A stretch of 39,698 nt of DNA from contig DXBF01000023.1 in the NCBI GenBank assembly GCA_019116705.1, forward strand, positions 1 through 39,698, given 5' to 3'. Below, in pieces: positions 1 through 39,698 of this stretch. Each line of letters begins with the position of its first letter. Positions within the stretch are counted from its first letter, which is position 1. This DNA is from Candidatus Gemmiger avistercoris. GTDB taxonomy: Bacteria > Bacillota > Clostridia > Oscillospirales > Ruminococcaceae. The notes under the pieces are model-generated. The model had not been told where the DNA came from, did no database searches, and saw nothing but the letters and a program-made list of their open reading frames with translations. Both the position numbers and the translations under genes were made by a program.

Positions 1-588
1 GCGGTGGTCGCGTTCGCGGGCTTCCTGCTGCTGTTTTTCCCAGGCGTCCAGTTCCTCCTGGTTGTGGAAGGCCACGCCGTTGATGCGGGTCAGCATCTTG
101 TTTTCCTTGTCGTTCTTCCAGTACGCGCCGCTCTGCTGGGTGATCTTGAAGGCTTTCAGCGCCTTGGTGTAGGTCAGGTGGGGGCCGATGCACATGTCGA
201 TATACTCGCCCTGCTGGTAGAAGCTGAACTCGGTCTCTTCAGCCAGGTCTGCGATGTGCTCGATCTTGTAGTGCTCGCCGCGCTCCTCCATCAGCTTGAC
301 GGCCTCGTCCCGGGGCAGCACAAAAGGCTTGATGGGCAGGTTCTCTTTGCAGATCTTGCGCATCTCCTTCTCGATGGCGGCCAGGTCCTCGTCGGTGAGC
401 TTGGTGTCGCCCAGGTCCACGTCATAGTAGAACCCGTTCTCGGTCGCGGGGCCGAAGGCAAAGTCGGCCTGGGGGTACAGGCGCTTGATGGCCTGGGCCA
501 TAATGTGCGCGGCGGTGTGGCGCAGTACGTGCAGTTCCTGGTCCTGCGGGCATTCGGCCACGGCGCCGTCCTTGTAGATGATCTTCAT
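1..588 (-). CDS. thrS: Threonyl-tRNA synthetase, N-terminal part (cut by window edge)
   Basis: Class II threonyl-tRNA synthetase, which charges tRNA-Thr in the cytosol. Only about 196 N-terminal residues lie in the window; the catalytic core and anticodon-binding domain continue past base 1. The visible part holds the second additional (SAD, editing-type) domain, with the HxxxH-type segment LRHTAAHIMAQAI near residues 22-34 and the later YYDVDL and YIDMCIGPHL segments typical of ThrS. The usual TGS domain is missing or very short: the protein starts about 20 residues before the HTAAH motif, so this is the shorter ThrS form. The ATG at 586-588 is preceded by a GGAGG ribosome-binding site. A T-box leader with terminator lies directly upstream, which supports the assignment independently. 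Confidence 0.93.
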   Translation of the reverse strand, partial: MKIIYKDGAVAECPQDQELHVLRHTAAHIMAQAIKRLYPQADFAFGPATENGFYYDVDLGDTKLTDEDLAAIEKEMRKICKENLPIKPFVLPRDEAVKLMEERGEHYKIEHIADLAEETEFSFYQQGEYIDMCIGPHLTYTKALKAFKITQQSGAYWKNDKENKMLTRINGVAFHNQEELDAWEKQQQEARERDHR

Positions 589-605
589 GGTAGCAGCCTC
601 CCTAA

Positions 606-650
606 ACAAAAAATGCTTCATCCCGGAATTTACCCAAGGGATGAAGCATT
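606..650 (-). terminator. T-box-controlled intrinsic terminator before thrS
   Basis: Perfect 13-bp stem (612-624 with 638-650) with a 13-nt loop. On the minus strand it is followed by a run of six T. It is the attenuator of the T-box leader and lies just before the thrS ribosome-binding site. Confidence 0.9.
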
Positions 651-893
651 GCGATACTCCACGGTTCCACCCAACTTGCGCCGCCCGCCCGGCCGGGCAG
701 GGAACAGCGCCACTCGCGGCGGCTGTAACGGGCCGTACCCGGCGGGGGTTCGCCCCCGCGCTCGGCGGTGGTAAGGGCGGGGTCTGCGTTTGGCCGCTTG
801 CACCACACGGGGGCGCGCCCCGCGGCGGCGTTCTCTCAAAACGCTGTGCCGCACCCCGTTTGTCCGCCTCACAGCTTTCAACAGGATGAAGTT
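606..893 (-). promoter_or_regulatory. T-box riboswitch leader of thrS
   Basis: This leader of nearly 300 nt lies between the promoter at 900-928 and thrS. Read on the minus strand it has the conserved T-box sequence GGGTGGAACCGTGG at 659-672, followed by an intrinsic terminator at 606-650. Upstream are the CCCGTTA and GAGTGG elements that usually flank the middle stems. Uncharged tRNA-Thr would stabilise the antiterminator and allow thrS transcription. An ACCACC stretch at 767-772, just before GAGC, is a candidate specifier, since ACC is a threonine codon. I could not fold stem I by eye, so the specifier is tentative. Confidence 0.88.
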
Positions 894-899
894 ATTCTT

Positions 900-928
900 T
901 TTATAGCACAACCCGGCGGGGAAGTCAA
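900..928 (-). promoter_or_regulatory. thrS promoter
   Basis: Minus-strand TTGACT (923-928), a 17-bp spacer and TATAAA (900-905). It sits directly upstream of the T-box leader. Confidence 0.8.
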
Positions 929-1014
929 GTAGGAAAAACTCCCGCTGTTTTGCACAAAAAAGCGGGGGTACCGGGAACTTCCGGCTGCAAAATGCCAAAA
1001 TTTGATTTTATGCA

Positions 1015-1043
1015 TTGACTTTACATATTTATGCAACTATACT
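1015..1043 (+). promoter_or_regulatory. Promoter of amino-acid ABC transporter operon
   Basis: TTGACT (1015-1020), a 17-bp spacer and TATACT (1038-1043). The leader to the start codon is about 65 nt. Confidence 0.8.
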
Positions 1044-1116
1044 GGGTCACATACCAGACCGGGTGAGGGTCCGGCCTGATGGATCACATTTCATTAGGAA
1101 TAAGAGGGAATCACAC

Positions 1117-1971
1117 ATGAAAAAGATCACTGCTCTGCTGCTTGGCGCCGCCATGGTGCTGAGCCTGGCCGCCTGCGGCGGCACTGCTTCCTCCAGCGAG
1201 GCTGCTTCTTCTTCCGAGGGCGCTTCCAGCGAGGCTGCCTCCTCCGAGGCCACTTCCGAGGCGGCCGCCGGGGAACTGACCACCGTCACCCCCGGCACGC
1301 TGACCATGTCCACCAACGCGGCCTTCCCCCCGTACGAGATGACCGCCGACGACGGCAGCTTTGAAGGCATCGACATCGAGGTGGCCCAGGCCATCGCCGA
1401 TAAGCTGGGCCTGGGACTGCAGGTCGACGACATGGACTTTGACGCCGCCCTGCTGGCCGTCCAGAACGGCAAGAGCGATATGGTCATGGCCGGCGTCACC
1501 GTGACCGATGAGCGCAAGGCGGTCATGGACTTCACCGACTCCTACGCCAACGGCATCCAGGTGGTCATCGTGCCCGAGGATTCCGACATCGCCTCCATCG
1601 ACGATATGCAGGGCAAGATGATCGGCGTACAGCGCGGCACCACCGGCGACCTGTACTGCTCCGACACGGTGGAGAACGGCGGCTTCGGCGCGGAGAACGT
1701 CACCCCGTACGATAACGGCCTGACCGCCGTGCAGGCGCTGATGAACGGCCAGGTGGACTGCGTCGTTATCGACAACGCCCCCGCCCAGGAGTTCGTGGCC
1801 GCCAACCCCGGCCTGAAGATTCTGGACACCGAGTATGCCAACGAGGAGTACGCCATCGGCGTGGCCAAGGGCAACACCCAGCTGCTGGACGCCATCAACG
1901 GTGCGCTGGCTGAGCTGGAGGCCGACGGCACCCTGCAGAGCATCGTGGACAAGTACATCACCGCGGAGTAA
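1117..1971 (+). CDS. Amino-acid ABC transporter substrate-binding lipoprotein
   Basis: Extracellular solute-binding protein family 3 (284 aa), which captures a polar amino acid and delivers it to the permease encoded next. The start at 1117 was chosen because it gives a clean lipoprotein signal with Cys20 in an LAAC lipobox and is preceded by AAGAGGGA; the in-frame upstream extension has no signal-like features. A Ser/Ala/Glu-rich linker (about residues 22-50) is a typical tether. The mature domain begins with a TMSTNAAFPPYE segment and contains GIDIEVAQAIADKLG and the family-typical GVQRGTTGD hinge. Glutamine, glutamate, cystine or another polar amino acid could be the ligand; specificity cannot be read from sequence. 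It is the first gene of a three-gene operon. Confidence 0.92.
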   Translation: MKKITALLLGAAMVLSLAACGGTASSSEAASSSEGASSEAASSEATSEAAAGELTTVTPGTLTMSTNAAFPPYEMTADDGSFEGIDIEVAQAIADKLGLGLQVDDMDFDAALLAVQNGKSDMVMAGVTVTDERKAVMDFTDSYANGIQVVIVPEDSDIASIDDMQGKMIGVQRGTTGDLYCSDTVENGGFGAENVTPYDNGLTAVQALMNGQVDCVVIDNAPAQEFVAANPGLKILDTEYANEEYAIGVAKGNTQLLDAINGALAELEADGTLQSIVDKYITAE

Positions 1972-1991
1972 GCGGTATCCCCATCGGGAAC

Positions 1992-2025
1992 AAGGCACGC
2001 CGGGCCCCCGGCGCGCCTTCTCTTT
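1992..2025 (+). terminator. Intercistronic hairpin, likely partial terminator
   Basis: A GC-rich stem (1992-2003 with 2006-2019, one A/C mismatch) is followed by a T-rich stretch. It lies between the binding-protein and permease genes. By analogy with other ABC importers it may lower downstream expression relative to the binding protein. Confidence 0.5.
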
Positions 2026-2051
2026 GTCATAAAGGAAAGGTTGTGTAGCGG

Positions 2052-2819
2052 ATGGAAGCACAGTTCGAGGCGCTTTCGGCCCTGGTCCAAAGTGGGGAAA
2101 CGCTGAGCTTTACCCAAGATTTTTTCGTCAAATTTTATCAGGCGTTTCTGTACAACGACCGCTGGCTGCAGTACATCGAGGGCGTGGGCACCACCCTTCT
2201 GGTCACGGCCATGGCGCTGGCCATTGGCGTGATCCTGGGCGCGGTGGTGGCGCTGGTGCGGGTCACCCACGACCAGCAGCATCCCCGCCACCGCAACCCG
2301 GTGTTGGGTATTGTGAATGTGCTGCTGAAAATTTACGTCACGGTCATCCGCGGCACGCCCATGATGGTGCAGCTGCTCATCATGAGCATGGTCATTTTTG
2401 CCAGCAGCCGCAATTTCACGATGGTGGGCGCGCTGACCCTGGGCATCAACTCCGGCGCTTATGTGTCCGAGATCATCCGCGGCGGCCTGATGGCCGTGGA
2501 CCCCGGCCAGATGGAAGCCGGGCGCAGCCTGGGCCTGAATTACATCACCACCATGGTGCTCATCGTCATCCCGCAGGCCATCCGTTCCATCCTGCCGGCG
2601 CTGGGCAATGAGTTCATCATCCTGCTCAAAGATACCTCGCTGATCACGGTCATCGGCGGCAAGGAACTGCTCTATGCCGCCCAGGGCGTCATGAACCGCA
2701 CCTACGAAGCCATGTTCCCGTTGGTGGGCACGGCGGCCATCTACCTGGTGCTGGTCATGATCTTCTCCTGGCTGTTAAGCAAACTGGAAAGGAGGCTTGC
2801 GCAAAGTGATCGACGTTAA
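2052..2819 (+). CDS. Amino-acid ABC transporter permease (HisM/GlnP family)
   Basis: Inner-membrane permease of a polar amino-acid importer (255 aa). After a roughly 45-residue hydrophilic N-terminus it has several hydrophobic spans, starting with [25 protein letters not shown]. The cytoplasmic EAA loop that docks the ATPase is clear: [20 protein letters not shown] near residues 156-175. The [10 protein letters not shown] and [11 protein letters not shown] segments are typical of the HisM/GlnP group. The last 14 nt overlap the ATPase gene, showing translational coupling. A single permease gene implies a homodimeric channel. Confidence 0.93.
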
Positions 2820-3522
2820 AAATCTGCAAAAGAATTTCGGCGGCCTGCAGGTGCTGCGCGGCGTGGACCTGACCATCAACAAGGGCGACTGCGTGGTGCT
2901 GGTCGGCCCTTCGGGCTGCGGCAAATCGACCTTTCTGCGCTGCCTCAACCGGCTGGAAGAACCTGACGGCGGCCACATCATCTTCAACGGCAAGGAAGTT
3001 ACCGACAAAGGCATCGACCATGTGCGCCAGAAGATGGGCATGGTGTTCCAGCACTTCAACCTGTTCCCGCACCTGACCGTGCGCAAAAACATCACGCTGG
3101 CCCCTGTGCGCCTGGGCCTGATGACCCAGACGGAGGCCGACGCCAAGGCCCTGGAACTGCTGGGCCGCATCGGCCTGGCCGACAAGGCCGACGTTTACCC
3201 CAACACCCTCTCCGGCGGGCAGAAACAGCGCATCGCCATCGTGCGGGCGCTGGCCATGAACCCCGACGTGCTGCTCTTCGACGAGCCTACCTCCGCCCTG
3301 GACCCCGAAATGGTGGGCGAGGTGCTGGAACTGATGAAGGAACTGGCCCGCGGCGGTATGACGATGGTCTGCGTCACCCACGAGATGGGCTTTGCCCGCG
3401 AGGTGGCCAACCGCATCATCTTCATCGACGAGGGCGTGGTCAAGGTGGACAAACCGCCCAAAGAGTTCTTCGCCAACCCCGAGAATGAGCGCCTCAAGAC
3501 GTTCCTCTCCAAAGTTCTGTGA
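2806..3522 (+). CDS. Amino-acid ABC transporter ATP-binding protein (GlnQ type)
   Basis: ATPase subunit (238 aa) that powers the importer from the cytosolic face. It has Walker [10 protein letters not shown], a Q-loop, the signature LSGGQKQR, Walker [13 protein letters not shown] and the switch histidine in [10 protein letters not shown]. All are intact. I chose GTG at 2806 because AAAGGAGG at 2788-2795 is then 10 nt away; the in-frame TTG at 2797 would lie only one base from that site. The gene overlaps the permease gene and is followed by a hairpin terminator, so it closes the operon. Confidence 0.94.
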
Positions 3523-3542
3523 TTTTATAGTAACAAAGACGG

Positions 3543-3571
3543 GCGGCCCTGCCAAATGGCAGGGCCGCTTT
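3543..3571 (+). terminator. Terminator after ABC importer operon
   Basis: Perfect 11-bp GC-rich stem (3543-3553 with 3558-3568), AAAT loop, short TTT tail. A second, outer inverted pair (3527-3537 with 3585-3595, one mismatch) encloses it. Confidence 0.7.
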
Positions 3572-3633
3572 GCCGTGCCCCGGTTTTGTCACTATTACCA
3601 TAGGGCGGCGTGGTTTTTTGTGAAGATTGTTTC

Positions 3634-3663
3634 TTGACGCTGTACCGTCTCCCTTGCTATGCT
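3634..3663 (+). promoter_or_regulatory. Probable promoter of small membrane-protein genes
   Basis: TTGACG (3634-3639), an 18-bp spacer and TATGCT (3658-3663), about 55 nt before the start at 3718. Confidence 0.6.
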
Positions 3664-3717
3664 GTAAGTGTAAAAGAGTGTGCAGCCGGGCGGACGGCCC
3701 GGCAGGAGGTGACCGGG

Positions 3718-3843
3718 ATGAACCTGTGGTTGAGTATGGGGATCGTTTTGCTCATGGTGCTGGCCTGGGTGGCCGGGAAGCCGATCCGCGACAAGAGGGA
3801 ACCGCCGTCCTACATGCCGCATGGCGGCTGGTGTTGGTGCTGA
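3718..3843 (+). CDS. Small membrane protein, 41 aa (possibly frameshifted)
   Basis: Not recognised. It has a strong AGGAGG site 8 nt before the ATG. The protein starts with one hydrophobic span (residues 2-20) followed by a short charged stretch, and stops at TGA 3841-3843. In the overlapping -1 frame a second hydrophobic sequence continues without a gap (3831-4022). The two may be translationally coupled small proteins, or one protein of about 100 aa with three spans broken by a frameshift near 3814-3835. No slippery heptamer is visible at the overlap. Confidence 0.5.
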   Translation: MNLWLSMGIVLLMVLAWVAGKPIRDKREPPSYMPHGGWCWC

Positions 3844-4022
3844 GCCAGATCCTGTGTGTTCTGGTGGTGGCGGACGTCCTCCTCAACATCAACAGGGAAG
3901 GGCTGGCGGCCCTGCCTTGGCTGGGAACGGTGGAAGCCGTCGTGACGGCGCTGGCACTGGTGCGCGCCTGCGCCATGCTGCTGATCGGGGCCTGGTTCCG
4001 CCTGAAACGGCGCGGCGGCTGA
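3831..4022 (+). CDS. Small two-span membrane protein or 3' part of frameshifted gene
   Basis: Not recognised. The frame carries two clear hydrophobic spans (SQILCVLVVADVLL and VVTALALVRACAMLLIGAW) and ends in a basic KRRGG tail. No good start or ribosome-binding site of its own is visible. GTG at 3831 lies inside the end of the preceding ORF, so translation would depend on coupling or on a frameshift from it. Confidence 0.4.
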   Translation: MLVLSQILCVLVVADVLLNINREGLAALPWLGTVEAVVTALALVRACAMLLIGAWFRLKRRGG

Positions 4023-4096
4023 ATGCCTGCAGCCCCGCGACCGCAAAGAGGAACCGCGCACGCAGTCCGCTAAAACGAATGAGGTTTGAATCCATC

Positions 4097-4579
4097 ATGA
4101 GAATCTTTTCTGTCTCCGAAAAAAAGCAAAGGGTGCTGCACCTGATTTTGTTCCTTTTGAGCATTGGCTATGCAATGCTTTTGGTGGCGGCCAGGCTCAT
4201 CAGCGGTTATCTGTACGGGACCAGCCAGAAAGGGCCGCTGACCGGGAGCGTGGCGACGCAGCTGATCGGAATTTCTCAGGGCATCGACGCAGGATTCCAG
4301 CTGTATGCGTTGGGGCTTGTGGTTTGCTGTGCGTTGATCTGTCTGCTGCTTCCTTTGCCCTGCCGTATGTATGTGCGGTATACCGCGTTCTTTCTGTTTC
4401 TTCCATTTCCGTTGCTTTGGTGGATGGACCAGTTCTCTCCCATCTTAAGAGAACGCGGAGGGGTTTTCGTCCGTCCCGGTATGGTCCTGGGCGATTCGAG
4501 GTTCTGGACCTGTTGGACGGTGGGATTTGTGGCACTGCTGGCAGTAGAATGTATGAAGCGGTGGAAGGCAAAACGGTGA
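4097..4579 (+). CDS. Hypothetical four-span membrane protein
   Basis: Not recognised. A 160-aa protein with hydrophobic spans at roughly residues 14-35, 65-87, 94-111 and 138-155 and a basic C-terminus (MKRWKAKR). The codon use is visibly less GC-biased than in neighbouring genes (for example TTTTCTGTCTCC and GTGGCGGCC mixed with many T- and A-ending codons), which may mean later acquisition. ATG at 4097 is used; ATG at 4079 is also in frame, and neither has a strong ribosome-binding site. It ends before a long hairpin terminator. Confidence 0.6.
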   Translation: MRIFSVSEKKQRVLHLILFLLSIGYAMLLVAARLISGYLYGTSQKGPLTGSVATQLIGISQGIDAGFQLYALGLVVCCALICLLLPLPCRMYVRYTAFFLFLPFPLLWWMDQFSPILRERGGVFVRPGMVLGDSRFWTCWTVGFVALLAVECMKRWKAKR

Positions 4580-4609
4580 AAAACGTATAGAAGAAGGTCT
4601 GTCTTAGCA

Positions 4610-4655
4610 GGACGCCCCCGGGCCGCGCTTTGCGCGGCCCGGGGGCGTCCTCTTT
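4610..4655 (+). terminator. Strong hairpin terminator between convergent genes
   Basis: Perfect 19-bp GC stem (4610-4628 with 4632-4650), TTT loop, then TCTTTAT on the plus strand. On the minus strand no T tract follows, so it probably ends mainly the plus-strand transcript. Confidence 0.85.
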
Positions 4656-5181
4656 ATCCTTTCGCTTTCTCCCGCGCCTCGGCGTGCTGCCGGGCCAGTT
4701 CCCGGTATTCCTGCTCGTTGGCGGCGATGGCGGCGGCCTGTTCGGCGCTGACCGGGCGCACCACTTTGCCCGGCACCCCCATGACCAGACTGCCCGCCGG
4801 GATCTGCGCGCCCTCCGGCACCAGCGCCCCGGCGGCGATCAGGCACCCGGGGCCGACCACCGCGCCGTCCAGCACCGTGGCGTGCATGCCGATCAGGCAG
4901 CCGTCCCCCACCGTGCAGCCGTGTACGACGGCCCCATGCCCCACGGATACCCCCCGCCCCAGCACCACGTCCAGGCCGGGGCCGGTGTGCAGCACGGCGT
5001 TGTCCTGCACGTTGCTGCCCGCGCCCACAAAAATGCGCCCGGTGTCGGCCCGCAGCACCGCGCCGTACCAGACGCTGCTGCCCGCTTCCAGCGTGACCGC
5101 CCCCGCCACCGTGGCGTTTTCCGCCACAAAGGCCGCGCCGCAGGGAGCGGGGGCGCGGCCCGCCAGTTCAATGTATGCCAT
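4654..5181 (-). CDS. Gamma-carbonic anhydrase / hexapeptide-repeat family protein
   Basis: A left-handed beta-helix protein (175 aa) of the gamma-carbonic anhydrase-like group that includes PaaY, CaiE and YrdA. Repeated hexapeptide turns run through the middle (for example VGAGSNVQDNAVLH and VLGRGVSVGHGAVVHGC). Three histidines in the LHT, VGH and VVH positions match the family's zinc ligands. Family members trimerise and either hydrate CO2 or have unknown acyl-related roles; which applies here is not decidable. GGAGG lies 9 nt before the ATG. The C-terminus is a helical Glu/Arg/Ala-rich tail. Confidence 0.88.
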   Translation of the reverse strand: MAYIELAGRAPAPCGAAFVAENATVAGAVTLEAGSSVWYGAVLRADTGRIFVGAGSNVQDNAVLHTGPGLDVVLGRGVSVGHGAVVHGCTVGDGCLIGMHATVLDGAVVGPGCLIAAGALVPEGAQIPAGSLVMGVPGKVVRPVSAEQAAAIAANEQEYRELARQHAEAREKAKG

Positions 5182-5202
5182 CCAAAATCGCCTCCCGCCA
5201 AC

Positions 5203-5231
5203 AGCATACACCACCCGGCGGCAAATTGCAA
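5203..5231 (-). promoter_or_regulatory. Promoter of gamma-CA gene; -35 shared with divergent promoter
   Basis: Minus-strand TTGCAA (5226-5231), a 17-bp spacer and TATGCT (5203-5208). The leader would be only about 15 nt. The self-complementary -35 hexamer is the same one used by the plus-strand promoter. Confidence 0.55.
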
Positions 5232-5255
5232 AGGGGTGGGCAGATGTGGTACAAT
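5226..5255 (+). promoter_or_regulatory. Promoter of HAD phosphatase gene; -35 shared with divergent promoter
   Basis: TTGCAA (5226-5231), an 18-bp spacer and TACAAT (5250-5255), about 50 nt before the start codon. Confidence 0.65.
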
Positions 5256-5304
5256 AAAATGGCCGCCGCGGGGCGGCAGACTTAAAACAGACAGGAGAAA
5301 TTGT

Positions 5305-6087
5305 ATGGCGATCCGCATGGTCTGCAGCGATTTGGACGGCACCCTGCTGCAATATGGCCGCATCACGCTGGAACCGGAGATCTACGCCCTGATCCGGGAA
5401 CTGGCCGACCGGGGCATTCTGTTCTGCCCGGCTTCCGGGCGGCAGTACACCAGCCTGCGGGCGCTGTTTGCCCCGGTGGCGGACTGCTGCGCCTTTTTGT
5501 GTGAGAACGGCGGCGTGCTCTACCGGGACGAGGCCTGCATCGGCAAGACCCCCATGCCCCGGGACATGGCCGAGGCCATCGCCCGGGATATGTGGACGCG
5601 CAGCGACGGCCAGGGGGAGGTCATGCTCTCGGGCCAGAACTGCGCCTACCTGATGGAGCGGGGCCTGGGCATGCTGCACCGCATTCAGGAGATCGGCAAC
5701 CGCTACCAGATCATCCGCGACCCTTCGGAAGTGCCGGAGGACATCGTCAAGGTCTCGGTCTACCTCCATGAAGGGGTGGAAAAATACGCCGACCGTTTCG
5801 TGCCCCGCTGGCAGCAGGCCAACTGCGCCGTGGCGGGCCCCTACTGGATCGATACCACCCTGGCCAACAAGGGCACCGGCGTGCAGGCCCTCTGCCGGGT
5901 GCTGGGCGTCGACCCCGGCGAGGTGATGGCCTTCGGCGACAACTACAACGATACCGCCATGCTGGACCTGGTGGGCACGCCCTACATCATGGACGGCGCC
6001 GCGGCCCCGCTGCGGCAGCGCTACCCGCGCCATACGCCCCGGCCGGAGCCGGTGCTGCGGGCTTTGCTGGACGGCGGACTGTTCTGA
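5305..6087 (+). CDS. Cof-type HAD-IIB hydrolase
   Basis: Cytosolic haloacid dehalogenase-superfamily phosphatase (260 aa), Cof/YidA group, which dephosphorylates sugar phosphates or related metabolites. Motif I is CSDLDGTLL near residues 7-15 with nucleophile and acid aspartates. Motif II is the ASGR serine, motif III the conserved lysine in TLANKGTGVQAL, and motif IV GDNYNDTAML. The cap region between motifs II and III fits the C2 type. AGGAG lies 7 nt before the ATG. The exact substrate cannot be read from the sequence. The gene is transcribed alone, divergently from the gamma-CA gene. Confidence 0.92.
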   Translation: MAIRMVCSDLDGTLLQYGRITLEPEIYALIRELADRGILFCPASGRQYTSLRALFAPVADCCAFLCENGGVLYRDEACIGKTPMPRDMAEAIARDMWTRSDGQGEVMLSGQNCAYLMERGLGMLHRIQEIGNRYQIIRDPSEVPEDIVKVSVYLHEGVEKYADRFVPRWQQANCAVAGPYWIDTTLANKGTGVQALCRVLGVDPGEVMAFGDNYNDTAMLDLVGTPYIMDGAAAPLRQRYPRHTPRPEPVLRALLDGGLF

Positions 6088-6166
6088 AAACGCCGAAAAG
6101 GGACAAATGTGCCAAAAACGGCCTGAATATGGACGGACGATGCCTGCAAGCGGAGGGGATTTGACT

Positions 6167-6193
6167 AAAATATACAAAAAACGTGTATATTTT
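6167..6193. promoter_or_regulatory. AT-rich inverted repeat upstream of ptsH
   Basis: Perfect 9-bp arms AAAATATAC (6167-6175) and GTATATTTT (6185-6193) with a 9-nt spacer. It lies 15 bp before the ptsH -35 box, the position of an upstream regulator site. No T tract suggests a terminator. Function is inferred. Confidence 0.4.
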
Positions 6194-6207
6194 TGGCCGC
6201 TTCTCCG

Positions 6208-6236
6208 TTGACGTTGCCAGCAGAGTATGGTATCAT
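6208..6236 (+). promoter_or_regulatory. ptsH-ptsI promoter
   Basis: TTGACG (6208-6213), a 17-bp spacer and TATCAT (6231-6236), 65 nt before the ptsH start. Confidence 0.75.
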
Positions 6237-6301
6237 TATCTTGTCTTTAATATTATGGCTGCCTGCAGAAAAAGCAGGGCGGCTTACGGGAGGAAAAAGC
6301 A

Positions 6302-6559
6302 ATGAAAGAATTCACCTATACGATCAAAGAGCCTGTCGGCATCCATGCCCGTCCGGCCGGCCTGCTGGTCAAAGAGGTCAAAGGCTACCAGAGCACCGTC
6401 ACCATCATCAAGGGCGACAAATCCGTCAACGCCGTCAAGCTGATGGCGCTGATGGGCATGGGCATCAAGTGCGGCGATACCGTGACGGTCCAGGTCGAGG
6501 GACCGGATGAGGGGACGGCCGCCCCTGCGCTGGAGAAGTTCTTCAACGAGCATCTGTAA
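6302..6559 (+). CDS. ptsH: HPr phosphocarrier protein lacking Ser46
   Basis: Phosphocarrier of the phosphotransferase system (85 aa), passing phosphate from enzyme I to sugar-specific EIIA proteins in the cytosol. The active-site histidine is His15 in GIHARPAG. The segment aligned with the regulatory serine loop of Firmicute HPr reads VNAVKLMALMGMGI, putting Lys at position 46 instead of Ser. HPr kinase/phosphorylase acts on Ser46 in typical Firmicutes, so this protein should not form HPr-Ser-P. GGGAGG lies about 7 nt before the ATG. ptsI follows 80 nt downstream; no PTS permease gene is in the window. Confidence 0.94.
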   Translation: MKEFTYTIKEPVGIHARPAGLLVKEVKGYQSTVTIIKGDKSVNAVKLMALMGMGIKCGDTVTVQVEGPDEGTAAPALEKFFNEHL

Positions 6560-6576
6560 TCACAACAAAACACAAG

Positions 6577-6611
6577 GGCCGCGGATGCTGTAGGATTATG
6601 GCGCCGCGGCC
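6577..6611 (+). other. Intercistronic hairpin between ptsH and ptsI
   Basis: Stem GGCCGCGG (6577-6584) with CCGCGGCC (6604-6611) and a 19-nt loop, no T tract. It could tune the HPr/EI ratio by RNA processing or stabilise the ptsH 3' end; this is inference. Confidence 0.4.
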
Positions 6612-6639
6612 TTCCTGCAAGAATGAGGGAGGTTCCATC

Positions 6640-8319
6640 ATGATCACCGTTCAGGGCAAGGGCGTTTCGGCAGGCGTCGGCATCGGGCCGCTGTATTTCT
6701 ACCGCCGCGCCACCACCGAGATCAAACGCTACACCGTAGAAGATACCGATGCGGAATGGCATCGTTTCAAGGGCGCGCAGACCGGCGCCATCGAACAGCT
6801 GGGCCAGCTGGCCGAACAGGCCCGCGCCGAGGCAGGGGACGAGGCCGCCATGCTGTTCGAGACTCACCAGATGATGGCCGAGGACCTCGACTATGAGGAA
6901 GCCATCGAGAACCTGATCACCAACGAAAAACTCAACGCCGAGGCGGCGGTCTCCGACGTGGCGGAGCAGTTCGCCGAGATGTTCGCCGCCATGGACGATA
7001 CCTACATGCAGGCCCGCGCCGCCGACGTCAAGGACGTCAGCCAGCGCATCCTGAGCATCCTGTGCGGCGTGGTGCAGGGCGGTATCGCCTCCGAAGTGCC
7101 GGTCCTGCTGGCCGCAGACGACCTGGCCCCGTCGGAGACCATCCAGCTGGACAAGAGCAAGATCCTGGGCTTCGTCACGGCGGGCGGTTCCGGCTCCAGC
7201 CACACGGCCATCCTGGCCCGCACCATGGGCATCCCGGCCATCGTCGGCCTGGGCGACGCCCTCAAGCCGGAATATGAGGGCCGTCAGGCCATCGCCGACG
7301 GCAGCACCGGCGCGCTGGTCGTCGACCCTGATGACGATACCCGCGACCGTCTGGTGAAAAAGCGGGAAGAACAGCTGCGCCTGCAGCGCCTGCTGGAGAC
7401 CCTGAAGGGCCAGGCCAACGTCACCAAGGACGGCAAGACCATCCGCATCTACTGCAACATCGGTTCCCCCGAGGACGTGCACGCCGTGCAGGTCAACGAC
7501 GGCGGCGGCATCGGCCTGTTCCGCAGCGAGTTCCTCTACCTGAACAGCAAGGACTTCCCCACGGAGGACGAACAGTTCGAGGCGTACAAGTCGGTCCTGT
7601 CCGACATGGACGGCAAGGAAGTCATCATCCGCACGCTGGATATCGGCGCGGACAAGCAGATCGGCTACTTTGACCTGCCCAAAGAGGAAAACCCCGCCAT
7701 GGGCATGCGCGCGCTGCGCATCTGCCTGACCCGGCCCGAGATCTTCCGCACCCAGCTGCGCGCTTTGTTCCGCGCGTCGGCTTTCGGCAAGCTGGGCATC
7801 ATGTTCCCCATGGTCACCAGCGTATGGGAAGTGCGGGAAGCCAAGCGCATGTGTGAAGAAGTCCGGCGCGACCTCAAGAACGAGGGCATCCCCTACGCCG
7901 AGGACGTGCAGATCGGCATTATGATCGAGACCCCGGCTGCTGCGGTCATCAGCGACCGTCTGGCCAAGGAAGTGGATTTCTTCAGCATCGGTACCAACGA
8001 CCTGACCCAGTACACCCTGGCCTGCGACCGCCAGAACAACGACCTGGGCCGTTTCTATGACCCCCATCATCTGGCGGTGCTGCGCCTGATCCAGATGGTC
8101 ACCGAGAATGCGCACAAAAACGGTATCTGGGTGGGCATCTGCGGCGAATTGGGCGCGGACCTGACGCTGACCGAGACCTTCCTGGCGCTGGGCGTGGACG
8201 AACTTTCCGTCACCCCGCGTTCGGTGCTGCCGCTGCGCAACGCCGTCCGCATGACCGACACGCGGGAGACTGCGCCCCGCATCCTGGCCGATCTGGCCGA
8301 GGATTACACGGCGCGCTGA
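6640..8319 (+). CDS. ptsI: Phosphoenolpyruvate-protein phosphotransferase (enzyme I)
   Basis: Enzyme I (559 aa) takes phosphate from PEP and hands it to HPr in the cytosol. The HPr-binding helical region is at the N-terminus. The phosphohistidine is His188 in AGGSGSSHTAILAR, followed by GIPAIVG. The PEP-binding TIM-barrel domain carries GGGIGLFRSEFLY, TLDIGADK, GIMIETPAA, FFSIGTNDLTQYT and the catalytic cysteine (about residue 501) in GICGELGAD. The residue three before the phosphohistidine is Gly, where E. coli EI has Arg. GAGGGAGG precedes the ATG. It is co-transcribed with ptsH and ends at a strong bidirectional terminator. Confidence 0.96.
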   Translation: MITVQGKGVSAGVGIGPLYFYRRATTEIKRYTVEDTDAEWHRFKGAQTGAIEQLGQLAEQARAEAGDEAAMLFETHQMMAEDLDYEEAIENLITNEKLNAEAAVSDVAEQFAEMFAAMDDTYMQARAADVKDVSQRILSILCGVVQGGIASEVPVLLAADDLAPSETIQLDKSKILGFVTAGGSGSSHTAILARTMGIPAIVGLGDALKPEYEGRQAIADGSTGALVVDPDDDTRDRLVKKREEQLRLQRLLETLKGQANVTKDGKTIRIYCNIGSPEDVHAVQVNDGGGIGLFRSEFLYLNSKDFPTEDEQFEAYKSVLSDMDGKEVIIRTLDIGADKQIGYFDLPKEENPAMGMRALRICLTRPEIFRTQLRALFRASAFGKLGIMFPMVTSVWEVREAKRMCEEVRRDLKNEGIPYAEDVQIGIMIETPAAAVISDRLAKEVDFFSIGTNDLTQYTLACDRQNNDLGRFYDPHHLAVLRLIQMVTENAHKNGIWVGICGELGADLTLTETFLALGVDELSVTPRSVLPLRNAVRMTDTRETAPRILADLAEDYTAR

Positions 8320-8357
8320 CCGCTGCGCCTCCCAAAAGGCACTTTTCTCTAGCAACA

Positions 8358-8389
8358 AAAAGGCGGAGCCCTGCGGGGCTCCGCCTTTT
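8358..8389. terminator. Bidirectional terminator between ptsI and the AAA+ operon
   Basis: Perfect 14-bp stem (8358-8371 with 8376-8389), TGCG loop. It is flanked by A-rich sequence on the left and ends in TTTT on the right, so it works for both converging transcripts. Confidence 0.9.
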
Positions 8390-8438
8390 GGCGTTGCATG
8401 TTCGTTTTGAAAACCCGGGATCTGCGCCTCTTGTGGTT

Positions 8439-10484
8439 TTATTCATCCAGTTCAAAATCGCCGGGCAGCAGCTGTTCCAGGTCGGCGCCGGGGTCGGCGA
8501 TCAGGCGGCGGGACTGGTTCAGGATGGCCTTCTCCAGCGCATTGCGCGCCATGCGGCCGTTGCCGTTGGTGGCGGCGTCCGCCTGCTGTTTGCGGTCGTA
8601 CCATTCGGTCAGGGGGGCGCGGCAGCTTTCCTCCAGCGCATAACCCTTGCTTTTGGCCAGCGAGAGCGTGATGCGGTACAGTTCTTCGCCGGTGTAATCC
8701 GGGAACTCGATCTGGTTGGGGAAGCGGCTGGCCAGGCCGGAGTTGGCGCCCAGGAACTGTTCCATCTCCCGCGAATAGCCGGCCAGGATCACCACCAGAT
8801 CCTGGCGGTGGTCCTCGATGCCCTTCACCAGCGTGTCGATGGCCTCCAGGCCGAAGCTGTCCTCGCCGCCGCGGTACAGGCTGTAGGCTTCGTCGATGAA
8901 CAGCACGCCGCCCAGGGCGCTCTGGATCACCGAGTTGGTCAGCGGCGCGGTATGGCCCACGTAGCGGCCCACCAGGTCGGCCCGGGTGACTTCCACCAGC
9001 TGGCCGCCCCGCAGCGCGCCGATGGCCTTGAGGTATTTGGCCAGGATGCGGGCAATGGTGGTCTTGCCGGTGCCGGGGTTGCCGGTAAAGATCATGTGCA
9101 TGTTCACGCCGGCTGCCGGCAGGCCCTGGGCTTTGCGGCGCTGCTGGGCCTGCACGTTGCGGGCAATGTCCCGCACAAAGTCCTTGACTTCCGCCAGCCC
9201 CACAATGGCGGAAAGCTCCGCCTCCACCGCGTCCACGTCGCCGCGGTACTGCTGGGGCAGCAGGGCCAGCAGGTCCAGTTCCTCCCCGCCCTGCACGCTC
9301 ATATACAGGCGGCCGCCGCGTGCCGTCAGCCGGGCGGGCGTGCCGTCGGCAGGGGACTGCTCACGGTCCAGCACGTACTCCGCGATGGCGCGGTATACCG
9401 TCTCGCAGTAGGCGCGCATGGCGTCCATGCCCCGGGTCTTGCCGTACTGGGCGGCCAGCAGGTCCCGCACATCGGTGCCCATGGTCAGGGCCAGGCCGCA
9501 GTGCTGACGCACCCGCTGGGCCAGTTCGTTGAGTTCCCGCGCCGCAATGGCATGGAGGGTCTCCGGCGTGAAGGGGGCCGTGCGGCAGATATCCCCGGCG
9601 ATGGCGTCTACAAAGCGGGCGCCGAAACGGTCGGCCAGCGCTTCCTCCCCCTTGGCGGAGAAAAAGACGAAATACTTGCCGCCCGCCTGCAGTTCCCCGA
9701 TGGCGCCGGGGGCCAGTGCGGTGCCCACATCCACCAGGATGCCCCGCTGCAGCACATAGCGGCTGGTCAGGGCCAGCGTCCCCTCGATGGCCAGGGTGGC
9801 CAGCATGTTCAGGTAATTGGCGGCGCAGCCCTCATAATGGTCGAAGGCCAGCACCTCGGCGTCGGAGCGCAGCGCGGCGTAGAGGTCCTGCAAGAACAGC
9901 TTTTCCTGCGCAGGGCCGGGATAAAGGGAAAGGTCCATCGTCTCAATGGCGGCGCTGCGCAGGATGCCGCGCCCGGCCAGTTCCCGCACCACGCAGTCCA
10001 GCGTGTAGTGGCGGCCGGTGCCCTCGGGGCCGCACAGCAGCATCAGGCTGCGGGTCCGGGCGCTGTCTGCCGTGCCCAGCACAAAGGGGCGGCGGAAGGC
10101 TTTGACCACCGCCGTGATGAAGGCGTCCTGCCCCAGCACCCGGGCCTTGACCGCGTCGGCCACGCCGGTGAAATCCGCGTTCTGCACCGGCGGACGGGCG
10201 GGGGAACGGTCCTGTTCCAGCAAGCCGTCCTGCTGCAGCGAACGGGTAAGCTCGCTGCTCATCTTCCGCACGTGGTCGGCGGTCTGCTGCCCGGCCTTCT
10301 GGACGGCGCCCTGGGCGGAGGCCGCGGCCTTGCGGCGTTTCTGCGCGTCGCCCAGCGCGTCCAGCTGGGCCTGCATCTGCTGGATGACCTCCTGCGCTTT
10401 GCCCGCCTGCTGCGGGTCGGAAGCATACTTGCCGCCGCCCATCAGTCCGCGGACCCAGGCGTCATACTGTTCTTCAAGACTCAT
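8439..10484 (-). CDS. Double-AAA+ ATPase, degenerate N-terminal module plus CbxX/SpoVK-type C-terminal module
   Basis: A 681-aa cytosolic protein. Residues 1-90 are Gln/Ala/Lys-rich and likely coiled coil. Residues about 115-370 form a ClpB-like AAA+ module that starts VLGQDAFITAVVKAF, but its Walker A reads GPEGTGRHYT, with the catalytic Lys replaced by Arg, and Walker B (VLAFDHYEG) is degenerate, so it probably does not hydrolyse ATP. Residues about 425-640 are an intact CbxX/CfqX/SpoVK-type AAA+ module with Walker A GNPGTGKTT (468-476), Walker B VLFIDEAYSL (527-536) and the RF-containing sensor region. CbxX-type ATPases remodel partner proteins. The start overlaps the upstream gene by 11 nt. 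The partner is probably one of the two operon neighbours; this is inference. Confidence 0.85.
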   Translation of the reverse strand: MSLEEQYDAWVRGLMGGGKYASDPQQAGKAQEVIQQMQAQLDALGDAQKRRKAAASAQGAVQKAGQQTADHVRKMSSELTRSLQQDGLLEQDRSPARPPVQNADFTGVADAVKARVLGQDAFITAVVKAFRRPFVLGTADSARTRSLMLLCGPEGTGRHYTLDCVVRELAGRGILRSAAIETMDLSLYPGPAQEKLFLQDLYAALRSDAEVLAFDHYEGCAANYLNMLATLAIEGTLALTSRYVLQRGILVDVGTALAPGAIGELQAGGKYFVFFSAKGEEALADRFGARFVDAIAGDICRTAPFTPETLHAIAARELNELAQRVRQHCGLALTMGTDVRDLLAAQYGKTRGMDAMRAYCETVYRAIAEYVLDREQSPADGTPARLTARGGRLYMSVQGGEELDLLALLPQQYRGDVDAVEAELSAIVGLAEVKDFVRDIARNVQAQQRRKAQGLPAAGVNMHMIFTGNPGTGKTTIARILAKYLKAIGALRGGQLVEVTRADLVGRYVGHTAPLTNSVIQSALGGVLFIDEAYSLYRGGEDSFGLEAIDTLVKGIEDHRQDLVVILAGYSREMEQFLGANSGLASRFPNQIEFPDYTGEELYRITLSLAKSKGYALEESCRAPLTEWYDRKQQADAATNGNGRMARNALEKAILNQSRRLIADPGADLEQLLPGDFELDE

Positions 10485-11631
10485 GCGGGGCCTCCTCTCC
10501 GGCTGCGCCGGACGTCAGTTTGACGGTGTAAAAATCCTTGGCGGTGCAGCCTGCCCGGCCGCCGCCCGCGCAGGCACAGGCACAGGCGCAGCTGGACGCG
10601 CAGGCGCAGGCACAGCTGGAATGGTGGTCCCCGCCGTCCCGCCGTCCCACGCCGCCGCCGCGGCTGGACCCGCCGCCCGGCTGGAAATTGCGGGGCGGAT
10701 CGGTGCGGCGGTAGCCCACCGGGGGCGGCATGCCCCGGGCCCTGCGGATGGTGTGCAGGCCGTTGGTGTACCAGAACCAGTCGCCGGGGTCGATGCCGCC
10801 GCCCAGCCCGCCGCCCCAGCGGGGGGTGCGGGAGGCCGCAATGGCAAAAACCGCGATGGCGAACACCAGGAATACGAAAAAGGGCCCCAGCGCGTCGGGC
10901 AGATCGCCCGGTTCGCTTTCCGCGCCGTAGTCCTCGGGGGCCATGGCCGCGTCGGGGGCAAAGGCGGCAGAGTAGGTGACGGGCACGGTCACGTGGGCCC
11001 GGGCCGCCTGCCCGTGGGCCAGCGCCCCGAAATCCCACACCAGGTAGTCGCCCTCCACCCGGGTGTTGTCGGCCAGGAACCCTTCGCCGTTGCGCCAGCG
11101 GATCTGCATGTTGCCTACGCTCAGGTCATCGAACCAGCCGGGGGTGAAAGTGAAGTTCGCCGTGCCGTCGTCATTCAATGTGAACAGATGGCTCTGATGC
11201 ACCGAAAAAGCAAACCGCACGCTGCTTTCGCCGCCGTTTTCGGCCGCTACTTCCGGCGAGTAGTAACGCCGGGCAAAGACTACCTGGGCGTAACTGCCGC
11301 CGTCGTCGGAATACTGCAGGTCGGCGATGGTGTCGGTCAGCGGGGTCAGCGAATCCACATGGGCGTTGGCCAACCCGATCTTGACCCAGGTCAGGTAATC
11401 GGTCTTGTCGCCGGCAATGACCTGCCAGTCGATGTCGTAGGTGATATCTGCCGAGCCGTCCTCACGCAGATCCACCGTCACGATGTAATCCCGGATATAG
11501 TCCATATCCCCGGGTTCGGCGTGGGGGGCCAGCGCGTCGTCTGCGGCGTGTACGGTCAGCGCCGCCGTCAGGCAGAGCAGCAGGGCGGCCAGCAGCATGG
11601 CCAGCCTGCGGCCCAAACGGATCTGTATCAT
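10474..11631 (-). CDS. Membrane protein with secreted N-terminal domain and Cys-Ala repeat tail
   Basis: A 385-aa protein resembling DUF2207-type membrane proteins; the family assignment is tentative. Order: signal peptide (1-29), extracellular beta-rich domain (about 35-225), a transmembrane span (about 247-267), then a Gly-rich, aromatic and basic region (270-335). The C-terminal tail has eight Cys between residues 340 and 362, mostly in Cys-Ala alternation, then GGGRAGC and a KDFYTV segment. With a cleaved signal peptide and one span, the tail is predicted to be cytosolic. The gene overlaps the radical SAM gene by 4 nt (ATGA) and the AAA+ gene by 11 nt. I infer that the tail is the substrate of the radical SAM/SPASM enzyme. 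Confidence 0.8.
   Translation of the reverse strand: MIQIRLGRRLAMLLAALLLCLTAALTVHAADDALAPHAEPGDMDYIRDYIVTVDLREDGSADITYDIDWQVIAGDKTDYLTWVKIGLANAHVDSLTPLTDTIADLQYSDDGGSYAQVVFARRYYSPEVAAENGGESSVRFAFSVHQSHLFTLNDDGTANFTFTPGWFDDLSVGNMQIRWRNGEGFLADNTRVEGDYLVWDFGALAHGQAARAHVTVPVTYSAAFAPDAAMAPEDYGAESEPGDLPDALGPFFVFLVFAIAVFAIAASRTPRWGGGLGGGIDPGDWFWYTNGLHTIRRARGMPPPVGYRRTDPPRNFQPGGGSSRGGGVGRRDGGDHHSSCACACASSCACACACAGGGRAGCTAKDFYTVKLTSGAAGEEAPHES
10546..10614 (-). repeat. Cys-Ala repeat-coding segment
   Basis: Codes for residues 340-362 of the membrane protein: CACACASSCACACACA, then a Gly-rich stretch and a last Cys. The Cys codons mix TGC and TGT and the Ala codons mix GCC and GCG, so selection seems to hold the amino-acid pattern, not the DNA repeat. 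Confidence 0.8.
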
Positions 11632-13016
11632 GAGCAGCCCTCCTGCAGGGGCGTAGCCCCCAGTTGACAGCGCTGCTCCATGGCGGCGCTGGTGTTGCGG
11701 ATCGCGCAGCAGTCACTGTTGTTCCAGATACGGTGCCAGGGCGTGCGCAGCAGGTTGCCCAGCCCCGGGCCGGAAAGCCAGCTCTGGCAGGGCAGCACGG
11801 TGCCGTCCGGCGCGACGGCCATGTTGGAAAGGCAGGCCCCGCAGCTGGGGATCTGGGTGAACCCGAGAGCCCGCAGCGTGGCTTCGGGCAGCCAGCCGGG
11901 GCTGGTGAACTGGATCTCCAGCCCGTGGGCGGCGGCGTATTCCATGGCCGGGCGCAGCGCGGCTTCCAGTTCGGCGGGCGTCAGCCGCTTGGCGCGGCTG
12001 GCCTCGGTGGCGGCGTTGCCGGTGGGGATCAGCCCGCTGCAGGTCAGGTAGCGCACCCCCAGTTCGTGGGCCAGCTGCACGGTGGCCAGGTAATCCCGGT
12101 TCAGGGTGCACAGCGGCGTGTTCAGGCTGACGTTCAATCCGGCAGCCAGCGCGTTTTTGATGCCGCCCAGCGTGTCGGTGTAGCCGTCCACGCCCACCAG
12201 CGCGTTGTGGATTTCAGCGTCGGCGGAATAAAAGGTGATCTGCACCGAGTCCAGGCTGGCGCTTTTCAGTTCTTTGCACAGGGCGCTGGTCAGCATACGG
12301 CCGTTGGTGTTCAGCCGGGTGACGAACCACTGGGCCGCCTGGATCAGCTTGACCAGGTCGTTGCGCAGCGTGGGTTCGCCGCCGGTGAAGGTCAGCTGGG
12401 GGATGCCGGCGCTGCGGCACTTTTCGATCACGGCCAGCCACTGGTCGGTGTCCAGTTCGGCGGTGGCCCCCAGGGGCTGGTTGGCCGCGTAACAGTGCAG
12501 GCATTTCTGGTTGCAGTGCCACGCGCCGTCCTTGCGCATGGAACTGACCAGCAGGTCCATGCGGTGGGGGGCGTTCATCCGGGCGGCATACTGGCGCAGA
12601 GAAAGCGGCTGTACCTGCAGCGGCGGGGTCTGCCCCCGGGCCACGGCGAACAGGCAGTCCAGCAGTACCTGCAGATCGCTTTCGATCTGTACAGCGGGGG
12701 TGCGGCGGTAAATGCGGCGGGTGGCGGCCGAAGCCTGGGCGATCACGGCAGACCAGGCCCCGGGAGACAGTTCCTCGCCGCTGTGGTGCTGCAGCGCTTC
12801 GATCAGGTTGGTCAGCAGGATGGCCCAGCTGATGTTCAGCGGCAGCAGGTCCTGCCCGTTGAGCAGCGCCACAAAGGGCGTGTCCCGGTCCGGGTGACGG
12901 CAGGGGATCAGGTGGATGCGCACCACGCCGGGGCCGTCGGGGTCCAGCGTCACATGCCGCACGCGGGACAGATGACCGTGCAGAAAGACGCGTTCCGCAT
13001 AGCTCAGATATTTCAT
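11628..13016 (-). CDS. Radical SAM / SPASM-domain protein, likely peptide or protein maturase
   Basis: A 462-aa radical SAM enzyme. The N-terminal 150 residues are not a radical SAM fold; residues about 50-130 might be a small recognition domain of the PqqD/RRE kind, but that is a guess from pattern. The SAM-cluster motif is C168-x3-C172-x2-C175 (HCNQKCLHCYA) and the GGEP motif is at 212-215. A C-terminal SPASM-type region starts CGACLSNMAVAPDGTVLPC (392-410), followed by GNLL, IWN and Cys 436, 437, 450 and 461, which can hold auxiliary iron-sulfur clusters. SPASM enzymes commonly modify Cys-rich peptides. It is the first gene of a coupled operon with a Cys-Ala-tailed protein, which suggests the substrate. 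GGAGGG lies 11 nt before the ATG. Confidence 0.88.
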   Translation of the reverse strand: MKYLSYAERVFLHGHLSRVRHVTLDPDGPGVVRIHLIPCRHPDRDTPFVALLNGQDLLPLNISWAILLTNLIEALQHHSGEELSPGAWSAVIAQASAATRRIYRRTPAVQIESDLQVLLDCLFAVARGQTPPLQVQPLSLRQYAARMNAPHRMDLLVSSMRKDGAWHCNQKCLHCYAANQPLGATAELDTDQWLAVIEKCRSAGIPQLTFTGGEPTLRNDLVKLIQAAQWFVTRLNTNGRMLTSALCKELKSASLDSVQITFYSADAEIHNALVGVDGYTDTLGGIKNALAAGLNVSLNTPLCTLNRDYLATVQLAHELGVRYLTCSGLIPTGNAATEASRAKRLTPAELEAALRPAMEYAAAHGLEIQFTSPGWLPEATLRALGFTQIPSCGACLSNMAVAPDGTVLPCQSWLSGPGLGNLLRTPWHRIWNNSDCCAIRNTSAAMEQRCQLGATPLQEGCS

Positions 13017-13063
13017 CGGGGAAGATCCCTCCGCATATTACAAAAATGTTTCAATTATCTGAA

Positions 13064-13092
13064 AGTATAGCATAAACAGGGAACAAATACAA
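13064..13092 (-). promoter_or_regulatory. Promoter of radical SAM operon
   Basis: Minus-strand TTGTAT (13087-13092), a 17-bp spacer and TATACT (13064-13069), about 50 nt before the start codon. Confidence 0.7.
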
Positions 13093-13124
13093 CCGGGTGG
13101 AGCAGGCCGTCCCGGCGGCGCCGA

Positions 13125-13159
13125 TACAAAACCGCCCGCCGGGGGCTCCGGCGGGCGGT
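13125..13159 (-). terminator. Terminator of prfC-yitT operon
   Basis: Perfect 12-bp GC stem (13131-13142 with 13148-13159) followed on the minus strand by TTTGTA. Confidence 0.8.
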
Positions 13160-13171
13160 AGGGGCAGGCGG

Positions 13172-14056
13172 TCAGATCGAGCGGAACCCTTTGCCGATGA
13201 TCTCGCTGCTGTTGACGATGGTGATGAAAGCATGGGGGTCGTTGAGCCGCACGAAACGGCGCAGATGCTGGGCCTGGCTGCGGGTCAGCACAGTCATCAG
13301 CACCCACTTTTCCTCGTGGGAGTAGGTACCCTTGGCGCGCTCCTCGGTGGCGGAGCGGTGCAGTTCGTTGACGATGAAATCCCGCGTCGGTCCCGGGTTG
13401 GAGGTGACTACCGTGCAGACTTTGCGCAGGTTGATGCTCTCGATGGCGCTGTCCACCACGGTGGTTTTCAGGATCATGCCCAGAATGCAGTACAGCCCGG
13501 TGGCGGGGCCGTAGAGCGCTGCGCCTGCCAGCACGATGGCCAGGTCGCTGATGAGCAGTGCGCGGCCGATCTCCAGGCTGGTGTACTTGTGCAGGATCAT
13601 GGCCACGATGTCGGTGCCGCCGGTGGACGCGCCGATGTTGAACACGATGGCGCTGCCCACTGCGGGCAGGATGACGGCGTAGCACAGTTCCAGGAACACG
13701 TCGCTGGTCAGCGGGGCGGCCAGCGGCCAGATATGCTCGCACACGCTGACGTAAAACGAAAGCGCAAAGGAGGAGTAGATCGTCCAGCCCATGGAGCGCA
13801 CGCCCAGAAAGAGGAACCCCAGCAGCACCAGCGCCGCATTGACGATCCACATAAAAAAGCCTACGTTCCACTGGGGAAACAGGGTGGACAGCACGATGGA
13901 CAGGCCCGACGTGCCGCCGAAAGCGAAATGGTTGGGGGTCTTGAACAGGGCGATGCCCACGGCGGTCGCCACAAGCCCCAGATTCAAAAGGGCAAAGAAC
14001 TTTGCGCCGTCCAGCAGGTTCTGCCGGGTGAAGCCGCGCTGCAGGTTTTTCAACAT
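13172..14056 (-). CDS. YitT family membrane protein
   Basis: A 294-aa membrane protein of the YitT family (DUF161 plus DUF2179). Five or six hydrophobic spans occupy residues 20-200, with the family's FGGTSGLSIVLS and GASTGGTDIVAMIL segments. A soluble C-terminal domain (about 215-294) ends in DPHAFITIVNSSEIIGKGF, typical of DUF2179. The function of the family is not established. A purine-rich AAGGAAGAAGG site precedes the ATG. It follows prfC by 33 nt and shares its terminator, so it is probably co-transcribed. Confidence 0.92.
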   Translation of the reverse strand: MLKNLQRGFTRQNLLDGAKFFALLNLGLVATAVGIALFKTPNHFAFGGTSGLSIVLSTLFPQWNVGFFMWIVNAALVLLGFLFLGVRSMGWTIYSSFALSFYVSVCEHIWPLAAPLTSDVFLELCYAVILPAVGSAIVFNIGASTGGTDIVAMILHKYTSLEIGRALLISDLAIVLAGAALYGPATGLYCILGMILKTTVVDSAIESINLRKVCTVVTSNPGPTRDFIVNELHRSATEERAKGTYSHEEKWVLMTVLTRSQAQHLRRFVRLNDPHAFITIVNSSEIIGKGFRSI

Positions 14057-14089
14057 GAATGCATCCTTCTTCCTTTTCCGGCGGGGCTT

Positions 14090-15703
14090 TTAGAACGTCA
14101 GGTTGCCGAATTCCGAAAGGCGGAGGCTCTCGTTATGCTGTTCCGCCCAGTTGATGCTCCAGGAGCTGCCGAACAGCAGCAGGTGGTTGCCCTTGAGGTC
14201 CTCGATGGGCCGGGTGTCGCTGGTCAGGTCCAGGTGTTTGGGGTCCACCTCGTCCGGGTCGTTGAGGATCCAGCGCAGGTATTCGTAGGGCAGCTGCTGC
14301 ATGCGGATGTCCACGTTGTACTCGTTTTTCAGGCGGTACTCCAGCACTTCCAGCTGCAGCACGCCCACCACGCCCACGATGACTTCCTCCATGCCGGCGC
14401 CCAGGTCGCGGAAGATCTGGATCGCGCCCTCCTGGGCGATCTGTTCCATGCCCTTGACGAACTGCTTGCGCTTCATGGTGTCCACCTGGGTCACACGGGC
14501 GAAATGCTCCGGCGCAAAGGTGGGAATGCCCGCAAACTGCACCGGCGGCTTGCCGGTGCACAGCGTATCCCCGATGGAGAAGATGCCCGGATCGAACAGG
14601 CCGATGATATCGCCCGCGTAGGCTTCGCTGACGATGGCCCGGTCCTGGGCCATCAGCTGGGTGCCGGTGGCCAGCTTGATGTTCTTGCCCTCCTGGACGT
14701 GGTAGGCTTCCATGCCGCGCTCGAACTTGCCCGAGCAGATGCGCATGAAGGCGATGCGGTCCCGGTGGGCCTTGTTCATGTTGGCCTGGATCTTGAAGAT
14801 GAAGCCGGAGAAGCGGTCCGCGGCCGGTTCCACCGGTTCGCCGCTCCGGGAATCCTGCCGGGGCAGCGGGGTGGGGGTCAGGCGCAGGAACTCTTTCAGG
14901 AAGGGTTCCACGCCGAAGTTGGTCAGCGCCGAACCGAAGAACACCGGCGACAGGGTGCCGTGGTGTACGGCGTCCAGGTCAAACCCCTCGGCGGCGCCGT
15001 CCAGCAGTTCGATGTCCTCGGCCAGTTTCTGGTGGTTTTCGGCCCCGATCAGCTCGTCCAGTTTGGCGTCGCCCAGTTCGGCTTCGATCTCCTCCACCAT
15101 CTTCACGCCGTTGGCGCGGCCGTCGCTCTCAAAGGCCAGCACCCGGCGGCTGCTGCGGTCGAACACGCCCTTGAAGCCCTTGCCGCAGCCGATGGGCCAG
15201 TTCATGGGGTAGGTCCTGATGCCCAGGATCTCCTCGATGTTCTCCATCAGTTCAAAGGGGTCGCGGGCTTCGCGGTCCATCTTGTTGATGAAGGTGAAAA
15301 TGGGGATGTGCCGCAGCGTGCAGACCTTGAACAGCTTGATGGTCTGGGCCTCCACGCCTTTGGCGGCGTCGATGACCATGACGGCGGAATCCGCCGCCAT
15401 CAGCGTGCGGTAGGTATCCTCGCTGAAATCCTGGTGGCCGGGGGTGTCCAGGATGTTGATGCACTTGCCCTGATAATGGAACTGCAGCACCGACGAGGTG
15501 ACGCTGATGCCGCGCTGCTTTTCAATATCCATCCAGTCGGACACCGCGTGTTTGGCGCTCTGTTTGCCTTTGACCGAACCGGCGGTCTGGATCGCGCCCC
15601 CGTACAGCAGCAATTTTTCAGTCAGGGTGGTTTTACCGGCGTCCGGGTGCGAGATGATCGCAAACGTGCGCCGGCTCTCGATTTCTTCGCGCAATGATGC
15701 CAT
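14090..15703 (-). CDS. prfC: Peptide chain release factor 3
   Basis: RF3 (537 aa), a translational GTPase that recycles RF1/RF2 from the ribosome after peptide release. G1 is SHPDAGKTT (about residues 18-26), the switch region includes KQRGISVTSS, G3 is DTPGHQD and G4 NKMD. Domains II and III follow with the RF3-typical FSGFIFKIQANM segment. Length and motifs match PrfC and not EF-G. TAAGGAG precedes the ATG at about 10 nt. The last residues are WAEQHNESLRLSEFGNLTF, as usual for the family. Confidence 0.96.
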   Translation of the reverse strand: MASLREEIESRRTFAIISHPDAGKTTLTEKLLLYGGAIQTAGSVKGKQSAKHAVSDWMDIEKQRGISVTSSVLQFHYQGKCINILDTPGHQDFSEDTYRTLMAADSAVMVIDAAKGVEAQTIKLFKVCTLRHIPIFTFINKMDREARDPFELMENIEEILGIRTYPMNWPIGCGKGFKGVFDRSSRRVLAFESDGRANGVKMVEEIEAELGDAKLDELIGAENHQKLAEDIELLDGAAEGFDLDAVHHGTLSPVFFGSALTNFGVEPFLKEFLRLTPTPLPRQDSRSGEPVEPAADRFSGFIFKIQANMNKAHRDRIAFMRICSGKFERGMEAYHVQEGKNIKLATGTQLMAQDRAIVSEAYAGDIIGLFDPGIFSIGDTLCTGKPPVQFAGIPTFAPEHFARVTQVDTMKRKQFVKGMEQIAQEGAIQIFRDLGAGMEEVIVGVVGVLQLEVLEYRLKNEYNVDIRMQQLPYEYLRWILNDPDEVDPKHLDLTSDTRPIEDLKGNHLLLFGSSWSINWAEQHNESLRLSEFGNLTF

Positions 15704-15799
15704 GGGTCTTGAAACTCCTTACTTTCTTCTGCAAAATGTGACGGTACGCTCAGGCCAAAGTCACATGGGGCACACTCCTCTACATTATTACCGTACCCT

Positions 15800-15828
15800 A
15801 TCATACATGGTTTGCCGCCGAATTGCAA
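15800..15828 (-). promoter_or_regulatory. prfC promoter; -35 shared with divergent promoter
   Basis: Minus-strand TTGCAA (15823-15828), a 17-bp spacer and TATGAT (15800-15805). The leader to prfC is about 90 nt. Confidence 0.6.
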
Positions 15829-15851
15829 CGGGAAATTTTGCGTGGTATAAT
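15823..15851 (+). promoter_or_regulatory. Promoter of Gfo/Idh/MocA gene; -35 shared with divergent promoter
   Basis: TTGCAA (15823-15828), a 17-bp spacer and a consensus TATAAT (15846-15851). Confidence 0.75.
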
Positions 15852-15898
15852 CGGAAAAGAAACGGCGGCCCGCCGCTATATAAAAGGAGGAACCTTTC

Positions 15899-16882
15899 AT
15901 GCAGCCTTTGAAGATCGCCATCCTCTCCACCAGCCGCATCGTGGAGGAATTTTTGCAGCACCTGGCCGAGATGCCGGAAATTTCGGTGCAGGCCCTCTGC
16001 TGCCGCCCCCAGAGCGGGGACAAGGCCCGGGCCTGGGCGCAGCGGTACGGCGTCCCCGCCGTCTACACCGACGAGGACGCCTGCTATGCCGCGGGCGGGT
16101 TCGACGCGGTCTACATCGGCACCGCCAACCACCTGCACTACGCGGCGGCCAAGCGGGCGCTGCAGGCCGGGTATTCGGTCATTCTGGAAAAGCCCTTCAC
16201 CGGCACCGCCGCCGAGGCGCGGGAACTTTTCGCCCTGGCCGACGAAAAGGGCGTCATGCTGCTGGAAGCCATCACGGTGTATTACCTGCCCCAGTATGCC
16301 TTTTTGCAGCAGGAACTGGCCAAGATCGGCCCGGTGCGCGGGGCCATGGCCAGCTTCTGCGCCCGCAGCCGCCGGTACGACGACTTCCTCAACGGCATCT
16401 GGAACACCACCTTTGACCCGGCCTGTCAGGGCGGGGCCCTCAACGATATGAACGTCTACAACCTGCACCTGCTCTGCGGGCTGCTGGGCGCGCCCCAAAA
16501 AGCCGAGTACCGGGCCAGCCGCGCGGCGAACGGCATCGACACGGCGGGGCTGGCGCTGCTGGATTACGGCGAGTTTACGGCGGCGGCCCTGGGCGCCAAG
16601 GACAGCGAGGGCGTCAACGGTACCGTGATCCAGGGCCCGGGCGGGTATCTGGTGGTGGAAGGCGGGACCAACGCCCTGCCCACGGTCTACAGCGTGCTGG
16701 GCGGCGTGCGGGGCGGCGGCGCCCGCACCGACGCGCCCCAAGCCGGGCGCTTCCGCATGGCGTATGAATTTGCCGAGTTTGCGCGCATCTTGCAGCAGCG
16801 GGACAAAGCGGCGGAAGCCGCCGCCCGCGCCCGGACCCTGGCCGTGATGGACCTGCTGGACGAACTGCAGGGGCGCGTCTGA
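15899..16882 (+). CDS. Gfo/Idh/MocA family oxidoreductase
   Basis: NAD(P)-dependent oxidoreductase (327 aa) acting on a sugar, polyol or related compound in the cytosol. The N-terminal Rossmann half starts LKIAILSTSRI, lacking the usual GxGxxA/G glycines: it reads LSTSRIVEEF. The family's EKPF motif is present (about residue 99), followed by the C-terminal alpha/beta domain with GGALNDMNVYNLHLL in the place of the GGGxxxDxGxH signature; the catalytic His corresponds to NLHLL. AAAGGAGG lies 8 nt before the ATG. Substrate unknown. It stands alone, divergent from prfC. Confidence 0.88.
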   Translation: MQPLKIAILSTSRIVEEFLQHLAEMPEISVQALCCRPQSGDKARAWAQRYGVPAVYTDEDACYAAGGFDAVYIGTANHLHYAAAKRALQAGYSVILEKPFTGTAAEARELFALADEKGVMLLEAITVYYLPQYAFLQQELAKIGPVRGAMASFCARSRRYDDFLNGIWNTTFDPACQGGALNDMNVYNLHLLCGLLGAPQKAEYRASRAANGIDTAGLALLDYGEFTAAALGAKDSEGVNGTVIQGPGGYLVVEGGTNALPTVYSVLGGVRGGGARTDAPQAGRFRMAYEFAEFARILQQRDKAAEAAARARTLAVMDLLDELQGRV

Positions 16883-16939
16883 ACGGGCCTGTAATGTGAC
16901 GACCGGGGGATTTCAACAGATAAAAAAGGGGCGAACGGG

Positions 16940-18076
16940 ATGGAATTACAGTATACATGGGATAAAAAAAGCTACCGACGCATGATAGAAGCGGTGGCCC
17001 GCACAAAAGGTTCCCGCTCGCATAAGACTGCGCGCGCCTTTTGCATTTTTATGGTGCTCGTGACGGGGCTGCCGTACGGGTGTGTGCTTTGGCGCGCGGT
17101 CGTGGCAAACGGCATTACGCCGCTGATGTTGGCGGTGGCCGCTGTTTTTCTGGCGGTCCCGCTGGCGGCGCTTATCGCGCTGGGGTATTTCCTGGGGGTA
17201 AAACTTGCGTATATCCAAATGTTGAGCACCTTGGGTCGCGGCGGCGTCCAGCAACTCGTCGGCAAGCCCTGTACGCTGCGCCTGCAGGACGGCATCCTGT
17301 ACGATGAAGGCCCCGCCGTGGGGCCGCTTGCCGCCAAGGTGACCCGCCCGGCGGCCTCGCTGCGCACAGTGCGCACGGGTACCTTCGGTTTGGTGCTGGT
17401 GTTCCGGGATGGCACGAGTTTGGGTGTGCCGCTGTCCGCTTTCAACCGGGAACAGCCGCTGCCCCGCTGGAAACAGGCGCTGGAACAGGCCATGGCCGCC
17501 CCAGTCCCCGACGGCGGGGCCGCTGCGGCCGAGGCAGACGCCCCGGTCGGCTTTTCCTGCAAGGAGGGCGGCGACCCAGTACTGGTACAGCAGTGCGACC
17601 CGGCCAGGGCCGATGCGATCTGCCGCGAGAGCCTGCGTGCAGTCCGGCGTGTGTGGGCGTTTTGGCGGCGGAACTGGGTAAGCGGTCTGGTACTGCTGCT
17701 AAGCGCAGTGTACATGGTATGGGCGGTGGTGCAAGACCCCTCCAACGTGCTGTTCCTCGCTTTTACGCTCGGCGCGGTGTACCTGTTCTGGCGGTATAGC
17801 GTGCGCAAGATGTCGCAGAGTTTGGTGGGCAAAAACGTGACGGTGTTTGCCCCCGGCGCGATGGTGTGCACCAACCTCGCCAGCGGCGTACAGGGGCGGC
17901 TGCCCTATACGGAGGAACTGTGGCTGATGGTAACATCCCGCGCTATTTCCCTGTATCAGCCCCGGTACAATGCGCTCTGGAACTTTGACCGCCAGGCGTT
18001 CGCCACCCCGCAGGAGGAAGCGGAGTTTTTGGAATTGCTGAAACAGCGTTTTACTGCGATCCATTCCTGCGAATAA
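16940..18076 (+). CDS. Membrane protein with two YcxB-like modules in tandem
   Basis: A 378-aa protein. Two halves have the same plan: a hydrophilic start, two adjacent transmembrane spans (about 33-52 and 61-85; about 243-262 and 265-283), then a beta-rich domain. The first half ends FRDGTSLGVPLSAFN and the second ends with NFDRQAF and EEAEFLELLKQRF, features like those of YcxB-type (PF14317-like) proteins. I call it an internal duplication by pattern, without an alignment score. Function unknown. AAGGGG precedes the ATG. No obvious promoter lies in the 57-nt gap after the oxidoreductase gene, so it may be co-transcribed. Confidence 0.65.
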   Translation: MELQYTWDKKSYRRMIEAVARTKGSRSHKTARAFCIFMVLVTGLPYGCVLWRAVVANGITPLMLAVAAVFLAVPLAALIALGYFLGVKLAYIQMLSTLGRGGVQQLVGKPCTLRLQDGILYDEGPAVGPLAAKVTRPAASLRTVRTGTFGLVLVFRDGTSLGVPLSAFNREQPLPRWKQALEQAMAAPVPDGGAAAAEADAPVGFSCKEGGDPVLVQQCDPARADAICRESLRAVRRVWAFWRRNWVSGLVLLLSAVYMVWAVVQDPSNVLFLAFTLGAVYLFWRYSVRKMSQSLVGKNVTVFAPGAMVCTNLASGVQGRLPYTEELWLMVTSRAISLYQPRYNALWNFDRQAFATPQEEAEFLELLKQRFTAIHSCE

Positions 18077-18124
18077 AGCCCTGTTTTCTGCGCGGTTTGG
18101 TGTGCTGGCTTCTGCGTGCATAAA

Positions 18125-18186
18125 TCTTTCCCCACCGTCCCACACTAAGGGCATACACAAATTTTGCCGTAAAGGACGGGGAAAGA
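18125..18186 (+). promoter_or_regulatory. Hairpin hiding the ribosome-binding site of the M23 gene
   Basis: TCTTTCCCC (18125-18133) can pair with GGGGAAAGA (18178-18186), and GTCC (18137-18140) with GGAC (18174-18177). Together the paired strands cover the Shine-Dalgarno region and the A of the ATG. The upstream 100 nt show no clear promoter. Confidence 0.4.
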
Positions 18187-18908
18187 TGAACCATATCAAG
18201 AATTTTTTCAAGGAGAAGGGCCTCTACCTGTTCTGTCTGGCGCTGGTGTTCGCCGCCACGGCGGCGGGCATCCTGGCGCTGCGCAGCGTGGTGAACAACA
18301 TGACGGAACTGACGCAGCTCCGCAAGGACGCTCTGCAGGAGGACAGCACATGGGACCAGCCGGACACCGCCGTGAACAACCCGGCCAGCGACGTGCCGGA
18401 ACCGACTTCGACGCCCTCGGCGCCGCCCTCTGCTTCGGATGCTGCCTCTGGGGCGTCCTCTGCGCCTGCGGCTGCCTCCGCCGCGCCTTCCGCCACGGCC
18501 GCGCCCTCCGCGCAGCCTGCCGCCTCCTCGGCGTTCTGGCAGGGGGAGCCTGCGGCGGCTTTCAGCGGCGACGAACTGGTCTACAATGAGACCCTGGGCG
18601 ACTGGCGCACCCACAACGGCGCGGACTACGCCGCCAAAACGGGGGACGCCGTCACGCCCAAACAGCCCGGAAAAGTCACCGCCGTTCGTGAGGACGCCCT
18701 CTGGGGCGGCGTGGTAGAAGTCACCGATGCCGGCGGCCTTGTGTGGCGCTACTGCGGCCTGACGGACCCGGAAGTAAAGACCGGCGACGAAGTTTCCGTC
18801 GCCGATACCCTGGGCAAAGTGGGGGAGATCCCGGCGGAACTGCACGCCGAACCCCATATCCATCTGGAATGCCTGAAAGACGGCGCCTATCAGGACCCTG
18901 CCGCCTGA
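18186..18908 (+). CDS. M23/LytM-family membrane-anchored protein (SpoIIQ-like layout)
   Basis: A 240-aa protein with a cytosolic KKE-type N-terminus, one transmembrane span (about 13-33), a long Ala/Ser/Pro linker (about 55-118) and a C-terminal LytM domain outside the cell. The zinc ligands of M23 peptidases can be matched: His143 and Asp147 in THNGADY and His226 in the HIH motif (His224/His226). It could therefore cut peptidoglycan cross-bridges. A single span followed by linker and LytM resembles SpoIIQ, but no sporulation neighbours are visible, so a cell-wall role in growth is equally possible. Its ribosome-binding site lies in a predicted hairpin. Confidence 0.8.
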   Translation: MNHIKNFFKEKGLYLFCLALVFAATAAGILALRSVVNNMTELTQLRKDALQEDSTWDQPDTAVNNPASDVPEPTSTPSAPPSASDAASGASSAPAAASAAPSATAAPSAQPAASSAFWQGEPAAAFSGDELVYNETLGDWRTHNGADYAAKTGDAVTPKQPGKVTAVREDALWGGVVEVTDAGGLVWRYCGLTDPEVKTGDEVSVADTLGKVGEIPAELHAEPHIHLECLKDGAYQDPAA

Positions 18909-18947
18909 CGCGCCCGCAGAAAGAAAAACCGAACAGGGGACCGATCG

Positions 18948-18978
18948 CCCCCGCCTGCAAAGGCGGGGGATTTTGTTT
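18948..18978 (+). terminator. Terminator after M23 gene
   Basis: Perfect 9-bp stem (18948-18956 with 18961-18969), GCAA tetraloop, then ATTTTGTTT. Confidence 0.88.
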
Positions 18979-19007
18979 GTGTTGATAAACCACAAGCTAG
19001 GCTTGTG

Positions 19008-19161
19008 TGAACTGACCCAGATTGTGCAGACAGTACAAAAAGAGCCTCTGGTGCAGGAATATTCGGTTTTAGCAGGAGTGGCGCAGCGAGAGCGGCGGCA
19101 CTCCTGTTTTGCTTTGGATGCGCTCATGGTTGTAAAAGTGGATATAGCGGTCAATCATCTG
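19008..19161 (-). mobile_element. IS3-family insertion sequence remnant (right end only)
   Basis: The left boundary carries TGAACTGACCC, a terminal inverted repeat typical of one IS3-family group. Next to it is a perfect 6-bp dyad with a 3-nt centre (18992-19006). The segment ends with the last 30 codons of an IS3-type transposase. The rest of the element and its other end are absent, so this is a deletion scar and not an active element. Confidence 0.8.
19069..19161 (-). pseudogene. IS3-family transposase, C-terminal fragment
   Basis: The minus strand codes for QMIDRYIHFYNHERIQSKTG and then a short tail ending RHSC before TAA (19069-19071). This is the end of the DDE integrase-core domain of IS3-family transposases, where the YNHERIQ-type motif is conserved. 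About 30 codons remain; all catalytic acidic residues except the surroundings of the last helix are lost. The frame breaks off into unrelated coding sequence at about 19161. Confidence 0.85.
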
Positions 19162-19414
19162 CGCGCCGGCGTTCCTGCTGTGCGGCGTCGTCACGCCGCT
19201 GCTGGGGGTCGTCAAGGCTGTGGATGTGGCGCTGGGGCTGCACATCCCCTACGTGCAGTACATCGGCATCGCCGGGGTACAGAACCCGGTGCTGGTGTTC
19301 GTGCTCTGCATCCTGGCGGGCATCGCCCTCTTTGCCCTGGGCTACAGCTGCTGGAAGCTGCTGGTGGGCTACGTCAAATCGGTCAGCCGCGTCAAACGCA
19401 CGCTGGACGCGTGA
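19148..19414 (+). pseudogene. 5'-truncated membrane protein gene at the IS scar
   Basis: An open frame with GC-rich coding style runs from the IS boundary (about 19160) to TGA 19412-19414: ICAPAFLLCGVVTPLLGVV, then a linker, then ILAGIALFALGYSCWKLLVGY and a basic RVKRTLDA end. Two hydrophobic spans are visible. No ATG exists in the frame; GTG at 19220 could start a 64-aa remnant but would cut the first span. The best reading is that the N-terminus was removed by the IS event. Family not recognised. Confidence 0.65.
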
Positions 19415-19430
19415 ATTCTTTGTTTTTTAC

Positions 19431-19459
19431 TTTTGTAACGGCTTTTGCTGTGCTATACT
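19431..19459 (+). promoter_or_regulatory. Promoter of lipoprotein gene
   Basis: TATACT (19454-19459) with a weak TTTTGT -35 (19431-19436) 17 bp away, 30 nt before the start at 19490. Confidence 0.55.
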
Positions 19460-19489
19460 GAAAAAAAGCGCAGAAAAGAGGAATGCGGG

Positions 19490-20689
19490 ATGAAACCTTT
19501 TGCAAGGATTTTTATGGTGAGCGCTCTGTTGCTCTTGCTGACAGCCTGCGGCGGGCCGTTGCTGCCTGACAGTGCGGCGGCGCCCCCGGCAGGGGAACCC
19601 GCTGCCACAGCCACGCCCGCCCCGCAGCCCACAGTTACGCCGAAACCTGCGCCCACGCCCACGCCGGACCCCTCCGATACACTGGAATATACGATGCTGC
19701 CGGTGACCTGGGAGGGCCGGGCCTTCGGCAGCTATGAGGGCGAGACCTGGCAGTTCATGCCTAACGACGAGACCGCCCGGAAAAACGGATACCTGCTGGC
19801 GCAGGGGCTGTATGAAGGGGATGCGGAGAAGGTGCGGGCGGCGCTGTCGGACCGGGTGCTGGCGGCGGGCAACCCGCTGGAAGAACTGGAAGGGCTGAAG
19901 ATCGCCGAGATCATGCTGGCCGGCGGTTTGTACGAAATTCCTTATATGTCGCTTACGGTAGCCGATCCCGGCGTTACGCCGCTGCTGGCAGGGGAACATA
20001 CGTACAACCTGCGGTTTGACGAAACGGGTAAGGTGGACTTTTTTTCTCCATTTTCCGTGGAGGCGGCAGATGCTTTGGCCGAGGGGGAAGATTGGGTAAG
20101 CCTGGGCAATTGGGGCATCCAGGAGACGATCCAGGGCGATACGCTGCAGGGCGTCCGTTACTCCATCCAGGGCCGACTGGCCGACCCGCTGGGGCTGCGC
20201 GCGGCCGAAGTGCGGGGAACACGGGTGCAGTATCACGCTGACCGGCAGCCGGATGGTATGTGGGGCGAGAGTGTGGAGGAGGAAGAAACCTCCATTCCCG
20301 GTCAGTGGCCCCTGCCGCTGAATCTGTATGAAACTTACGAAGAGCCGCCGGAAGGCAACGTCCTGAGCCCCGAAGAACGGCAGCGGGTCTGTGACCAGCT
20401 CAACCGCAAATTTGCATCCCTGCGGGACGGTACCTACGACGACGGTTTTGGCGGCGACCCGGCGTGGCAGATCTTGAATGCCTGGGACAATGCCCGCCCG
20501 CTGCCGCTCACGGTCACGCCGGAATCCCTGCGAAGCCAACGTTACAGCGAGCGCAATCCCGACATTCCGTCGGGCGTTTCGGTGTGGGTGCCGCTGCCGG
20601 ACCACTGCTGGGTGGTGTACAACATTGCCGAAAGCGGTGGTGCGGCGGGGGAATTGAGCGGACGGAGTTATGTGCTGGAAGTTCCCTGA
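19490..20689 (+). CDS. Hypothetical lipoprotein
   Basis: A 399-aa exported lipoprotein with the lipobox LTAC and Cys20, followed by a Pro/Ala/Thr-rich spacer (about 24-63, with a PTPTPDP stretch) that would lift the domain off the membrane. The remaining about 330 residues are soluble, with many Glu and Trp, and I recognise no family. ATG at 19490 is used because it gives the signal peptide and follows AAGAGGAATG; the in-frame ATG at 19445 lies before the promoter -10 box. It stands alone between a promoter and a convergent operon. Confidence 0.8.
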   Translation: MKPFARIFMVSALLLLLTACGGPLLPDSAAAPPAGEPAATATPAPQPTVTPKPAPTPTPDPSDTLEYTMLPVTWEGRAFGSYEGETWQFMPNDETARKNGYLLAQGLYEGDAEKVRAALSDRVLAAGNPLEELEGLKIAEIMLAGGLYEIPYMSLTVADPGVTPLLAGEHTYNLRFDETGKVDFFSPFSVEAADALAEGEDWVSLGNWGIQETIQGDTLQGVRYSIQGRLADPLGLRAAEVRGTRVQYHADRQPDGMWGESVEEEETSIPGQWPLPLNLYETYEEPPEGNVLSPEERQRVCDQLNRKFASLRDGTYDDGFGGDPAWQILNAWDNARPLPLTVTPESLRSQRYSERNPDIPSGVSVWVPLPDHCWVVYNIAESGGAAGELSGRSYVLEVP

Positions 20690-20698
20690 AAGTCATAC

Positions 20699-20736
20699 AA
20701 CAAAACAAGGCCCGGTCCCTGCAGGGGACCGGGCCT
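20699..20736 (-). terminator. Terminator of metal-efflux operon
   Basis: Perfect 12-bp stem (20708-20719 with 20725-20736) followed on the minus strand by TTGTTTTG. Also lies at the end of the convergent lipoprotein gene. Confidence 0.85.
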
Positions 20737-20751
20737 GCGCCGTGTGACGGC

Positions 20752-22623
20752 TTACTGCTTCTGGTAAGCCCGCACGTTGAGCATCCGGGTGGCGTTGAGC
20801 ACCGCCAGCACCATCACGCCCACGTCGGCGAACACCGCCCACCACATGTTGGCGACGCCCACGGCGCTGAGGATCAGGAACAGCGCCTTGATGCCCAGCG
20901 CAAAGACGATGTTCTGGTAGACGATGCGCATGCACTTGCGGGCGACGCGCATGGCAAGGCCGATCTTGGCCGGGTCGTCGTCCATCAGCACCACGTCGGC
21001 GGCTTCGATGGCGGCATCGCTGCCCAGCGCGCCCATGGCAATGCCGATGTCCGCCCGCATCAGCACCGGCGCGTCGTTGATGCCGTCGCCCGCAAAGGCC
21101 AGCATGGCGTCCGCCGGTTTCTGGGCCAGCAGCGTTTCCACCTGCCGGACCTTGTCGGCGGGCAGCAGCCCGGCGTGGACTTCGTCGATGCCCAGCCGCC
21201 CGGCCACCTGCTGCGCCACGGCGGGGCTGTCGCCGGTGAGCATGACGGTGCGCACCCCCTGGGCGCGCAGGTCCTGCACGGCTGCGCGGGCGGTGGGCTT
21301 TTCTTCATCGGAGATCAGGATGGAGCCCAGGAAGGCCCCGTCGCGGGCAACGTACACGACGCTGCCGCCGTCCTCGTCCGGGGTGTAGGCGATGTGCTCC
21401 GCTTCCATCAGGCGGGCGTTGCCTGCCAGCACGGTGCGGCCATCCACCAGCGCGCGCACGCCCTGCCCGGCTATCTCCTGGGCGTCGGAGGCACGGCGGG
21501 CGTCCAGGCCGGGGCAGGCTTCCCGCAGGCTCTTGCTGATGGGGTGGCTGGAATAACTCTCGGCCAAAGCGGCGGTCTGCAGCAAATCGTCCCGGTCCAC
21601 ACCCGGGGCGGGGGATACCCGCGTGACCTCGAACACGCCGCGGGTCAGGGTGCCGGTCTTGTCAAAGGCCGCCACGCCGGTGTGGGCCAGGGCCTCCAGG
21701 TAATTGCCGCCCTTGACCAGGATGCCGCAGCGCGACGCGCCGCCGATGCCGCCGAAGAAGGTCAGCGGGATGGAGATGACCAGCGCGCAGGGGCAGCTGA
21801 TGACCAGGAAGGTCAGGGCGCGCAGCACCCAGACGCCCCAGCCGCCGCCCAGCACCAGCGGGGGCAGCAGGGCCAGCACCAACGCGGCCAGACAGACCGC
21901 GGGGGTGTACCAGCGGGCAAACTTGGTGATGAAATTTTCCACCTTCGCTTTTTTCAGGCTGGAATTTTCCACCAGATCCAGGATCTTGGCGACGGTGGAT
22001 TCGCCGTACAGCTTGGTGGTGGTGATGCGCAGCAGCCCGTCCTCATTGACGCAGCCGCTGATGACCCCGTCGCCGGGGCGCACGGCGCGGGGGCGGCTCT
22101 CGCCGGTCAGGGCGGCGGTGTTCAGTGTGCTTTCGCCGCTGGCGACCACGCCGTCGATGGGCACTTTTTCACCCGGCCGGACCACGATCACCGCGCCCAC
22201 GGGCACCTCGTCGGGGTCCACCGCCTGCACCGAACCGTCGGCCTGTTCCAGATTGGCGCTGTCGGGGCGGATGTCCATCAGTTCGCTGATGCTGCGGCGG
22301 CTCTTGCCCACCGCATAACTCTGGAACAATTCGCCCACCTGGTAGAACAGCATAACGGCCACGCCCTCGCCGTATTCGCCGCAGGCCATGGCGCCCACAG
22401 TGGCCACGGCCATCAGGAAATTCTCGTCGAACACTTCGCCGTTTTTGATGCCCAGCAGCGCCTTGTACAGCACGTCATAGCCGATGACCAGGTAGGGCAC
22501 CAGCCAGACCGCCAGCTGCCCGTACCACGGCAGGGACACGGCGGAAAGGAGCAAAGCGGCGCACAAAGTCAGCGCCGCGGCCAGCAGGATGCGCCGCAGC
22601 GTCTTTTTCTGTTTTTTTGTCAT
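20752..22623 (-). CDS. P1B-type heavy-metal-exporting ATPase (Zn/Cd/Pb type)
   Basis: A 623-aa membrane ATPase that exports divalent metal, most likely Zn2+ or Cd2+. It has TGES (173-176) in the actuator domain, the CPC metal-site motif (277-279) in span 6, the phosphorylated Asp321 in DKTGTLT, the HP motif in SSHPIS, and GDGINDAPVL. The sequence after CPC (LVISIPLTFFGG) and the late ADVGVMVLAVLNATRML span fit the P1B-2 group and not the copper ATPases. It has no N-terminal HMA domain; the separate HMA protein encoded just upstream probably replaces it. GGAGG precedes the ATG. Last gene of the operon. Confidence 0.94.
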   Translation of the reverse strand: MTKKQKKTLRRILLAAALTLCAALLLSAVSLPWYGQLAVWLVPYLVIGYDVLYKALLGIKNGEVFDENFLMAVATVGAMACGEYGEGVAVMLFYQVGELFQSYAVGKSRRSISELMDIRPDSANLEQADGSVQAVDPDEVPVGAVIVVRPGEKVPIDGVVASGESTLNTAALTGESRPRAVRPGDGVISGCVNEDGLLRITTTKLYGESTVAKILDLVENSSLKKAKVENFITKFARWYTPAVCLAALVLALLPPLVLGGGWGVWVLRALTFLVISCPCALVISIPLTFFGGIGGASRCGILVKGGNYLEALAHTGVAAFDKTGTLTRGVFEVTRVSPAPGVDRDDLLQTAALAESYSSHPISKSLREACPGLDARRASDAQEIAGQGVRALVDGRTVLAGNARLMEAEHIAYTPDEDGGSVVYVARDGAFLGSILISDEEKPTARAAVQDLRAQGVRTVMLTGDSPAVAQQVAGRLGIDEVHAGLLPADKVRQVETLLAQKPADAMLAFAGDGINDAPVLMRADIGIAMGALGSDAAIEAADVVLMDDDPAKIGLAMRVARKCMRIVYQNIVFALGIKALFLILSAVGVANMWWAVFADVGVMVLAVLNATRMLNVRAYQKQ

Positions 22624-22657
22624 GGGGAAAACCTCCGTCCGGCGGGGACGCCCGCGC

Positions 22658-22873
22658 TTACAGTTCGATCTCGAAATCCGGCTCCACCTTTTTGGCGGCG
22701 CGCACGGCCTGCTGCAGAATGTCCTGGAAGCGCTCGTCGTCGGCGTCCAGCAGCATCTTCTGGGCCATGAAGCTCACGCTGGCGTTGCGCACGCCGGGAA
22801 TGTTCCTGACGGCAGTCTCGATTTTGGCGGCGCAGTTGGCGCAGTCTACTTCGATCTTGAATTTCTTCTGCAT
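22658..22873 (-). CDS. Stand-alone heavy-metal-associated (HMA) domain protein
   Basis: A 71-aa cytosolic metal-binding protein with a ferredoxin-like HMA fold. The metal loop is DCANCAAK with Cys11 and Cys14 (CxxC). The Asp before the first Cys is a feature of Zn-type HMA loops, in contrast with the MxCxxC of copper chaperones. The gene lies 34 nt before the P-type ATPase gene, which lacks this domain, so it probably acts as a detached regulatory or delivery domain. AAAAGAGG precedes the ATG. Confidence 0.92.
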   Translation of the reverse strand: MQKKFKIEVDCANCAAKIETAVRNIPGVRNASVSFMAQKMLLDADDERFQDILQQAVRAAKKVEPDFEIEL

Positions 22874-22928
22874 AGCAAAAAACCTCTTTTCTGTTGATGG
22901 CCCGGGTCGTAAAAGCGGCCCGGCGGGG

Positions 22929-23291
22929 TCATTCTTCCACGTGTTCCATGCCCAGCGCGATCATGCTGCGCACGTGGTCGTCGTCCAGCGCGTAGTAGAT
23001 GGTCTTGCCGTCGCGGCGGAACCGCACCAGTTTGTTGGCCTTGAGCAGCCGCAGCTGGTGGCTCACCGCGCTTTGGGAAAGCCCCACCACCTGGGCGATG
23101 TCGTTGACGCAGAGTTCGCTTTCAAACAGGGCGTACAGGATCTTGATGCGGGTGGAATCACCGAACACGCGGAACAGCTCGGCCAGGTCATAGAGCAGCT
23201 CGTCGCCGGGCAGGTCGTCCTGCAAACGCTGCAGGGTCTGTTCGTCCAGCGGCTGGGGCCCCGGGACGGCGGGTGTTTCACCGGGTTGCAT
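22929..23291 (-). CDS. ArsR/SmtB-family metal-responsive repressor
   Basis: A 120-aa winged-helix repressor that leaves DNA on metal binding. The recognition helix is VGLSQSAVSHQLRLLK (about residues 69-84). The alpha-5 zinc ligands are all present: Asp104, His106, His117 and Glu120, equal in number to those of SmtB. The alpha-3 segment ELCVND has one Cys, not the CxC of cadmium sensor CadC, so zinc is the likely signal. I chose ATG at 23291: it stands about 9 nt from AAAGG, whereas ATG at 23300 directly abuts it. An operator-like dyad overlaps its promoter, so it should repress the operon itself. Confidence 0.93.
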   Translation of the reverse strand: MQPGETPAVPGPQPLDEQTLQRLQDDLPGDELLYDLAELFRVFGDSTRIKILYALFESELCVNDIAQVVGLSQSAVSHQLRLLKANKLVRFRRDGKTIYYALDDDHVRSMIALGMEHVEE

Positions 23292-23304
23292 AAGCAACAT
23301 CCTT

Positions 23305-23328
23305 TCATATGTTTATTTGTTCATATGA
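23305..23328. promoter_or_regulatory. ArsR/SmtB-type operator
   Basis: Perfect arms TCATATG (23305-23311) and CATATGA (23322-23328); read on the minus strand the core ATATGAACAAATAAACATAT resembles the 12-2-12 operators of SmtB/CzrA-type repressors. It overlaps the -10 box. Confidence 0.8.
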
Positions 23329-23353
23329 TACACCTGACGCAGCCCGCTGTCAA
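23325..23353 (-). promoter_or_regulatory. Metal-efflux operon promoter
   Basis: Minus-strand consensus TTGACA (23348-23353), a 17-bp spacer and TATCAT (23325-23330). Confidence 0.85.
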
Positions 23354-23409
23354 CAGTCTGCAGCAAAAAAAGTGGATTTTTTTGTGTCCCGCCGCCCCGG
23401 CACGGGCGC

Positions 23410-23451
23410 AAAAGCAAAACCGCCCCGCCGTTTTGCAAAACGGCGGGGCGG
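23410..23451 (-). terminator. Terminator with 32-bp perfect palindrome
   Basis: Bases 23420-23451 form a perfect palindrome. On the minus strand it is followed by TTTTGCTTTTG (23410-23419). It ends a minus-strand transcript that covers the small ORF at 23455-23583 and probably the gene at 23612-23962. Confidence 0.85.
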
Positions 23452-23454
23452 CAG

Positions 23455-23583
23455 TCAAATGGCAAGAGAGGATTCCAGATACCGCACGCCCCGCGCATAC
23501 CGGGCGGGGGCTGCGGCAGAGACCGGGGAAGAGGCGGAAAAAATGCCGATGGCGGCATTTGCGCGGACGGGCGGGGCTTTCAT
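23455..23583 (-). CDS. Small 42-aa protein, unknown
   Basis: Not recognised. The ORF has AGGAGG 8-9 nt before its ATG, stops 4 nt before a strong terminator and lies 28 nt after the preceding gene. The product is Ala/Ser/Arg-rich, weakly amphipathic (FSASSPVSAAAPARYARG) with no Cys and no clear transmembrane span. The ribosome-binding site and placement argue for translation; the low-complexity composition argues for caution. Confidence 0.45.
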   Translation of the reverse strand: MKAPPVRANAAIGIFSASSPVSAAAPARYARGVRYLESSLAI

Positions 23584-23611
23584 GGCGGGCGCCTCCTGAC
23601 GGTACGCTTTC

Positions 23612-23962
23612 TTACTGCGGCGGGGTGAAGCCCGGCTCCCCGGGCAGGATGACGCCGCTGGCCTTGAGCATGGCGCGGAACTCCTCGTCCGGCATCTCAA
23701 AAACGACCTCCTGGATCATGGCGGGCTCGTGGACCAAAATCTGCCAGGGCCGCCCCTCGGGCTGCTGCAAAAACAGGATGCCCGAAACGCTGCCCAGCTT
23801 CTGCACACCTTCGTCAGCCCAGAAAGCGGGGGAGGGGGTCACATAGTAGTGGTCCACCATCCGCCCGGCCTCAAAGTCGTGCTCGATGGCGGCGGGCACC
23901 TCGCCCTCGGCCTGCTCCGATCTATATTGCAGGTGGATGTTCGTAAAATCCGCAGCTGTCAT
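23612..23962 (-). CDS. Hypothetical cytosolic protein, 116 aa
   Basis: Not recognised. A soluble, acidic protein with no signal peptide or span. ATG at 23962 was chosen over the upstream in-frame ATG (24019), because GGAGG lies 9 nt before it and the promoter's -10 box lies between the two. The C-terminus is Pro-rich (GEPGFTPPQ). It is divergent from the thioesterase gene and probably co-transcribed with the 42-aa ORF. Confidence 0.7.
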   Translation of the reverse strand: MTAADFTNIHLQYRSEQAEGEVPAAIEHDFEAGRMVDHYYVTPSPAFWADEGVQKLGSVSGILFLQQPEGRPWQILVHEPAMIQEVVFEMPDEEFRAMLKASGVILPGEPGFTPPQ

Positions 23963-23990
23963 GGCGCGCCGCCTCCCGTTCTTTTTGTCC

Positions 23991-24019
23991 AGTATAGCGG
24001 CTTCGGGGGCAAAAGGCAA
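23991..24019 (-). promoter_or_regulatory. Promoter of 116-aa protein gene
   Basis: Minus-strand TTGCCT (24014-24019), a 17-bp spacer and TATACT (23991-23996). Confidence 0.65.
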
Positions 24020-24032
24020 GCCCCGGCGCGTA

Positions 24033-24061
24033 TTGCAATTCGGGGCGGCTGCGGCTATAAT
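24033..24061 (+). promoter_or_regulatory. Promoter of thioesterase gene
   Basis: TTGCAA (24033-24038), a 17-bp spacer and consensus TATAAT (24056-24061), 35 nt before the start. Confidence 0.75.
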
Positions 24062-24096
24062 AAAAGGCAGCAGAAAACGGAAAAGAGGGATGACAG

Positions 24097-24489
24097 GTGT
24101 TGGAACCTGGGATCAAAGGGCATGCGGCGCTGCGCGTCACCACCGAGAATACGGCCCAGGCGCTGGGCAGCGGCGAACTGCCGGTGCTGGCCACCCCGGC
24201 GGTGGCGGCGCTGATCGAAAAAGCCTGCTGGCAGTCGGTGGCGCTGGAACTGGAACCGGGCACCGGCACGGTGGGCACCAGCCTTTCGCTGGCGCATACG
24301 GCGCCCACGCCGGTGGGCATGGTGGTCAGCTGTGACTGCGAACTCACCGCCGTGGCGGACCGCCGCCTGACCTTCACAGCCCGCGTGTACGACGATGTGA
24401 GCGAGGTGGCCCACGCCACCCACGAACGGTACATCGTGGACAACGACCGCTTTACCCAAAAGGCGGCGGCCAAACTCAACGCGGACTGA
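24097..24489 (+). CDS. FlK-like hotdog-fold thioesterase
   Basis: A 130-aa cytosolic thioesterase of the fluoroacetyl-CoA thioesterase (FlK)-like family. The three catalytic positions are visible: Thr33 in LATPAV, Glu41 in LIEKAC and His67 in LAHTAPTPVG. In this family they hydrolyse small acyl-CoA esters; the natural substrate in gut Firmicutes is not known. GTG at 24097 (or the following TTG) is the start, with AGAGGG 7 nt upstream; the nearby ATG at 24090 is in another frame and gives no family sequence. It ends at a hairpin shared with the convergent small ORF. Confidence 0.87.
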   Translation: MLEPGIKGHAALRVTTENTAQALGSGELPVLATPAVAALIEKACWQSVALELEPGTGTVGTSLSLAHTAPTPVGMVVSCDCELTAVADRRLTFTARVYDDVSEVAHATHERYIVDNDRFTQKAAAKLNAD

Positions 24490-24500
24490 ACGTAAGCCTG

Positions 24501-24543
24501 TAAAAAGTGTCGCCGCCGGCGGAAATGTACCGACGGCGGCGAC
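24501..24543 (-). terminator. Terminator between convergent genes
   Basis: 10-bp stem (24509-24518 with 24534-24543), 15-nt loop. On the minus strand TTTTTA follows directly. Placed 3' of both flanking genes. Confidence 0.75.
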
Positions 24544-24570
24544 GCTGTTCGCTGCCAGGGGGCAGCGGGG

Positions 24571-24780
24571 TCAGTAGATGGCTTCTTCCCGCCAGCGGGC
24601 CAGCCGCTGCACGGTCTCGTCGCTCTCCACCCAGCCTTCTTCGGGGTCGGGCACGGCGTCCGGCGCATAGCGCTGCATCACGCCGGGGCTGCCGCCCTTC
24701 AAAAATTCTTCCGCCTGTTTCTGGCGGCTGGGGGCGGCGCGGCGGCGCACCTCGTTTTCTTCCCGGGGCGTAAGCTCCAT
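24571..24780 (-). CDS. Small hydrophilic protein, 69 aa, unknown
   Basis: Not recognised. Strongly charged (REENEVRRRAAPSRQKQAEEFLK), no span, no Cys. GGGAGGG stands 9 nt before the ATG and a terminator with T tail follows, so translation is likely. The next gene is divergent. Confidence 0.65.
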   Translation of the reverse strand: MELTPREENEVRRRAAPSRQKQAEEFLKGGSPGVMQRYAPDAVPDPEEGWVESDETVQRLARWREEAIY

Positions 24781-24886
24781 GGGGCATCCCTCCCTTCCCG
24801 GTTAGGGTGCCCCGCCCGGCGGCTGTTCAGCCCCGCCAAATTGTGGTATACGATTCTTCCCAGATACTGTTTAAGGAGCCCCTGCC

Positions 24887-25891
24887 ATGGAACTCAAGAT
24901 CAACCAGATCATCCTGCATCTGCTGGACCCCGGCGCGTCGGAGCCGCTGCTCTCCGACCGGCCCATGGATCTGGACGCCGACCTGTTCGACTATTTCACC
25001 ACGGTGCTGGAACGGGCTTTCGCCACCGACGAGGCCAAGAACTGCCGTTTCTTGCCGGATTCCGCCTTTGCGCAGGAGATGGCGCACAACCAGGATTTTG
25101 TGGACCTTTCCCGCCGGATCGCGGGGGTGATCTTCGAGCAGATGCTGCAATACCCGGCCATCCCTGCGGGGGACCTGGCGGTGGTGGATTTTACGGCGGA
25201 CGCGGTGCCTTTCTACGGCGTGCTCAAACTCAACTACCGCCCCGGCTACACCCACCATACCGAGACCATGGGCAACGGGCGGTTCAGCAGCATGGTGCCC
25301 CAGCGCACGCTGCTGCCCGGTACGCCCAAGGCCGACGAGGCCGCCCTGATCGACCGGGCCAACGGCGCTGTGCGGATGATCGAGAAAAAGTTCCAGCTGG
25401 ATGAAAAGAAGGATTTTTACCTCTCCACCCGGGTGTTCGGCTGCACCGTGGCCCTGCAGGAGCGCGCCAAGCTGAAAGCCGTCTGCGAAACGGCGGTGGC
25501 CGCGGTCAAGGAAGCCTACCCCGAGCCGGAGGAACTGGACGACGTGCCGCCCTTTGACGGCGGTACCGAGACCGCCGTGGAACTGATGGTGTGCAACCAG
25601 GCGGTGGACAACACCATCTCGGTGGAGGACGTGCGCACCCGCATGCGGGAGGCCTACCCGCTGGCCGCCCCGAAGTTCGAGCAAGCCCTGGCCGATACCG
25701 GCGTGCGGGAGGATGACCGGGTCACCGTCAGCCCCGCCCGCATGCGCCGGATGGAGAGCCGCAGCTTCAAGACGGAATCCGGCATCGAGATCAAGATCCC
25801 GGCGGAACTCTGCAACTCCGACGACGCGGTGGAGTTCATCCACTCGGCCACCGGGGGGCTGAGCCTGCTCATCAAGGACGTGCTGGTATAA
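24887..25891 (+). CDS. Nucleoid-associated protein, NdpA/YejK family
   Basis: A 334-aa protein of the 37-kDa nucleoid-associated protein family (NdpA/YejK, PF04245). Signs are the N-terminal MELKINQIILHLLDP, the middle FYGVLKLNYRPGYTHHTE and RVFGCTV segments, and the C-terminal ESRSFKTESGIEIKIPAEL with a helical/sheet end. Family members bind DNA and associate with the nucleoid in Proteobacteria; in Firmicutes the role is little studied. It begins a run of four same-strand genes; tag follows after 13 nt. AAGGAG is seen 13 nt before the ATG. Confidence 0.88.
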   Translation: MELKINQIILHLLDPGASEPLLSDRPMDLDADLFDYFTTVLERAFATDEAKNCRFLPDSAFAQEMAHNQDFVDLSRRIAGVIFEQMLQYPAIPAGDLAVVDFTADAVPFYGVLKLNYRPGYTHHTETMGNGRFSSMVPQRTLLPGTPKADEAALIDRANGAVRMIEKKFQLDEKKDFYLSTRVFGCTVALQERAKLKAVCETAVAAVKEAYPEPEELDDVPPFDGGTETAVELMVCNQAVDNTISVEDVRTRMREAYPLAAPKFEQALADTGVREDDRVTVSPARMRRMESRSFKTESGIEIKIPAELCNSDDAVEFIHSATGGLSLLIKDVLV

Positions 25892-25904
25892 AGGGGGGCT
25901 TGGG

Positions 25905-26480
25905 ATGGAATGGAAGGACGGCCGCCCGCGCTGCCGCTGGGCCAACCCCGAAAACCCCCGTTACCTGCATTACCACGACAGGGAATGGGGCGTGCCGGTG
26001 CACGACGACCGCACGCTGTTTGAAATGCTGATCCTGGAAGGGTTCCAGGCCGGCCTTTCCTGGGAGTGCATCCTCAACAAACGGGAAAATTTCCGCCGCG
26101 CCTTCGACGGCTTCGACTGGGAGAAGGTGGCCGCCTACGGCCCCGAAAAGCGGGAGGCCCTGGCGGCGGATGCAGGCATTGTGCGCAACCGGCGCAAGAT
26201 CGCCGCAGCGGTGGGCAACGCCGCCGCCTTTGCGGCCATCCGGCGGGAGTGGGGCAGTTTCGACCGCTATCTCTGGCACTGGACCGAAGGCCGGACCCTG
26301 CGGGAAGTTGGCCGCGCAACCTCGCCGCTGTCGGACGCGGTCTCGAAGGATCTGCAGAAGCGCGGCATGAAATTCGTGGGTTCCACCATCATCTACGCCT
26401 ATCTGCAGGCGGTGGGGGTGCTCTGGTCCCACGAACCCGGCTGTTATCTTTATAAGGCGGGCCCCGGCGGGGAACACTGA
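25905..26480 (+). CDS. tag: DNA-3-methyladenine glycosylase I
   Basis: Tag (191 aa) cuts 3-methyladenine from alkylated DNA and starts base-excision repair. The start CRWANPENPRYLHYHDREWG is family-diagnostic. The structural zinc site is complete: Cys near residue 10, His near 23, and the C-terminal SHEPGC pair. FEMLILEGFQAGLSWE carries the pocket's conserved Glu. It lies 13 nt behind the NdpA-like gene, so co-transcription is likely; both proteins act on DNA. AAGGGGGG stands before the ATG. Confidence 0.96.
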   Translation: MEWKDGRPRCRWANPENPRYLHYHDREWGVPVHDDRTLFEMLILEGFQAGLSWECILNKRENFRRAFDGFDWEKVAAYGPEKREALAADAGIVRNRRKIAAAVGNAAAFAAIRREWGSFDRYLWHWTEGRTLREVGRATSPLSDAVSKDLQKRGMKFVGSTIIYAYLQAVGVLWSHEPGCYLYKAGPGGEH

Positions 26481-26538
26481 GCCCGGGCCCGCCGCACCGT
26501 ATGGAATGGCCCCGCGCGGGCCGAAGGGGGTATTGACG

Positions 26539-27096
26539 ATGGAATATTCGGAACTGACGGCACAGGCGCGCCGCGCCACAGAGGAACTGCTGCAAAAGGC
26601 GCACCTGGAGACCGGGGATCTTTTTGTGGTGGGCTGTTCCAGCAGCGAGATCATGGGCGGGCAGATCGGCCATGATTCCAGCATGGAGGCAGCCGCCGCC
26701 GTACTGGCGGGGGTGCTGCCGCCGCTGCAGGAACAGGGCGTTTACCTGGCCGCCCAGTGCTGCGAACACCTGAACCGGGCCATCGTGCTGGAACGGGAAG
26801 CCGCCCGGGCGTATGGCTGCCAGATCGTGGCCGCCATTCCCCAGCCCCATGCGGGCGGCAGCTGGGCCACCAGCTGCTGGCGGGCCTTCCGGGACCCCGT
26901 CCTGGTGGAAGAGGTCCGCGCCGCCGCAGGCATGGACATCGGCGGCACGCTCATCGGCATGCATCTGCGCCGGGTGGCTGTGCCGGTACGGTTGAGCCTG
27001 GACCACATCGGGCAGGCCATCCTGCTCTGCGCCCGTACCCGCCCGCCCTTCATCGGCGGGGCCCGGGCCGTCTACAGTGAGGGGGAAACGCGATGA
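26539..27096 (+). CDS. TIGR01440 / YwlG (DUF436) family protein
   Basis: A 185-aa protein of the conserved Firmicute family YwlG/TIGR01440. It has the family's LFVVGCSSSEIMGGQIGHDSS and AAQCCEHLNRAIVLERE segments and the Cys pair in QCCEH. The function of the family is not established. AAGGGGG precedes ATG 26539 by about 10 nt. Its last 4 nt overlap the YggS gene (ATGA), so the two are translationally coupled. Confidence 0.9.
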   Translation: MEYSELTAQARRATEELLQKAHLETGDLFVVGCSSSEIMGGQIGHDSSMEAAAAVLAGVLPPLQEQGVYLAAQCCEHLNRAIVLEREAARAYGCQIVAAIPQPHAGGSWATSCWRAFRDPVLVEEVRAAAGMDIGGTLIGMHLRRVAVPVRLSLDHIGQAILLCARTRPPFIGGARAVYSEGETR

Positions 27097-27818
27097 TGAC
27101 CGAAGCGCAGAAACAGCAGATGGCCGAAGCCGTGGCCCGCATCCGCGCGGCGATGGCCGAAGCCGCCCGCCGCGCGGGCCGCGACCCCGCGGAAGTGGCC
27201 CTGTGCGCGGCCTGCAAGACCCGCACGGTGGAGGAGGTGCGCTACAGCGCCGGCCTGCCCATCGACCTGTTCGGGGAAAACCACGTGCAGGAACTGGTGG
27301 AAAAGACCGATGCCGGGGCCTACCTGGGCAAACCGGGGCATTTTATCGGCCATTTGCAGACCAACAAGGTCAACAAAGTGGTGGGCCGCGCCGCGCTGAT
27401 CCAGAGCGTGGACAGCGTCCGCCTGCTGGATAAGATCGAAGCGGCCGCCGCCCGGCTGGGCATGGTCCAGGAGATCCTCATCGAGATCAATATCGGTGCG
27501 GAGGAAAGCAAAAGCGGCGTGGGCCCGGAGGATCTGTGGCCGCTGCTGGACGCAGCCGCCGCCAAAGAGCACCTGCGGGTGCGGGGGCTGATGGCCATTC
27601 CGCCCGCCGCTGCGGACGAGACGGCCACCCGCCGGTTCTTCGCCGCCATGCGGGAACTGCTGGCGAAAGCCGCCGCCCGCGGCTATGAGCGCGCGCAGAT
27701 GGACGTGCTCTCCATGGGGATGAGCCACGACTACGCCGCCGCCATCGAGGAGGGGGCCACCATCGTGCGGGTGGGGACCGCCATCTACGGCGCCCGGGAC
27801 TACAGCCAAAAAGCATGA
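27093..27818 (+). CDS. YggS-family PLP homeostasis protein
   Basis: YggS/PROSC-type protein (241 aa) that binds pyridoxal 5'-phosphate and keeps PLP and amino-acid pools balanced; no enzyme activity is proven for the family. The PLP lysine is in CAACKTRT (about residue 41). Family landmarks FGENHVQEL, FIGHLQTNK, LIEINIGAEESKSG, LMAIPP and LSMGMSHDY...GATIVRVGTAIYG are all present. The gene overlaps the YwlG gene by 4 nt and ends the four-gene run at a bidirectional terminator. Confidence 0.96.
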   Translation: MMTEAQKQQMAEAVARIRAAMAEAARRAGRDPAEVALCAACKTRTVEEVRYSAGLPIDLFGENHVQELVEKTDAGAYLGKPGHFIGHLQTNKVNKVVGRAALIQSVDSVRLLDKIEAAAARLGMVQEILIEINIGAEESKSGVGPEDLWPLLDAAAAKEHLRVRGLMAIPPAAADETATRRFFAAMRELLAKAAARGYERAQMDVLSMGMSHDYAAAIEEGATIVRVGTAIYGARDYSQKA

Positions 27819-27820
27819 GC

Positions 27821-27866
27821 AAAAGCGAACGCCTGTGCGGGACCCCGCACAGGCGTTCGTGCATTT
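27821..27866. terminator. Bidirectional terminator
   Basis: 15-bp perfect stem (27826-27840 with 27845-27859), GACC loop, with T-rich tails on both strands (GCATTTT on plus, CTTTTGC on minus). Confidence 0.9.
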
Positions 27867-27890
27867 TCATAGTATGGGGTGCGGCGTATT

Positions 27891-28556
27891 TCACCGTACC
27901 GACGCCCGCAGCAGCCAGCGCACGGACAGGAGCGCCGTCGCCGGGACTGCCGCGCAGAGGGCGGCGATCAGGCCCGTCAGGGCCGCCGGGGGAAACCGGG
28001 TGGTCAGCCAGGGCATCCACTGCCCGGTGGTGGAGCAGATGAGGATAAAAACAAAGTACATCACCCAGAAGGCCCGCGGGCCGAACCGGCATTGCACCCC
28101 GCCCATGACCAGCCCCAGCAGAGGCGGCAGCAGCAGGGCCAGCGGCCAGACGAACCAGGGGGTGACCTGCCAGGGCATCGCCAGCGTGCAGCCCAGCACG
28201 GCCCCCAGGACCAGCGTGCACAGGGTCCCCAGTACCAGGGCGGCCAGCTGCATCAGCGCGCTGGTGCCCAGGCAGAACAACAGGACCCCGGCCAGCAGCC
28301 CGCGGCGGGTGAGGGGGAACGCCAGCAGCACGGTGTACCAGTTGGAGAAGTAGACGATGGTCAGCACCAGCGTGAGCAGGGCGCCGCCGCCCGCCATGAT
28401 GGCGGTGACCATCATGGCGGCGTCCTCCGGCGATTCCAGCAGGAACATCAGGCCGCCCAGCGCCAGACTCAGCAGCGAAAGCAGGGCCGCGCCGGCCGCA
28501 GTCACCGACAGGTCGCTGCGCAGATAGCGCAGCGTGGCGGAAAGGGAACGTTTCAT
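27891..28556 (-). CDS. ABC-2-type membrane subunit (second of two)
   Basis: A 221-aa membrane protein with six likely spans and no recognised soluble domain. It starts MKRSLSATLRYLRSDL, a typical amphipathic N-terminal helix of exporter subunits, and is GC-rich and Leu/Ala-rich. With the subunit encoded upstream it would form the membrane channel of an exporter driven by the ATPase at 29226-30116. The substrate is unknown; antimicrobial or peptide export is usual for GntR/ABC-2 modules. Gap to the upstream gene is 16 nt and holds an AAGGAGG site. Confidence 0.82.
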   Translation of the reverse strand: MKRSLSATLRYLRSDLSVTAAGAALLSLLSLALGGLMFLLESPEDAAMMVTAIMAGGGALLTLVLTIVYFSNWYTVLLAFPLTRRGLLAGVLLFCLGTSALMQLAALVLGTLCTLVLGAVLGCTLAMPWQVTPWFVWPLALLLPPLLGLVMGGVQCRFGPRAFWVMYFVFILICSTTGQWMPWLTTRFPPAALTGLIAALCAAVPATALLSVRWLLRASVR

Positions 28557-28572
28557 AGGCGAAAACCTCCTT

Positions 28573-29229
28573 TTATACCTGGCTGACGGCCAGCGCCTTC
28601 AGCCGGTGCAGCGTGACGGCCGTAAAGACCGTGCCCAGCGCCGCCATTGCGCCGCCGTACAACGGGATCGCCGCCGCCGGAAGGATGGGTTCCAGGGTGC
28701 TCAGGACCCCCAGCACAAAGACCTGGGCGTAGATCAGGATGTCGAAAACGATCAGCAGTACTTTCGGGAGGACGGGCCGGGCGTTCAGCTTCAGGGTCCC
28801 CGTCCAAAGGGAAGCCCCTGTCAGGAGCAGGACCACCCCGAACCCCGCCAGCGGATGGCGGGAGATCCCGTACACGAATTCCCGGCTGAGGCGTTCAGAC
28901 GGGAAAAGGGCGGACGTCACCCGATTCAGCAGCATGTTGACGGCCTGCGTCAGCAGCGAAAGCGCCAGCCAGGCCGGGAACACCCCGCCCCGCAGCGTCC
29001 GGCGGGTGGCGCCCAGGCTCAGGGCCAGGGGGCACCAGGCGGCGGTCATCTGTGCGGCGCACAGGGCAGCCACAAAGAAAAAGGCAAAACTGTAGCCTAT
29101 CAGATAGACGCCGAAGAAACTCTCCACGCCGAACAGCAGGCAGAGCACGATCAGCGCCGCGTAAAAGAGCAGCAGCATGCCCGTCATTTGCAGAAAACTG
29201 CGGAGCAGGAACCACAGCGCTTTTTTCAT
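28573..29229 (-). CDS. ABC-2-type membrane subunit (first of two)
   Basis: A 218-aa membrane protein with about six spans, starting MKKALWFLLRSFLQMTGMLLLFYAA. The loop CPLALSLGATRRTLRGG resembles the cytosolic coupling loop of bacteriocin-type ABC-2 subunits. It overlaps the ATPase gene by 4 nt (ATGA). Family membership is inferred from context and layout. Confidence 0.82.
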   Translation of the reverse strand: MKKALWFLLRSFLQMTGMLLLFYAALIVLCLLFGVESFFGVYLIGYSFAFFFVAALCAAQMTAAWCPLALSLGATRRTLRGGVFPAWLALSLLTQAVNMLLNRVTSALFPSERLSREFVYGISRHPLAGFGVVLLLTGASLWTGTLKLNARPVLPKVLLIVFDILIYAQVFVLGVLSTLEPILPAAAIPLYGGAMAALGTVFTAVTLHRLKALAVSQV

Positions 29230-30116
29230 ACCAGCCCCTCCCGTTCATGGCCGCACAGCGCCACGAACACCTTTTGCAGCGAAAGCGCGGTGCAGTCCAC
29301 ATCCAGCCCGCGGGCGGCGACGGTCTCCCGCGGCGCGCGCACCGTGCACAGCACCTGACGGCCCAGCGCTTCGGTGTGCAGCACTTCGTACCCCTCGCAG
29401 GCGGCGGCCACCGCGTCGTCCCGGCCCGATACCGCGCAGAACTGCGCCAGTAAAGCGTCGGTCTCGCAGTTTTCGATCAGGCGGCCTTCCTTCATGACCA
29501 TGACCCGCTCAAACACGGGGGCGGCTTCCTCCAGGATGTGGGTGGAGATCACAAACGTCCGCCCGGTCCCGGTGTGATCCTCCAGCAGCAGGCGGTAAAA
29601 ATCCTCCCGCGCTACTACGTCCAGCCCGGCGGTAGGCTCGTCCATCATCGTGACGGGCGCCCGGCTGGCCAGCGCCAGCACGATGGTGACGGCGCTGGTC
29701 ATACCTTTGGACAGGGCGTTCAGGCGCTTCTTTTCCTCCAGCCCGAACAGCCGTACCAGTTTTTGGGCGTAGGCTTCGTCCCAGTGGGGGTAAAACAGCC
29801 GCCCGGCTTTCAGGTAGTCCTTCACCCGCAGGCCGGCGGTGCTGGCCCCCAGCTTGCCGGTCAGTTCCCGGCTGAAACACAGGTCGGCCAGGGCGGCTTC
29901 GTTTTCCCACACCGGCGCGCCGCCGTAGGCCACCTGCCCCTCGTCCAGCGGGATCTGGGCGGCCAGCGCCGCCAGCAGGGTGGTCTTGCCCGCGCCGTTG
30001 CGGCCGATCAGCCCGTAGATGTGCCCCGGTTCCAGCGTCAGGCTCACATGGTCCAGCGCCCGGACCTTGCCGTAGGTCTTGCACAGGTCCCGGGCCGTCA
30101 AAGATTTCCCTTCCAT
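29226..30116 (-). CDS. ABC exporter ATP-binding protein (YtrB/CcmA type)
   Basis: A 296-aa ATPase with Walker A GRNGAGKTT, signature-like LSKGMTSAV, Walker B VTMMDEPTAGLD and a D-loop. The signature lacks the canonical LSGGQ, reading LSKGM, which is usual in this exporter subgroup. The last 80 residues form an extension (from about 215) not needed for ATP binding. It lies 3 nt after the GntR gene, as in YtrA-type operons. GAGGAG overlaps the end of the GntR gene. Confidence 0.92.
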   Translation of the reverse strand: MEGKSLTARDLCKTYGKVRALDHVSLTLEPGHIYGLIGRNGAGKTTLLAALAAQIPLDEGQVAYGGAPVWENEAALADLCFSRELTGKLGASTAGLRVKDYLKAGRLFYPHWDEAYAQKLVRLFGLEEKKRLNALSKGMTSAVTIVLALASRAPVTMMDEPTAGLDVVAREDFYRLLLEDHTGTGRTFVISTHILEEAAPVFERVMVMKEGRLIENCETDALLAQFCAVSGRDDAVAAACEGYEVLHTEALGRQVLCTVRAPRETVAARGLDVDCTALSLQKVFVALCGHEREGLV

Positions 30117-30119
30117 CGT

Positions 30120-30494
30120 TTACTCCTCCTGTCGGCAGGCGGCTTGCAGCATCGCCTGCAGTTCTTCGGCCGTCAGCCCCAGTTTGCGGGCTTCGGCGGC
30201 CAGGGGTTTGACGTACTGTGTGAAAAATTCCTCCCGCCGCTTGGCGCGGATGCGGTCGGCAGCGCCTTCGGATACGAACATCCCCAGGCCGCGCCGCTTG
30301 TACAGGATGCCTTCCTCCACCAACAGGTTCAGACCTTTGGCGCCGGTGGCCGGGTTGATGCACAGCGTGCGCGCCAGTTCGTTGGTGCTGGGCACCTGGG
30401 TCTCCTCCGGGTAGATGCCCCGCAGGATGCCGTCCTCCAGCATTTTGGCGATCTGCAGGTAGATCGAGGTGTGGTCGTTGAGTACAGGGGGCAA
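30120..30494 (-). CDS. GntR-family (YtrA subfamily) transcriptional regulator
   Basis: A 124-aa repressor: winged helix (about 10-75) with helix VPSTNELARTLCINPATGAKG, then a short C-terminal helical dimer domain (about 80-124), as in the YtrA group, which lacks an effector domain. The start is TTG at 30494, since no ATG or GTG precedes the HTH and AAAGGCGGTG stands upstream; the next in-frame ATG would delete the first helix. A TTAC-n4-GTAA dyad at the promoter suggests that the protein represses its own operon. Confidence 0.88.
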   Translation of the reverse strand: MPPVLNDHTSIYLQIAKMLEDGILRGIYPEETQVPSTNELARTLCINPATGAKGLNLLVEEGILYKRRGLGMFVSEGAADRIRAKRREEFFTQYVKPLAAEARKLGLTAEELQAMLQAACRQEE

Positions 30495-30524
30495 GGTCTC
30501 ACCGCCTTTCGGTTATATGGTTCA

Positions 30525-30536
30525 TTACTTGTGTAA
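30525..30536. promoter_or_regulatory. Putative GntR operator
   Basis: TTACTTGTGTAA, a symmetric dyad (TTAC-n4-GTAA) just downstream of the -10 box of the gntR-ABC operon. Confidence 0.6.
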
Positions 30537-30539
30537 CTA

Positions 30540-30568
30540 ACTATAGCACTAAAATGCCTGCCCGTCAA
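30540..30568 (-). promoter_or_regulatory. gntR-ABC exporter promoter
   Basis: Minus-strand TTGACG (30563-30568), a 17-bp spacer and TATAGT (30540-30545). Confidence 0.8.
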
Positions 30569-30595
30569 GTCCTTTTTACAAAAAAGCGCCCCGCC

Positions 30596-30624
30596 TTGCA
30601 AACCGTTTTGTGAACTGTTACAAT
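30596..30624 (+). promoter_or_regulatory. pulA promoter
   Basis: TTGCAA (30596-30601), a 17-bp spacer and TACAAT (30619-30624), 32 nt before the start. Confidence 0.7.
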
Positions 30625-30656
30625 ACAGGTATGGATTCCTGAAGGAGAGAGTGACC

Positions 30657-32585
30657 ATGAATTGGCAGCAAGCCTGTGAACTGCCGTATTATGGCGGCAA
30701 CGATCTGGGGGCAAACTGGACCCGCGCGCAGACGGTGTTCAAACTGTGGGCGCCCACGGCCTCGGCGGTGGAGGTGCAGCTGTTTGCCACCGGCACCGAC
30801 GGCGAGCCCGGCGCAGCCGCGCTGGCCGTCCATGCCATGCAGCCTGCGGGGCAGGGGGTGTGGTCGGCTGCCGTGCCGGGGGACCTGCAAGGGGTCTACT
30901 ATCTGTATGCGCTGCAGTTCCCGGACGGCCACCAGGCCGTTGTGGTGGACCCCTATGCCCGGGCGGCGGGGGCCAACGGCCAGCGGGGCATGGTGCTGGA
31001 CCTGGACGCCGCCGCGCCCGAGGGCTGGCAGGCCGACGCCCGCCCGCAGATCCCGGCCCATGCCCGCGCCGTGTGGGAGGTGCATGTGGCGGACTTCTCG
31101 GCGGATGAACACAGCGGCGTGCCCGAAGCCTGGCGCGGTACCTACCTGGGCTTCGTGCCGGAGGATACCACCCTGGACGGCGACGGCCGCCACCCCACCT
31201 GCCTGAACTACCTCAAGGGGCTGGGCGTGAGCCATGTGCAGCTGCAGCCCATCTTTGACTATGCCACCGTGGACGAGACGAAGCCCGGCGGCTACAACTG
31301 GGGCTACGACCCGCTGAACTACAACGTGCCGGAAGGCTCCTTCTCCACCGACCCGTACCACGGGGAGGTCCGCGTGCGGGAATGCCGCGCCATGATCGCG
31401 GCGCTGCACCGCGCCGGGCTGGGCGTGGTGATGGACGTGGTCTACAACCACACCTACCACACCGACAGCTGGCTGGAACGCACGGTGCCCGGCTACTGGA
31501 ACCGGCGCTGGCCCGACGGCCGGATCACCAACGGTTCGGGCTGTGGCAACGACCTGGCCAGCGAGCGGCCCATGGTGCGCAAATACCTGGTGGATTCGGT
31601 GCTGTACTGGGCGCGGGAATACCACATCGACGGCTTCCGCTTCGACCTGATGGCGCTGGAAGATGTGGAAACGATGAACGCCATCCGCGCTGCGCTGGAT
31701 GACCTGCCCGGCGGGCGGGAGATCCTGATGTACGGCGAACCCTGGACCGGCGGCGGCACCTACCTGGAAGGCGGCGCGCGTCCGGCCGACAAGCGGGCCC
31801 TGGGGACCCTCAGCGACCGTATCGGCTTTTTCTGCGACGATACCCGGGACGCCGTCAAGGGCAACGTGTTCGACGCAGGCAACGCCGGGTACGTGAACGG
31901 CGCGCCCCAGGCCGGGTACGATGTGCTGCATGCCGTGGGGGCCTGGCGCAGCGGAGCCCACGGGTTCCGCCCGCGGCAGGCCATGCAGGTGGTGCAGTAT
32001 GTTTCGGCCCACGACAACTATACCCTTTGGGATAAGCTGGCGGCGGTGGCGCGCCGCCCCGGCTACGATACGCCCGATGCCGACCTCCTGGCCCAGAACC
32101 GCATGGCGGCGGGCATCTGCCTGACCTGCCAGGGTCTGCCGTTCCTGCAGGCGGGGGAGGAATTCGGCCGCACCAAGCACGGCGACCACAACAGCTACCA
32201 GGGGCCTCTGGCTGCCAACCGGCTGGACTGGCAGCGCGCCCACCGGCCGGAATTTGCCGCCCTGACGGCCTTCTACCGGGGCATGCTGGCCATCCGGCGG
32301 GCGTTCCCGCGGCTGTCCGGCGCGGCAGGGGAGCCGGAACCCTTCCTGCTGGCGCTGCCGGGGTGGCTCATCGGCTTTGTGCCCGAGACCGAGGGCAACG
32401 ACCCGGTGGGCCAGCTGGCGGTCTACTATAACCCCGAACCCACCCGCCAGTGGGTGACGCTGCCTTCCGGCACCTGGCGGCGCCTGTGCGACGGTGTTCA
32501 CGCCGGGGCCGCGCCCTTCGGCCCGCTGTGCCGGGACGCGCTGGAACTGGAGCCCCGCAGCGTCACAGTGCTGCTGGCCGAGTAA
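30657..32585 (+). CDS. pulA: Type I pullulanase (GH13)
   Basis: Debranching enzyme (642 aa) that cuts alpha-1,6 links in pullulan, limit dextrins or glycogen. A carbohydrate-binding module 48-type N-terminal domain (about 20-120) is followed by the GH13 barrel. The type I signature YNWGYDP is present (about residue 220), as are VMDVVYNHT, GFRFDLMALEDV (nucleophile Asp), ILMYGEPW (acid Glu) and SAHDNYTLWDK (third Asp). No signal peptide exists, so it acts in the cytosol, as in other glycogen-degrading type I enzymes. ATG 30657 is placed 9 nt from AGGAG. The winged-helix gene follows after 11 nt. Confidence 0.96.
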   Translation: MNWQQACELPYYGGNDLGANWTRAQTVFKLWAPTASAVEVQLFATGTDGEPGAAALAVHAMQPAGQGVWSAAVPGDLQGVYYLYALQFPDGHQAVVVDPYARAAGANGQRGMVLDLDAAAPEGWQADARPQIPAHARAVWEVHVADFSADEHSGVPEAWRGTYLGFVPEDTTLDGDGRHPTCLNYLKGLGVSHVQLQPIFDYATVDETKPGGYNWGYDPLNYNVPEGSFSTDPYHGEVRVRECRAMIAALHRAGLGVVMDVVYNHTYHTDSWLERTVPGYWNRRWPDGRITNGSGCGNDLASERPMVRKYLVDSVLYWAREYHIDGFRFDLMALEDVETMNAIRAALDDLPGGREILMYGEPWTGGGTYLEGGARPADKRALGTLSDRIGFFCDDTRDAVKGNVFDAGNAGYVNGAPQAGYDVLHAVGAWRSGAHGFRPRQAMQVVQYVSAHDNYTLWDKLAAVARRPGYDTPDADLLAQNRMAAGICLTCQGLPFLQAGEEFGRTKHGDHNSYQGPLAANRLDWQRAHRPEFAALTAFYRGMLAIRRAFPRLSGAAGEPEPFLLALPGWLIGFVPETEGNDPVGQLAVYYNPEPTRQWVTLPSGTWRRLCDGVHAGAAPFGPLCRDALELEPRSVTVLLAE

Positions 32586-32596
32586 AGGACAGGAAA

Positions 32597-33811
32597 ATGC
32601 AAACCAAGGCAAACGGCCCCGCTGTCAGCGGGGAACAGGTCCGCCGCTACCGTCTGGCGGCCCACCATCTGGACCGCCCGCTGCCGCCCGGCAGCCTGAC
32701 GGAAGCGGCCGGCGTGTGCGGCGTGCAGAACTCCCCGCCCGGCGCGTGGGAGACGGCGCTCTTTGCCCGGGTGGCGGCGTGCACGCCCGCGCTGCTGCGG
32801 CAGGCGCTGGAAGGGGAAAAGACCTTGCTGCAGGCGTGGAGTTTCCGGGGCGTGCCGGCGGTGTTCCCCGCGGCGGAAAGCAGTGTTTTTCTGTCGGCGC
32901 TGGCCGCCCGCCCGGGGGAGGAACCGTGGATCTACACCCGGGGCGTGACGCTGGCGCTGGACTTCCTCGGCATGGAGTGGGACCAGGCGCTGGCGCTGGT
33001 CCGGCAGGCCGCGTCCTGCCTGGACGGCTGTACGGTGCAGAGCAAGGAAGAACTGGACCGCCTGCTGGCGGAGCAGGCGGCGCGCACGCTGCCGCCGCAG
33101 CTGCGGGAAAAATGGAACGCGCCCTCGATGTATGGCCGTCCCGACCGGCAGACGGTGGGCGGGGCGGTGGTCTCTTTTGCGCTGCGGCCCTGCAGTTTTC
33201 TGGGGCTGGTGGTGTTCGGCGCGCGGCAGGGCTCCCACCCTGCGTTCACCTCCTACCGCCGGTGGTGCGGGCGCCCGCTGCCGCCGGACCCGAAGGCGGA
33301 GCGCCGCCTGGTGGAAAAATTCCTGCACGCCTACGGTCCGGCCACCCGGGCGGATCTCGCCGCCTGGCTGGGGTGCAGCCCCAAACAGGCCGCGCGGCTG
33401 TGGCAAACGGCCCGGGAACGGATGCTCCCGGTCGAGAAGGAGGGCCGCGCAGCCTGGATGCTGGCAGCGGACCTGCCGCACCTGCTGCAAGCCGCGCCGC
33501 CCCGGCAGCCGCTGGTACTCCTGGGCCCCCATGACCCGTATCTGGACGCCCGGGACCGCGATCTGCTGCTGGCAGACCCGGCGGGGCAGCGCAAAGTGTG
33601 GCGCACGGTGGCCAACCCCGGCGTACTGCTGCGCGGCGGGCAGGTGGCGGCGCTGTGGAAGCCCCGCGCCGCGCGGGGCGGCATGGCGGTCGCGGTCACG
33701 CCGCTGGCAGAACTTTCGGCGGCCGAACGGCGGCAGGCTGCCGCGCAGGCGGAGCGGTACGCGCAGTTCCGCGGGACGGCGCTCACAGCGTTCACGGTGG
33801 AGGAAGTCTGA
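32597..33811 (+). CDS. AlkZ/YcaQ-like winged-helix DNA-binding protein
   Basis: A 404-aa protein of the winged-helix HTH_42 family (AlkZ/YcaQ-like DNA glycosylases that unhook interstrand crosslinks). Family signs are VRRYRLAAHHL, then a TTxx-like segment, SFRGVPAVF and the C-terminal LLGPHDPYLDARDR and ANPGVLLRGGQVAALWKPR. The catalytic motif of the family, QxQ or QxD, aligns with VCGVQNSPP, where the second residue is Ser (QNS), so glycosylase activity is uncertain. It lies 11 nt after pulA, with AGGACAGGA before the ATG; why it should be linked to pulA is unclear. Confidence 0.82.
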   Translation: MQTKANGPAVSGEQVRRYRLAAHHLDRPLPPGSLTEAAGVCGVQNSPPGAWETALFARVAACTPALLRQALEGEKTLLQAWSFRGVPAVFPAAESSVFLSALAARPGEEPWIYTRGVTLALDFLGMEWDQALALVRQAASCLDGCTVQSKEELDRLLAEQAARTLPPQLREKWNAPSMYGRPDRQTVGGAVVSFALRPCSFLGLVVFGARQGSHPAFTSYRRWCGRPLPPDPKAERRLVEKFLHAYGPATRADLAAWLGCSPKQAARLWQTARERMLPVEKEGRAAWMLAADLPHLLQAAPPRQPLVLLGPHDPYLDARDRDLLLADPAGQRKVWRTVANPGVLLRGGQVAALWKPRAARGGMAVAVTPLAELSAAERRQAAAQAERYAQFRGTALTAFTVEEV

Positions 33812-33823
33812 ACACAGCCAAAA

Positions 33824-33859
33824 AAAAGGAACGCCCCGGCGTCGAACGACGCCGGGGCG
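33824..33859 (-). terminator. Terminator of acyltransferase operon
   Basis: Perfect 13-bp stem (33832-33844 with 33847-33859) followed on the minus strand by TTTTTTT. Also stands behind the convergent AlkZ-like gene. Confidence 0.88.
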
Positions 33860-33871
33860 AGGTCTTGCGCG

Positions 33872-34879
33872 TTATCCCAGTCTTTTGATCTGGCGGCTGA
33901 TGGGGGCGGACACAACGGCCAGCACGGCGGCCAGCGCGAAACTCATCGCCAGGAACGCCGGGAACCACAACGGCAGCGGCAGGCCGGTACGCTGGGCGGC
34001 GGGCAGCAGCACCAGCGTCAGCAGCACATGGTGGATCAGGTAGACCCCGTAGCTCCAGGCGGCCAGCCGCCGCAGCACGCCCCAGGTTTTGCGCGGCAGC
34101 TTCTGCCCCAGGGCGTAGAGCACCCAGAACAGCGCTGCGGATACCGCCAGCAGCGGGGCCAGCCGGGGAGCGCCGGGGAGCCACAGCAGCACAGCGCCCG
34201 CCAGCGCCCACAGCGCGCGGGGCAGGGGGAGGCGGTCCTGTGCCAGCAGGCTGCCGAACCAGACCCCCAGCGCAAAGGCGGGCAGGCGGCCCAGCACGGT
34301 GTGCCCGGCGGCCAGCGGGGCAGGGCAGAGGGCGGGCCAGCCCAGCTGCAGCAGGACCATGGCCGCCAGCAGCGCATACCGGCGGGCGCGGGATTTCAGG
34401 CACCACAGCAGCAGCGGGAACAGCAGGTAGAGCAGCAGGATCACGCCCAAAAACCACTCGCCCACCTTGTAAAAGGTAGGGGTCAGCGGCGAAAGATAGC
34501 CGTCCAGCCCCAGGATCGAAAAGATCACCCGCCAGCGGGGGATGCCGGGGTTGTTGCCGTGCAGCACTTCGCCGTAGAGGAACAGCGCGCCGAAGCACAG
34601 CCAGAAAGGCGGATACATGGCCGCCGCCCGGCCGGCCAGATAGGGACGCCAGCGGAAGCGGCCCTGCCACTGCAAACAGAGCGCCGCGCCCGAAAGCAGA
34701 AAGAACCAGGCCAGGCCCAGTTCCACCCAGTCGGCCATGGCGCGGCCGATGAAGGCGTCCGGCACGGCAAAGCCCGACCAGGCGGCTTCGATGCAGAAAT
34801 GGTAACACAGCACCGGCAGCAGCGCTGCCAGCCGGACAAAGTCCAGCCCGGGCCGGTAATGGGCGGGGGTCTTGAGCAT
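33872..34879 (-). CDS. Acyltransferase 3 family membrane protein
   Basis: A 335-aa membrane acyltransferase with about ten spans, which would acylate a sugar or other exopolymer outside the membrane. Family marks are the start RPGLDFVRLAALLPVLCYHF, with the His that usually serves in catalysis, the FFLLSGAAL segment and the R-rich RPYLAGRAAAMYPPFW. The family's usual RxxR pattern is present in part. I chose ATG at 34879, since AAAAAGG is 9 nt from it but directly touches the first in-frame ATG at 34888. The gene is 21 nt behind the YihY-family gene. Confidence 0.9.
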   Translation of the reverse strand: MLKTPAHYRPGLDFVRLAALLPVLCYHFCIEAAWSGFAVPDAFIGRAMADWVELGLAWFFLLSGAALCLQWQGRFRWRPYLAGRAAAMYPPFWLCFGALFLYGEVLHGNNPGIPRWRVIFSILGLDGYLSPLTPTFYKVGEWFLGVILLLYLLFPLLLWCLKSRARRYALLAAMVLLQLGWPALCPAPLAAGHTVLGRLPAFALGVWFGSLLAQDRLPLPRALWALAGAVLLWLPGAPRLAPLLAVSAALFWVLYALGQKLPRKTWGVLRRLAAWSYGVYLIHHVLLTLVLLPAAQRTGLPLPLWFPAFLAMSFALAAVLAVVSAPISRQIKRLG

Positions 34880-34900
34880 GGTACACATCCTTTTTATAGT

Positions 34901-35758
34901 TCAGGGCTGTCTGCGCTGCAGGGCGGCGTTGAGCGCAGCCCCCAGGAACAGCAGGTTGATGATGATGTCCAGCCACAGGATCATCAGGATAATGGCGGTC
35001 AGCGACCCGTAAATGTAGGAAAGCCGCCAGAAATGGGCAATATAAAAGGCAAACACCCGCGAGAACAGCAGCCAGCCCGCCGTGGCGAACACCGCGCCGG
35101 GCAGCTGCCCGCGCAGGGGGCGGCGGCCGCCGGGCACAAAGGTGTACATCAGCAGGATCAGTACGAACAGAACGGGGATCACCACCAGATCGGTCATGCC
35201 GATCCAGCGCTGCACGACGGAGACCAGATAGGACCACCGCGGCGAAGCGGTGAACAGTTCGCTCAGCGGCCGGAAGAAGGAGCGCAGCCCCTGCAGCAGC
35301 AGGACCGCCAGCAGCAGCCCCACGAACACGATGGTGTACGCCAGCGCCAGCAGCCGGTCGTAAAAGGTGAACCGGGCCCCCGGGGTCAGCCGCTGCAGCC
35401 CTTTCTGTATGGCTGCCATGCCGCTGGAGGCGGAAAACAGCATGGTCACGGCGGCAAAAGAGGCCACAAAGGTGGTGGACTGGGCGCTCAGGGCGTTCAG
35501 CGCATCCAGCACGGTATCCTGGATCTCGGGGACCTGCGGCAGAAACTGGCACAGCAGGTCGGCTACATCGGCGGTGGAGTAGCCGGGCAGGTGGTTGACG
35601 GCCGCCAGTACCCAGATCAGCAGCGGGAACGAGGCCGTCAGCAGGAACAGGGTGGCGCACCCGGCAAAGACCGGCATGTTCCGGCCAAAGAATGGCCCCA
35701 GCACGGCCAGCGTGAACGCCCTGGCGCGCTCTGCCTTCTGTTTTGCGGGCCGTTTCAT
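34901..35758 (-). CDS. YihY/virulence factor BrkB family membrane protein
   Basis: A 285-aa protein of the YihY/BrkB (UPF0761) family with six likely spans. Diagnostic parts are the N-terminal span TLFLLTASFPLLIWVL, the SGMAAIQKGLQRL segment (usually SxxxFxxLxxALNxI) and FVPGGRRPLRGQLPGAVFATAGWLLFSRVFAFYIAHF with YIYGSLTAIILMILWLDI. Function is not established; the old label ribonuclease BN is not supported by the family. AAGGGAGG precedes the ATG. Promoter at 35803-35831. Confidence 0.93.
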   Translation of the reverse strand: MKRPAKQKAERARAFTLAVLGPFFGRNMPVFAGCATLFLLTASFPLLIWVLAAVNHLPGYSTADVADLLCQFLPQVPEIQDTVLDALNALSAQSTTFVASFAAVTMLFSASSGMAAIQKGLQRLTPGARFTFYDRLLALAYTIVFVGLLLAVLLLQGLRSFFRPLSELFTASPRWSYLVSVVQRWIGMTDLVVIPVLFVLILLMYTFVPGGRRPLRGQLPGAVFATAGWLLFSRVFAFYIAHFWRLSYIYGSLTAIILMILWLDIIINLLFLGAALNAALQRRQP

Positions 35759-35802
35759 AGGCTGAGCCTCCCTTCCCGTGCGGCGTTCGGTCCTTTGTAA
35801 CC

Positions 35803-35831
35803 ATTATAGCCGCGCAGCGCGGCAAAATCAA
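35803..35831 (-). promoter_or_regulatory. yihY-acyltransferase promoter with dyad in the spacer
   Basis: Minus-strand TTGATT (35826-35831), a 17-bp spacer and consensus TATAAT (35803-35808). The spacer is nearly filled by a perfect 7-1-7 dyad GCCGCGCAGCGCGGC (35809-35823). Confidence 0.75.
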
Positions 35832-35865
35832 CGGCGGCCCATAGCAATATATGTTCGGTAAAGGG

Positions 35866-35880
35866 CAAGTGATCCACTTG
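35866..35880. promoter_or_regulatory. Putative operator before YczE-like gene
   Basis: Perfect dyad CAAGTG-ATC-CACTTG (35866-35880) overlapping the -35 box at 35878-35883. Confidence 0.45.
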
Positions 35881-35906
35881 AAAAAGCAGCGCGGCCCTGG
35901 TATCCT
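35878..35906 (+). promoter_or_regulatory. Probable promoter of YczE-like gene
   Basis: TTGAAA (35878-35883), a 17-bp spacer and TATCCT (35901-35906). A second AT-rich option lies near 35908-35935. Confidence 0.5.
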
Positions 35907-35970
35907 TGTAGTTGTAAATCATATAAAAATAATATGCATTGATTTTGCCATAAAACAAAGGAGCGTTCCC

Positions 35971-36672
35971 ATGCAAAAACAACAAACCTCCGGCCGCCGC
36001 ATCACGGTCCGCGGGGAACTGGCGCTGGCCGTAGCCGTCACCATCAACAGCTTTGCCGTGGCCGCCACGGTGTACGCGGGGCTGGGCATCTCGCCGGTGT
36101 CCAGCTTCCCCTATGCGCTGTCGCTGGTCTTTCCCTTCCTCACCCTGGGCACCTGGACCTACCTGTTTCAAGGGGCCATGATCCTCACCCTGATGATCCT
36201 GCGCCGCCGCTTTGTGCCCACCTACCTGTTCAGCTTTGTGGTGGGCTTCGCCTTTGGCAACCTGCTGGACGTGTTCGGGGCCTGGTGGCCCGCCATGCCC
36301 CGCACCATGGGCTGGCGTATCCTGTACTTCGCGCTCAGCTGCCCGGTCATCGGCCTGGGCATCGCGCTGTCCAACCGCTGCAAGCTGCCCATCATCCCGG
36401 CAGACCTGTTCGCCCGGGATCTGGCCGGCATTCTCAACAAGCCCTTCCCCCGGGTCAAAATGACCATCGACCTTACCTGCGTCACGGTGGCGGCCCTGCT
36501 CACCGCAGGCTTTTTGCACAATCTCCAGGGCGTGGGCGCCGGCACCGTCATCGGCGCGCTGTGCTACGGCCCGCTGGGCGGCTGGTTCGGCCGCCTGCTG
36601 GACCGGCACTTTGATTTCGTGTCGGTCCTGTCCCCCAAAAGGGAGGGCGCGGAACCGGGGGCGGGCGGTTAA
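35971..36672 (+). CDS. YczE/YyaS-like (DUF6198-type) membrane protein
   Basis: A 233-aa membrane protein with five to six spans. The repeat-like segments INSFAVAATVYAGLGISPVSSFPYALS and LSNRCKLPIIPADLFARDLAG (with FxxDLA-type end) fit the YczE/YyaS/YitT-related group. Function of the group is not established. AAAGGAG stands 9-10 nt before the ATG. It lies alone between two promoters. Confidence 0.87.
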   Translation: MQKQQTSGRRITVRGELALAVAVTINSFAVAATVYAGLGISPVSSFPYALSLVFPFLTLGTWTYLFQGAMILTLMILRRRFVPTYLFSFVVGFAFGNLLDVFGAWWPAMPRTMGWRILYFALSCPVIGLGIALSNRCKLPIIPADLFARDLAGILNKPFPRVKMTIDLTCVTVAALLTAGFLHNLQGVGAGTVIGALCYGPLGGWFGRLLDRHFDFVSVLSPKREGAEPGAGG

Positions 36673-36690
36673 AAATCTGTCAAAAACATC

Positions 36691-36719
36691 TTGCGCTACG
36701 GGGCGTTTGTGCGTATAAT
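36691..36719 (+). promoter_or_regulatory. pgk-tpiA-gpmI promoter
   Basis: TTGCGC (36691-36696), a 17-bp spacer and consensus TATAAT (36714-36719), 70 nt before pgk. Confidence 0.8.
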
Positions 36720-36788
36720 AGAATCAGGTCGCCGGGACACTGCGCCCCGGACAACAAATTGTAAAACATACCGAGAGGAGCTTTTACT

Positions 36789-37997
36789 ATGGGTTTGGGT
36801 AAAAAGACCATTGATGATGAAAATTACGCCGGCAAGCGCGTTCTGGTCCGCTGCGACTTTAACGTCCCGATGAAGGACGGCGTGATCACCAACGACAACC
36901 GCATCAACGCGGCGCTGCCGACCATCAAGAAGCTGGTCGCGGACGGCGCCAAGGTCATCCTGTGCAGCCACCTGGGCAAGCCGAAGAACGGCCCCGAGGC
37001 CAAGTTCAGCCTGGCCCCGGTCGCTGTGCGCCTGAGCGAAAAGCTGGGCCAGCCGGTGGAGTTCGCGGACGATGACGAGGTCGTCGGACCCAAGGCCAAG
37101 GCTGCCGTCGCCACCATGGGCAACGGCGATGTGGTTCTGCTGCAGAACACCCGCTTCCGCAAGGAAGAAACCAAGAACCTGCCGGAGTTCAGCAAGGAAC
37201 TGGCCAGCCTGGCCGACGCCTATGTGGACGACGCCTTCGGCTCCTGCCACCGCGCCCATTGCTCCACTGCCGGTGTGACGGAATTCGTGCAGGATACCGC
37301 CGTCGGTTACCTGATGGAGAAGGAGATCAAGTACCTGGGCAACGCGGTCAACGACCCCGTCCGTCCCTTCACCGCCATCCTGGGTGGCGCCAAAGTGGCG
37401 GACAAGCTCAACGTCATCTCCAACCTGCTGGAAAAGGTCGATACCCTCATCATCGGCGGCGGCATGGCGTACACCTTCCTCAAGGCCCAGGGCTATGAGA
37501 TCGGCAAGAGCCTGTGCGACGACACCAAGATCGACTACTGCAAAGAGATGATGGCCAAGGCCGAGGCCAAGGGCGTCAAGCTGCTGCTGCCCGTGGACAC
37601 CGCCTGCGTCACCGACTTCCCCGATCCCATCGACGCGCCCGTGCAGACCACCATGGTCCCCGTCACGGCCATCCCCGCCGACATGGAAGGCTGCGATATC
37701 GGCCCCGAGAGCATGAAACTGTTTGCGGATGCCGTCAAGGCCAGCAAGACCGTTGTCTGGAACGGCCCCATGGGCGTGTTTGAGAACCCGACCCTGGCGG
37801 AAGGCACCCTGGCGGTCGCCAAGGCCATGGCCGAAAGCGACGCGACCACCGTCATCGGCGGCGGCGACAGCGCGGCTGCCGTGCAGCAGATGGGTCTGGG
37901 CGACAAGATGACCCACATCTCCACCGGCGGCGGCGCCTCCCTCGAGTACCTCGAAGGCAAGGAACTGCCCGGCATCGCCTGCATCCAGAACGCATAA
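36789..37997 (+). CDS. pgk: Phosphoglycerate kinase
   Basis: Glycolytic kinase (402 aa) that makes ATP and 3-phosphoglycerate from 1,3-bisphosphoglycerate. It has [41 protein letters not shown], the hinge, [32 protein letters not shown], and the nucleotide-site [11 protein letters not shown] and [16 protein letters not shown]. Length and all substrate residues are normal. GAGGAG precedes the ATG. First gene of a triose cluster with the order pgk-tpiA-gpmI; the GAPDH gene is not in the window. Confidence 0.98.
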
Positions 37998-38005
37998 TGA
38001 CCGCA

Positions 38006-38037
38006 GGGCGCGGCGGCAGGGCCGCCGCGCCCGTTTT
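38006..38037 (+). terminator. Intercistronic hairpin between pgk and tpiA
   Basis: Perfect 12-bp GC stem (38006-38017 with 38021-38032), AGG loop, then GTTTT. No new promoter follows, so it is probably a partial terminator or a processing or stabilising element. Confidence 0.65.
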
Positions 38038-38076
38038 GGCATGTACGAACACAAAAATCGGAAGGAGTTTTACGTT

Positions 38077-38847
38077 ATGAATAAACAGAAGCGCAAAGCC
38101 GTTATCGCCGGCAACTGGAAGATGAACAACACCCCCACCGAGGCGGGCCTGCTGCTGGAGGCCCTGATCCCCGGCGTGCAGGGCGCTGACTGCGAGGTCG
38201 TCGTCTGCGTACCCTTCACCGACCTGTGCAACGTGGTCGCCAAGTGCGCGGGCACCAACGTCCATGTGGGCGCCCAGAACGTCCACTTCGAGAAGTCCGG
38301 CGCCTACACCGGCGAAGTTTCCGCCGATATGCTGGTGGACCTGGGCGTGGAGTACGTGGTCATCGGCCACAGCGAGCGCCGCCAGTATTTTGCCGAGACC
38401 GACGAGACCGTCAACAAGCGCACCCTGGCCGCCCTCAACGCCGGCCTGAAGCCCATCGTCTGCGTGGGCGAGAGCCTGACCCAGCGCGAGCAGGGCGTTA
38501 CCGAGGAACTGGTCCGCATGCAGGTCAAGATCGCCCTGAAGGACGTGACCGAGGAGCAGGTCAAGAACGTCATCATCGCCTATGAACCCATCTGGGCCAT
38601 CGGCACCGGCCGCACCGCCACCTCCGACCAGGCCCAGGAAGTCTGCGCCGCCATCCGCAAGGTCGTCGGCGAACTGTACGGCGAGGCCGTCGCCGAGGGC
38701 ATGACCATCCAGTACGGTGGCAGCATGAACCCCGGCAACGCGGCGGAACTGCTGGCCAAACCCGACGTGGACGGCGGCCTGATCGGCGGTGCGTCCCTGC
38801 ATGCCGGCAAGTTCTGCGAGATCGTGGACGCCGCCACCAAGGGCTGA
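38077..38847 (+). CDS. tpiA: Triose-phosphate isomerase
   Basis: TIM barrel enzyme (256 aa), dihydroxyacetone-P to glyceraldehyde-3-P. It has GNWKMN with the catalytic Lys, GHSERRQYF with the catalytic His, AYEPIWAIGTG with the catalytic Glu, the flexible loop, and IQYGGSMNPGN and GLIGGASL phosphate sites. GGAAGGAG lies about 10 nt before the ATG. Together with pgk and gpmI in one direction. Confidence 0.98.
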   Translation: MNKQKRKAVIAGNWKMNNTPTEAGLLLEALIPGVQGADCEVVVCVPFTDLCNVVAKCAGTNVHVGAQNVHFEKSGAYTGEVSADMLVDLGVEYVVIGHSERRQYFAETDETVNKRTLAALNAGLKPIVCVGESLTQREQGVTEELVRMQVKIALKDVTEEQVKNVIIAYEPIWAIGTGRTATSDQAQEVCAAIRKVVGELYGEAVAEGMTIQYGGSMNPGNAAELLAKPDVDGGLIGGASLHAGKFCEIVDAATKG

Positions 38848-38936
38848 CCGGCCCCCTCACACAAATATAACGCGATCTGCCTGCCAGGGGATGGGAAAGT
38901 GCCTTTTGACAGGTAGGAAAAGGAGTTCAAACATTT

Positions 38937-39698
38937 ATGGCTAAAAAACCTGTCCTTCTCTGCATCATGGACGGCTTCGGCTGGACCCCGGACGAGACCT
39001 TCGGCAACGCCGTGGCGGCCGCCAAAAAGCCCCGCCTGGACGAGATCTTTGCGAAGTATCCCATGACCACCATCAACGCTTCCGGCATGGCCGTGGGCCT
39101 GCCCGACGGCCAGATGGGCAACTCGGAAGTGGGCCACACCAACATGGGCGCGGGCCGTATCGTCTACCAGCAGCTCACCCTCATCACCAAGTCCATCCAG
39201 GACGGCGAGATGAAGAAAAATCCCGTGCTGGTCAAGAACATGAAGGCCGCCATCGACGCCGGCAAGGCCATCCACCTGATGGGCCTGGTGGGCACCGGCG
39301 GCGTGCACAGCCATGCCGACCACTGGTTCGGCGTGCTGGACATGGCCAAGCACATGGGGGCCGACAAGGTCTACCTGCACTGCATCATGGACGGCCGCGA
39401 CACCGACCCCCATTCCGGCGAGGGCTTCCTGGCCGACCTGCAGGCCAAGCTAGACGAGCTGGGCGTCGGCCGGATCGCCACCGTCACCGGACGCTACTAC
39501 GCCATGGACCGGGACAAGAACTGGGACCGCGAGGAGAAAGCCTACGCCGCCTTTGTCTACGGCGAGGGCAACCACGCGGCCAGCGCCAAGGAAGCCATCG
39601 AGAAGAGCTACGCCGACGGCGTGACCGACGAGTTCGTGGTGCCCTGCGTCACCTGCGAGGGCGGCCGCGTCCAGGAGGGCGACACCGTCATCTTCATG
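38937..39698 (+). CDS. gpmI: 2,3-bisphosphoglycerate-independent phosphoglycerate mutase, N-terminal part
   Basis: Converts 3-phosphoglycerate to 2-phosphoglycerate with two Mn ions and a Ser nucleophile. Only 254 of about 510 residues lie in the window. The Ser is in MGNSEVGHTNMGAGR (about residues 59-73); LLCIMDGFGW, GTGGVHSHADHW, HCIMDGRDTDPHSG and VTGRYYAMDRDKNWDR match the family. AAAAGGAG lies 10 nt before the ATG. Gap after tpiA is 89 nt without a clear promoter or terminator. Confidence 0.96.
   Translation, partial: MAKKPVLLCIMDGFGWTPDETFGNAVAAAKKPRLDEIFAKYPMTTINASGMAVGLPDGQMGNSEVGHTNMGAGRIVYQQLTLITKSIQDGEMKKNPVLVKNMKAAIDAGKAIHLMGLVGTGGVHSHADHWFGVLDMAKHMGADKVYLHCIMDGRDTDPHSGEGFLADLQAKLDELGVGRIATVTGRYYAMDRDKNWDREEKAYAAFVYGEGNHAASAKEAIEKSYADGVTDEFVVPCVTCEGGRVQEGDTVIFM

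Follow-up and report, generated by a model that had tools for sequence, protein, structure and literature searches.

A radical SAM enzyme and a membrane protein with a conserved Cys-Ala tail are encoded by a widespread two-gene unit

Three overlapping genes on the minus strand of the window, a 39,698-nucleotide stretch of Candidatus Gemmiger avistercoris DNA, encode a radical SAM enzyme, a membrane protein with a tail of mostly alternating cysteines and alanines, and an AAA+ ATPase (Table 1). This arrangement raises the question of which of the three products belong together, and what a radical SAM enzyme would do next to such a tail. The ORF check bore out the overlaps first read from the sequence, which are 4 nt between the enzyme and tail-protein frames and 11 nt between the tail-protein and ATPase frames. 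The set is flanked by two terminator-like hairpins, though the number of such sites (6, where shuffled sequence gives 3.6 on average) is weak taken alone. The single promoter placed at 13064-13092 in the initial annotation was not recovered by a consensus scan of 8200-13400, which returned no promoter-like sites, and only by eye can TTGTAT-17-TATACT, with 8 of 12 matches, be read there.

Table 1. Features of the three-gene locus in window coordinates
Feature	Coordinates	Strand	Basis or remark
Radical SAM enzyme, Twitch-like (partial SPASM) C-terminus	11628..13016	-	462 aa; Pfam, model, alignment
N-terminal domain of enzyme, residues about 1-130	12627..13016	-	predicted model: strands, then three helices
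CxxxCxxC radical SAM motif (C168, C172, C175)	12492..12515	-	invariant in 27/27 aligned enzymes
C392-x2-C395-x9-G-x4-C410, SPASM first half	11787..11843	-	alignment
DUF2207-like bitopic membrane protein, proposed substrate	10474..11631	-	385 aa
Signal-peptide-like N-terminus	11545..11631	-	hydropathy
Beta-rich ectodomain, predicted extracellular, residues 34-240	10912..11532	-	predicted structure
Transmembrane helix, residues about 246-266	10834..10896	-	hydropathy and model
Cys-Ala tail CACACASSCACACACAGGGRAGCTAKDFY, residues 340-368, proposed modification site	10528..10614	-	alignment; low-confidence (disordered) in model
AAA+ ATPase related to SpoVK/EccA/CbbX	8439..10484	-	681 aa; operon-mate, separable from pair
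Intact AAA domain (GNPGTGKT)	8700..9095	-	Pfam, sequence
Terminator-like hairpin of upstream gene	13131..13159	-	terminator scan
Terminator-like hairpin 3' of operon	8360..8372	-	terminator scan

Co-occurrence of the tail and the radical SAM gene had been named in the initial annotation as its refutation test, and the two proved to be present jointly and absent jointly across many families. Among 61 relatives, the tail protein and the enzyme were each found in 31, and the two sets of genomes coincide (in one, G023, the contig stops before the tail itself). Within the genus, the pair is missing jointly from 4 of 35 genomes, all four of which are 85-89% complete. Across 391 genomes of the class, the enzyme N-domain was found in 10 and a tail match in 12, with all 10 overlapping. 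One tail match belongs to a genome whose enzyme is truncated by the contig start (G417) and another is weak (G289; E 7.5e-4) and has no Cys-Ala run, and enzyme sequence accompanies all 11 real tails. The hypergeometric probability of this overlap is 5e-19 over 8 families, a value that ignores kinship and so overstates independence. In 398 genomes of the phylum, 10 further distant enzymes were found by the N-domain alone; eight adjoin an intact CA tail, one has its tail truncated at a contig end and one has it masked by N. The tail profile at E 0.001 was silent in four enzyme-bearing genomes, and on reading these loci the tail is present in two (G494 and G760), truncated at the contig end in G670 and masked by a run of N in G780. 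The reverse search, by tail profile, gave two loci (G453, E 2e-4; G458, E 1e-3) with a similarly built protein ending in CACACACACA(SS/GG)GGCT. In both, the tail gene is adjoined by a radical SAM gene with SPASM that represents a further enzyme branch, and its N-domain, from 2 sequences only, matches that of the window with an HHalign probability of 78.6%.

As a control, 30 ordinary DUF2207 loci yielded no CA tails and no such enzymes in flanks of about 1.5 kb, where 30 of the matches were read in automatically chosen frames (one, L139, likely wrong) and enzymes were sought using a five-enzyme panel in blastp at E 1e-5. The C-termini of these control proteins are Gly/Ser-rich in 21 cases and not in 9, and two (L144 and L145) have three Cys near the end and no Cys-Ala run. 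The labels on the records found include Gemmiger, Faecalibacterium and Lachnospiraceae, among others, and Gemmiger formicilis ATCC 27749 (L038) carries the genes. Both genes also occur in a MAG labelled Coriobacteriaceae; in another, labelled Spirochaetes, the tail is present and the contig stops before the place where the enzyme would lie. In the phylum of the window, a Cys-Ala tail accompanies four or more enzyme clades. The enzyme and the tail protein form a widespread two-gene unit, and one for which we found no description: the pair was not met in open-licence literature on DUF2207, TIGR04222, radical SAM/SPASM/LemA or RRE genome mining, nor did that literature link CACACACA with radical SAM, or Cys-Ala with RiPP and SPASM.

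The third gene of the trio looks optional. The initial annotation had the ATPase unfold, release or assemble the product, and a three-part machine, in which the enzyme modifies the tail and the ATPase obligately extracts, releases or assembles the result, would fit the overlapping genes and the enzyme-tail-ATPase order seen in 10 of 10 loci (L031-L040, a set kept separate from L001-L030, with which it shares some species). However, tblastn at E 1e-4 returned a single weak ATPase match in 39 non-Gemmiger loci, several of which have short flanks, and this match (L113; 27%, residues 437-568) is confined to one AAA stretch and lies more than 4 kb away from the tail gene. The ATPase is present in 33 of the 61 relatives versus 31 for the pair, was seen only in the genus of the window, and occurs without the pair in G011, in G028, where it directly follows the prfC gene at 24 nt, and in G017, where it lies at the edge of a contig. 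Because the ATPase was seen, among these relatives, only in the genus and is kept without the pair in two genomes, the obligate partnership was rejected, and we regard the three-part machine as very unlikely. Instead, the ATPase is a neighbour specific to this lineage; the pair does not need it elsewhere, and within the genus the ATPase may act on the product. Its description as a double AAA+ protein held for the intact second module; the first is degenerate, with a Walker-A-like GPEGTGRHY that has no Lys, and just one stretch exceeds the Pfam AAA cut-off. By sequence it appears related to SpoVK (300.6 bits, cut-off 422.95), EccA (246, cut-off 466.65) and CbbX (238.5, cut-off 459.25), below the curated NCBIfam cut-off in each case.

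The end of the membrane protein reads ..SSCACACASSCACACACAGGGRAGCTAKDFY.. and contains 8 Cys, as first described. All 28 sequences compared (27 loci and the window) have the same tail core, CACACACAGGGRAGC, and no two of their 28 DNA versions are alike. When the 45-nt cores are compared, 52% of comparisons differ at third codon positions and 0% at second positions, and pN/pS in 11 sequences is 0.013 for the tail, 0.318 for the ectodomain and 0.562 for the transmembrane segment and linker. Since the 28 DNA versions change at third and not second positions, chance is excluded for the tail, whose near-invariant part spans about 25 residues. Slippage can create Cys-Ala codon repeats, and the assembly of G291 is interrupted within the low-complexity stretch, but an artefact of repeat expansion is refuted by 28 different DNA versions, varying mainly at third positions, that code for one protein sequence; its probability is negligible. 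A metal-binding tail would show conservation too.

In each of 18 tail proteins, hydropathy identified a single TM-like segment, located somewhere from about residue 194 to 277, and 16 of 17 non-Gemmiger loci encode a zinc-ribbon-like CxxCG..C.xC between this segment and the tail. Together with the predicted model, this supports a tail that is membrane-anchored, as initially proposed, and that would face the cytosol. In one protein (L050), hydropathy additionally flags the Cys-Ala run as hydrophobic. The family assignment is loose: the window protein reaches 17.3 bits (E 0.0059) against a DUF2207 (PF09972) cut-off of 24.4 bits, and among relatives scanned with Pfam, three match DUF2207 below the cut-off and the others do not match it. 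The window protein has no NCBIfam match at E 0.1, TIGR04222 included, nor have four relatives at E 1e-10, and its best 50 matches by fold were low-TM only (OST1, M1 aminopeptidases; TM to query 0.26-0.36).

The enzyme is a radical SAM superfamily member, with Pfam matches to Radical_SAM (3.7e-19) and SPASM (1.9e-07) and an intact CxxxCxxC motif (CNQKCLHC, residues 168-175) within a partial TIM barrel, in agreement with the first reading. The SPASM-like cysteines reported with it stood in part. C392, C395, C410 and C450 (codon 11667-11669) are kept and the CX2CX5C part is absent, which makes the domain Twitch-like. In the available text of PMC5715301, full SPASM is the seven-Cys motif CX9-15GX4C..CX2CX5CX3C..C; window-type enzymes keep CX9GX4C and only the last Cys of the second part. 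The Pfam SPASM model still passes on this incomplete motif. The enzyme fits the definition of Twitch, a shortened SPASM without CX2CX5CX3C and with one auxiliary cluster, the cluster number being predicted from sequence. The four kept cysteines are predicted to form the Aux I ligand set, by reasoning that follows the available portions of PMC5715301 and PMC6231123. The distant clades c3 and c4 have CX2CX5CX3C, save one c3 member (L109) without its first Cys. Because window-type enzymes are without the second auxiliary site of these members, the chemistry may differ between clades. C326, considered as an epimerase H-donor Cys, is kept in 25 of 27 enzymes and missing from both c4 members.

The N-terminal domain of the enzyme appears RRE-like in the order of elements of its predicted model, and a profile of residues 1-160 retrieves tail-linked enzymes. 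A PqqD-type recognition domain was not supported by sequence, as no Pfam family matches the domain and a PqqD profile gave a non-significant probability of 3.2%, using a weak set chosen automatically (20 of 28 loci) in which four or more of the 20 appear to be read in the wrong frame. Because this match is not significant, a role in recognition is read from the order of elements only. The closest solved structures by fold are SkfB, SuiB, anSME and CteB. The radical SAM proteins stay below the cut-off of every one of the best 25 NCBIfam families, and a plasmid collection held no enzyme match at E 1e-40.

As the enzyme travels with a near-unchanging Cys-Ala tail, it very probably modifies that tail; co-occurrence supports the pairing of enzyme and proposed substrate well. 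We consider it likely that the two form an enzyme-substrate pair for cytosolic, RiPP-style tail modification on an anchored membrane protein. A signal peptide would export the protein, so that a folded ectodomain lies outside the cell and is joined by one TM helix to a flexible cytosolic tail, as hydropathy and the model suggest. The enzyme would dock on the cytosolic part through its RRE-like domain, probably at the GGGRAGCxxK[DN]FY segment beside the repeat, and, drawing on a 5'-deoxyadenosyl radical and one auxiliary Fe-S cluster, would modify the (Cys-Ala)n run of the still-anchored protein. No peptide would be released, and the mature protein would remain in the membrane in a structural or sensing role. 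On Cys-rich substrates, enzymes of this kind most often form thioethers, and thioether links from Cys to Ala, Gly or Ser carbons are our tentative first guess. Other Cys oxidation or ligand-forming chemistry is conceivable though doubtful, and iterative epimerisation of every second residue, by analogy with PoyD, is rather unlikely.

Cys runs bind metals, and conservation of the tail would fit binding as well as it fits modification. The tail could accordingly stay unmodified in a metal-binding, Fe-S-binding or redox role, with the enzyme making a cofactor or modifying another protein that works with the tail. The top-scoring NCBIfam models for the enzyme, those of heme, PQQ and molybdopterin enzymes, lean the same way, all far below their cut-offs. 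This reading is improbable, however, given that the best 40 neighbour clusters, most without family identification, include no third gene common to Gemmiger and other loci, that enzyme and tail are jointly absent from the four incomplete genus genomes, that a divergent enzyme branch is paired with the same kind of tail, and that peptide maturases are among the fold neighbours.

A conventional secreted RiPP (sactipeptide, ranthipeptide or bacteriocin), with the tail cleaved, exported and active outside, would also combine a SPASM/Twitch enzyme with a Cys-rich C-terminal segment, the usual RiPP pattern in the sections of PMC8326336 at hand. A MacB/FtsX-type ABC transporter (Pfam; ATPase and 944-aa permease) flanks the tail gene in 6 of 17 non-Gemmiger loci, and an ABC ATPase lies downstream in L108. 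Yet the six transporter ATPases are 96-100% identical and thus mark one close lineage, and at E 1e-10 that transporter was not seen in the other loci, of which L054 and L108 gave just remoter ABC ATPases. In the six-locus lineage, a transport step may still occur. The candidate core is nearly invariant, lies behind an ectodomain and a TM helix on the predicted cytosolic side, and belongs to a 385-aa membrane protein rather than a short precursor with leader and core; no peptidase was identified in a family search covering a minority of neighbours. A secreted product is therefore most improbable, and retention of the modified tail in the membrane is preferred.

The closest analogue among known systems is TIGR04222/MNIO, in which membrane proteins with a C-terminal Cys-containing low-complexity tail adjoin a gene for a tail-modifying metalloenzyme and are proposed, not proven, as MNIO (DUF692) substrates; MNIO is not radical SAM, however, and the proteins have several TM segments and a Ser/Gly-rich, predicted periplasmic tail, and one third of TIGR04222 genomes are without MNIO (PMC12452194, in the excerpt available). 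SkfB, the sactipeptide maturase of sporulation killing factor and top PDB match by fold and profile, has an N-terminal RRE, which the N-terminal domain here resembles in order of elements, and shares the radical SAM barrel and a Twitch domain, with one auxiliary cluster in SkfB (PMC6231123, available portions) and one predicted here; it acts on a 55-residue peptide, not a 385-residue membrane protein, and its NCBIfam model gives 45 bits against a cut-off of 300. The proteusin enzyme PoyD acts on peptide tracts at every second residue, which is the Cys-Ala period, although enzymes of its type are without an auxiliary cluster in the text seen of PMC8326336. The epimerase EpeE likewise works on a peptide tract; it is a lower fold match (rank 45), and epimerase models are absent from the best 25 NCBIfam matches. 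SMU.243, a DUF2207 protein of Streptococcus mutans, has an extracellular N-terminal domain and an intracellular C-terminus that includes a Gly/Ser-rich stretch, but it is 633 aa long and, as far as the accessible part of PMC10457818 describes it, has no Cys-Ala tail.

More broadly, and tentatively, these pairs may represent a general undescribed radical SAM class, in which DUF2207-build envelope proteins carry a strictly alternating (Cys-Ala)n tail and one distal Cys in place of the usual Gly/Ser tail, and a dedicated enzyme makes an intracellular thioether ladder or alternating L/D strand that gives the protein a cytosolic anchor, either rigid or carrying metal. If this holds, radical SAM chemistry would finish a resident membrane protein, beyond making secreted peptides, and would do so in bacteria common in animal guts. 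The pair is a small, testable system with a near-invariant target, it offers natural enzyme variants with one or two predicted auxiliary clusters on the same kind of tail, and it bears on the unsolved role of the Gly/Ser/Cys tails of DUF2207, TPM and TIGR04222 proteins. In one clade, DUF2207-build envelope proteins are tied to TPM and LemA, which do not stand beside the pair of the window: in L101 the tail gene is followed by a LemA gene, and in L106 its own frame includes a TPM domain (Pfam). LemA and DUF2207 genes are paired in other genomes as well (PMC12631010, available part), and by eye the remaining loci of the L101/L106 clade appear alike.

The three overlapping genes reported in the initial annotation are present as described when checked by open reading frames and sequence. 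Upstream of this operon lie genes for a YitT-family protein and for RF3 (prfC), and on the opposite strand at its other flank is a PEP-utilising enzyme gene of the ptsI type (all by Pfam), with terminator-like hairpins bounding the operon on both sides. A consensus scan for a sigma-70 promoter of the operon gave none above threshold.

Positions of the operon genes and of two variant arrangements in other loci
Feature	Location	Strand	Length (aa)	Remark
Radical SAM enzyme	window 11628-13016	-	462	N-terminal domain, residues ~1-130
Membrane (tail) protein	window 10474-11631	-	385	C-terminal Cys-Ala tail
AAA+ ATPase	window 8439-10484	-	681	first AAA module degenerate
Tandem CA-tail proteins	L084:5782-7709		309 + 311	ahead of single enzyme
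Transposase-like frames (by eye)	L082:5528-7267			separate enzyme from tail gene

The expectation that the tail and the radical SAM gene recur together in other genomes was borne out among relatives, across the class and in phylum loci. Both proteins occur in the same 31 of 61 relatives; the pair is missing altogether from four of the 35 genomes in the genus, each 85-89% complete. In 391 class genomes there are 10 enzymes and 12 tails, with both in 10; tail hits without an enzyme hit come from G417, where the enzyme is cut off, and from G289, whose hit was rejected as a chance match. In another genome, G291, behind the enzyme comes the front part of the protein, which lacks the tail and is truncated by the contig end; the tail end lies on a separate contig. 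A set of 398 phylum genomes added 10 enzymes, with an intact tail adjacent in eight, cut in one and hidden by N in one. The tail profile gave nine matches there: the window's, six of the 10 enzyme-bearing genomes, and G453 and G458, in which another enzyme branch neighbours a similarly built protein with about (CA)5 plus a distal Cys at its end. The N-terminal domains of this branch and the window's align with an HHalign probability of 78.6%, one side being two sequences only. Neither tail nor enzyme was found in 30 ordinary DUF2207 control loci (frames picked automatically; enzyme by blastp, E 1e-5, panel of five enzymes). In 24 of the 27 loci matched by the window membrane protein the enzyme adjoins the tail gene; in the other three (L049, L052, L055) the sequence starts with the tail gene or no more than ~530 bases from its start, so the enzyme's position is unreadable. 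Two loci, L045 and L050, encode the enzyme on the strand opposite to the tail gene, and the pair is therefore not one frozen operon.

The tail is under strong constraint at the protein level: its 15-residue core, CACACACAGGGRAGC, is present in all 28 sequences (27 loci and the window) and is encoded by 28 distinct DNA versions, with codon positions 1, 2 and 3 differing in 3.2%, 0% and 51.7% of comparisons. Across 11 Gemmiger/Faecalibacterium-type sequences, pN/pS is 0.013 for the tail, 0.318 for the ectodomain and 0.562 for the TM segment and linker. Five loci (L066, L067, L068, L082, L083) end in G(R)VGCSERGYQVLHW where others have GRAGCxxKDFY, and this variant comes with its own enzyme branch, c2. 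In the second tandem tail of L084, Tyr interrupts the run (CACACAYACACA).

The best named matches of the window membrane protein are Gemmiger loci, and its DUF2207 match falls under the Pfam cut-off (17.3 vs 24.4 bits). All 18 tail proteins examined have a single TM-like segment, and 16 have a hydrophobic N-terminus. The structural model has a beta-rich ectodomain and a tail of low confidence. Between TM segment and tail, 16 of 17 non-Gemmiger loci (L041-L057) carry a zinc-ribbon-like segment, which is missing from L048 and the Gemmiger types; where present, as we infer, the segment would suit a cytosolic location of the tail.

The enzyme model (AlphaFold; pLDDT 81, pTM 0.83) most closely matches SkfB, SuiB, anSME and CteB, and among the matches listed no NCBIfam family reached its cut-off for the enzyme. 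C168, C172, C175, C392, C410 and C450 are common to all 27 aligned enzymes and C395 to 25, consistent with a single predicted auxiliary cluster, Aux I, by analogy with ligand assignments for anSME and PqqE (PMC5715301, PMC6231123; both in excerpt). The CX2CX5C part, serving Aux II, is gone from window-type and c2 enzymes and retained in the distant clades c3 and c4, with L109 (c3) lacking the first Cys. In the model, the N-terminal domain consists of strands followed by three helices, in the element order of an RRE; it matched no Pfam family, and its similarity to PqqD was below significance in profile comparison. The two-residue period of the tail, the fixed GGGRAGC..K[DN]FY segment and the common N-terminal domain are consistent with an enzyme that would act on the anchored tail. 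Of the chemistries known for such enzymes on Cys-rich substrates, thioether formation is the commonest and may apply here. Epimerisation at every second residue, which has a precedent in PoyD (PMC8326336, in excerpt), is another candidate.

Of the three-gene neighbourhood first proposed, the pair is widespread, but among the relatives the ATPase was seen only in the window's genus, and it is retained without the pair in G011 and G028, the latter with prfC directly before it. At E 1e-60 it occurs in 33 of 61 relatives, all in the window's genus; it lies behind the pair in all 10 Gemmiger-type loci read (L031-L040), and the 39 non-Gemmiger loci gave one weak match (L113). The ATPase is not part of the conserved system, and may assist the pair in the window's genus. 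It is akin to SpoVK/EccA/CbbX, scoring under their NCBIfam cut-offs. Its first AAA module carries a Walker-A-like GPxG(T/S)GRHY, with Arg for Lys, which a fixed-pattern search picked up in eight of 11 homologues, and is probably non-hydrolysing.

The nearest published idea found is that of TIGR04222 proteins with MNIO enzymes (PMC12452194, in excerpt); no description of the enzyme-tail pair was found in the open-licence literature, and one may exist in papers beyond that scope. LemA and TPM genes adjoin the tail gene in clade c3, and LemA-DUF2207 gene pairs occur elsewhere (PMC12631010, in excerpt), which together suggest a possible role in the envelope. In six of 17 non-Gemmiger loci (L043, L045, L046, L050, L051, L053), all of one close lineage, the flank of the tail gene holds two genes of a MacB/FtsX-type ABC transporter. 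In L104, L106 and L107 the CA-tail protein and the next protein share one open frame of 604-691 aa, with a TPM domain in L106 by Pfam and the other two read by eye only. Two large addB/addA-like genes (by eye) adjoin the distant enzyme in L101-L107, L109 and L110.
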